Source: Clostridiales bacterium (GTDB taxonomy: Bacteria > Bacillota > Clostridia > Lachnospirales > Lachnospiraceae). From it: a DNA stretch of 41,032 nt. Positions 1 through 41,032 of this stretch are shown here, one piece after another. The DNA lies in contig JAJQAA010000030.1 in assembly GCA_021204045.1 (NCBI GenBank), positions 1-41,032 on the forward strand, in the 5' to 3' direction. Below the pieces are notes generated by a model. It saw only the letters and a list, made by a program, of their open reading frames with translations. It ran no database searches and was not told where the DNA came from. Numbering within the stretch: the stretch's first letter is position 1; every line of letters begins with the position of its first letter. A program made the translations under genes and the position numbers.

Positions 1-122
1 CCTAAATCAAGGCTTTGAGACGATTTGAGCTCAATTCAACTGTCGAAGACCCGAGACAGGCATAGTGGACTCAAAACCATGGACTTAAAATTTATTGACG
101 CAGTCAACCGAAAATAAAAGAG

Positions 123-151
123 TTTACTTTTTAAATGTTTTCGTGTATAAT
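123..151 (+). promoter_or_regulatory. Promoter of tRNA-Ser
   Basis: A -35-like TTTACT (123-128) is followed after exactly 17 bases by a perfect -10 TATAAT (146-151). The predicted start would lie just upstream of the tRNA at 170. Nothing else recognisable lies in bases 1-122. Confidence 0.6.
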
Positions 152-169
152 AACGCCGTTGGAAGATCT

Positions 170-259
170 GGAGACGTAGCGAAGCGGCCGTAACGCGGCG
201 CACTCGAAATGCGTTTGTCGGTTTATCCCGGCACAAGGGTTCGAATCCCTTCGTCTCCG
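170..259 (+). tRNA. tRNA-Ser (anticodon CGA)
   Basis: This is a 90-nt class II tRNA. The 7-bp acceptor stem pairs GGAGACG (170-176) with CGTCTCC (252-258), and G259 is the discriminator. The anticodon arm has loop CTCGAAA, giving anticodon CGA for UCG codons. A long variable arm and the T-loop GTTCGAATC follow, as expected for tRNA-Ser. The 3' CCA is not encoded. Large open frames on the opposite strand across this gene are an artefact of its sequence. Confidence 0.95.
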
Positions 260-266
260 CTTTTAG

Positions 267-320
267 CAGGGCTCCATTTCGGACAGTCATCGGACTGTAT
301 CCGGGACGGGGCCTGTTTTT
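267..320 (+). terminator. Terminator after tRNA-Ser
   Basis: The inner stem pairs ACAGTC with GACTGT around an ATCG loop, and outer pairs join CAGG (267-270) to CCTG (312-315). A T run at 315-320 follows, so this is a plausible intrinsic terminator for the tRNA transcript. Confidence 0.7.
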
Positions 321-413
321 ATCTTGTGTGAAATATCTTGTCGTTCTTTGAAATAACAGGATGATATTTGAGTTTAAAATACAGAAAACAAAACATAAAG
401 GAGCGAAATACGG

Positions 414-1061
414 ATGACAAAACAGGAGCTGGCGCTCGCCGCGATCGAGCGTCTGAAAAAGGAGTATCCGGATGCAGGCTGTACGCTGGACTATGACCAG
501 GCCTGGAAGCTGCTGGTCAGCGTGCGCCTGGCGGCGCAGTGTACGGACGCGCGCGTCAATGTGGTCGTGGAGGGATTGTTTGCGAAATATCCGACGGTGG
601 CGGCGCTGGCGGCTGCCGATGTGGCGGAGATTGAGGAGATTGTCCGGCCCTGCGGCCTTGGCCACAGCAAGGCGCGGGATATCAGCGCCTGCATGAAGGT
701 GCTGCATGAGCAGTACGAGGGCCATGTGCCGGATGATTTTGACGCAGTGCTGGCGCTGCCCGGTGTCGGCCGTAAGAGCGCAAACCTGATCATGGGCGAC
801 GTGTTCGGCAAACCGGCGATCGTCACGGATACGCACTGCATCCGCCTGTGCAATCGCATTGGTCTGGTGGACGGATTCAAGGAGCCGAAAAAAGTAGAGA
901 TGGCGCTGTGGAAGATCATTCCGCCGGAGGAAGGGAGCGATTTCTGCCATCGCCTGGTCTATCATGGACGCGAGGTCTGCACGGCACGGACGAAGCCGTA
1001 CTGCAGCCGTTGCTGCCTGGCGGATATCTGCGAAAAACATGGAGTGGAGGCGCATGAGTGA
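414..1061 (+). CDS. nth: Endonuclease III (Nth), DNA glycosylase/AP lyase
   Basis: Base-excision repair enzyme that removes oxidised pyrimidines and cleaves the abasic site. The 215-residue length is typical. The helix-hairpin-helix LPGVGRKSAN is at residues 115-124 with catalytic Lys121, and the catalytic Asp is D139 in VTDTHCIRLCNR. Four C-terminal cysteines (C189, C197, C200, C206) fit the [4Fe-4S] loop, but the first spacing is seven residues where the E. coli enzyme has six. The ATG at 414 has an AAAGGAG ribosome binding site. The stop overlaps the start of the next repair gene, so the two are probably translated as a pair. No convincing promoter is visible between the tRNA terminator and the start. 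Confidence 0.95.
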   Translation: MTKQELALAAIERLKKEYPDAGCTLDYDQAWKLLVSVRLAAQCTDARVNVVVEGLFAKYPTVAALAAADVAEIEEIVRPCGLGHSKARDISACMKVLHEQYEGHVPDDFDAVLALPGVGRKSANLIMGDVFGKPAIVTDTHCIRLCNRIGLVDGFKEPKKVEMALWKIIPPEEGSDFCHRLVYHGREVCTARTKPYCSRCCLADICEKHGVEAHE

Positions 1062-1731
1062 GAAGATTACGAGAGAGCTGTTTGCCCGGCAGGATCTCGG
1101 TTACCGCAATTTCAGCGCCGGATTGACGCCGAATCTGGATCCGGCCGTGATCATCGGCGTGCGTCAGCCCGCGCTGCGTCTTCTGGCAAAATCGATCGCG
1201 GGGACGGCGGAAGCCGCGGCCTTTTTACAGGAGCTGCCGCATAGTTATTATGAAGAAAATAATCTGCACGGCTGCCTGATTTCCGGCATGCGGGATTATG
1301 ACGCCTGCATTGCGGCCACAGAAGCATTCCTTCCGTATGTGGACAACTGGGCGACCTGCGACCTGATGTCGCCGAAGGTGTTTCGAAAGCATTTGTCCGA
1401 GCTACTTTCCCATATCCGTTCCTGGCTGCGTTCCGGCCATACGTATACGGTGCGTTTCGCGATCGGTATGCTGATGAAATTTTATCTGGATGAGGCGTTT
1501 GATGAGGAATACCCGGCGTTGGTGGCGTCTGTCCGCTCGGAGGAATATTATGTCAACATGATGATCGCCTGGTACTTTGCCACGGCGCTGGCAAAGCAGT
1601 GGGAGCGCGTGATTCCTTATCTGGAGGAGCGGCGGCTGGATCGCTGGACGCACAGAAAGACGATCCGCAAGGCTATTGAGAGCCGCCGAATTACACGGGA
1701 GCAGAAGGAATATTTGCGGTCACTTGGATAA
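1054..1731 (+). CDS. AlkD-family DNA alkylation repair protein
   Basis: Predicted HEAT-repeat DNA glycosylase of the AlkD/DNA alkylation repair family, which removes alkylated bases. It is 225 residues and almost entirely helical. The motif DNWATCD at about residues 97-103 holds the Trp and Asp expected at the active site, followed by the conserved-looking RFAIGMLM segment. The start at ATG 1054 (MSEKITRELF) was chosen because it has a GGAGTGGAG site upstream and begins where the family begins; a longer open frame from 964 would overlap nth widely. The 8-bp overlap with nth indicates a two-gene repair operon. The assignment is by motif and overall look, not by search. Confidence 0.85.
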   Translation: MSEKITRELFARQDLGYRNFSAGLTPNLDPAVIIGVRQPALRLLAKSIAGTAEAAAFLQELPHSYYEENNLHGCLISGMRDYDACIAATEAFLPYVDNWATCDLMSPKVFRKHLSELLSHIRSWLRSGHTYTVRFAIGMLMKFYLDEAFDEEYPALVASVRSEEYYVNMMIAWYFATALAKQWERVIPYLEERRLDRWTHRKTIRKAIESRRITREQKEYLRSLG

Positions 1732-1770
1732 CGGCAAAAAGACAATGAAAAAACAATCATCATCCAAATC

Positions 1771-1825
1771 TTGATAATTCACTATATTTCGGCTATAATA
1801 ATATCAGAAATTAAATTAGCCGAAA
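1771..1825 (+). promoter_or_regulatory. Promoter with a 9-bp inverted repeat, first AAA ATPase
   Basis: TTGATA (1771-1776), 17 bases, then TATAAT (1794-1799). A perfect inverted repeat, TTTCGGCTA (1787-1795) with TAGCCGAAA (1817-1825), starts inside the spacer, touches the -10 and ends next to the ribosome binding site. It could be an operator or a 5'-UTR hairpin. Confidence 0.7.
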
Positions 1826-1835
1826 GGAGAGCGGC

Positions 1836-3062
1836 ATGTATATTCAAAGGCACGCGGAGAAAGCGGTTACCCAATTGTCCAGGATGTTTGGCGCGATATT
1901 GGTGGCAGGTCCAAGACAGGTGGGAAAGACGACGATGCTGCGGAATATTATAGGAACGGATATCGGTTATGTTACTTTAGATGATCCCATTTATCTCACA
2001 AGCGCAATCGGGCAGAGCAACACGTTTTTAAAAGACAACCCCCCTCCCGTATTTATTGATGAAGTGCAGAAAGCGCCGGAGTTATTCCCGCAGATCAAGA
2101 TGATGATTGACAGGGATCGTGGTAAGGGTCTGTTTTATCTTTGTGGATCGCAGCAATTTTATATGATGAAGCATGTAAGCGAATCTCTCGCGGGGAGACT
2201 TGGTATGCTGACGCTTCTGGGTCTGTCTCTGCGAGAACGGCTGGAATGTGAATTTAATGAGCCGTTTCTTCCGGATGACGGGTATTATTCACGACACAGG
2301 AAAACGCTTCCAGGCGTGTCTTACGATGATATCTGGAAAATGATTCACAGAGGCTGTATGCCGGAGCTGTGCGCAAATCCTGATTTTGACTGGCAGATGT
2401 TTTACGGGGCGTATGTCAGGACATACATTGAACGTGATGTGCGGGAACTGGCACAGGTGGGGGATGAGGTGAAATTCATCCGATTTATGTCCGCGATTGC
2501 GGGAATGACAGGGCAGCTCCTCAATTTGCAGTCTGTGGCGAATGATGTTGGCATCAGTCAGCCTACCGCGGATCGCTGGCTTTCTATTTTGACGGCGTCC
2601 AATCTGGTTTATCTGCTGAGACCTTATTCTAATAACCGGATCAGCCGGGCGGTAAAAACGCCGAAGCTCTATTTCCTTGATACGGGCCTGGCGGCTTATC
2701 TTACGAGATGGAATACGCCGGAGGTATTAAAAAACGGAGCCATGTCCGGTGCCTTTTTTGAGAGCTTTGTTATTTCTGAGATTCTGAAAAGTTATTATAA
2801 CAAAGGAATCCTTGACCCGCCGCTGTATTTTTACAGAGACCGGGATAAGAGAGAGATTGATCTTCTTATAGAAAAGGATAATACATTATATCCGATAGAG
2901 ATAAAAAAGCACGCGGATCCTTCTAGCAGAGATATCGCTCATTTCTCCGTGCTGGATAAGCTGGGAACAATCATGCGCGGGCCAGGCGGCGTCGTCTGCC
3001 TGTATGATAATCTGGTCGCGCTAAAGGGGGAAGACCGGGTGATACCGGTTTGCTATCTGTGA
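1836..3062 (+). CDS. AAA_14/DUF4143 family ATPase
   Basis: A 408-residue P-loop ATPase. Walker A is GPRQVGKTT (residues 25-33), Walker B is PVFIDEVQK (71-79), and a sensor-like LCGSQQF follows near 107. The C-terminal third looks like DUF4143: a winged-helix-like stretch (ISQPTADRWLSIL), LYFLDTGLAAYL, then a nuclease-like end with DREIDLLIE and PIEIKKH, reminiscent of the restriction-endonuclease fold (Asp, then Glu-x-Lys). This family is abundant in Firmicutes and archaea and has no settled function. The start has AAAGGAGAG upstream. It stands alone with its own promoter and converges on the next gene with a 7-bp gap. A second, more distant member lies at 4526. Confidence 0.85.
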   Translation: MYIQRHAEKAVTQLSRMFGAILVAGPRQVGKTTMLRNIIGTDIGYVTLDDPIYLTSAIGQSNTFLKDNPPPVFIDEVQKAPELFPQIKMMIDRDRGKGLFYLCGSQQFYMMKHVSESLAGRLGMLTLLGLSLRERLECEFNEPFLPDDGYYSRHRKTLPGVSYDDIWKMIHRGCMPELCANPDFDWQMFYGAYVRTYIERDVRELAQVGDEVKFIRFMSAIAGMTGQLLNLQSVANDVGISQPTADRWLSILTASNLVYLLRPYSNNRISRAVKTPKLYFLDTGLAAYLTRWNTPEVLKNGAMSGAFFESFVISEILKSYYNKGILDPPLYFYRDRDKREIDLLIEKDNTLYPIEIKKHADPSSRDIAHFSVLDKLGTIMRGPGGVVCLYDNLVALKGEDRVIPVCYL

Positions 3063-3069
3063 TGGAAAT

Positions 3070-4332
3070 TCAGTTCAGCTCCCCGATCCCGGAAATCCCC
3101 ACATAAATATGTGAAATCTTGTACCAGGTCGGGAAATCCGTGACGCCGCTGAGGGGCAGCCCGAAGATGGACTGGAAAGCGCGCACCGCGTCGGCGGTGC
3201 GTCCGCCGTAGATGCCGTCCGCCGTGATGCGTGGGATGGAGGTGTAGACGGCGGCGATTGCGTCGAGCTGCTCCTGGAGCTGCATGACCTTTTGTCCGCT
3301 GCTGCCGGTTGTGAGGTCATAGCCGGGCCAGGACGCGGGGATGCCGGAGATTTCTTCCGCGGTGTTGACGTAGATGCTTTCCCCGTAGAAATAGCGGAGA
3401 ATTTCGATCGGACTGTAATTCCGCTCGCCGAGATCGAAGGAACCCCACTGGCTCATCCAGCCGCGCTGCAGGCACTGCACCTGTCTGCCGTCGCAGTACT
3501 GGGTGAGGATCAGCTGGCGTACGCCGGGGCGCGCGAGATAGCTGTCAAAAATCTCGTCCACGGTCACGGAAATGTTTTCGTAGATGTTGCGGCCGTAGAT
3601 CCATTTGTGGTCATAGGCGGTCGACGAGGTGATGGTAAAATCGTAGCCGCGGTTGCGGTAATGCTCCGTGAACACACGGTTTAAGGTAAAACTCATGATT
3701 GCCAGGATATTGGCGGTAATCGTCGCCTGCGGCCAGGTCGCGTAGATCTCGCTGGAGGCGACATTTTTGATGTAATCCCGGTAGGAGACGTAGTAATCCC
3801 GGGCGGACGCGCCCGGTGCGCCGTCATGTACGACGATGGTCTGGGGCACGACGACGCGGCTGAGCACGATATTGCCGCTCTCGCCAACCGGCTGCACCTC
3901 GGTCTCGGCGACTTTGGCCGGATATTCGCCGTAGAGCGTATGCTCCGGGATCACGATCGGGTCCGGCAGGGGCTGCGGATCATCCTCCGGCTCCAGGCGC
4001 ACGGGCTGGATCGCGGTCTCGCCCGGCAGCACCTCCGTGCCGATAATGCGGGCGGTCTGAAAGCCAGGAGCGGAAACCGTGATATCGTATTCCGAATAGG
4101 GACGCCCGCCATCCGGATCGAAGCTGTAATCGACGGGCGGAGCAGGGAGAGCGATCTGTTCGGTCTGCCCGGAGGAATTGGTGCGCAGCTGCACAGGTAT
4201 CTGCCCGGCTTCTGCCACGGCACGGATCGTAACCGTGGCGTCTGTGACCGGATACTGATTCTGAATATTAACGACGTTGACCTGCAGAAGACCGCGGGCG
4301 GTCTGGGTGACATCGGATGAGGACTGGGGCAT
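3070..4332 (-). CDS. SpoIID-like protein with C-terminal peptidoglycan-binding domain
   Basis: A 420-residue protein on the minus strand. Residues about 10-120 look like a beta-rich, carboxypeptidase-regulatory-like domain. The middle (about 180-325) resembles SpoIID/LytB: ASSEIYATWP matches the glutamate-containing SEMP segment of SpoIID, and GWMSQWG followed by SPIEILRYFYG matches the usual GMSQ(Y/W)GA and EIL-YYY signature. The last 80 residues form a PG_binding_1 domain (GQKVMQLQEQLDAI, DGIYGGRTADAVRAFQ). SpoIID enzymes are lytic transglycosylases acting on denuded glycan strands. No signal peptide or membrane segment is visible, so it may be cytosolic at synthesis or released with the mother cell or spore. 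The ATG has an AAGGAA site upstream. Function is inferred from motifs. Confidence 0.7.
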   Translation of the reverse strand: MPQSSSDVTQTARGLLQVNVVNIQNQYPVTDATVTIRAVAEAGQIPVQLRTNSSGQTEQIALPAPPVDYSFDPDGGRPYSEYDITVSAPGFQTARIIGTEVLPGETAIQPVRLEPEDDPQPLPDPIVIPEHTLYGEYPAKVAETEVQPVGESGNIVLSRVVVPQTIVVHDGAPGASARDYYVSYRDYIKNVASSEIYATWPQATITANILAIMSFTLNRVFTEHYRNRGYDFTITSSTAYDHKWIYGRNIYENISVTVDEIFDSYLARPGVRQLILTQYCDGRQVQCLQRGWMSQWGSFDLGERNYSPIEILRYFYGESIYVNTAEEISGIPASWPGYDLTTGSSGQKVMQLQEQLDAIAAVYTSIPRITADGIYGGRTADAVRAFQSIFGLPLSGVTDFPTWYKISHIYVGISGIGELN

Positions 4333-4430
4333 GGAAAATTCCTTGGAGCGCTTCTTACTGGAAGGATATGCGGGAAGGGGCTGGGAGGTGAAGTCTATTT
4401 TTTAAGAAAATATATTATTCGTATAGAACC

Positions 4431-4493
4431 CCGAAAAACTCATTGGTTTTTTCGGGATTTTATATTGAAAACTCATTGGTTTTTTTGTATAAT
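4431..4493 (+). promoter_or_regulatory. Promoter with 18-bp direct repeats, second AAA ATPase
   Basis: TTGAAA (4465-4470), 17 bases, TATAAT (4488-4493). The 18-mer AAAACTCATTGGTTTTTT occurs at 4435-4452 and again at 4468-4485, 33 bp apart (about three helical turns). The second copy fills the promoter spacer. The first copy is also the core of a hairpin (CCCGAAAAA with TTTTTTCGGG, about 4431-4456) that could end transcription arriving from either side. Confidence 0.75.
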
Positions 4494-4525
4494 GGCATAA
4501 ATGAAATTCCGGGGGAGAATGAACG

Positions 4526-5863
4526 ATGTATTTGAAACGCAAAGTTGATAAGTTTCTTTCCGATTGGAAAGCTGAAACAGGCCATAAGCCGCTGATTGTA
4601 AAAGGCCCACGGCAGGTGGGAAAGACAGAATCCATCCTGCGGTTCGCGAACAATGCCTATGCCAATGTGATCTATATTAATTTTGTGGAAGAACCAAAAT
4701 ATAAACACATATGTGAGGAAGGTTACAGCACGGACGAAATCATTAAAAACATATCCCGCATGGATCCGACGAAGATATTCCGAAATCAGGAAACGCTGAT
4801 TGTTTTCGATGAGATTCAGGAATTCCCGGATATTGCGACTTCACTGAAGTTTTTTCATCTTGACGGTCGGTTTGACGTCATTTGCAGTGGTTCGCTTCTG
4901 GGTATCCATTATCGCCGTATTGAAAGCAACAGCGTGGGTTATAAAACAGATTATGATATGTATTCCATGGACTTTGAAGAATTTCTGTGGGCCAGAGGTT
5001 ACGATGATACGCTGGTTGAAGATATGCTGTCGCACATGCGGACGATAACGCCATTTTCCACGCTGGAACTAAATTTGTACAATGGTCTGTTCCTGGATTA
5101 TTGCATATTGGGCGGGATGCCCGCGGTTGTGCGGATGTATGTTGAGAATGGTACCTTCGAGGGGACTCTGGATGTTCAGCGCCAGCTGATTGAGGATTAC
5201 AAGGAGGATATTCGAAAATATGCGGAGGGCATGGATCAGACACGCATTTTGAATGTTTTTCGCCATATTCCGGTGCAGCTTGCCAGAGATAATAAGAAAT
5301 TTCAGATATCCAAGGTCGCGAAGGATGCCAGATTCAAGGATTACCGTGGCTGCATTGAATGGCTGAACGACGCCGGATTGATCAATGTATGCTATTGCCT
5401 TAATTTTCCTGAGCTGCCGCTGAAAGGCAATTTTGATGAAACAAAATATAAAATTTATTTCCGGGATACCGGACTGCTGGTCGCACAGCTGGACGACGAA
5501 TCTCAGGAAGATCTGCGTGCGAACAGAAATATGGGTGTATACAAGGGCGCACTCTATGAAAATATTGTGGGGGAAGCCCTGGCGAAATCGGGATATGGTT
5601 TGTTCTACTATAAGCGGGACGCCGGGACACTGGAAGAAGACTTTTTTGTTCGCAGCAAACGCAGCCTTCTGCCCCTGGAGGTAAAAGCGACAAATGGTAC
5701 CGCGAAATCCCTGCGGACGCTGATTCAGAGCAAACGCTATGAAGATATTCAATATGGATTGAAGCTTGTTTCCGGAAATATTGGCTTTCGAGATAATATT
5801 TATACATTTCCTTATTTTTGCGTGTTCCTGTTGAAGCGATACCTGCAGAGCGTTGATTATTGA
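4526..5863 (+). CDS. AAA_14/DUF4143 family ATPase, second copy
   Basis: A 445-residue P-loop ATPase of the same general family as the one at 1836, though the two share little beyond motifs. Walker A is GPRQVGKTES (27-36), Walker B is LIVFDEIQEFP (91-101), and the sensor CSGSLLG is at 120-126. The C-terminal DUF4143 part contains YKIYFRDTGLLVAQL and a nuclease-like end (EEDFFVRSK, LPLEVKA). The region is more AT-rich than the neighbouring car genes, which fits an accessory gene. The ATG follows GGGGGAGAATGAACG. It has its own promoter, and the carA promoter begins about 50 bp after its stop. Cellular role unknown. Confidence 0.85.
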   Translation: MYLKRKVDKFLSDWKAETGHKPLIVKGPRQVGKTESILRFANNAYANVIYINFVEEPKYKHICEEGYSTDEIIKNISRMDPTKIFRNQETLIVFDEIQEFPDIATSLKFFHLDGRFDVICSGSLLGIHYRRIESNSVGYKTDYDMYSMDFEEFLWARGYDDTLVEDMLSHMRTITPFSTLELNLYNGLFLDYCILGGMPAVVRMYVENGTFEGTLDVQRQLIEDYKEDIRKYAEGMDQTRILNVFRHIPVQLARDNKKFQISKVAKDARFKDYRGCIEWLNDAGLINVCYCLNFPELPLKGNFDETKYKIYFRDTGLLVAQLDDESQEDLRANRNMGVYKGALYENIVGEALAKSGYGLFYYKRDAGTLEEDFFVRSKRSLLPLEVKATNGTAKSLRTLIQSKRYEDIQYGLKLVSGNIGFRDNIYTFPYFCVFLLKRYLQSVDY

Positions 5864-5913
5864 ACGACTTGCATTCCATTATTTATGGAAGGCAGGAATT
5901 GCGGAAAAGGGTA

Positions 5914-5942
5914 TTGAAAAACCGCATGAAATCATGTATAAT
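5914..5942 (+). promoter_or_regulatory. Promoter of the carAB operon
   Basis: TTGAAA (5914-5919), 17 bases, TATAAT (5937-5942). The leader is only about 30 nt, so there is no room for a PyrR-type attenuator between this promoter and carA. Confidence 0.7.
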
Positions 5943-5979
5943 CTTATCAATTTGGGCTTAGGAAAGGATTGGAGCATAT

Positions 5980-7053
5980 ATGAAAGCATATCTCATCCTG
6001 GAGGACGGAACGGTGTTCGCCGGTACGAGCATTGGTTCCGAACGGGAAATCGTCAGCGAAATCGTGTTCAATACGTCGATGACCGGTTATCTGGAAGTTC
6101 TCACGGACCCGTCCTACGCGGGACAGGCCGTGGTGATGACCTATCCGCTCATCGGCAATTACGGGATCTGCCATGAGGACATGGAGTCAGCCAAACCGTG
6201 GCCGGATGGCTATATTGTCCGTGAATTATCCCGTCTCCCCAGCAATTTTCGCAGTGAGGACACCATTCAGCATTTCCTCGAAATCCATGATATTCCCGGC
6301 ATCTGCGGGATAGATACCAGAGCTCTTACCAAAATATTGAGAGAAAAAGGCACGATGAACGGCATGATCACGACGACGGAGTATGCCGATTTGTCCGAGC
6401 CGATTGCGCGTATGAAAGAGTACGCGGTACGGGGCGTTGTCCGCGCGACATCCTGCAGGGAAAAAGAGGTGCTTGCCGGCACTGGTAAGCGGGTGGTGCT
6501 GCTGGATCTGGGCGCGAAACGCAATATCGCCCGTTCGCTCAATGAACGCGGCTGTGAGGTGACGATCTATCCCTGCGATACATCCGCGGAAGAGATTCTC
6601 GCGGCGAAGCCGGACGGCATCATGCTTTCCAACGGTCCGGGCGATCCCAAGGAGAATGTGGAAATTATCCGTGAGATCCGCAAGCTGTACGAGTCGGATG
6701 TGCCGATCTTCGCGATCTGTCTTGGGCACCAGCTCATGGCGCTGGCCACGGGGGCGGATACCTTCAAGCTGAAATACGGTCATCGCGGCGGCAACCATCC
6801 GGTGCGTGATCTGGAAACCGGCCGGGTTTACATATCATCACAGAATCATGGCTATGCCGTCGATATGGACAGCCTTGACCCGGCGGTCGCCGTGCCTGCG
6901 TTTGTCAATGTCAATGACGGTACAAACGAGGGCCTGCGTTACATCGGAAAAAATATATTCACAGTGCAGTACCATCCGGAGGCCTGTCCCGGGCCGCGGG
7001 ATTCCAGCTACCTGTTTGACCGGTTCCTCAAGATGATGGGAGGGAACGAATAA
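5980..7053 (+). CDS. carA: Carbamoyl-phosphate synthase small subunit
   Basis: Glutaminase subunit of carbamoyl-phosphate synthase, which feeds ammonia to CarB for pyrimidine and arginine synthesis in the cytoplasm. At 357 residues it is normal length. The N-terminal CPSase small-chain domain begins MKAYLILEDGTVF, with NTSMTGYLEVLTDPSY at 31-46. The class I amidotransferase domain has its nucleophile Cys247 in AICLGHQ and the partner His332/Glu334 in QYHPEA. GGAAAGGATTGGAG precedes the ATG. The stop and the start of carB share one base (TAATG), which implies coupled translation. Confidence 0.97.
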   Translation: MKAYLILEDGTVFAGTSIGSEREIVSEIVFNTSMTGYLEVLTDPSYAGQAVVMTYPLIGNYGICHEDMESAKPWPDGYIVRELSRLPSNFRSEDTIQHFLEIHDIPGICGIDTRALTKILREKGTMNGMITTTEYADLSEPIARMKEYAVRGVVRATSCREKEVLAGTGKRVVLLDLGAKRNIARSLNERGCEVTIYPCDTSAEEILAAKPDGIMLSNGPGDPKENVEIIREIRKLYESDVPIFAICLGHQLMALATGADTFKLKYGHRGGNHPVRDLETGRVYISSQNHGYAVDMDSLDPAVAVPAFVNVNDGTNEGLRYIGKNIFTVQYHPEACPGPRDSSYLFDRFLKMMGGNE

Positions 7054-10000
7054 TGCCAAAGAATCCGAATATCAAAAAAGTCCTGATGCTTGGCTCCGGC
7101 CCGATTGTTATCGGCCAGGCCGCCGAGTTTGACTACGCAGGCACACAGGCCTGCCGGGCGTTAAAGGAGGAGGGCATCGAGGTAGTGCTCCTAAACTCCA
7201 ACCCGGCGACGATCATGACGGACAAGGACATCGCGGACCGCGTCTACATCGAGCCGCTGACCCTCGAGGTGGTCGAGCAGCTGATCAAAAAGGAAAAACC
7301 GGACAGCGTCCTGCCGACGCTGGGCGGCCAGGCGGGGCTGAATCTGGCAATGGAGCTTGCCGAGGCTGGCTTCCTGGAGGAAAATCACGTCCGGCTCATC
7401 GGCACGACGCCTCTGACGATCAAGAAAGCGGAGGACCGCGAGCTGTTTAAGGAGACGATGGAGAAGATCGGCGAACCGGTCGCTCCGTCGGATATTGTGG
7501 AAAATGTCAATGACGGCCTGCGCGTCGCGCAGGAGATCGGCTACCCGGTGGTACTGCGGCCGGCCTACACGCTGGGCGGCAGCGGCGGCGGTATCGCCGA
7601 AAACCCGGAGCAGTGCCGTGAGATCCTGGAGAACGGCCTACGCCTTTCCCGCGTGGGTCAGGTGCTTGTGGAGCGCAGCATTGCCGGCTGGAAAGAGATC
7701 GAGTACGAGGTGATGCGCGATGGCGCGGGCAACGTGATCACGGTCTGCAATATGGAAAATATCGACCCGGTCGGCGTACACACCGGCGACAGCATTGTCG
7801 TCGCCCCATCGCAGACGCTGGGCGACAAGGAATACCAGATGCTGCGTACCTCGGCGCTGAATATTATCACCGAGCTGGGAATTACGGGCGGCTGCAACGT
7901 GCAGTACGCGCTGCACCCGACCAGCTTTGAGTACTGCGTGATCGAGGTCAATCCGCGTGTGAGCCGTTCCTCTGCGCTGGCCTCCAAGGCGACCGGCTAC
8001 CCGATCGCGAAAGTGGCGGCGAAGATCGCCCTCGGCTATACGTTGGACGAGATCAAAAACGCGGTGACGAAAAAGACCTATGCGAGTTTTGAGCCGATGC
8101 TGGACTACTGTGTCGTCAAGATGCCGCGCCTGCCGTTTGACAAATTCATCAGCGCTTCGCGCACGCTGGGCACGCAGATGAAGGCGACCGGCGAGGTCAT
8201 GAGCATCTGCACGAATTTCGAGGGCGCGCTGATGAAAGCGATCCGCTCGCTTGAACAGCATGTGGATTGCCTGCAGTCCTATGATTTCAGCAATCTGAGC
8301 GAGGCGGCGCTGTTCCGTCAGCTGACGGTCGTCGACGACCGCCGTATCTGGGTGATCGCCGAGGCGCTGCGCCGCGGCATGTCCTACTCGACGATCCATG
8401 ACATTACCAAGATTGACGTCTGGTTCATCGACAAGCTGGCGATCCTTGTCGAGATGGAAAAAGAGTTGAAAGCGGGACCGCTTGACGCCGAGCTTCTGCG
8501 GGAGGCGAAGCGGATCGAGTTCCCGGACAATGTGATCGCGCGTCTTACCGGCGTTCCGGAGAAGGAAATCAAGGCGATGCGCCATGAAAACGGCATCCGC
8601 GCCGCTTACAAGATGGTCGATACTTGCGCCGCGGAATTTTCCGCGGAAACGCCTTACTATTACTCCTGTTATGACGGGATCAGCGAGGTCGAGGCGGACA
8701 ATTCGCGCAAGAAAGTGCTGGTGCTCGGCTCCGGCCCGATCCGCATCGGCCAGGGCATTGAGTTTGACTTCTGCTCTGTACATAGTACCTGGGCCTTTGC
8801 GAAAGAGGGCTACGAGACGATTATCGTCAACAACAACCCGGAAACCGTGAGCACGGACTTCGATATCGCAGATAAGCTGTATTTTGAGCCGCTGACGCCG
8901 GAGGATGTGGAGAGCATTGTGGACATCGAGAAGCCGGACGGAGCCGTCGTGCAGTTCGGCGGCCAGACGGCGATCAAGCTGACGGAGAGCCTGATGAAGA
9001 TGGGCGTGCCGATTCTGGGTACGGCTGCCGAGGATGTCGACGCAGCGGAGGACCGCGAGCTGTTTGACGAGATTCTGGAGAAATGCCAGATTCCGCGCCC
9101 GGCAGGACACACGGTGTTCACCGCCGAGGAAGCGAAGAAGGCGGCAAACGAGCTTGGCTATCCGGTGCTCGTGCGCCCGTCCTATGTGCTGGGCGGTCAG
9201 GGCATGCAGATCTGCATCAATGACCATGATATCGATCAGTTTATCGGCATCATCAACCAGATCGCGCAGGATCACCCGATTCTCGTGGACAAGTATGTCT
9301 TTGGCAAGGAAATTGAAGTCGACGCGGTCTGCGACGGCGAGGATATCCTGATTCCGGGTATTATGGAGCACATCGAGCGCACTGGCATTCACTCCGGCGA
9401 CAGCATTTCGGTCTATCCGGCTCCGAGCATCACGCCGACGGTTGAGGCGACGCTGGTCGATTATACGGAAAAGCTGGCGCGCGCCCTGCATGTGAAAGGT
9501 ATGATCAATATCCAGTTCATCGTCTCCGGTGAGAAAGTTTTCATCATCGAAGTCAACCCGCGCTCGTCGCGGACGGTACCCTACATCAGCAAGGTGACGA
9601 GCATTCCGATCGTGCCGCTGGCGACGCAGGTGATCTGCGGCCATACGCTGCGCGAGCTCGGTTATACGCCGGGGCTGCAGAAGAAAGCGGATTACATTGC
9701 GATTAAGATGCCGGTGTTCTCGTTTGAGAAAATTCATGACGCGGATATCAGCCTGGGACCGGAAATGAAATCCACCGGCGAATGCCTTGGCATCGCGACG
9801 ACGTTCAACGAGGCGCTTTATAAGGCGTTTGAGGGGGCAGGCGTTAAGCTGCCGAAGCACAAAAATATGATTATTACCGTGCGTCAATCCGAGCAGGAAG
9901 ACGCGGTAGAGATCGCCAGACGTTTCCAGAATGTCGGCTATCGGATCTTCGCGACCCGCGGCACGGCCGCCACATTGAACGCCCACGGCGTCAAGGCGCT

Positions 10001-10256
10001 GCCGGTGCGCAAACTGGAGCAGGAGTCTCCCAATATTCTTGATCTGATTCTGGGACATGAGATCGACCTGGTCATCGACGTGCCGCAGCAGGGCGCGGAC
10101 CGCAGTCGCGACGGTTTTGTGATCCGCCGCTATGCGATCGAGACGGGCGTGTATGTGCTGACCAGCCTGGATACTGCCGGCGCCCTCGCTACAAGCCTGG
10201 AGAACCGGGCGAAGGAGCTGACGCTGATTGATATCACGACGGTAGGGAGTAAGTAA
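7053..10256 (+). CDS. carB: Carbamoyl-phosphate synthase large subunit
   Basis: Synthetase subunit that makes carbamoyl phosphate from bicarbonate, ammonia and two ATP. At 1067 residues it is full length, with the expected internal duplication: the first half starts with GSGPIVIGQAAEFDYAG and the second with GSGPIRIGQGIEFDFCS near residue 554, each followed by an ATP-grasp domain (RPAYTLGGSGGG and RPSYVLGGQGMQ). The last 120 or so residues form the MGS-like allosteric domain (NVGYRIFATRGTAATL). It overlaps carA by one base. An antisense open frame almost as long is a by-product of GC-rich codon usage and is not called. Confidence 0.98.
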   Translation: MPKNPNIKKVLMLGSGPIVIGQAAEFDYAGTQACRALKEEGIEVVLLNSNPATIMTDKDIADRVYIEPLTLEVVEQLIKKEKPDSVLPTLGGQAGLNLAMELAEAGFLEENHVRLIGTTPLTIKKAEDRELFKETMEKIGEPVAPSDIVENVNDGLRVAQEIGYPVVLRPAYTLGGSGGGIAENPEQCREILENGLRLSRVGQVLVERSIAGWKEIEYEVMRDGAGNVITVCNMENIDPVGVHTGDSIVVAPSQTLGDKEYQMLRTSALNIITELGITGGCNVQYALHPTSFEYCVIEVNPRVSRSSALASKATGYPIAKVAAKIALGYTLDEIKNAVTKKTYASFEPMLDYCVVKMPRLPFDKFISASRTLGTQMKATGEVMSICTNFEGALMKAIRSLEQHVDCLQSYDFSNLSEAALFRQLTVVDDRRIWVIAEALRRGMSYSTIHDITKIDVWFIDKLAILVEMEKELKAGPLDAELLREAKRIEFPDNVIARLTGVPEKEIKAMRHENGIRAAYKMVDTCAAEFSAETPYYYSCYDGISEVEADNSRKKVLVLGSGPIRIGQGIEFDFCSVHSTWAFAKEGYETIIVNNNPETVSTDFDIADKLYFEPLTPEDVESIVDIEKPDGAVVQFGGQTAIKLTESLMKMGVPILGTAAEDVDAAEDRELFDEILEKCQIPRPAGHTVFTAEEAKKAANELGYPVLVRPSYVLGGQGMQICINDHDIDQFIGIINQIAQDHPILVDKYVFGKEIEVDAVCDGEDILIPGIMEHIERTGIHSGDSISVYPAPSITPTVEATLVDYTEKLARALHVKGMINIQFIVSGEKVFIIEVNPRSSRTVPYISKVTSIPIVPLATQVICGHTLRELGYTPGLQKKADYIAIKMPVFSFEKIHDADISLGPEMKSTGECLGIATTFNEALYKAFEGAGVKLPKHKNMIITVRQSEQEDAVEIARRFQNVGYRIFATRGTAATLNAHGVKALPVRKLEQESPNILDLILGHEIDLVIDVPQQGADRSRDGFVIRRYAIETGVYVLTSLDTAGALATSLENRAKELTLIDITTVGSK

Positions 10257-10323
10257 GAAATCACAACCGGGATGTCGCAAATAAAAGCGGGTAGATAAGA
10301 AAGCAGCAAAACGGAGAAATAAC

Positions 10324-10812
10324 ATGTCGATAGAAAAGGTGAAAGCTTATCTGCGGGAATTTGGTCTTGCGGATCGCGTGCGGGAGTTTTCGGTTTCCAG
10401 CGCCACGGTTGAGCTGGCGGCACAGGCGCTGGGTTGCGAGCCGGGACGGATCGCCAAAAGTCTTTCGTTTCTGACGGACGCGGGTCCGATTCTGATCATC
10501 GCCGAAGGCGACGCCCGCGTCGATAACAAAAAGTTCAAAGCACAGTTTCACCAGAAAGCGAAGATGATCCCCTGGGATGAGGTCGAGACGTATATCGGCC
10601 ATGCCCCGGGCGGTGTCTGTCCCTTCGCGGTCAACGACGGGGTAGCGGTCTATCTCGACGAATCACTGAAACATTATGATGTTGTTTACCCGGCGGCCGG
10701 GAACGCCAGCAGCGCGGTCAAACTGACGATCGCGGAGTTGGAGCGCTGCGCACAGGCCGCGGGCTGGGTGGATGTATGCAGAGAAAAGACGGAAAACCTG
10801 GCATCGGAATAA
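10324..10812 (+). CDS. ybaK: YbaK/EbsC-type Cys-tRNA(Pro) deacylase
   Basis: A 162-residue protein of the YbaK/ProX editing family, which in characterised members hydrolyses mischarged Cys-tRNA(Pro) in trans. The whole length matches the single-domain fold. GRIAKSLSF carries the conserved lysine (K45, equivalent to K46 in YbaK), and GHAPGGVCPFAV and AAGNASSAVKLT are the glycine-rich motifs of the family. It lies 67 bp downstream of carB with no visible promoter, so it is probably the third gene of that operon. CGGAGAAATAAC precedes the ATG. A hairpin overlaps its stop codon. Confidence 0.9.
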   Translation: MSIEKVKAYLREFGLADRVREFSVSSATVELAAQALGCEPGRIAKSLSFLTDAGPILIIAEGDARVDNKKFKAQFHQKAKMIPWDEVETYIGHAPGGVCPFAVNDGVAVYLDESLKHYDVVYPAAGNASSAVKLTIAELERCAQAAGWVDVCREKTENLASE

Positions 10813-10830
10813 TCGGATGCAGGTTTTCCT
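10792..10830 (+). terminator. Hairpin overlapping the ybaK stop
   Basis: GAAAACCTGGCATC pairs with GATGCAGGTTTTC, with one bulged G and a short loop. The stop codon sits in the loop. The T tract on the 3' side is within the stem, so this is a probable but not textbook terminator. Confidence 0.6.
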
Positions 10831-10944
10831 GTTGAGTATTCTATCATTCTGAAAGTTATTATCATTTTATCTTTTACAACTTTTTCTTACTTAATTGTCC
10901 CTATGTAAATCGCCATAAGTCAAATCAAAAAAAATTAACCCAAA

Positions 10945-10997
10945 AGGTAAATTTATTATTGACAAAGAGATTTGCTCATGATATTATAAATTTACCT
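10945..10997 (+). promoter_or_regulatory. Promoter and operator of the HigBA-type system
   Basis: TTGACA (10959-10964), 17 bases, TATTAT (10982-10987). A perfect 12-bp inverted repeat, AGGTAAATTTAT (10945-10956) with ATAAATTTACCT (10986-10997), brackets the promoter. Two further AGGTAAA half-sites follow at 11001-11007 and 11014-11020. This arrangement is what an antitoxin that represses its own operon would need. Confidence 0.8.
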
Positions 10998-11023
10998 CAA
11001 AGGTAAATAAAAGAGGTAAACAA

Positions 11024-11320
11024 TTGAATATTACGTACAAAACGAAGAAAGTTGAAAAAATTTGTACCAGTGTAAAAGCAGCTGAAAAAATCTATGGAAT
11101 ACGAATGACTGAGAAATTACACCAGCGGCTGGATGAATTATCCGCAGCTGATACGGTTGAGATGATGATACAGTTTCATATCGGCAGATGTCATCCGCTG
11201 ACACAGAACAGGAAAGGGCAGTACGCGTTGGATCTGATTCATCCATACAGACTGGTGTTCGAAAAGGATGGAGAAAAGATCCAGATCGCAAGGATTGTAG
11301 AGATTGTTGATTATCATTGA
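11024..11320 (+). CDS. higB: HigB/RelE-type toxin
   Basis: A 98-residue protein of the RelE/ParE superfamily, closest in look to HigB killer proteins, which cleave mRNA on the ribosome. The end reads LDLIHPYRLVFEKDG then IQIARIVEIVDYH, matching the conserved beta strands of HigB (a GQYALDL core, R-L-F, and the terminal I-x-DYH). The start used is TTG at 11024, seven bases after AGAGG; no in-frame ATG fits as well, so the true start is slightly uncertain. It comes before its antitoxin, as in higBA loci, and the pair shares the operator upstream. Confidence 0.85.
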   Translation: MNITYKTKKVEKICTSVKAAEKIYGIRMTEKLHQRLDELSAADTVEMMIQFHIGRCHPLTQNRKGQYALDLIHPYRLVFEKDGEKIQIARIVEIVDYH

Positions 11321-11348
11321 GGAACGTAAGTGAGGAGGAGGCAGCATT

Positions 11349-12407
11349 ATGACGAGAAGCCGCAGTTATATCGCAACGCCGCCGGGGGCGACTTTGAAGG
11401 AGCAGCTGGATGACAGAGGGATGAGCCAGAAGGAGCTCGCGGCCAGGATGGATATGTCGGAGAAGCATATCAGTAAGCTGATGAACGGAGATGTGCAGCT
11501 CACCCCGGATGTTGCCGTCCGCTTGGAGACGGTGCTTGGCGTACCTGCCAGCTTCTGGAACAATCTGGAAGCGATTTACCGGGAGAAGCTTGTGAAGGCA
11601 GAGGCAGAGAATGCGATGGATGCGGATGCCGAGATAGCCGGTCAGTTTCCATATGGTGAAATGGCGAAATCTGGGTGGGTTCCCGAAACGAAAGATGCGA
11701 AAGAGAAAGTCGTTTTTTTGAGAAAGTATTTTGGCGTGGTTTCCCTTTCTCTTCTGGATAATGTGCAGATCACGCGGATTGCTTGCAGGAGACTTGCGAT
11801 TACGGAAAAGAGCGACCTGGCGCTCATGGCGTGGGCGCAGGAAGCCAGGATACTGGCGCGTAATACAGTGACCTCAGCTGTCAATTCAAAAAAGCTTATT
11901 GCGCTGGTGCCCGAAATTCGCAAAATGACGGTCATGAAGCCGGATGAGTTTTGTCCGCGCCTTAAACAATCGCTGGCAGGATGCGGCGTCGCGCTGGTAT
12001 TTCTGCCGCATTTAAAGGGCTCCTTCCTTCAGGGAGCGACATTCCCTGACGGAAATAAAATTGTTGTCGGTCTCACCGCGCGGGGGAAAGACGCGGATAA
12101 GTTCTGGTTCAGTCTTTTTCATGAGCTGGCGCATATTATTTTAGGTCATCTGGGTCGTCCGGCCGGGACGTCCGACGAAGATGAGGATGTCGCGGACCGA
12201 TGGGCGGGAAATGCTCTGATCCCCTCGGGGGATTTTGAGCGATTTGTTGCGGAAAAGGATTACACGAAAGAAGGCGTGCGCGGGTTCGCGTTACAACAGG
12301 GGATTGCCCCGGGGATTGTGGTGGGCAGGATGCAGCGCGAGGGCGTGATTAAATATAGTGTGCTCAATGAGCTGAAGGAACATTACGTTATAGCCGGTTC
12401 GCAGTAA
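11349..12407 (+). CDS. higA: HigA-type antitoxin fused to ImmA/IrrE metalloprotease
   Basis: A 352-residue two-domain protein. Residues about 14-72 form an XRE/HigA helix-turn-helix (LDDRGMSQKELAARMDMSEK, then VLGVPASFWNNLE, the HigA hallmark). Residues about 200-310 form an ImmA/IrrE (DUF955) zinc peptidase with HELAH at 258-262 and a third-ligand region EDVADRWAGNALIP at 279-292. Ordinary HigA is about 100 residues, so the C-terminal 250 residues are an added module. ImmA/IrrE proteases cleave XRE repressors in other systems; self-cleavage or stress sensing here is inference. AGGAGGAGG precedes the ATG. The terminator at 12431 ends the operon. Confidence 0.85.
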   Translation: MTRSRSYIATPPGATLKEQLDDRGMSQKELAARMDMSEKHISKLMNGDVQLTPDVAVRLETVLGVPASFWNNLEAIYREKLVKAEAENAMDADAEIAGQFPYGEMAKSGWVPETKDAKEKVVFLRKYFGVVSLSLLDNVQITRIACRRLAITEKSDLALMAWAQEARILARNTVTSAVNSKKLIALVPEIRKMTVMKPDEFCPRLKQSLAGCGVALVFLPHLKGSFLQGATFPDGNKIVVGLTARGKDADKFWFSLFHELAHIILGHLGRPAGTSDEDEDVADRWAGNALIPSGDFERFVAEKDYTKEGVRGFALQQGIAPGIVVGRMQREGVIKYSVLNELKEHYVIAGSQ

Positions 12408-12430
12408 GGGTTTCGTAAGAATTGCTTAAG

Positions 12431-12458
12431 AAAAACCGCCTTGTATGAGGCGGTTTTT
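12431..12458 (+). terminator. Terminator after higBA
   Basis: Perfect 10-bp stem AAAAACCGCC with GGCGGTTTTT around an 8-nt loop. Symmetric A and T tracts allow it to work on both strands. Confidence 0.9.
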
Positions 12459-12489
12459 CATGGTATAAGTGTATTAACAATCTTAATAC
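12441..12489 (+). promoter_or_regulatory. Promoter and palindromic operator of the GntR/ABC operon
   Basis: TTGTAT (12441-12446), 17 bases, TATAAG (12464-12469); the -35 lies inside the preceding terminator. Directly after the -10 is the palindrome GTATTAA (12471-12477), 5 bases, TTAATAC (12483-12489), which has the size and place of a YtrA/GntR operator. The palindrome is clear; the promoter boxes are weaker. Confidence 0.55.
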
Positions 12490-12536
12490 AGTTGAAAAGC
12501 ACAGTTGCAAGCAGGGGAAAGGAGAGGAACCATGCG

Positions 12537-12926
12537 ATGATTCTGCTGGATTACAAGGACAGTCGCCCGATCTACGAGCAGGTCGCGGAGAAGCTGCGGG
12601 AACTGATGATTCTCGGTGTTCTCGAGGAGGACAGCCAGATGCCGTCAGTGCGTAGCCTGGCGACGGAGCTGTCGATCAATCCCAATACCATTCAGCGCGC
12701 CTACGGCGAGCTGGAGCGTCAGGGTGTTCTCTACTCCGTGAAGGGAAAGAGAAGCTTTGTCGGCAGCGTCCGGAAGCTGCGGGAAGCGCGGCGCGCGGCG
12801 CTGATCGGGAAGATGGGAGCCCTGGCAAAGGAGTCGCACAGCCTGGGTATGACGGAGGAAGAGTTTGTGACGGCCGCCGGCGAGGCGTACCGGGAAAATG
12901 GCGAGAAGGGAGGAGAGCAGGTATGA
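12537..12926 (+). CDS. GntR family regulator, YtrA type
   Basis: A 129-residue repressor. The N-terminal winged helix (residues about 10-75) reads RPIYEQVAEKLRELMILGVL, MPSVRSLATELSINPNTIQRAYGELERQG, the classic GntR pattern. The short C-terminal tail has no effector domain of the FadR or HutC kind, which places it with YtrA-type regulators that control ABC exporters. The start at 12537 (MILLDYKD) is preferred because GGAGAGG sits nine bases upstream; the frame is open further back but without a site. It overlaps the ABC ATPase by four bases (ATGA), so regulator and transporter are one operon, and the palindrome at 12471 is its likely operator. Confidence 0.9.
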   Translation: MILLDYKDSRPIYEQVAEKLRELMILGVLEEDSQMPSVRSLATELSINPNTIQRAYGELERQGVLYSVKGKRSFVGSVRKLREARRAALIGKMGALAKESHSLGMTEEEFVTAAGEAYRENGEKGGEQV

Positions 12927-13822
12927 TTGAAGCGATCAATCTGACAAAAAAATTTGACGACATTACAGCGGTTGACAACTTGAGCGCCGTGATCCGCGAT
13001 GGCAGCGTATTCGGTCTGATCGGCACAAACGGCGCCGGCAAGAGCACGTTTCTGCGCATGGCGAGCGGCGTGCTGCGTCCCGATTCCGGGAGTATCCGTA
13101 TCGACGGCCAGGAGGTTTTTGAAAATGAGGCGGCGAAACGGCGGTTCTTTTATATTTCGGACGACCAGTATTTTCTGAGTAACACCACGCCGGGCGACAT
13201 GCTGTCCTATTACCGGAGTTTTTATCCGGATTTTGATACGGAGCGTTTTCATCTGCTGATAAAAAATTTCGGGCTCGACGAGAAACGCAAGATCAACACG
13301 TTCTCCAAGGGCATGAAAAAGCAGGTCTCCGTCATCTGCGGCATCTGCGCGCGCACGGACTATCTGTTCTGCGACGAGACCTTCGACGGACTTGATCCGG
13401 TGATGCGCCAGGCGGTTAAGAGCCTGTTTGCCAATGACATGGAGGAGCGGCATCTGACGCCGATTATCGCCTCGCACAACCTGCGCGAGCTCGAGGATAT
13501 CTGCGATCATGTCGGACTGCTGCACCGGGGCGGCATCCTTTTAAGCCGCGATCTCGATGAGATGAAGATGAATATCCACAAGGTGCAGTGTGTGTTAAAG
13601 GACGGCATGGAAGCGGCCGATCTGGTCGGTCTGGATATCGTGAAAACCGATCGGCGCGGGCGGCTCCTGACGTTGACGGTGCGCGGCAGCCTTTCTGAGG
13701 TGGAGCACTGCATGCAGACGGCGGAGCCGGTTTTCTATGAGACGATCCCCCTGTCCCTGGAGGAAATCTTTATCAGTGAAACGGAGGTAGTTGGCTATGA
13801 CGTCAAAAAACTTATTTTTTAA
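12923..13822 (+). CDS. ABC transporter ATP-binding protein
   Basis: A 299-residue ATPase. Walker A is GTNGAGKST (34-42), the signature is FSKGMKKQ (127-134) in place of LSGGQ, and Walker B is YLFCDETFDGLDP (147-159), followed by the switch histidine in ASHNLRELE. The relaxed signature and long C-terminal tail are usual for YtrB/BcrA-like exporters that respond to cell-envelope stress. It sits between a YtrA-type regulator and a large permease, so it probably energises that permease. The substrate cannot be read from the sequence. Its 3' end overlaps the permease start by 26 bases. Confidence 0.92.
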   Translation: MIEAINLTKKFDDITAVDNLSAVIRDGSVFGLIGTNGAGKSTFLRMASGVLRPDSGSIRIDGQEVFENEAAKRRFFYISDDQYFLSNTTPGDMLSYYRSFYPDFDTERFHLLIKNFGLDEKRKINTFSKGMKKQVSVICGICARTDYLFCDETFDGLDPVMRQAVKSLFANDMEERHLTPIIASHNLRELEDICDHVGLLHRGGILLSRDLDEMKMNIHKVQCVLKDGMEAADLVGLDIVKTDRRGRLLTLTVRGSLSEVEHCMQTAEPVFYETIPLSLEEIFISETEVVGYDVKKLIF

Positions 13823-16199
13823 GCTGATTAAAGAAGATCTGAAGAGCCGCATCTGGCTGGCGGCGCTGGTCGCGCTGGAGTTTTTCTTCCTGTTTCCGGT
13901 AGCGGCGGCTTTTAACGCCGGGACGATACAGAATTATGATACGTATACGGCGGGCCTGAAGGCGTACAAGAATGCGATGGAAAACTGGTTCGCGTTTTCC
14001 AACAGCGCCATGGTGATGGCGATGATTGTGACTGCGCTGGTTTGCGGGCTGGGGAGCTTTTCCTATCTGTATTCCCGCAGCAAGGTTGATTTTTATCACA
14101 GCATTCCGGTGCGGCGTGAGAAAATCTATCTGGCGAATTATATCGATGGTATCCTGATTCCTGCCGTGTTTTATGCGGTTTTCCTGATTGCCGGTGTGGC
14201 GGTCGCCGCTTCCAACGGGCTGGACGCGGGCAGCCTGGCCGGGATTGCCCTGGAGGGCTACGGTCTGACGATGATCTACTACATATTCGGCTACACGGTG
14301 ATCGTGCTGGCGGCGCTGCTTACGGGGAATCTGGTGGTCGGCTTTCTCGGAGCAGGAGTATTTGCGCTGTTTGCTCCGGGTGTGATCTATCTGGCGCAGC
14401 AGTATTTTGTCAATTTCTTTGATACTTACACGTATCTGTCTTTTGAGAATGTGGAGAAATGGGGCTACCGTTTTTCACCGCTCTCGGCCTATCTTGCGCA
14501 GGTGAGCCGCTATCTGATGGGGGAAGCGGTGTGGACGGAAGCGCTGGTGACGCTGGCCGCGGCTCTGCTGCTGGCCGTCGTCGGTTGCCTGATCCACAAA
14601 CGCCGGGCCTCGGAGGCCGCGGGGCGTGCGATGGCTTTTCGCCGCAGCTGTCCGGTTATCCGCTGTCTGGTTGTGCTGGCCTGCGGACAGTATCTGGGGC
14701 TGTTTATGTGGAGCATGCGCACTTCCGTGGGCTGGGCGGTGTTCGGTGTGATCGTCGGCACGGTGATCACGCACTGCCTGATGGAGATCATTTTCCATTT
14801 TGATTTTCGTAAGCTGTTCTGCGGAAAGCTGCAGCTGGCCGGCTGCGGCGTGGTATCCCTGCTGGTGCTGTTCGCGTTCCGCTATGATGTATTCCGTTAC
14901 GATGAATATCTGCCGCAGGCAGATCAGCTGCAATCGGTTGTGGTGCAGATTTCCAATTTAAACGACTGGGTATCCTACGGCTATACGGAGCAGCTTGATG
15001 ACGGCAGTTATGTATGGGTGCGCAGCGGCGTCACGGATGCGATGATGGAACGGATGGAGTACCATGATTTTGAAAATCTTTTAGAGATCGCTTCGGTCGG
15101 CATTCTCCATGCGAGAGAGGATGACCGGGACAACGAGGGCAGTAAGGTATACATGACGGATTCCGGTGAGGTAGTGTTCCTGACGCCGGAGGAAGCGGAA
15201 GAGATGGGTCTTTCCACTGCCGCAACAGAGCAGTTTTCCACTGCCACAACAGAGCAGAAAAGGGAAATGGAGGCGGCTGCGTATACTGTGATCGGCGGCG
15301 CGGACGGCCCGACTTCGATCTTCCTCGCGGGAAAGGACAACCGGATTTATCAGAGAGATGACGACGATTTCCGTGTGTGGACCGGTGTTACGATCTGTTA
15401 TACGTTAAACAGCGGCCGCAGTGTTTACCGCACGTATCATGTGTATGCGGAGGAGATTCTGGACGCGCTGAATATGATCCGGAACGACCAGGAGTATCTG
15501 GAGGCGGCTTATCCGGTCTTTACAAAGTCCGCGGACGAGATCGCCAGGGTGCGTTTCCGCCGTTTCAACGGGGATACCATCCTGGAGGGGCTTGGCGCGG
15601 ATGAGAAAAGAAAGCTGCTGGAGACCTACCAGAAAGAATTCGCGGCGATCATGGTCAGCGAGCTTTATGAGGAAGCGCCGGTCGGTTTGATTCGTTTCAC
15701 AACAGAGGCGGATGAGGAAAGCCTTGCCTGGTCGGAGGCCAATCCCATGGATTACTATACCTCCTGGCGGGAATTCCGTTATCGCTATTACAATTACAAC
15801 AGCGGAGACGTTGAGTCGGTGGATTATTATCCGGTTTACGAATCGTTCACAGAGACCGTGAAGCTTCTGGCGGCTTACGGCATTGAGATCGGGCCGGTCT
15901 ACCGGGACGCGGAGGTCGCCTCGCTGACAGTCAATTACAGCTTTTTTGAGGACGACAGTTACTGGTCCACGGATCTGACGATCACCGATCCGGATGAGCT
16001 TGAGGAGCTTCAGTCGCTGTTGGTGGACGACGGCCTGATTTATTACAATATGTTCTACCGGAAAGAGAATTATATCAGCGCGTCGGTTCGCCTGCGGAAA
16101 GCGTCGGACGGCTGGCGGTACGCGCTCTTCCCGGCCAGGGATGTGCCGCAGTGGCTGCAGGACCGAATTGAGGAAAATAAGGAGCTGGAGGAATATTAA
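13797..16199 (+). CDS. ABC transporter permease with large C-terminal domain
   Basis: An 800-residue membrane protein. The first 350 residues or so hold about eight hydrophobic segments (for example AALVALEFFFLFPVAAAF, then a cluster up to VVSLLVLFAFRYDVF). The remaining 450 residues are polar and rich in Asp, Glu and Tyr, probably outside the membrane. ATG 13797 with ACGGAGG upstream is preferred to a TTG at 13791. Within the polar part are a 24-bp tandem repeat (15211-15258) and the motif VIGGADGPTSIFLAGK, which resembles the GGADGPT signature of sodium-pumping decarboxylase beta subunits. It is the partner of the ATPase at 12923. Substrate unknown. Confidence 0.85.
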   Translation: MTSKNLFFKLIKEDLKSRIWLAALVALEFFFLFPVAAAFNAGTIQNYDTYTAGLKAYKNAMENWFAFSNSAMVMAMIVTALVCGLGSFSYLYSRSKVDFYHSIPVRREKIYLANYIDGILIPAVFYAVFLIAGVAVAASNGLDAGSLAGIALEGYGLTMIYYIFGYTVIVLAALLTGNLVVGFLGAGVFALFAPGVIYLAQQYFVNFFDTYTYLSFENVEKWGYRFSPLSAYLAQVSRYLMGEAVWTEALVTLAAALLLAVVGCLIHKRRASEAAGRAMAFRRSCPVIRCLVVLACGQYLGLFMWSMRTSVGWAVFGVIVGTVITHCLMEIIFHFDFRKLFCGKLQLAGCGVVSLLVLFAFRYDVFRYDEYLPQADQLQSVVVQISNLNDWVSYGYTEQLDDGSYVWVRSGVTDAMMERMEYHDFENLLEIASVGILHAREDDRDNEGSKVYMTDSGEVVFLTPEEAEEMGLSTAATEQFSTATTEQKREMEAAAYTVIGGADGPTSIFLAGKDNRIYQRDDDDFRVWTGVTICYTLNSGRSVYRTYHVYAEEILDALNMIRNDQEYLEAAYPVFTKSADEIARVRFRRFNGDTILEGLGADEKRKLLETYQKEFAAIMVSELYEEAPVGLIRFTTEADEESLAWSEANPMDYYTSWREFRYRYYNYNSGDVESVDYYPVYESFTETVKLLAAYGIEIGPVYRDAEVASLTVNYSFFEDDSYWSTDLTITDPDELEELQSLLVDDGLIYYNMFYRKENYISASVRLRKASDGWRYALFPARDVPQWLQDRIEENKELEEY
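15211..15258 (+). repeat. 24-bp tandem repeat inside the permease gene
   Basis: Two adjacent 24-base units (15211-15234 and 15235-15258) differ at two positions and encode STAATEQF and STATTEQK. The repeat keeps the frame and lies just before the GGADGPT motif, in a linker-like stretch. Confidence 0.85.
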
Positions 16200-16275
16200 T
16201 CGTAAAAACGATAAATAACAAAAGAAATTAACAGAAAAAGAGATTTACAATAAAAGAAATTTATAGTAAAAGAAC

Positions 16276-16320
16276 AGCCGCGGGAGTCCGATTCATGCGA
16301 TCGGCTTTCGCGGCTTTGTG
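16276..16320 (+). terminator. Hairpin after the ABC operon
   Basis: AGCCGCG (16276-16282) pairs with CGCGGCT (16309-16315), with an inner stem CCGAT/ATCGG. The T tract is short (TTTG), so termination may be partial. The rest of 16200-16371 is AT-rich with no recognisable gene. Confidence 0.65.
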
Positions 16321-16371
16321 ATTGTAACTGGTGGTAACTTTATTGTTGATACAAGGAAATTCACAGTTTTC

Positions 16372-16400
16372 TGGACAATGCAAGATCGAAATGATATTAT
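16372..16400 (+). promoter_or_regulatory. Promoter of the mntA-hepT pair
   Basis: TGGACA (16372-16377), 17 bases, TATTAT (16395-16400), about 54 bp before the first start codon. Confidence 0.55.
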
Positions 16401-16453
16401 GTAATTTGCAGACGGCAATTTATTAAATAAATATAGAAGACGGAAAAATAAGT

Positions 16454-16762
16454 GTGGACAGGGAAATGATTTCAAAAACAGGAATAAAACCAGAGGTGAT
16501 TGATCAGATCCGCTTCCTTGCGAAGAAATATGATGTGAAGCGGGTGATTTTGTTCGGTTCGCGCGCGCGGGGAGATTTTTACCCCAAAAGCGACATTGAC
16601 CTGGCGGCGGAGGGCGGGGATATTGTGCGATTCTCACTGGATGTGGATGAGGACACGTCGACGCTTCTGGAATATGATATCATTGATCTGGGGAAAAATA
16701 TCCAGAGCAGCCTGAGGGAAACGATTCAAAAAGAGGGGATATTGTTATATGAAAAAGTTTGA
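16454..16762 (+). CDS. mntA: MntA-type nucleotidyltransferase antitoxin
   Basis: A 102-residue minimal nucleotidyltransferase. The catalytic pattern is exact: G35-S36, ten residues, D47-x-D49 (GSRARG then SDIDL), matching the GSx10DxD motif of MntA, the antitoxin that adds AMP to its HepT partner in type VII systems. The start is uncertain: GTG 16454 gives the full N-terminus but has only a weak GGAAAAA site; ATG 16466 is an alternative. It overlaps hepT by 14 bases. Antitoxin activity is known for the family; it is inferred here from the motif pair. Confidence 0.85.
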   Translation: MDREMISKTGIKPEVIDQIRFLAKKYDVKRVILFGSRARGDFYPKSDIDLAAEGGDIVRFSLDVDEDTSTLLEYDIIDLGKNIQSSLRETIQKEGILLYEKV

Positions 16763-17159
16763 TCAGTTCCGGTCGAATCTGAGAGTGCTGGAAACTGCGG
16801 AAAAGGAAGATCTGACCAATGAATTTATTATCAGCGGGATTATAGATAAATTTTTTATCCAGTTCGAACTGGGATGGAAAGTATTGAAGGAACTGCTGCG
16901 CTATGAGGGACAATTCGCGGCGGCAGCCGGTTCTCCGCGGACCATCATCAAGGCGGCATTTTCTTTTTATGATTTTATGGAAGAGGATGTATGGCTGTCC
17001 ATGCTGAATGCGCGCAATGATATGACGCATATATATGACTCGGAGGCGGCTGGAACAATGGTTGGAATCATTTTGCAGGAATATATTCCGGCATTCCGTC
17101 GTTTTGAGGATGGAATTAAGGAGTTTTATTCCGGGAACATTCTCGGAAACGAAGAATGA
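16749..17159 (+). CDS. hepT: HepT-type HEPN toxin
   Basis: A 136-residue all-helical HEPN protein that also resembles the HI0074 nucleotidyltransferase substrate-binding family. It carries R89-NDMT-H94-I-Y96, an exact Rx4HxY motif: Arg and His form the RNase site, and the Tyr is the residue AMPylated by MntA in studied pairs. It overlaps mntA, so both are made from one message in the usual order of antitoxin first. HI0074-like pairs are sometimes annotated only as minimal nucleotidyltransferase plus substrate-binding subunit, so toxicity remains inferred. Confidence 0.82.
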   Translation: MKKFDQFRSNLRVLETAEKEDLTNEFIISGIIDKFFIQFELGWKVLKELLRYEGQFAAAAGSPRTIIKAAFSFYDFMEEDVWLSMLNARNDMTHIYDSEAAGTMVGIILQEYIPAFRRFEDGIKEFYSGNILGNEE

Positions 17160-17189
17160 TAAATATTTTTGTCAGCCTGGAGGAAGCCT

Positions 17190-17448
17190 ATGATTGATCT
17201 GCACGGGATGATTTCCATCCCTTATTTAAAAAAATCGTTTTACCGGCAGCTATAGCGGCATGCGCTATCTGTTGCAAAAGCAGGAGCGGGAAGAAACGGT
17301 GATTGAGGCGGTGATCTGGCCGGAACCGATGAATTTTGAGAATACCGCTGATGAGAAGAAACATTCCAAGGATTTTCCATTTAATCAGGATGGACTCTGG
17401 GAAGCAGTAGACTGGCTGAATGCGGAGCATGAGGCAGGACACTATTGA
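17190..17448 (+). pseudogene. Small conserved-looking protein, broken by a one-base frameshift
   Basis: ATG 17190 with GGAGG six bases upstream starts a frame (MIDLHGMISIPYLKKS) that hits a stop after 21 codons. The next frame carries a coherent continuation (FTGSYSGMRYLLQ..., VIWPEPMNFENT, FPFNQDGLWEAVDWLNAEH) to 17448. Removing one base at 17228-17241, from either the A7 run (17228-17234) or the T4 run (17238-17241), joins them into one 85-residue protein. I recall similar small proteins of unknown function in Lachnospiraceae, but this was not searched. A real indel, a sequencing error in a homopolymer or RNA-polymerase slippage on A7 are all possible. A -1 ribosomal slip would give the wrong frame. 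Confidence 0.7.
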
Positions 17449-17538
17449 GGGAATTTCTGATAACGAAGGGGCGCAGCCGGGAATAGAATAATACCAGGGT
17501 CAGAACGAACAAAAGAATCAGAACAGAAAGGAAAAATG

Positions 17539-18330
17539 ATGCATGAGGAGCTGATTCATATTATTTTGGGAATTATGATCCCGTTTCTGGGCACGACCCT
17601 GGGAGCGGGCTGTGTTTTGTTTGCCAGACACGCGATAAAACCGCTGGTGCAGAAAGCTTTGATCGGGTTCGCCTCCGGCGTGATGGTCGCGGCGTCTGTC
17701 TGGTCGCTGCTGATCCCGGCCATGGAGATGTCTGAGAGTTACGGCCGTCTGGCGTTTCTCCCGGCGGTGAATGGGTTTGCGTTTGGTATGGCGTTTTTGC
17801 TGGTGATGGATCACATCGTGCCGCACCTGCATATGGGGGCGGATAAGCCGGAGGGCGTGAAAAGCGGTCTGGCGCGGACGACGATGCTGGTGCTTGCGGT
17901 GACACTGCACAATCTTCCGGAAGGCATGGCGGTTGGAGCCGTATTCGCCGGTATCCTGACCGGGGAGGCGACGATTTCCCTGGCGGGCGCATTCGCGCTT
18001 TCGATCGGCATTGCGATTTAGAACTTCCCGGAGGGCGCGATTATTTCGCTGCCGCTGCGCAGCGGCGGTATAAGCCGGGGGAAAGCATTTTTTATGGGAG
18101 TGTTATCCGGTATCGTCGAGCCGGTCGGCGCTTTTCTGACCGTGTTGCTGGCGCGGCTGGTCGTACCGGTTCTGCCATACTGCCTGTCCTTCGCGGCCGG
18201 AGCCATGCTCTACGTTGTAGTCGAAGAGCTGATCCCCGAATCCGCCGAAGGCGAACACTCCGATATCGGCACAATCGGTTTTGCCGTCGGATTTATGGTA
18301 ATGATGACCCTGGACGTAGCGCTGGGATAG
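17539..18330 (+). pseudogene. ZIP family metal transporter interrupted by an in-frame amber codon
   Basis: A ZIP-type zinc/iron transporter of about 263 residues in one unbroken frame except for TAG at 18019-18021. Before it the protein has the conserved HNLPEGMAVG helix; directly after it the frame resumes with NFPEGAIISLPL, the second half of the metal-binding pair, which in family members usually reads QNFPEG. So a CAG to TAG change has replaced the Gln. Hydrophobic segments continue to the normal end (GFMVMMTLDVALG). ATG 17539 has AAAGG at better spacing than ATG 17536. A second in-frame ATG at 18094 could start only a fragment. Likely a recent null allele or sequencing error. Confidence 0.8.
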
Positions 18331-18464
18331 CAAAAAAATCAGAATAAAGCAATCAGAATGCCATCGGACAGGATTACGATAAGGCTAGGAGACACCCGGA
18401 TAAAAGCAGGAAATCCGTTGACAAATAACTTCAAGGTTGATATCATGAATAAAGAAAAGCCGTG

Positions 18465-18620
18465 CGCGAATGAACGAAGAAGCAAAAATTCATGCTTGCA
18501 TGAATTTTTGCGGAATCGTGAATGAGCATAGGGCGGAGCCCGCACAGCGATACCGAAGGCGTGCACAGCAACGTGCGAAGCACGCGAACTGTGCAGCACG
18601 GCGAAGTAGCGAGAGCCAAG
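18465..18620 (+). repeat. Palindromic repeat block upstream of ilvN
   Basis: This gene-free stretch contains a perfect 14-bp inverted repeat with a 2-base loop (18482-18495 with 18498-18511, GCAAAAATTCATGC type). A two-part hairpin follows: GCACAG (18563-18568) with CTGTGC (18589-18594), enclosing CGTGC (18572-18576) with GCACG (18580-18584). The 12-mer GAGCATAGGGCG occurs twice, near 18525 and 18622. It resembles dispersed palindromic elements more than a gene. The rest of 18331-18670 holds nothing recognisable. Confidence 0.65.
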
Positions 18621-18670
18621 TGAGCATAGGGCGAAGCAGCAAAACAAAGAACAGAAGGAATCCCATTACC

Positions 18671-19171
18671 ATGGACAGAATTGTATTATCATTGCTTGTG
18701 GACAACACCTCGGGTGTGCTGAGCCGCGTTGCCGGTCTTTTCAGCCGCCGGGGTTATAATATTGAAAGTCTTACAGTGGGAGAGACCGCAGATCCACGTT
18801 ATTCCCGCATGACCGTTGTTTCGACGGGCGACCAGGAGATCCTGGAGCAGATCGAGAAGCAGTTAAGCAAGCTGGAGGATGTTCGGGATATCAAGGAGCT
18901 GAAGCCGGGACATTCCGTGTACCGGGAGCTGATTATGGTGAAGGTGAAGGCGGACGCGTCGCAGCGCCAGGCGATCACCGCGATTTCTGATATTTTCCGT
19001 GCCACGATTGTCGACATCGGGAAGGAATCTCTGACAGTGATGCTGACTGGCGATCAGTCCAAGCTGGACGCGCTGATCAGTCTGCTGGAGGATTATGAGA
19101 TTCTGGAGCTGGCTCGGACCGGGATTACCGGCCTTTCGCGCGGCGCGGATGACGTACGCTGGCTGCCGTAG
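18671..19171 (+). CDS. ilvN: Acetolactate synthase small (regulatory) subunit
   Basis: A 166-residue regulatory subunit of acetohydroxyacid synthase, the first step of branched-chain amino acid synthesis; it confers valine feedback. The N-terminal ACT domain reads RIVLSLLVDNTSGVLSRVAGLFSRRGYNIESLTVG, followed by the conserved ELIMVKVKAD and FRATIVDIG segments. ATG 18671 is chosen because it begins exactly where the family begins, with AGAAGGAA upstream; the open frame extends back into the palindromic block but without homology. No catalytic ilvB is in the window, so the two subunits are encoded apart. ilvC follows 134 bp downstream, probably cotranscribed. Confidence 0.95.
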   Translation: MDRIVLSLLVDNTSGVLSRVAGLFSRRGYNIESLTVGETADPRYSRMTVVSTGDQEILEQIEKQLSKLEDVRDIKELKPGHSVYRELIMVKVKADASQRQAITAISDIFRATIVDIGKESLTVMLTGDQSKLDALISLLEDYEILELARTGITGLSRGADDVRWLP

Positions 19172-19227
19172 ACAGGAAACACGACCAGACAGTCTACCGG
19201 GATGCCGGTATTAATGTGCAGCGATAA

Positions 19228-20325
<1,098 letters not shown>

Positions 20326-20354
20326 ACAAACACAAGGTAAATCATAATAGCAAG

Positions 20355-20382
20355 CCCCGGACAGGATCTGCCCGGGGTGTTT
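20355..20382 (+). terminator. Terminator after ilvC
   Basis: CCCCGG (20355-20360) pairs with CCGGGG (20372-20377), and an inner CAG/CTG closes a GAT loop, giving a compact hairpin followed by TGTTT. The T tract is short. The hairpin ends about 10 bases before the next ribosome binding site. Confidence 0.7.
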
Positions 20383-20400
20383 ATGCAAGAGGAGGTCTTT

Positions 20401-20958
20401 ATGGCAAAAGTTTACGCAATGATCGCAAATGGTTCAGAAGAAGTGGAATGCCTCGCCGTCGTGGATGTGCTCAAACGCTGCGGTATCGAGGTGTCGCTGG
20501 TTTCCGTGCATGAGGAGCGGGAGATCGTCAGCTCGCACGGCATCCGTATCCAGGCGGATGAAATTGCTTCGCAGGCAGCATTTTCGGATGGCGACGCGAT
20601 TTTCCTGCCGGGCGGTATGCCGGGGTCGGAGCATCTTTACAATTGCGCTCCGCTGCGTGAAGCTCTGAAAAAAGCGCACGCGGAAGGACGGAGGATCGCC
20701 GCAATCTGTGCGGCGCCGGCGGTGGTGCTGGGTCGTCTTGGGTATCTGCAGGGCAGACGCGCGACTTGCTATCCGGGCTTTGAGAAGGATCTGCTTGGAG
20801 CGGAACATACCGGTGAGGGCGTTGTTACCGACGGGAATATCACAACCGCACGGGGGCTGGGTTATGCTCTTGATCTCGGACTGGAGCTTGGTGGCCTGCT
20901 GGCTGGCCTGGATGTGGCTGCGAAGGTAAAGAGTCAGATTCAGTACGATCAGGTGTAG
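20401..20958 (+). CDS. DJ-1/PfpI family protein
   Basis: A 185-residue protein of the DJ-1/ThiJ/YajL branch. The nucleophile cysteine is C103 in AAICAAPAVVLG, and the partner glutamate E15 is in NGSEEVECL, matching E18/C106 of DJ-1. Members act as glyoxalases or redox-linked chaperones, and some carry the old label of thiazole monophosphate synthesis; the substrate cannot be read here. ATG 20401 has a strong AGGAGG site. Close spacing after the ilvC hairpin suggests read-through or an unseen promoter. A long inverted repeat follows the stop. Confidence 0.9.
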   Translation: MAKVYAMIANGSEEVECLAVVDVLKRCGIEVSLVSVHEEREIVSSHGIRIQADEIASQAAFSDGDAIFLPGGMPGSEHLYNCAPLREALKKAHAEGRRIAAICAAPAVVLGRLGYLQGRRATCYPGFEKDLLGAEHTGEGVVTDGNITTARGLGYALDLGLELGGLLAGLDVAAKVKSQIQYDQV

Positions 20959-20971
20959 TCTTTTAAGGGAA

Positions 20972-21029
20972 ATATTCCTGTCTTTCGTATATGCGAACAA
21001 AAACCATATATACGAAAATGACAGAATAT
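20972..21029. repeat. Long imperfect inverted repeat after the DJ-1 gene
   Basis: TTTCGTATAT (20983-20992) pairs perfectly with ATATACGAAA (21008-21017). The pairing resumes after a 2-base bulge with CTGTC/GACAG and then ATATTC with AATAT, about 20 bp in all. No T tract follows, so it may be a processed 3'-end hairpin or a protein site rather than a standard terminator. Confidence 0.65.
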
Positions 21030-21096
21030 GAAAGCACTTTCAGAAGATTTAACAGAAATTTTGTGCAATTTTTTTTCTTTTTTTGCGGGAAAAAAC

Positions 21097-21124
21097 TTTA
21101 CTAGCATTTAAAATATGTTATACT
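21097..21124 (+). promoter_or_regulatory. Probable promoter of ppdK
   Basis: TTTACT (21097-21102), 16 bases, TATACT (21119-21124), preceded by A/T tracts at 21069-21095 that could act as an UP element. The leader is about 65 nt. Confidence 0.5.
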
Positions 21125-21195
21125 AATTAGCGGACCGCTGGAAATGGAAAGATATAACGGTGGTAATTGACACGCTGGATTAGGAGGAAAACACA

Positions 21196-23820
21196 ATGGC
21201 GAACAAGTGGGTTTATTTGTTTAGCGAAGGAAATGCCGGCATGAGAAATCTGCTGGGCGGAAAGGGAGCGAACCTGGCGGAGATGACAAATCTCGGCCTG
21301 CCGGTTCCACAGGGCTTTACGATCACGACGGAGGCCTGCACCCAGTACTATGAGGATGGTCGCAAGATCAATGATGAGATCATGGACCAGATCATGGAGT
21401 ACATCACAAAGATGGAGGAGATTACCGGCAAAAAGTTCGGCGACAAAGAGAACCCGCTTTTGGTATCGGTTCGTTCCGGCGCCCGCGCTTCCATGCCCGG
21501 TATGATGGATACGATCCTGAACCTTGGCCTGAATGAAGACGTGGTTGCGGTTATTGCTGAGAAGTCAAACAATCCGCGCTGGGCCTGGGACTGCTATCGC
21601 AGATTTATTCAGATGTATTCCGACGTCGTTATGGAGGTCGGCAAGAAATACTTCGAGGCTCTGATCGATGAGATGAAGACGAAAAAGGGCGTGAAGCAGG
21701 ATGTGGAGCTGACCGCGGAGGATCTGCGCGAGCTGGCCGGACAGTTCAAAGCCGAATATAAGGCGAAGATCGGCGAAGACTTCCCGGATGATCCTAAGGA
21801 GCAGCTGATGGGCGCGATCAAGGCCGTGTTCCGTTCCTGGGATAACCCGCGCGCGAATGTATATCGCCGTGACAATGATATCCCCTATTCCTGGGGCACC
21901 GCGGTAAATGTCCAGTCCATGGCGTTCGGCAACATGGGCGATGATTGTGGTACAGGCGTGGCGTTCACCCGAGATCCGGCTACCGGCGCCAAGGGACTAT
22001 TTGGTGAATTCCTGACAAATGCACAGGGCGAGGACGTTGTGGCCGGTGTGCGTACGCCGATGAAGATTACGGAGATGGCGGATAAATTCCCGGAGGCGTT
22101 TGAGCAGTTCAAGCAGGTCTGCCAGACGCTGGAGGATCATTATCGTGATATGCAGGATATGGAGTTTACCGTGGAGCACGGCAAGCTGTACATGCTGCAG
22201 ACTCGTAACGGAAAGCGCACAGCGCAGGCGGCGTTAAAGATTGCCTGCGATCTGGTTGACGAGGGCATGCGGACGGAAGAAGAAGCTGTGGCCATGATCG
22301 ACCCGCGTAACCTCGATTCCCTGCTGCATCCGACCTTTGACGCCGCGGCGATCAAGGCGGCGAAGCCGATCGCGAGAGCGCTGGGTGCGGCTCCCGGAGC
22401 GGCCTGCGGCAAGATTGTGTTTACCGCGGAGGACGCGGAGACCTGGGCCGCGAGAGGGGAGAAGGTAGTCCTGGTTCGCCTGGAGACTTCCCCGGAGGAT
22501 ATTACCGGCATGAAAGCGTCACAGGGTATCCTAACCGTTCGCGGCGGTATGACGAGCCATGCGGCCGTCGTTGCGCGCGGCATGGGCGCCTGCTGCGTAT
22601 CCGGCTGCGGCGATATCGTTATGGATGAGGAAAATAAGAAATTCACGCTGGCCGGAAAGGTATATCACGAGGGTGATGTGATTTCCTTCGACGGTACGAC
22701 CGGCTGCGTATACGACGGCGCGATCTCGACAGTTGACGCCAAGATTGTCGGTGAGTTTGGCCGCATCATGGCCTGGGCGGATAAATTCCGTAAGCTTGGT
22801 GTTCGCACGAACGCGGATACCCCGGCAGATGCGAAGAAGGCAAGAGAACTTGGCGCTGAGGGCATCGGCCTGTGCCGTACCGAGCATATGTTCTTCTCTG
22901 GCAACCGTATTGACGCGTTCCGTGAGATGATCTGTTCTGAGACGCTGGAGGAGCGCGAGGTCGCTCTGGAAAAGATCCTTCCGGAGCAGCAGGGCGATTT
23001 CGAGAAGCTGTATGAGGCGATGGAGGGGAACCCGGTCACGATCCGTTTCCTGGATCCGCCGCTGCATGAGTTCGTGCCGACCGAGGAGGCTGATATTAAG
23101 AAGCTGGCGGACGCGCAGGGCAAGACCGTGGAGCAGATCCACGCAATCTGCGACGCGCTGCATGAGTTCAACCCGATGATGGGTCACCGCGGCTGCCGTC
23201 TGGCCATTACCTATCCGGAGATTGCAAGGATGCAGACCAAGGCCGTTATCCGCGCCGCGATCAATGTGCAGAAGGCGCACGCGGACTGGAAACTGGTTCC
23301 GGAGATCATGATTCCGCTGGTTGGCGACGTGAAAGAGCTGAAATATGTCAAGAAGATCGTTGTCGAGACCGCGGACGCGGAGATCGCTGCTGCCGGAATC
23401 GACATGAAATACGAGGTCGGCACGATGATCGAGATTCCGAGAGCCGCGCTGACCGCGGATGAGATTGCGCAGGAGGCGGAGTTCTTCAGCTTCGGTACCA
23501 ATGACCTCACGCAGATGACCTTTGGCTTTTCGCGCGATGACGCCGGTAAGTTCCTGAATTCTTATTATGATATGAAGATTTTTGAGAACGATCCGTTCGC
23601 GAAGCTGGATCAGATCGGCGTTGGCCGCCTGATGGAGATGGCATTGAAGCTTGGTAAGTCTACTCGTCCGACTCTGCACTGCGGCGTCTGCGGCGAGCAT
23701 GGCAGCGATCCGTCTTCCGTAGAATTCTGCCACAAGATCGGTCTGGATTATGTGTCCTGCAGTCCGTTCCGTGTGCCGATTGCACGTCTGGCAGCTGCAC
23801 AGGCCGCTCTGGCAAACTAA
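21196..23820 (+). CDS. ppdK: Pyruvate, phosphate dikinase
   Basis: Interconverts PEP, AMP and PPi with pyruvate, ATP and Pi; in anaerobes it can serve PPi-dependent glycolysis or gluconeogenesis. At 874 residues it has the standard length. The N-terminal ATP-grasp domain (LLGGKGANLAEM, VSVRSGARASMPGMMDT) is followed by the phosphohistidine domain with H455 in GGMTSHAAVVARGMG, the same number as the catalytic His of the Clostridium symbiosum enzyme. The C-terminal TIM barrel has GLCRTEHMFF and the catalytic Cys832 in GVCGEHGSDP. TTAGGAGGAAAA precedes the ATG. Single-gene transcript ended by the hairpin at 23834. Confidence 0.98.
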   Translation: MANKWVYLFSEGNAGMRNLLGGKGANLAEMTNLGLPVPQGFTITTEACTQYYEDGRKINDEIMDQIMEYITKMEEITGKKFGDKENPLLVSVRSGARASMPGMMDTILNLGLNEDVVAVIAEKSNNPRWAWDCYRRFIQMYSDVVMEVGKKYFEALIDEMKTKKGVKQDVELTAEDLRELAGQFKAEYKAKIGEDFPDDPKEQLMGAIKAVFRSWDNPRANVYRRDNDIPYSWGTAVNVQSMAFGNMGDDCGTGVAFTRDPATGAKGLFGEFLTNAQGEDVVAGVRTPMKITEMADKFPEAFEQFKQVCQTLEDHYRDMQDMEFTVEHGKLYMLQTRNGKRTAQAALKIACDLVDEGMRTEEEAVAMIDPRNLDSLLHPTFDAAAIKAAKPIARALGAAPGAACGKIVFTAEDAETWAARGEKVVLVRLETSPEDITGMKASQGILTVRGGMTSHAAVVARGMGACCVSGCGDIVMDEENKKFTLAGKVYHEGDVISFDGTTGCVYDGAISTVDAKIVGEFGRIMAWADKFRKLGVRTNADTPADAKKARELGAEGIGLCRTEHMFFSGNRIDAFREMICSETLEEREVALEKILPEQQGDFEKLYEAMEGNPVTIRFLDPPLHEFVPTEEADIKKLADAQGKTVEQIHAICDALHEFNPMMGHRGCRLAITYPEIARMQTKAVIRAAINVQKAHADWKLVPEIMIPLVGDVKELKYVKKIVVETADAEIAAAGIDMKYEVGTMIEIPRAALTADEIAQEAEFFSFGTNDLTQMTFGFSRDDAGKFLNSYYDMKIFENDPFAKLDQIGVGRLMEMALKLGKSTRPTLHCGVCGEHGSDPSSVEFCHKIGLDYVSCSPFRVPIARLAAAQAALAN

Positions 23821-23833
23821 ACGTAGTTTTCGG

Positions 23834-23875
23834 AAGGGAGTGTTTTCCGCCTTGGCGGGAGGCATTCCCTTTTTC
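23834..23875 (+). terminator. Terminator after ppdK
   Basis: AAGGGAGTG (23834-23842) pairs with CATTCCCTT (23863-23871, one G-T pair), an inner CCGCC/GGCGG closes the top, and the stem runs into TTTTT. Confidence 0.88.
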
Positions 23876-23922
23876 GTCATAATAATCAATACAGCGCATG
23901 TTCTGCGCAGGAAGGAAGACAA

Positions 23923-25113
23923 ATGTCAGAAGAATTTAATCTCACACGCGAAGAATGGAACAAACAAGTAGATGATTTTATTGCCGATATGGCGACGATT
24001 GTGGGTGACGCAGTTGCTTCCCCGGACATTCCCAACAGCTGGCCACAGAACAACGAGGATGTCACATTTGAGGCTGTGCGCTGCTGGAATTACAATATTG
24101 GCAACAATGATCCGCTGTATAATGACAGGGAATACGCGGAGAAAAGCTGCTGGGGCGGTCCGATCGCCTCGCCGGGACGGTTTATGGCTTACATTGCCGA
24201 GGGCGCGTTTCTGCCGAGCGAGAGGAACGGCATTATTCAGGGTATGAACCATATGTACGGAGGGACGATCTATGAATATAAAGATGTCGTTCGCTGCGGC
24301 GCCCGGCTCCATATTAAGGATGAGTTCCTCGGCGTTAAGGAAAAACCGGTAAAAAACAAGCCCTACCGGATGCTGATCGAAACCGGAAGGCGGCATTTTC
24401 TTGATGAGAATGACAGAGAAGTGGTTACGGTTACCGCCAATACGGTAATTACCTGCGCCTATCCGGAGAAACGTGAGGAAGGGGACAGCGCGGTTTTTGG
24501 AAAAAAGAAAAAGCCCTTCTACAGCGAGGAGCAGCTGGAAGCATTGCATAAGCATTATGAGGATTGCCTTGCCGGGAAAAACCGGCGCGGCGGCACGATC
24601 CGTTACTGGGAGGATGTCACGGAAGGTGAGGAACTGCCTTATCTTATGAAAGGACCGCTTGACATTGTCGATCAGGCAAGCTTTATGGTTGCGTGCGGCT
24701 ATCGTTTTGGCAGTGGCGCGACCAAATGGCAGCAGGTTTCTCCGCGCCGCAATGTAAAGGATCCGGAGACCAATGAGTGGACCTATCCGGTTATTTTCCA
24801 TATTTCGGAACGCATGAGCCATGTGATGGGCTATCCGCTGGCCACGATATTTGGCGGGTTCGGGGAGGCCTGGACGTCGCAGATTGTCACGGACTGGGCA
24901 GGAGATCACGCATTTGTCAAACGGCTTGCGCACCAGATTCGCCGCCCCAGCTTTGAAGGCGACCTGATCACGGTGAAAGGCCATGTTGTCCGCAAATATA
25001 TAGAGAATGGAGAACATCTTGTCGATATTGAGATGTGGACGGAAAATCAGGACGGCGTGATTTTAGTGCCTTCGAGCGCGACGGTCCGGCTCGTTTCGCG
25101 TGATGATAAGTAG
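23923..25113 (+). CDS. MaoC-like double-hotdog dehydratase (FAS1-like dehydratase domain)
   Basis: A 396-residue protein with two hotdog-like halves. The first half has WNYNIGNNDPLYNDREYAEKS followed by WGGPIASPGRF, matching the hydratase-2 motif (small residue-D-x-N-P-x-x-x-D, then FGGPIA-G) and its catalytic Asp and His/Asn region. The second half (about 225-396) has DIVDQASFMVACG and FGGFGEAWTSQIVTDWAGDHAFV. Relatives hydrate enoyl-CoA or mesaconyl-CoA. GGAAGGAAGACAA precedes the ATG. It is the first of four closely spaced genes with two CoA-transferases and a carrier, so a CoA-ester substrate is likely. The exact substrate is not readable from sequence. Confidence 0.8.
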   Translation: MSEEFNLTREEWNKQVDDFIADMATIVGDAVASPDIPNSWPQNNEDVTFEAVRCWNYNIGNNDPLYNDREYAEKSCWGGPIASPGRFMAYIAEGAFLPSERNGIIQGMNHMYGGTIYEYKDVVRCGARLHIKDEFLGVKEKPVKNKPYRMLIETGRRHFLDENDREVVTVTANTVITCAYPEKREEGDSAVFGKKKKPFYSEEQLEALHKHYEDCLAGKNRRGGTIRYWEDVTEGEELPYLMKGPLDIVDQASFMVACGYRFGSGATKWQQVSPRRNVKDPETNEWTYPVIFHISERMSHVMGYPLATIFGGFGEAWTSQIVTDWAGDHAFVKRLAHQIRRPSFEGDLITVKGHVVRKYIENGEHLVDIEMWTENQDGVILVPSSATVRLVSRDDK

Positions 25114-25152
25114 CATGGATGAGTGTGTTGCCTGTGATGACATGGCTGTTTT

Positions 25153-25174
25153 TGCCGCCTGAGAAAAGGCGGCA
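25153..25174 (+). promoter_or_regulatory. Hairpin directly before the first CoA-transferase
   Basis: TGCCGCC (25153-25159) pairs perfectly with GGCGGCA (25168-25174) around TGAGAAAA. It ends five bases before GGAG (25179), the likely ribosome binding site. It could be an RNA-processing or stability element that sets expression ratios within the operon. Confidence 0.55.
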
Positions 25175-25188
25175 GAATGGAGATTACG

Positions 25189-26391
25189 ATGAAAACGATA
25201 TACGAAACGCTTCGGGTACTGGATCTGGCTGACCGCAACGCTTCGTTTGTGGGTAAGCAGCTGGCGGCGTTCGGAGCCGAGGTGCTGAAAATCGAAAAGC
25301 CGGAGGGTGATGATGAGCGGCGGCGCGGTTCGTTTGCGGGCGGTACTGCGGATCCGGAAAAAAGCATTCCGTTCGCCTATAACAATACCGGCAAGCGCAG
25401 CGTGACGCTGCGTCTGGAGACAACAGAGGGACAGGAAATTTTCCGCAGGCTTGCCTGGACGGCGGACGTCATTATTGAAACATTTGAACCTGGTTATATG
25501 AAAAAACTCGGTCTGGATTACGATATGCTCAGGAAAGAAAATCCCGGTCTGATTATGTGTTCCGTCACTCCGTTTGGCCAGGATGGTCCGCATGCGCACT
25601 GGAAGGCGAGCTCGGATCTGATTACGGACGCGATGGGCGGCCCGATGATGGACCGCGGCCGCGTCGGCCAGGCGCCGCTGCACTATGGCTATGACGTCAT
25701 GTCCGCCGGTGCTTCGATGTACGCGCTGTTCGCGATCCAGGCGGAATATCACAGCCGTCTGTCTACAGGGGAAGGCGCATATATTGACATTTCCCAGCAG
25801 GAATGCTTTGCAACCTGGAAGGATCAGTTTATCGGCGAGGCTCAGGTCAATGACTGCAGTCTGGTGCGCGTGGGCGGACCGGACTATGCGCTGCCGTTCA
25901 TCCATACATGCGATCAGGGTCTGGTATTTGCTTCCGTAGCGACCAAATGGCAGCAGCTTATGGACTGGTTTGAGGAAGAAGGACTGGATATTTCCGTGTT
26001 TGACGACCCGTTTTATGAGGAATATGCCCGCGAGATTCAGACTCCGATCAACAGTGTGCTGATGAGTTATTTTGACAAATTGGGTGAAAAATACGGAAAA
26101 ATCGCTTTTATGGAGGAGGCGCAGCGACGCGGTTTCCCGATGGCGGCAGTCGAGCAGGCGCATACGCTGATTGACAATCCGCACCTGAAGGCGCGCAAAT
26201 ATTTTGTGGAGGTCGATCATCCGGTGATGGGCGCTTATCAGTATCCGGGCGCGATGGCAAAGATGTCGGAGTCGGAGCAGATTCTGGACGTCCCGGCTCC
26301 GCTGCTTGGCGCAGATACGGATATGGTTCTTACAGAACTTGGTTACACAGAGGAAGCAATCGCGGCTCTTCGATCGGAGAGCGTTATTTAA
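25189..26391 (+). CDS. CaiB/BaiF class III CoA-transferase, subunit or enzyme 1
   Basis: A 400-residue class III CoA-transferase. The N-terminus has LRVLDLADRNASFVGKQLAAFGAEVLKIEKP, the usual strand-helix-strand start. VTPFGQDGPHAHWKASSDLI is the conserved central motif, and GEGAYIDISQQE carries the Asp expected to form the aspartyl-CoA intermediate. ATG 25189 is preferred to ATG 25177, because GGAG lies seven bases before it and a hairpin abuts the earlier ATG. Known family substrates include carnitine, formate/oxalate, bile acids, mesaconate and benzylsuccinate. Next to a second paralogue it could be one half of a heteromeric enzyme, as in SmtAB or BbsEF; that is inference. Confidence 0.88.
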   Translation: MKTIYETLRVLDLADRNASFVGKQLAAFGAEVLKIEKPEGDDERRRGSFAGGTADPEKSIPFAYNNTGKRSVTLRLETTEGQEIFRRLAWTADVIIETFEPGYMKKLGLDYDMLRKENPGLIMCSVTPFGQDGPHAHWKASSDLITDAMGGPMMDRGRVGQAPLHYGYDVMSAGASMYALFAIQAEYHSRLSTGEGAYIDISQQECFATWKDQFIGEAQVNDCSLVRVGGPDYALPFIHTCDQGLVFASVATKWQQLMDWFEEEGLDISVFDDPFYEEYAREIQTPINSVLMSYFDKLGEKYGKIAFMEEAQRRGFPMAAVEQAHTLIDNPHLKARKYFVEVDHPVMGAYQYPGAMAKMSESEQILDVPAPLLGADTDMVLTELGYTEEAIAALRSESVI

Positions 26392-26424
26392 GGCCGGTCT
26401 GGCGTAGAGAGGAGTATGGATACC

Positions 26425-27663
26425 ATGAACAGACGTTTACTGGAGGACATTACGATCGTGGATCTGACCTGGGTCATGGCCGGTCCGGGAGCGACAAAGC
26501 TGTTTAACGATCTGGGTGCGCGCGTGATTCGTATTGAGAGCAACAAGACGCTGGATGTGCTTCGTACCGGCTGTCAGCGCAAAAATAACGACAGCTTTTA
26601 TAAGGAAGGAGGCTGGGTGTTTCAGGATTTCAACCATGACAAACTGGATATCGCCCTCAATTTAAAATCACCGGGCGGCCGCGAGGTTTTTGAGGAGCTT
26701 GTGAAGATTGCGGATATTGTCGTCTGCAATTATGGCGTGAAAGCGTTTCGCAAGCTTGGGCTGACCTTTGAGGACCTGAGTAAAATTAAGGAAGATATTA
26801 TCGTCCTGAATGCCTCGGGGCTGGGGGACTATGGCCCCTATAGCAGTTATATTACGTACGCGCCATCATTGATGTCCGTAACCGGTCTGATCGGCCTTTA
26901 CGGTTATGAGGGCGCCGATACGCCGGAAATGCCGACGCCGCTGGCCGATTATTTTGGAAGTCTGACGCTGGCAAATTATATGCTGGCTGCCATCGAATAC
27001 CGCCGCCGTACGGGTCATGGACAGTTTGTCGACGTTGGCCAGGGGGACGGCGTGACAGCTTTCCTCGGCCCGGCGATCATCAGCGCGCAGGCCAACGGGG
27101 TTAAATATGGCCGCATCGGCAACCGCGACTGGAGTGAAACCTGTGTGCCGCATAATGTTTATCGCTGCAAGGGCGACGATGACTGGCAGTGGTGTGCGAT
27201 CGCCTGCGCCGGCGAGGAAGAGTGGCAGAAGCTGCGCGGTGTCATTGATCCGGAAGACGAGTGGTCCGGGGCGGAAGAATTTGCCACCCACGACGCCCGC
27301 CTGGCAAATGTGGAAGCGCTGGACGAGCATATCTTAGCCTGGACGGCAGAACGGACGCCGGAGGAAGTCGGCAGGCTTTGCCAGGCTGCCGGGGTTTCCG
27401 GTGCGCCGGTTCAGACCAATTATGATCTCATCCATCGGGATGAGCACCTGCGTGAACGTGGCTTTTTCTGCTCGCTTGATCTGGAGCCGGAGGGAAAATA
27501 TCCGGAAAATTTCGAGGTTACCAACATGGTTGCCAGGATGAGCAATGTCGAGCGCCCCGTACGCTTCCATCACGCGCCGGCCTGGGGAGAACATACGGAA
27601 TATATTCTCAAGGAAATTCTGGGCAAAACACAGGAATGGATCGACAACAATCTGATTCTTTGA
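26425..27663 (+). CDS. CaiB/BaiF class III CoA-transferase, subunit or enzyme 2
   Basis: A 412-residue paralogue of the gene before it. It opens with LLEDITIVDLTWVMAGPGATKLFNDLGARVIRIE, has NASGLGDYGPYSSYITYAPSL in the centre, and GHGQFVDVGQGD with the predicted catalytic Asp. The glycine-rich start differs from its neighbour (AGPGATK against DRNASFVGK), which suggests divided roles. ATG 26425 is preferred to ATG 26416, because GAGAGGAG would be only one base from the earlier codon. The gap to the upstream gene is 33 bp. Both copies keep the Asp, so neither is an obvious dead subunit. Confidence 0.88.
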   Translation: MNRRLLEDITIVDLTWVMAGPGATKLFNDLGARVIRIESNKTLDVLRTGCQRKNNDSFYKEGGWVFQDFNHDKLDIALNLKSPGGREVFEELVKIADIVVCNYGVKAFRKLGLTFEDLSKIKEDIIVLNASGLGDYGPYSSYITYAPSLMSVTGLIGLYGYEGADTPEMPTPLADYFGSLTLANYMLAAIEYRRRTGHGQFVDVGQGDGVTAFLGPAIISAQANGVKYGRIGNRDWSETCVPHNVYRCKGDDDWQWCAIACAGEEEWQKLRGVIDPEDEWSGAEEFATHDARLANVEALDEHILAWTAERTPEEVGRLCQAAGVSGAPVQTNYDLIHRDEHLRERGFFCSLDLEPEGKYPENFEVTNMVARMSNVERPVRFHHAPAWGEHTEYILKEILGKTQEWIDNNLIL

Positions 27664-27703
27664 AAATTGAGCTGTACAAAATAAAATAAAGGTGGATAAG
27701 AAA

Positions 27704-29083
27704 ATGGTTAACGCGCTGTCATTGATCCCTCCGCTTCTGGCGATCGCGCTCTGCTTCGCCACGAAAAATGTCCTGATGTCCCTGTTTGCCGCGATTGTGG
27801 CAGGCTCGGTGATCGGAAACGGATGGAATTTCATTGCTCCGATTATTGATACCTACATGGTAAACGGGATCAAAAGCAATACGAGTGTGATTGTCGGTAT
27901 GCTGTTTCTGGGAATGATGCTCTCATTTATCCGGCGTGCGGGCGGTTATAAGGGGTTTGCGGAATTCTGCCAGAAAAAACTCAACAGTGAGCGCCGGACG
28001 CTGATTTCCACGTTCTGGTTTTCCTGCTGCCTGTTTATCAGCGGCTATCTGGCAAATCTGTGTCTGCCCCGCGTGATGCGGGTCCCGGCCAGGGAAAACC
28101 GCATGCCGATCATGAAGGTGCCGATGATTATCACATCGGTGTGCTCGGCGCTCTCTACAATGACCCCGATCACAATGTATATTCTGTTTTTTTCCGGCCT
28201 GATCGTTTCTGCGGTCGAAGGTTATGACGGCATGACGTTGTATATTTCTTCGATCCCCTTTATGTTTTACGCGATTGTTTCTCTGATCTTTGCGGCGGGC
28301 TACGCATACGGTCTGATCCCGGATATCGGCCCGGTTCGCAGGCTGACAGCGGGAGTGAAGGCGGAGGAACTGGACATCTTTGGCCGCAAGACCGGTGATG
28401 AGACGAACGAGGAGAACGATCTGAGCATATTCAGAGGACCGGAGACTCCTTCCGATGTATGGGCGTTGTTTGCGCCGGTAATTGGCATGGTCGCGGCGAT
28501 CGTGATCCTTTCTCTGGCGAACGGATCGATTGTTGTCAATCCGGCTTTTCTGGTCGGCGCGGCGGTGGCGGCCGTTTATGCCCTGGCAAAGAAAGCGATC
28601 CGTTTCGCGGATGTTTCCGGCCTGATGATCGGCGGAGTCCGCGATCAGGCAGGTCTGCTCTGTATTCTGGTGTTTGCCTACGCGTTTGGCCAGATTGTCA
28701 GTGAACTCGGTTTTAACGCATTTGTTGTGGAGATTGTGGGAAACAATTTCTCAGCAGGCGTTGTTCCCTTGATTGCATTTGTTATTTGTTGTATTATTTC
28801 CTATGGGACAGGTTCGCTGTCCGCTGCGGCGGTTATTGTCTTCCCGATGGCGGTACCGCTTGCGCTTGCGACGGGCGCGCCGATCGCGCTCACAATCGGA
28901 GCCTGCGTCAGCGGTTCACATTTTGGCGATCTGTCGTCCCCGGTTTCGGATAATATTATCATGCCGTCGGAGGCGGCGGGGATTTCTCCGGTTGAGCTGT
29001 CCCGGGCACTGCTGCCTTACCGGCTTATTCAGGCCGTGATCTGCTGTGTGGCGTTTTTTGCTGCCGGCTGCGCAATGGCCTGA
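27704..29083 (+). CDS. NhaC-type Na+/H+ antiporter family carrier
   Basis: A 459-residue membrane protein with about eleven hydrophobic segments. The end contains IGACVSGSHFGDLSSPVSDNIIMPSEAAG, the hallmark stretch of the NhaC/ion-transporter superfamily. Biochemically known members exchange Na+ or H+ with malate, lactate or amino acids as well as plain cations. ATG 27704 has AAAGGTGG upstream; a GTG at 27692 is possible but lies inside that site. It follows the CoA-transferases by 40 bp and is probably in their operon, so import or export of the organic acid handled by them is a reasonable guess. Confidence 0.82.
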   Translation: MVNALSLIPPLLAIALCFATKNVLMSLFAAIVAGSVIGNGWNFIAPIIDTYMVNGIKSNTSVIVGMLFLGMMLSFIRRAGGYKGFAEFCQKKLNSERRTLISTFWFSCCLFISGYLANLCLPRVMRVPARENRMPIMKVPMIITSVCSALSTMTPITMYILFFSGLIVSAVEGYDGMTLYISSIPFMFYAIVSLIFAAGYAYGLIPDIGPVRRLTAGVKAEELDIFGRKTGDETNEENDLSIFRGPETPSDVWALFAPVIGMVAAIVILSLANGSIVVNPAFLVGAAVAAVYALAKKAIRFADVSGLMIGGVRDQAGLLCILVFAYAFGQIVSELGFNAFVVEIVGNNFSAGVVPLIAFVICCIISYGTGSLSAAAVIVFPMAVPLALATGAPIALTIGACVSGSHFGDLSSPVSDNIIMPSEAAGISPVELSRALLPYRLIQAVICCVAFFAAGCAMA

Positions 29084-29161
29084 AAATCAGGGGTATGCGA
29101 AAACAACCTGCAGTATCATTGGCGTTTGCCCCAACAACTTTTTTCCAGAAAGGAGATATCT

Positions 29162-30325
29162 ATGAGCAATACCTGTGTTTCTGACGCGGTACGTTATATT
29201 GGTGTGAACGACCGGACGATTGACCTCTTTGAAAGCCAGTATCCGGTGCCGAATGGGATCAGTTACAATTCTTATATCATTTTCGACGAGAAGATAGCTG
29301 TCATGGATACGGTGGATGCGCGCGCGACCGGGACATGGCTGGAAAATCTGACGGACGCGCTGGATGGACGGAAACCGGATTATCTGGTTGTCCTACATAT
29401 GGAACCGGATCATGCCGCCAATATTGAACGCTTCATCGGCCTGTACCCGGAGGCGAAGATCGTTGGCAATGCAAAGACATTTGCCATGATCAATCAGTTT
29501 TTTACGCTGGATCTGGCGGACCGGAAGGTCGAGGTGAAGGAGGGCGCTGTGCTTTCGCTCGGCAGTCATACGCTTCAGTTTGTCATGGCGCCGATGGTAC
29601 ACTGGCCGGAGGTCATGGTCGCCTATGAGCAGTCAGAGAAGATCCTGTTCTCAGCGGACGCGTTCGGTAAATTCGGCGCGCTGGATGCCAGTGAGCCATG
29701 GGATGAAGAAGCTGCCCGTTATTATCTGAATATTGTTGGCAAATACGGCGCGCAGGTGCAGGCTCTGCTCAAAAAGGCCGCGGCACTTGATATCGGGATG
29801 ATCTGCCCGCTGCACGGACCGGTTCTGAAGGAGAATCTGGAACATTATATCGGAAAATATCAGACCTGGAGCAGCTATGAGCCGGAGGTACACGGCGTGC
29901 TGGTCGCGTTTGCCTCGATTCACGGGCATACGGCTGAGGCGGCTGAAAAGATGGCTGAACTGCTTCGCGCGGCGGGAGAGGAGCATGTGGAGGCGCTGGA
30001 TCTGGCCCGCACGGAAGTTTCGCTTGCGGTGCGCAAGGCGTTTTATTATGACCGGATTGTCCTGGCCGCATGTACTTATGACGGAGGTGTATTCCCCTGT
30101 ATGGAGGAGTTTTTGCTGCACCTGAAAACCAAGAACTGGCAGAAACGTAAAGTGGGGCTGATCGAGAACGGAAGCTGGGCGCCGATGGCCGCAAAGGTGA
30201 TGCGCGGTATTCTCGAGCCGATGAAGGCAATCGAGATTGCGGAGCCGGTTGTAACGATCAAATCCGCGCTGAATGCTGCCAGTCTGGAAGCGATGAAACA
30301 GCTGGCTGCGGCGATTGTTGGGTGA
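29162..30325 (+). CDS. fprA: Flavodiiron protein (A-type flavoprotein, oxygen/NO reductase)
   Basis: A 387-residue flavodiiron protein that reduces O2 to water or NO to N2O, protecting anaerobes. The beta-lactamase-like domain carries the diiron ligands H79, E81 and D83 (HMEPDH), H147 (MVHWPE), D166 (FSADAFG) and H218 (PLHGP), so the metal site is complete. The C-terminal flavodoxin domain has the FMN loop ASIHGHTAEAA at about 258-268. AGAAAGGAGATATCT precedes the ATG. No rubredoxin domain is fused, so a separate electron donor is needed. No terminator is obvious after it; the next feature is an inverted repeat with a promoter. Confidence 0.95.
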   Translation: MSNTCVSDAVRYIGVNDRTIDLFESQYPVPNGISYNSYIIFDEKIAVMDTVDARATGTWLENLTDALDGRKPDYLVVLHMEPDHAANIERFIGLYPEAKIVGNAKTFAMINQFFTLDLADRKVEVKEGAVLSLGSHTLQFVMAPMVHWPEVMVAYEQSEKILFSADAFGKFGALDASEPWDEEAARYYLNIVGKYGAQVQALLKKAAALDIGMICPLHGPVLKENLEHYIGKYQTWSSYEPEVHGVLVAFASIHGHTAEAAEKMAELLRAAGEEHVEALDLARTEVSLAVRKAFYYDRIVLAACTYDGGVFPCMEEFLLHLKTKNWQKRKVGLIENGSWAPMAAKVMRGILEPMKAIEIAEPVVTIKSALNAASLEAMKQLAAAIVG

Positions 30326-30353
30326 GAAATCACGTAAAGAAGTTTGAAAAGTA

Positions 30354-30433
30354 CCGCGCAATTTGACAATTCACAAAAAATATTAACTTTTTTGAGAAAA
30401 AGCATTGACAAATTGCGCGGAATCTGCTAGTAT
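30354..30433 (+). promoter_or_regulatory. Strong promoter with a large inverted repeat, candidate ncRNA
   Basis: TTGACA (30405-30410), 17 bases, TAGTAT (30428-30433). CCGCGCAATTTG (30354-30365) is perfectly inverted as CAAATTGCGCGG (30409-30420); with one mismatch the arms extend to 17 bp (30354-30370 and 30404-30420). The right arm covers the -35 box and spacer. Centres of the arms are 55 bp apart. A repressor or activator site is likely; the sequence is not one I recognise. Confidence 0.75.
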
Positions 30434-30439
30434 ATACCC

Positions 30440-31027
30440 ATAAACAAGAGAGAGAACGAAATCTTCTGAAAGCAGAGAAGATAAAGAAAAAATCTAAGCA
30501 AAGGAGGTACGGACCACCGAAGACGTAAGTTAAGTTTCCTCAATCGAATGAAAAGAGGACATCCGATACATCAGACGGATGTGAAAAGAAAACCTGATAG
30601 ATAAGGTTACAAAGCAAATTCAGAAAAGAAGCTCCATAAACGGATGGAGAAAAGGTTCGATAAGAAGATCGGACGCGATTGAAGGAAACAGGGAAAACGA
30701 ATCTGCGGAGCATTCACCAGACAAAACAGAGCGAAAAGGAAACGTTATCAGCAGTGAAAGCAAGCGGTTCTGATATATGACGAGAAAGTATATGAGAACA
30801 GAGAGCAAGCGAATCCGGGTAACAAGGTAAATTCAGAGAAGATCGATCGGGACGGTGAAGGGATCAGAAGCAGAGGGGAAAATTTCATATAGAGGACGTA
30901 CAAATCTGTACGGGATAGCGTTGAAAGAATCGCTATCAGAAAAAAGGAAAAGAGAGGTGCAGTCCAGTGGACAACGAAGAGTGAGAGGGATACCAGTTGA
31001 TGGAAAATCAGTTGGTATCCTTCTCGT
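30440..31027 (+). ncRNA. Candidate large structured RNA (about 590 nt)
   Basis: A purine-rich, T-poor stretch with no supportable gene, running from a strong promoter to a 19-bp hairpin. Perfect or near-perfect hairpins, separated by A/G-rich linkers, are at 30461-30482 (ATCTTCTG), 30503-30518, 30537-30559, 30559-30582 (ACATCCG), 30591-30608 (AACCT), 30632-30649 (CTCCAT), 30655-30674 (GTTCGAT), 30767-30799 (11 bp with one mismatch), 30897-30912 (CGTAC), 30914-30937 (GATAGCG), 30962-30972 and 30983-31025. Most T bases fall in stems. Size and style resemble the large ornate RNAs (ROOL, OLE, GOLLD), but I cannot match it to a family by eye. Reading frames across it lack ribosome binding sites and family features. 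Confidence 0.6.
30983..31025. terminator. 19-bp hairpin closing the candidate ncRNA
   Basis: GAGAGGGATACCA and GTTGAT (30983-31001) pair without a break, with a few G-T pairs, to 31007-31025 around GGAAA. The T tract after it is weak (CGTTTG). Its right arm overlaps the last codons of the minus-strand radical-SAM gene, so it may mark the end of both convergent transcripts. Confidence 0.65.
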
Positions 31028-32165
31028 TTGCTGTGTTTGCAGCTGTTGCAGCAGCCTGAGGCGTCAGCCCTTCCAGGTCAAAGGGAGGGGTATATTCCTC
31101 GCGGGCGCTGCTCTTTTTTTGCATAAATCCCAGATCAAGGCCAAGGTTCAGCGCGGCATCGACGACCTTCTGGTACTCGTAGGTGGTAACGCGTCGGTTG
31201 AGCTCCGGGAAAGCGGGGTCCGTGCGGTAGGGCGTGTACTGGCTCATCAGGCTGAGGTAAAAGCTATGCGGCGGCAGCTCTGAGGCCAGCCAGCGCAGAA
31301 GCCGGATGGAATCGTCCCGGTGACCGGGCAGCACGAGATGGCGGATGATGACGCCACGGACCATGAGGTGGACGTCCTCGGAAGCCCCGGCGCTGCTGAC
31401 AGGATGATCGTTTTTGGTAGCCCCGGCGTTGTTGACAGGATCATCATTTTTGAAAGTCCCAGCGTTGTTGACAGATGCATCATTTCCGGCGGATTCAATG
31501 TTTTCGGTGTAAGTCTGCAGCAGTGGCCTTCCGGTCTGCGCGACCATCTGCCGGATTGCCGCTGAGGCCACAGCAAAGTAGTCGTCCGCCCGCGAGAATT
31601 CCCGGGAAAGAGCAGGATCGAAATATTTTAGGTCGGGCAGCCAGATATCGACATAGTCCCGGAGTACTCGCACCGTTTCCACGCGCTCATAGCCGCCGCA
31701 GTTGTAGACGACGGGAATTGTCAGGCGGCCGCGGACAAGATCGAGGGCAGCGAGAATCCAGGGCAGATACTGAGTCGCGGTGACGAGATTGATATTGTGC
31801 GCGCCCTGACGCTGCAGGTCAAGGAAAATTGCGGCGAGATCCGGAACGGTGAGGGATTTGCCGGCCGGGGTACTGCTGATTTGGTAATTCTGGCAGAAAC
31901 GGCAGCGCAGCGTGCAGCCGGTAAAGAAGACGGTACCGCTGCCGTGGACGCCACTGATACATGGCTCTTCCCAGGGATGCAGAGCTGCCCGGGCCGCCCG
32001 GATGGAGGCGGGACAGCCGCAGAAACCGGGGAGGTCCTCACGACGTACCCCGCAAAGGCGTGGGCAGAGGCGGCAACCCTCCCGATCGGAATAGAGCGGG
32101 GCGAGCGCGGAAGCGGCCGGGGTTTTGTTTCGGTTAAGGCTTGTGGTAAAATAGTCAATATTCAT
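31008..32165 (-). CDS. Radical SAM protein, pyruvate-formate-lyase-activating-enzyme-like
   Basis: A 385-residue minus-strand protein. The radical SAM cluster motif is CTLRCRFCQNY (Cx3Cx2C) at about 83-93, preceded by a cysteine-rich N-terminus (CRLCPRLCG, FCGCP) typical of the PflA-like group of unknown substrate. Later motifs include NINLVTATQYLPWIL, YNCGGYE and RHLVLPGH. A 36-residue insert of three 12-residue repeats lies between LLQTYTENIE and VHLMVRGVIIRH, a junction that should be short. The ATG at 32165 has no good ribosome binding site, so the start is uncertain. The last codons overlap the hairpin that ends the candidate ncRNA. Confidence 0.82.
   Translation of the reverse strand: MNIDYFTTSLNRNKTPAASALAPLYSDREGCRLCPRLCGVRREDLPGFCGCPASIRAARAALHPWEEPCISGVHGSGTVFFTGCTLRCRFCQNYQISSTPAGKSLTVPDLAAIFLDLQRQGAHNINLVTATQYLPWILAALDLVRGRLTIPVVYNCGGYERVETVRVLRDYVDIWLPDLKYFDPALSREFSRADDYFAVASAAIRQMVAQTGRPLLQTYTENIESAGNDASVNNAGTFKNDDPVNNAGATKNDHPVSSAGASEDVHLMVRGVIIRHLVLPGHRDDSIRLLRWLASELPPHSFYLSLMSQYTPYRTDPAFPELNRRVTTYEYQKVVDAALNLGLDLGFMQKKSSAREEYTPPFDLEGLTPQAAATAANTANEKDTN
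31374..31481 (-). repeat. Three 36-bp tandem repeats in the radical-SAM gene
   Basis: Units at 31374-31409, 31410-31445 and 31446-31481 encode (N to C on the minus strand) DASVNNAGTFKN, DDPVNNAGATKN and DHPVSSAGASED. The frame is kept. A partial fourth unit may precede them (ESAGN). Confidence 0.92.
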
Positions 32166-32284
32166 AATTTTGATAATGCAGGTTTGCTTTCAGATACGAA
32201 TGTTCCAGATTGTCGATAAGAATATCATGATGAAGAGTTTCTGTCAATGAGTTTTCCATGCAAAAAAAGGAATCGCAAAACCTC

Positions 32285-32313
32285 TTGAAAAACCATCCGT
32301 ACTGTTATATAAT
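32285..32313 (+). promoter_or_regulatory. Promoter of the 6S-like RNA
   Basis: TTGAAA (32285-32290), 17 bases, TATAAT (32308-32313). A perfect 9-bp hairpin (TTTCAGGAA with TTCCTGAAA, 32317-32338) straddles the predicted start. The rest of 32166-32284, between this promoter and the divergent radical-SAM gene, shows nothing recognisable. Confidence 0.75.
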
Positions 32314-32319
32314 TGGTTT

Positions 32320-32544
32320 CAGGAAGTAATTCCTGAAATGCTCGACAACCTTACCAATGTTGAACCTACGTTTGTGACATCGGGATTCCAATATTTGTGG
32401 GTAGATGCCAGGCCTCCCTTGAGTGGAAGGCAGAAGCTCACGTGAGGTTGCCCACCTGGCGTAAGGCTAGGCGTCAATACGTAAGACCGGCATTTTGGGA
32501 TTATGAAAGAAGAAAGCAGCGAGCAATCGCTGCTTTATCTTTTT
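32320..32544 (+). ncRNA. ssrS: Candidate 6S RNA
   Basis: A transcript of about 225 nt with its own promoter and terminator. It folds as a rod: AAATGC (32336-32341) with GCATTT, CTTAC with GTAAG, TTGA and CCTA with TAGG and TCAA, then a large asymmetric internal bubble, GCCAGG with CCTGGC, and an apical hairpin GCCTCCC-TTGAG-TGGAAGGC. A closing stem, central bubble and apical stem are the design of 6S RNA, which mimics an open promoter and binds the housekeeping RNA polymerase. The sequence fits my memory of clostridial 6S RNAs, but no alignment was made, so another rod-like small RNA is possible. Confidence 0.6.
32513..32544 (+). terminator. Terminator of the 6S-like RNA
   Basis: Perfect 10-bp stem AAAGCAGCGA with TCGCTGCTTT around GCAA, followed by ATCTTTTT. 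Confidence 0.93.
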
Positions 32545-32571
32545 GTGAATTTATGATAAAATGTACAAAAA

Positions 32572-32687
32572 GGGCAGAGCCAGATGAATGTCCAGGTGAC
32601 CGCCGTGCTTGCACGAGCGGGCATAAGGACATCCATATGGCGAGCGAAGCGACCGAGAAAAACCGCAGGTTTTTCGAGGCTCTGCCC
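32572..32687. repeat. Three-way-junction palindromic element
   Basis: A perfect outer stem joins GGGCAGAGCC (32572-32581) and GGCTCTGCCC (32678-32687). Inside it are two arms: ATGTCC (32588-32593) with GGACAT (32627-32632), capped by CGTGC/GCACG (32604-32615), and GAAAAACC (32657-32664) with GGTTTTTC (32668-32675). The nested design suggests a REP-like or MITE-like element, or a structured leader of the next gene. Confidence 0.75.
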
Positions 32688-32726
32688 AATATCCTTATTA
32701 ATAAAGTGATAGTAAGAGGCATTCAT

Positions 32727-33983
32727 ATGAAGCGCGACCAATATCACAATCACATATCATGGGGCCTGACCGTCTTCGCGGTATTTGCGGCGACGGTGAT
32801 GCTTATTTTTGCGATTATCCGCTTCGATGAGTTGAAGGGACTGTTTGGGCAGATCGCTTCGATCCTGGCGCCGATTACATATGGCGCGGTGATGGCCTAT
32901 CTGCTGACGCCGGTTTACAACCAGACGCGCGCGGTGTGTCTGCGCTGGTCGGAGAAGCTGTTCCGGGATCCGTCGCACCGCGGGAAGCTGGGCGCGGTGG
33001 TGGCGACGATCGTCAGCGTAGTGCTGCTGTTCGCGGTCCTGGCCGGATTGATCTCGATGATGATCCCGCAGCTGATCAAGAGCGTGGTTGGCATTGTGGA
33101 GACGCTGCCGTCCAATTTCGCCCGGCTGCAGCTGTGGCTGGAGCAGCTGCTCGCGGACAATCCGGATCTGGAACCGATTATATTAAAATATTACGACGAA
33201 GCGTGGGCGAGCTTCCAGAGCTGGCTGACCAACGACGTCATTCCCAATATTACCCGTGTGTATACGATTATCACCAGTGTCTCGACGAGCGTTTTCAGCG
33301 CTTTGAACGTGCTGAAAAACTTCCTGATCGGGATCATTGTTATGGTCTATCTGCTTAATATGAAGGAAAAGCTGATGACGCAGGCCAAGATGATCCTCTA
33401 TGGCGTATGTTCCGTGCGGGTGGCGAATAAGATACTGGAGGAGGCGCGGTTCGCGCATCACGTATTCGGCGGCTTTATCATCGGCAAACTGATCGATTCG
33501 CTGATTATCGGGATTATCTGCTTTGTGCTGATGGGTTTTATGAATATGCCGTATGTCCTTCTGATCAGCGTGGTCATCGGCGTGACAAATGTGATCCCGT
33601 TTTTTGGTCCGTTTATCGGCGCGATTCCCAGCGCCCTGCTGATTTTGCTTGAGGATCCTTCCAAATTTATCTGGTTTGTGGGCTTTATCCTGCTGCTGCA
33701 GCAGTTTGACGGCAATATCCTCGGTCCGAAAATTCTCGGGGATTCCACCGGGGTTTCCAGCTTCTGGGTGCTGTTTTCGATTCTGGTTTTTGGAGGAATG
33801 TTCGGTTTTGTCGGCATGATTATCGCTGTGCCGACCTTTGCCGTGATTTATAAGCTGGTGACGGAGCTGGTGACCTGGCTGCTGCATCGTCGAAAACTGT
33901 CGGCTGACATTGCGCGTTATCAGGATCTTGATTATATTGATCAGGAAGATCACAGTTATATGAAAAAGCAGGAAAATTCATGA
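32727..33983 (+). CDS. AI-2E family transporter (PerM/TqsA-like)
   Basis: A 418-residue membrane protein with about seven or eight hydrophobic segments, starting with WGLTVFAVFAATVMLIFAI. The conserved PerM stretch is NVIPFFGPFIGAIPSALLILLEDPSKFIWF, followed by QQFDGNILGPKILGDSTGVSSFWVL. Relatives have been linked to autoinducer-2 export or Na+ extrusion, so the family name does not fix the substrate. ATG 32727 has AAGAGG seven bases upstream and begins where the family begins; the long upstream open frame runs through the small RNA and palindromic element and is not coding. The stop overlaps the next start (ATGA). Confidence 0.88.
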   Translation: MKRDQYHNHISWGLTVFAVFAATVMLIFAIIRFDELKGLFGQIASILAPITYGAVMAYLLTPVYNQTRAVCLRWSEKLFRDPSHRGKLGAVVATIVSVVLLFAVLAGLISMMIPQLIKSVVGIVETLPSNFARLQLWLEQLLADNPDLEPIILKYYDEAWASFQSWLTNDVIPNITRVYTIITSVSTSVFSALNVLKNFLIGIIVMVYLLNMKEKLMTQAKMILYGVCSVRVANKILEEARFAHHVFGGFIIGKLIDSLIIGIICFVLMGFMNMPYVLLISVVIGVTNVIPFFGPFIGAIPSALLILLEDPSKFIWFVGFILLLQQFDGNILGPKILGDSTGVSSFWVLFSILVFGGMFGFVGMIIAVPTFAVIYKLVTELVTWLLHRRKLSADIARYQDLDYIDQEDHSYMKKQENS

Positions 33984-36238
33984 AAAAAGGGCAACTGATG
34001 GGCTGGCTGGTCGGGGTACCGGTTGTGGTGCTCCTGCTGATGCTGGTGATTGTGTTGTACGAGCCGAAGAAAGAGGGGATCAGCCGGGCGGAGGTCGCAA
34101 AAGCGGTCGTCCTGGCCGTCTGTTCGCCGGATGAGCTGGAGGCCTGGCGGAAGGCGGAGGCGTCCTCGCGTTTCGCGGCACAGTCGCAGAGCCAGTGGTA
34201 CGTTCCCTATTTTGATTATCTTTATGCGAATGGGTATCTGAGCGAGGAGAATACCCCGGCGACCGGTGAGGCGGCGGAAGGGCAGCTTACATACGGGGAA
34301 GCCCGGGGAATTGCGGAAGCGGTGGATCCCGCGCTCGTTTCCCTGATCGGCTCAGGACGACAGGACGCTTCGCGGGCCTATCCGGAGGAATACTGGTGGC
34401 TCTTTTACGATTCGCTTTTGAATTATGCCGATCCGGACGGGCAGGTGCAGCGTTGCACCGTACAGATTTACGGCACGCCGGAGACCGTACCCCAGGCCGC
34501 GGCCTGGACGGCCTATACCAACCTGGGCAGGGTGGATTTCGCGGGATTGTCTCTTGATACCTATGTGGATCATGAACTGACTGTATTGATGCGCGATCAG
34601 GCGTTGATTCATATCGTGGAGGACAAGGGCGGAAAACTGACCTGCCGCAATGTCTGGCTGGTGGACGGAGACGCGGATGGCCTTGACGTCTGCCTGGGTG
34701 ATCTGAGACGGCGCATTCCTTTCGGAAAGGCGTCAAAAAAGACGGAGGAGCTGCTTTCCAATCTGGCCGACCTGGAGATGGAGGACGGAAAGATTACAAA
34801 GGTATCTCTGAAAAAAGAACGCATTGACGGCCGCATTCTCTCGGTTCAGGAGGAGGCGATTGAGGTAGAGGGGTACGGCCTTGTAGCGCTGGATGAAGAA
34901 TTCCGCGTTTTTAAAACCTATGGGAATGTTGAAACGCAGTCGCTTTCGGACATTCTGATCGGGTATGATAATCAGGAGCTGGTGGTTGCGAGGGGGAAAC
35001 TCTGCGCGGTACTTACCGTGCGGGAGTTTGACGCGGAAACGATCCGCGTGCTGCTGATGAATCAGGGGTTTTCGGGGGTGTATCATGAATCAGTGAGCCT
35101 GGTGTGCGATGGCGCGCTGGTTCTGGCGCAGGGAGAGACGACGGATACGGTAGTCGGCGGTGAAGAACTTACGTTCACGCCGGGCGATGAACGGCTGAAA
35201 GAAGGCCGTCTGATCCTGACGCCGGAGGACGGCGGGGAGATCCGTGTCACATCGCTCTCGCGTTCGCAGGGGATTCCCTCTTACGGCGGACGCCTGGAGC
35301 TTCTGGATACGGAGAATGGTCTGGTGCTGGTCAATGAGCTGTACCTGGAGGATTATCTGAAAAAGGTGATTCCCAGTGAAATGCCGGCGAGCTATGAGAA
35401 GGAGGCGCTGAAAGCGCAGGCAGTCTGCGCCCGCACTTACGCCTATGTACAATTGCAGAGCAACAGCTACGCGGCTTACGGCGCACATATCGATGACAGC
35501 ACGAATTTCCAGGTTTACAACAACGTGGACAGTGACCGGCATTCCTCGTCGGCGGTTGACGAGACCTGCGGACAACTGCTTGTCTATGAGGGAGAGCCGA
35601 TTACGGCCTACTATTTTTCTACATCCTGCGGTGTTACCACGGACGGTTCGGTCTGGGGATCGGATGGTTCGGGGACGCCCTATTTAAAAAGCGTACAGCT
35701 GCGGCCCGGCCGGGACGATACGGATCTGACAGATAATGACCGTTTTGCCGCATTCATCAAAGACATGGATACCAGCGCTTATGACAGTGAATTCCCGTTT
35801 TTCCGCTGGAGCGCGGCGACGAACGCCGATATTCTCAGTGCGAATATCAGCGGCGTCGGGCGTGTGGAGAGCGTGGAGGTGACGGAGCGGGGCGCGGGCG
35901 GCGTCGCAAAAACCCTGCTTGTGCGCGGGGACGAGGGAGAGCGGACGATCCGCGGTCAGAATCCGATCCGGGCCGCTCTGGGCGATGCGTCGCTGTCAAT
36001 TCTGCGACAGGACGGGAAAAGCGTTGACGGATGGAATTCGCTGCCCAGCGGTTTCCTCACAGTCGAGGAAACGGGGACGGACAGCCAGGGTGTAAAGCAG
36101 TACCAGATTTACGGCGGCGGCTACGGCCACGGCGCCGGCATGAGCCAGAACGGCGCGCAGGGAATGGCTCTGGCCGGGATGAGTTATACCGAAATACTGA
36201 CCTTCTTTTACGAAGGCGTGGAGCTTGAGGAGAAATAA
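33980..36238 (+). CDS. SpoIID/LytB domain protein
   Basis: A 752-residue protein with one N-terminal membrane anchor (LMGWLVGVPVVVLLLMLVIVLY, about 5-26). The C-terminal third is SpoIID-like: LYLEDYLKKVIPSEMPASYEKEALKAQAVCARTYAY with the catalytic-type Glu, YFSTSCGVTTDGSVWG, and GYGHGAGMSQNGAQGMALAGMSYTEILTFFYEG at the end. SpoIID cleaves denuded peptidoglycan during engulfment. The 450-residue middle is beta-rich with no domain I can name, which makes this much longer than classic SpoIID (about 340). It overlaps the AI-2E gene by four bases and ends one base before etfB, an unusual operon partner. Confidence 0.85.
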   Translation: MKKGQLMGWLVGVPVVVLLLMLVIVLYEPKKEGISRAEVAKAVVLAVCSPDELEAWRKAEASSRFAAQSQSQWYVPYFDYLYANGYLSEENTPATGEAAEGQLTYGEARGIAEAVDPALVSLIGSGRQDASRAYPEEYWWLFYDSLLNYADPDGQVQRCTVQIYGTPETVPQAAAWTAYTNLGRVDFAGLSLDTYVDHELTVLMRDQALIHIVEDKGGKLTCRNVWLVDGDADGLDVCLGDLRRRIPFGKASKKTEELLSNLADLEMEDGKITKVSLKKERIDGRILSVQEEAIEVEGYGLVALDEEFRVFKTYGNVETQSLSDILIGYDNQELVVARGKLCAVLTVREFDAETIRVLLMNQGFSGVYHESVSLVCDGALVLAQGETTDTVVGGEELTFTPGDERLKEGRLILTPEDGGEIRVTSLSRSQGIPSYGGRLELLDTENGLVLVNELYLEDYLKKVIPSEMPASYEKEALKAQAVCARTYAYVQLQSNSYAAYGAHIDDSTNFQVYNNVDSDRHSSSAVDETCGQLLVYEGEPITAYYFSTSCGVTTDGSVWGSDGSGTPYLKSVQLRPGRDDTDLTDNDRFAAFIKDMDTSAYDSEFPFFRWSAATNADILSANISGVGRVESVEVTERGAGGVAKTLLVRGDEGERTIRGQNPIRAALGDASLSILRQDGKSVDGWNSLPSGFLTVEETGTDSQGVKQYQIYGGGYGHGAGMSQNGAQGMALAGMSYTEILTFFYEGVELEEK

Positions 36239-36239
36239 A

Positions 36240-37028
36240 ATGAAGATTATTGTATGCATGAAACAGGTGCCGGCCGGGACGAAGGCCGAGATCGATCCCG
36301 AGACCGGGGCAATGAAGCGCCTGTCCGGAGACACGCGGACAAATCCGTATGATCTGTTTGCGCTGGAGACGGCGCTGAGCCTGCGGGAGCAGCTGGGCGG
36401 CACCGTGACGGTACTCACGATGGGACCGACTCACGCGGAGGAGATGATCCGCGACGCCTATACGATGGGCGCGGATGAGGGCGTGATCCTTTCCGACAAA
36501 AAATTTGCCGGCGCGGATGTACTGGCGACCTCGTATGCTTTGGCGCAGGCCATCCATGTGCTGGGCGACGCGGATCTGATTATCTGTGGCAGACAGACGA
36601 CGGACGGCGATACGGCTCAGGTCGGACCGGCGCTCGCGGAGCATCTGGGGATTCCGCACGCCGCATGGGTGTCGGAGATCGTCTCCATCGATCAGAAAGC
36701 AGTGTGTGTGCGCCAGGATCTGGCGAGTGTTACCCAGGTATCGGAGATGTCTTACCCCTGTCTGATCACCGTGGACAAGGACATGTGCGTGCCGCGGCTT
36801 CCTTCGTATATCCTGAAGAAAAAGACGGCCGGTCGGCCGGTCCACATCCTCACGTTTGAGGACATGCCTGACCAGGATTTGAGCCGTTACGGACTGATCG
36901 GCTCGCCGACCTCGGTGGAGCGGATGTTCGCGCCGCCGGAGGTGGAAAAGCAGGTTTATCTGGAAGGCGATGCGGACGAAAAAGCCGGGAAGATTTTTTC
37001 TATCCTGACAGGGAAAAAGATTATCTGA
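36240..37028 (+). CDS. lctB: Electron transfer flavoprotein beta subunit (lactate dehydrogenase-linked)
   Basis: A 262-residue EtfB. It begins MKIIVCMKQVPAGTKAEIDPETGAM and contains GRQTTDGDTAQVGPALAEHLGIP, the pattern found in bifurcating Etfs where this subunit binds the NAD-linked FAD. AGGAG sits seven bases before ATG 36240. With ferredoxin-EtfA and an FAD dehydrogenase after it, the order matches lctBCD of Acetobacterium woodii, where lactate oxidation by NAD is driven by simultaneous oxidation of reduced ferredoxin. The role here is by analogy. Confidence 0.88.
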   Translation: MKIIVCMKQVPAGTKAEIDPETGAMKRLSGDTRTNPYDLFALETALSLREQLGGTVTVLTMGPTHAEEMIRDAYTMGADEGVILSDKKFAGADVLATSYALAQAIHVLGDADLIICGRQTTDGDTAQVGPALAEHLGIPHAAWVSEIVSIDQKAVCVRQDLASVTQVSEMSYPCLITVDKDMCVPRLPSYILKKKTAGRPVHILTFEDMPDQDLSRYGLIGSPTSVERMFAPPEVEKQVYLEGDADEKAGKIFSILTGKKII

Positions 37029-37041
37029 GGAGACAAAGGAT

Positions 37042-38232
37042 ATGGAACTTTTAAAATTCAATGCAAAAAAATGCACACTGTGCGGAATCTGTGTGGATAA
37101 GTGCCCCTTTGGCTCGCTGGCGATCGAGGGGAGCGGGATTACGGTAAATGAGACCTGCCGCATGTGCGGAATCTGCGTCCGTTCGTGCCCGGAGAAAGCG
37201 ATCCGCTTTGAGCAGAAGGCGAAAGCGTTTGATAAGAACCGCTGGAAGGATTTTCTGATTTTTGTGGAGCAGGAGCGCGGCGATATCCATCCGGTTACAT
37301 ATGAGCTGATCGGCGAGGCGCGCAAGATGGCGGCCAAGGTCGGCTATCAGGTCAACTGCGTGATGATCGGCGGGAAAGGGACGGCGGAAAACGCGAAGCA
37401 GCTGCTTCCCTACGGCGTCGATAAGGTTTATGTCTATGAAGATGAATGTTTTGAAGGCTTCCGCGCGGACTGCTACGCGCAGGCAGCGGCAAACTGCATC
37501 GCAGCGGCACGCCCCAGCGCAGTGCTGATCGGCGCGACCTCCCTGGGAAGATCTTTAGCGCCCCGTCTGTCGACGCGTTTCCATACGGGACTGACGGCGG
37601 ACTGCACGGAGCTGGATATCAAGCCAAACACGGACATGGTACAGATCCGCCCGGCTTTTGGCGGCAATATTATGGCGCAGATCGGGATCACGAGATCCCG
37701 CCCGCAGTTCGCGACGGTGCGTTATAAAGTTATGGATCGCGCTGCGAAGGTGGCCAATCCCAAGGGCAGCATCGTTCTCTGCGAGGTGACGGAGGAGATG
37801 TCTCACTCCGGGATCCGCATTGTCTCATCGGAGATGATCGCAGCGAAGACGAATCTCGAGGACGCGGAGATCATCGTCGTAGCCGGGCGCGGCGTGCGCA
37901 ACGAGGGCGGTGTGGAGCTCTGCCGGAAGCTGGCGGATGCGCTGCACGGCCAGCTAGCGTTCACACGGCCGATGGTGGAGAACGGTTTCGGTGACCAGGC
38001 GCACCAGATCGGCCTTTCCGGTCGCACGGTCCGTCCGAAACTGATCATCACCTGCGGCGTATCGGGCGCGATTCAGTTTACTTCCTGTATGTCTGCTTCC
38101 GAATGTATTGTGGCGATCAACGATGATCCCGCGGCACAGATTTTTGGAAAGGCTCATTATTGTATCGTGGACGATCTGTTCCGGGTTGTGCCCCGGCTGA
38201 CCGAGCTGGTACAAAACAGGAAGGAGGACTAA
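37042..38232 (+). CDS. lctC: Electron transfer flavoprotein alpha subunit with N-terminal dicluster ferredoxin
   Basis: A 396-residue EtfA with an N-terminal ferredoxin domain. Two complete Cx2Cx2Cx3C motifs are present: C11, C14, C17, C21 and C39, C42, C45, C49, so two [4Fe-4S] clusters are likely. The EtfA body follows (VTYELIGEARKMAAKVG), and the C-terminal FAD site is seen in GLSGRTVRPKLIITCGVSGAIQFTSCM. The ferredoxin extension fits a confurcating complex that takes electrons from ferredoxin. It starts 13 bp after lctB with GAGGAGACAAAGG upstream and is followed by the dehydrogenase after three bases. Confidence 0.92.
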   Translation: MELLKFNAKKCTLCGICVDKCPFGSLAIEGSGITVNETCRMCGICVRSCPEKAIRFEQKAKAFDKNRWKDFLIFVEQERGDIHPVTYELIGEARKMAAKVGYQVNCVMIGGKGTAENAKQLLPYGVDKVYVYEDECFEGFRADCYAQAAANCIAAARPSAVLIGATSLGRSLAPRLSTRFHTGLTADCTELDIKPNTDMVQIRPAFGGNIMAQIGITRSRPQFATVRYKVMDRAAKVANPKGSIVLCEVTEEMSHSGIRIVSSEMIAAKTNLEDAEIIVVAGRGVRNEGGVELCRKLADALHGQLAFTRPMVENGFGDQAHQIGLSGRTVRPKLIITCGVSGAIQFTSCMSASECIVAINDDPAAQIFGKAHYCIVDDLFRVVPRLTELVQNRKED

Positions 38233-38235
38233 ACC

Positions 38236-39657
38236 ATGGCATATCCATACAAGAAAATGACAGAGGCGGATTTTGACCGTATCCGCGCTATTACCGCGCC
38301 GGACCGGGTGTGGGTCGGCGAGCAGATCGCCCATGAATATTACAAAGATGAGATGCCGGAATACGGCGTTTTCCCGCCGGAGCTCTACGTCGAGGTGCTG
38401 AACAAAGAAGAAGTTTCCGCGATCATGGCTTACGCCTACCAGGAAAACATCCCGGTTGTCTGCCGCGGCGCGGGCACGGGCCTTGCGGGCGGCGCAACCT
38501 GCAAATACGGCGGTATCATGCTTTCTGTGATGAAGATGAACAAAATCTTCCCGGTTGACCACAAAAACCAGACCGTGACGGTGGAGCCGGGCGCGCTGCT
38601 GGTGGACGTCCAGGCCGCGGTATCCGCGGAGGGGCTTTTCTATCCGCCGGATCCGGGCGAACGGACGTCGTCCATCGGCGGCAACGTGATCACCAACGCG
38701 GGCGGCATGAAGGCGGTCCGCTACGGCCTGACGCGCGACTTCATCCGCTGCATCGAGGCGGTCATGCCGGACGGCTCGATCATGAATTTCTCCTCAAACG
38801 TGGTAAAGAACACAACCGGATACGATATCAAGGATCTGGTGATCGGCTCGGAAGGTACGTTGTGCATCCTGACGCAGGTGACCTTAAAGCTCCTGCCGCA
38901 GCCAAACTGCTCCTGCACGCTGGTTATGCCATTCAACAGTCTGGAAGAGTGCGCCGATATGGTACCGAAGGTGCTGGAGCTGTCGTTTGTGCCGACGGCG
39001 ATCGAGTTCCTCGAGCGGGAACTGATCGAGATCGTGGAACGCAACCTGCACAAGAACTTCCCGGTCAAGCAGGGCGACGCCGTGCTGATCGTTATGTACG
39101 ACGCTTCCGATCAGAGAGAGCTGGACAGCGCGGTGGAGGCCACCTCCGAGGCCGCTCTGGCCAATGGCGCGATTGATTGCTGTATCGCGGACACGGCGGA
39201 GCGCGCCGGATCCGTGTGGGCGGTGCGTGCCAACATCCTCGAGGGCATGAAGGCAGATTCCGTCTCCCAGGAGGAGTGCGACGTGGTTGTGCCGCGTTCC
39301 CGCATTGCCGAATATGTAAAGGCGGCGAAGAAGATCGCCCTGTCCCACGGAATCTGTGTGGAGCCGTGCGGCCACTGCGGCGACGGTAACATCCATACGG
39401 AGATGTTGCGCGGGCCGGAAATGAGCGACGAGGAATGGAAATCCGCCATGCACGCCAGCCTGACCGAGCTCTACGCATTGTCCAAGCAGCTTGGCGGACA
39501 GCTTTCCGGCGAGCATGGCATCGGCAACGGCCGCCAGGCCTTCCTCGCGGAATTTGTCGGGCCGCGCATGATCCAGCTCTACAAGGCGATCAAGCTCGCC
39601 TTTGACGACAAACTGATCCTCAATCCCGGCAAGGTGATCGTGTTCGACGAACAGTAG
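38236..39657 (+). CDS. lctD: FAD-dependent 2-hydroxyacid dehydrogenase (lactate/glycolate type)
   Basis: A 473-residue protein of the GlcD/D-lactate dehydrogenase family. The PCMH FAD domain has VVCRGAGTGLAGGATC at about 74-89, PPDPGERTSSIGGNVITNAGGMKAVRYG, and VVKNTTGYDIKDLVIGSEGTL. The C-terminal cap has EPCGHCGDGNIHTE and SGEHGIGNGR, with histidines that bind metal and substrate in relatives. Behind EtfB and ferredoxin-EtfA this is the best candidate for the lactate-oxidising subunit. The family alone would also allow glycolate or 2-hydroxyglutarate. AGGAGG lies upstream of the ATG, and the gene is followed by two hairpins that close the operon. Confidence 0.9.
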   Translation: MAYPYKKMTEADFDRIRAITAPDRVWVGEQIAHEYYKDEMPEYGVFPPELYVEVLNKEEVSAIMAYAYQENIPVVCRGAGTGLAGGATCKYGGIMLSVMKMNKIFPVDHKNQTVTVEPGALLVDVQAAVSAEGLFYPPDPGERTSSIGGNVITNAGGMKAVRYGLTRDFIRCIEAVMPDGSIMNFSSNVVKNTTGYDIKDLVIGSEGTLCILTQVTLKLLPQPNCSCTLVMPFNSLEECADMVPKVLELSFVPTAIEFLERELIEIVERNLHKNFPVKQGDAVLIVMYDASDQRELDSAVEATSEAALANGAIDCCIADTAERAGSVWAVRANILEGMKADSVSQEECDVVVPRSRIAEYVKAAKKIALSHGICVEPCGHCGDGNIHTEMLRGPEMSDEEWKSAMHASLTELYALSKQLGGQLSGEHGIGNGRQAFLAEFVGPRMIQLYKAIKLAFDDKLILNPGKVIVFDEQ

Positions 39658-39705
39658 ATTCGGAAAATATTTAAAAAATTTTGATTCGGATGTATAAACA
39701 GAGGC

Positions 39706-39764
39706 GGGAGGGAAATACTGAGATTAGTACCAAAGAGAAGAGAAATACTTATCCTCCCCTTTTT
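39706..39764 (+). terminator. First hairpin after the lct operon
   Basis: GGGAGG (39706-39711) pairs with CCTCCC (39753-39758), followed by CTTTTT. The 41-base loop contains a second small palindrome (TACT/AGTA). It may be a weak terminator or could compete with the stronger one directly after it. Confidence 0.5.
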
Positions 39765-39804
39765 AATCGGTTCCGGTGCAAGGACGCACCGGGGCCGATT
39801 TTTT
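39765..39804 (+). terminator. Strong terminator of the lct operon
   Basis: AATCGG and CCGGTGC pair with GCACCGG and CCGATT, with a TT/GG internal mismatch and a six-base loop, and are followed by TTTT. Confidence 0.92.
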
Positions 39805-39862
39805 CGCGTAAATAAAGGATTTTTCGCGAGTCGGTTCATGCGGCGTTGGCGTTTTTTGAAGC

Positions 39863-39883
39863 TTATACACCAATTATACACCA
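39863..39883. repeat. 10-bp direct repeats near the excisionase-like gene
   Basis: TTATACACCA occurs at 39863-39872 and 39874-39883, an 11-bp period (one helical turn). It lies just beyond the 3' end of the excisionase-like gene, where the base composition turns AT-rich. It could be a recombinase or excisionase binding site; no integrase or second boundary is visible. Confidence 0.5.
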
Positions 39884-39910
39884 TTTTGCATTGCGTGTGA
39901 CGAAGGCTTT

Positions 39911-40096
39911 TTAATTTAGATGAGATTTGGTCAGAATGTATTCCTGAACAGCGCCTTTTGGGATTTTCCAGAGCTTTCCTATCCGGAAACATTTGATTTT
40001 GTTCTGCTTTAGCAGTGAATATGCAGTGTTTTTTCCTATTCCGAGCATCTTCTGAAGTTCTTTGACTGTGATCAGTTCTTGATAATCATTATACAT
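39911..40096 (-). CDS. Excisionase-like helix-turn-helix protein
   Basis: A 61-residue minus-strand protein matching the HTH_17/excisionase (Xis, MerR-like) fold: ELITVKELQKMLGIGKNTAYSLLKQNKIKCFRIGKLWKIPKGAVQEYIL. In this family the N-terminal helix pair binds DNA and the RIG-x-W-x-IP wing follows, both clearly present. AGGAGG lies seven bases upstream of the ATG. Such proteins control excision of conjugative elements or act as small regulators. No integrase is within the window, so its role as an excisionase is unproven. AT-rich composition and the diverging neighbour suggest imported DNA. Confidence 0.85.
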   Translation of the reverse strand: MYNDYQELITVKELQKMLGIGKNTAYSLLKQNKIKCFRIGKLWKIPKGAVQEYILTKSHLN

Positions 40097-40248
40097 AAGA
40101 ACGCCTCCTGATATTACTATTTACTATATGTTAAATCAGTTGCCGGTATCAAAAGATATTTAGCGGCATAGATGGTGCCGTAAGAGGAAATAATGAGAGT
40201 AAACGGCAATAGCAGTCATAACATAAAAGTAAAAAATAAGGAAAGGAA

Positions 40249-40914
40249 ATGATTATTATGAACGATGTAATTTCTCCAATCCATTTTCTGGATTATGACA
40301 AAATCAGTGACACGCTGCTCTATTTCAGCAGGACTATTTCATTGCGGTTTAATGTCCGTCTGGCCAGTAAAAACAGAGACGGACGGAGAAAGCCATATCA
40401 TGTGGAATATAGATACCCAACGGAGCAGTATAGTAATGTCGGTGAAGTGATCTCTTTGAAAAGAGATTTTAGATTCTATTTCAGTATTGAAGACGCTGAC
40501 GATTTGAAAAATGGGGTTATGATAACGCCGCAAGATGTAACGATATTAAAGCTGAGAATAGAGAATAGTATATTACCATGGTTCATAGACGGGAAGAGGA
40601 ATATCTTTGGTGAGAATCCCGATAATGGTAAACTTATCATAACCGGCCAGTGGGAACCGCAATATATGATATTTAAGGACTACAAATACCTCGAATTTAT
40701 GCCCATTGTACTGGAAGATGAAAATGGTAAGACTGATCGTGGCATAAGGATGTGTATGAATAGTACCGGTAATTTTACGGACATGTCCTTGTATACATTC
40801 ATGGAGTTTTATTATTACATAGCTAATACGGATATGTACTCGGTTGCGGCGAATATGCTGGTATATGTAAAAATGCAGCCGTATGGGACGAATTTGGTAA
40901 ATGTTCCGCGATGA
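40249..40914 (+). CDS. Unknown protein, AT-rich accessory region
   Basis: A 221-residue protein that I do not recognise. It is soluble-looking, without signal peptide or membrane segments, and has aromatic and charged stretches (ISLRFNVRLASKNRDGRRKP, VEYRYPTEQYSN, VISLKRDFRFYFSIED). The start at 40249 has AGGA six bases upstream; ATG 40258 (MNDVISP) is an alternative. Composition is clearly more AT-rich than the lct genes. It is divergent from the excisionase-like gene, so the 150-bp space between them may hold both promoters. I recall comparable proteins of unknown function near mobile elements in Lachnospiraceae, but this is weak memory, not a search. Confidence 0.7.
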   Translation: MIIMNDVISPIHFLDYDKISDTLLYFSRTISLRFNVRLASKNRDGRRKPYHVEYRYPTEQYSNVGEVISLKRDFRFYFSIEDADDLKNGVMITPQDVTILKLRIENSILPWFIDGKRNIFGENPDNGKLIITGQWEPQYMIFKDYKYLEFMPIVLEDENGKTDRGIRMCMNSTGNFTDMSLYTFMEFYYYIANTDMYSVAANMLVYVKMQPYGTNLVNVPR

Positions 40915-40979
40915 CAGGGAACCAAGGGAATCGCTCATAAACAATTTATACTTTTTCTGTGGCGTTCGCTTGCCGTGCA

Positions 40980-40988
40980 TGTTATAAT
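40980..40988 (+). promoter_or_regulatory. Possible extended -10 element at the right edge
   Basis: TGT followed by TATAAT (40983-40988) forms an extended -10. No good -35 is present 17 bases upstream. It would drive a gene beyond the window. Confidence 0.35.
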
Positions 40989-41032
40989 TCTTCAGTAAAG
41001 TATCATATTCAGGACAGACAAAAAGGACAGCC

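Follow-up and report, generated by a model that had tools for sequence, protein, structure and literature searches.

The stretch of DNA analysed here (the window, 41,032 nt) comes from a Lachnospiraceae bacterium with a 2.75-Mb draft genome, labelled G000. Within it lies a structured RNA for which a separate promoter is predicted, and the two neighbouring genes match flavorubredoxin-type and radical SAM activase models, both below the curated cut-offs (Table 1). The start of the RNA, near 30440, was placed by the position of the promoter. The ~590-nt structured RNA at 30405–31027 that was proposed in a preliminary description, made from the letters of the DNA, is borne out. A 6S RNA (RF00013, 66 bits) lies just beyond the radical SAM-like gene (32327–32505, + strand), so that two RNAs flank one gene. 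Inside that gene, imperfect repeats of ~45 bases were seen by eye (31390–31500, − strand).

Table 1. Predicted features of the RNA locus; positions are counted from the first base of the window
Feature	Position	Strand	Description
Predicted sigma-A promoter	30405–30433	+	TTGACA at 30405, 17-nt spacer, TG-extended −10 TAGTAT ending at 30433; 10/12 consensus match
RNA	30440–31027	+	~588 nt; both ends predicted
5′ hairpin within A/G-rich leader	30461–30482	+	Predicted fold
A unit	30490–30531	+	SD-like AAAGGAGGT 30500–30508; anti-SD-like arm CC.CC 30514–30518; CCG 30517–30519
P stem	30534–30689	+	30534–30546 with 30676–30689; fold and both-side changes
B/E long-range helix	30702–30874	+	TCTGC 30702–30706 with GCAGA 30870–30874; possibly extended by TTCACC 30713–30718 with GGTGAA 30854–30859; cis versus trans test
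P1 helix	30744–30823	+	GTTATC 30744–30749 with GGTAAC 30818–30823; closes core multiloop
L hairpin	30768–30798	+	10-pair stem (one G.G in the window), 11-nt loop TGACGAGAAAG (30778–30788)
M motif	30883–30894	+	TTTCATATAGAG; conserved in sequence
Variable 3′ hairpin	30897–30912	+	Predicted fold
Micro-ORF	30952–30984	+	SD GAGAGG 30952–30957; GTG 30967–30969, D N E E; TGA 30982–30984
Terminator-like hairpin	30983–31025	+	19 bp; overlaps the micro-ORF stop codon
Convergent radical SAM-like gene	31008–32165	−	Weak NCBIfam matches that stay under the cut-offs; does not belong to the RNA

The RNA stretch is rich in A and G, as the preliminary description had stated: its purine fraction of 0.687 is the highest in the window for its length; in 10-base steps, other parts of the + strand reach 0.624 and the − strand 0.554 at most. 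The predicted folding energy is −145.9 kcal/mol, whereas shuffled sequences reach −108.7 ± 5.4 (z = −6.9) and none of 100 folds as well. Mean pairing probabilities in the predicted ensemble are 0.77 for U, 0.76 for C, 0.47 for G and 0.27 for A; thus, T is mostly found in stems, although not almost only there, as had been claimed. Similarly, hairpins are indeed many, but the earlier count of at least eleven was generous: the predicted fold has nine with stems of at least 4 pairs, and there are eight uninterrupted hairpins of at least 6 pairs (G–U allowed), compared with 3.05 ± 1.55 in 200 shuffles, the maximum of which is also eight. The 19-bp closing hairpin noticed earlier is present.

A DNA search of 99 genomes gave matches in 32, G000 included, the strongest of them to window positions 30488–30538. 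Among 20 loci (window included), those containing TATGACGAGAAAGTA were taken as the 17 full-length relatives and aligned part by part (17, 16, 15 and 17 sequences), while L013, L014 and L019 were left out as short forms. Two covariance models were used, R1 for the core and R2 for the 5′ unit plus its stem. At E up to 0.01 per genome, R1 matches 23 and R2 matches 91 of the 348 sampled Lachnospiraceae genomes; since E is counted per genome, a few chance matches are expected among them, and the weakest may be chance. The 28 R2 matches in 99 relatives fall into 27 of the 61 genomes within the family and 1 of the 38 in other families of the order. Furthermore, a 25-base pattern taken from the 5′ unit matched 100 stretches of the genome collection, and the titles of the 80 matches listed name Lachnospiraceae or genera placed there, or are vague (‘Clostridiaceae bacterium’, ‘uncultured bacterium’). 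Enterocloster, Mediterraneibacter, Acetatifactor, Merdimonas, Hungatella, Diplocloster, Anaerobutyricum, Faecalicatena and others are genera that we take to belong to Lachnospiraceae. Pooling of all the DNA fetched gave 135 unique loci, which were picked by the A-unit pattern, the 100 stretches having been picked by a stricter one. In the viral contigs scanned, the sole exact A-unit match is L194 (IMGVR_UViG_3300037485_001818, 1566–1583, − strand). In two short family members, L057 and L073, the terminator seems to be followed immediately by a group II intron, as judged by an Rfam match at the edge of L057 and by eye in L073.

Homologues across Lachnospiraceae, for which the preliminary description proposed to search, are therefore available, and they display compensatory changes in the L hairpin, the B/E helix, P1, the P stem and the terminator. 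In P1, the P stem and the terminator, bases change on both sides of pairs. In the A3 fold, 7 of 15 pairs have such both-side changes, every one in the P stem, which encloses extra hairpins in the window genome and a short loop in most of the first 17 relatives. The L hairpin was analysed in 51 sequences, 43 of them distinct (54 usable segments, 52 after removal of near-duplicates, 51 without L142, a terminator). Here 94.0% of cells are paired, 7 of 10 pairs have both-side changes, and the covariation score is 0.573; shuffles score 0.250 ± 0.019, and sliding gives 0.182 or less. Moreover, in 35 loci outside the discovery set, the inner 8 pairs comprise 280 cells, 264 of which are paired. The 11-nt L loop is invariant in the L-hairpin loci, which were selected for containing it. 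It is also found in 19 of the 22 loci that R1 brought in besides the window, R1 itself containing the loop, and it caps other stems in L057, L087, L072 and L142.

The B/E helix links the stretch after the P stem to the stretch before motif M. The best helix within a locus scores 15.9 on average, as compared with 12.7 between different loci (p = 1e-9), in 48 loci that remained from 51 after two without M and one without B were dropped. Stretches that had been picked wrongly, such as those of L119 and L186, were retained, and the cis median is attained by 20.7% of the trans values. The paired sequences differ widely, being CAACAACCTTT/AAAGGTTGTTG in L096, CTCTGCAT/ATGCAGAG in L027, ACCGGC/GCCGGT in L044 and TCTGC/GCAGA in the window. 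A helix between TCTA of the A unit and TAGA of M is not supported: in 45 loci, pairing in cis does not exceed that in trans (p = 0.39). Near the A unit, the L loop is absent from 67 of the 135 loci, 7 of which have less than 900 nt downstream. Since 41 loci without the loop still have the promoter, A unit, micro-ORF and terminator, part of the family appears to do without the core. With the L loop, relatives are 329–774 nt long (median about 515; 44 loci), and without it 195–682 nt (41 loci); the A unit is common to both forms, and the micro-ORF is found in nearly all. In L053, L076, L084, L090 and L092, short elements of the GTAC or GTAACGGAAAATTAC type were seen by eye to follow one another in rows between the A unit and the micro-ORF.

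At gathering scores, Rfam models match only 6S RNA and a tRNA in the whole window. At E up to 10, region 30330–31110 has nine matches (microRNA, snoRNA and the like), all far under the gathering scores and taken as chance, none of which is to ROOL, GOLLD, OLE or raiA, and 20 relatives searched at E up to 0.1 have only a group II intron. Hence, the comparison with these four models that had been suggested earlier found no match in the window or in the 20 relatives, and the idea of a divergent member of ROOL, GOLLD or OLE gains no support from covariance models. The broader proposal of the preliminary description, a large ornate RNA possibly of a new class, agrees with the lack of any Rfam 15 match above chance and with homologues bearing compensatory changes. 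By the tests run, this is a large structured Lachnospiraceae RNA family that is absent from Rfam 15 and distinct from ROOL, GOLLD, OLE and raiA. Literature searches at the level of titles and abstract openings found neither a published description of it nor such a translation-linked architecture in print. PMC8040213 reports 3161 gut candidates in supplementary tables, among which an earlier unnamed listing of this RNA is possible.

The strong promoter noticed earlier is well supported when the family is considered. In the window by itself it is not above chance (1 found, compared with a mean of 1.1 in shuffles), but 112 of the 129 loci with 260 nt of upstream sequence score 11–12 of 12, as do only 5 of 645 shuffles. 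Such near-consensus promoters suggest high RNA abundance. The radical SAM-like gene is the convergent neighbour in 39 of the 135 loci, and other loci have a MATE pump, lysC-like, asnA-like, ABC and other neighbours in several orientations (clustered, and named by reading their sequences). The varied neighbours, together with the promoters, argue that the RNA is a separate, probably abundant transcript. The frequent lysC-like (9 loci) and asnA-like (13 loci) neighbours are both aspartate enzymes and codon 2 of the micro-ORF is mostly Asp, which is probably a chance coincidence.

The most conserved element of the family, the A unit, reads TCTAAG-N-AAAGGAGGTACGGACCACCG, its conservation being partly imposed since the loci were picked by its pattern. 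It is a Shine–Dalgarno (SD) sequence without a start codon: nine bases after GGAGG, where the start codon would stand, is CCN (CCG in the window). Translation of the A unit in the CCG frame was rejected by reading, the start codon being absent and in-frame stops present. The median energy of the A-unit SD with the 16S tail is −13.9 kcal/mol (145 units), a strength partly imposed by a pattern that includes GG.GG, whereas controls give −8.1 at the first ATGs of ORFs longer than 250 aa (375) and −3.9 at random places (270). This median is unchanged in loci found by BLAST (20 units) or by the R2 covariance model (32 units). The tail sequence used is an assumed one, and an exact search of the G000 draft genome for it gave no match. 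RNAalifold pairs GG.GG with CC.CC, that is, the SD with an anti-SD-like arm; both arms are present and invariant in 15 aligned sequences, with one mismatch inside, and because the pairs never vary, covariation is silent on this hairpin. The strict pattern finds one A unit in 129 of 135 loci and two or three in tandem in the other six (L073, L077, L082, L143, L147 and L190), while a lenient pattern finds tandem units in 12 of 135. The A unit and the micro-ORF region share GAGGTAC-RRN-CCA.

According to the preliminary description, the transcript was free of genes on either strand. This no longer holds for its 3′ end, where a five-codon ORF with its own ribosome-binding site (RBS), GTG GAC AAC GAA GAG TGA (MDNEE, 30967–30984), is conserved in the family. 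The layout before the terminator consists of an SD, a start codon, a few codons (usually five) and a stop touching the stem. Scanning from the terminator, this micro-ORF was found at 102 of 119 unique terminators (135 loci less 11 without a terminator found and 5 repeated sequences), compared with 6.2% in base shuffles. Among the 17 misses, L003, L016, L052, L065 and L083 have a micro-ORF and the scan took another hairpin; in L019, L027, L127 and L185 the micro-ORF reaches into the stem; the five codons of L093 lack a recognised SD, and L097 has fourteen codons; and six loci (L071, L073, L085, L113, L137 and L190) have no micro-ORF even by reading. Exactly five codons are present in 82 of 104 ORFs, and the SD-to-start distance is 9–10 nt in 74 of 99 measured cases. 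The start codons (ATG 71, TTG 27, GTG 6) and stop codons (TAA 45, TGA 33, TAG 26) come from related members and are not independent events. In the context CCM-NNN-GAY, found in 83 of 119, the free triplet is always ATG (56), TTG (22) or GTG (5). Interchange of the three start codons, and of the three stop codons, would be preserved by translation rather than by RNA structure, and the conservation of SD, start and stop through such exchange points to a translated micro-ORF. Codon 2 is Asp in 83 of the 103 ORFs with both codons used (GAC 53, GAT 30), and codons 3–5 vary between groups, charge included. The peptides include MDSIV (16/103), MDEIV (9/103) and MDEIA (8/103), counts that are inflated by relatedness.

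A conserved protein reading frame, which the preliminary description had regarded as an argument against an RNA, is partly realised by the micro-ORF; no long conserved frame was seen, and an ORF beginning in the L loop (ATG ACG AGA AAG TAT) was rejected, its length being 4–53 codons over 51 members and its median SD energy (−3.4) like that of random places. In the window (30962–30972) and in the family, although not in all members, the micro-ORF start codon lies within the palindrome TCCANTGGA, which could let two RNAs pair. As judged by comparison of the relatives, we are almost certainly dealing with a structured RNA family that has this micro-ORF as a component.

As for candidate partners, CsrA (PF02599) has no match in G000; 60 of 99 genomes have one, and of the 28 genomes matched by R2, 15 have none. 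Hfq (PF17209) was found in none of the 61 family genomes (G000–G060, G000 included) and in 22 of the 38 elsewhere in the order. Since neither was found in G000, a hub for CsrA or Hfq is unlikely, and both a CsrA sponge and the Hfq hub suggested by the AG-rich leader were rejected. Ribosomal protein bS21 was found in 55 of 61 genomes searched, G000 included, and not in G024 (weak R2 match, genome 74% complete); being near universal, its presence says little.

According to PMC12054373, OLE RNA contains a duplex mimic of the SD and anti-SD (ASD) that is bound by bS21, and conserved G–C pairs are needed. This precedent, together with an SD, spacing and start codon that fit the ribosome, leads us to favour, tentatively and with slightly less than even confidence, a trans-acting, sigma-A-driven RNA that would engage the translation-initiation machinery as a titrator or sensor of initiation. 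The A unit, as an SD/anti-SD duplex mimic, would hold part of the 30S platform, either bS21 or the anti-SD itself, and the core would act as a scaffold. A ribosome initiating at the micro-ORF would end its short run against the terminator hairpin, so that the RNA would carry a ribosome at its 3′ end, and the making, stability or binding state of the RNA would follow the free initiation capacity of the cell. The A hairpin, if formed, would hide the SD from the 16S tail; this argues for a partner that binds the duplex and against a simple 30S sponge. More doubtful is the complete form of this proposal, namely, a new class of abundant ribosome-engaging RNA in Hfq-less Lachnospiraceae, in which the 5′ mimic captures bS21 or the 30S subunit, the five-codon ORF parks a ribosome at the terminator, and the RNA measures and buffers initiation capacity. 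Such a role is otherwise held by hibernation proteins.

Several other explanations have to be weighed against engagement of the initiation machinery. The RBS-like units might be decoys for a repressor of mRNAs that acts at their SD, either some protein or C-rich seed sRNAs, with the micro-ORF as one more unit that is translatable by chance. Tandem units and the spacer sequence common to the A unit and the micro-ORF region are consistent with such a target mimic or sponge, but most loci have a single A unit, the strict choice of start codon (83/83) speaks for real translation, and CsrA and Hfq were not found in G000; we consider this explanation rather unlikely. It is distinctly improbable that the product is the peptide, with the RNA serving to deliver a formylated acidic pentapeptide (MDSIV, MDEIV, MDEIA) that acts in signalling or regulation: the prevalence of Asp at codon 2 would fit, but codons 3–5 vary between groups, five residues need no 500-nt scaffold, and GAY also fits the palindrome around the start codon. 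The ornate core, conserved loop and long-range helix would suit an OLE-like ribozyme or RNP scaffold, in which the micro-ORF would only protect the 3′ end or tune termination. However, given the many loci without the L loop, 41 of them otherwise complete, some members do without the core, and such a role seems quite improbable.

A cis-acting element, be it a leader or attenuator of a gene next to it or an antisense RNA that restrains the convergent radical SAM-like gene, could explain why the stop codon abuts the terminator, as in attenuation, and why that gene is convergent in 39 of 135 loci; yet neighbours and their orientation change between groups, which makes this very improbable. Finally, size and style recall the known large RNAs, but the low-scoring Rfam matches include none to ROOL, GOLLD, OLE or raiA and the relatives matched only a group II intron, so that one of these families diverged beyond recognition would be an extremely improbable source.

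A large RNA unrecognised by Rfam 15 is thus widespread in one family of common gut bacteria, and since Hfq was found in none of the family genomes searched, it provides a handle on how these bacteria run RNA regulation. If the favoured proposal is true, an RNA that unites an SD–ASD mimic with a five-codon ORF joined to its terminator would link ornate RNAs to translation initiation, a link newly reported for OLE.

Among known systems, sponge RNAs of the CsrB/RsmZ type have many hairpins with repeated G-rich motifs, features shared by the RNA described here, but CsrA was not found in G000. RNAIII and SR1 are dual-function structured regulatory RNAs with an ORF; the likeness lies in the union of structured RNA and ORF, whereas here the ORF has five codons, stands at the extreme 3′ end and is joined to the terminator. 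Lambda bar and similar toxic minigenes consist of an RBS plus a few codons, as does the micro-ORF, which is however carried on a conserved large scaffold and is not known to be toxic. ROOL and GOLLD are likewise large and ornate, but their models do not match, and the exact-pattern scan of viral contigs gave a single match for the present RNA; both are reported to form homo-oligomers. The closest parallel is with OLE (~600 nt, Bacillota), with which size, ornate fold and Gram-positive hosts are shared. OLE is found in an isoprenoid operon, whereas no isoprenoid gene is present among the two neighbours in the window; there is no covariance-model match, and the micro-ORF is present in the RNA described here. 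The A unit may resemble the hairpin by which OLE imitates the SD/anti-SD duplex and is bound by bS21 (PMC12054373), binding by the A unit being putative. The two differ in their canonical arm, which, going by that report, is the ASD (CCUCCU) in OLE and is the SD (GGAGG) here.
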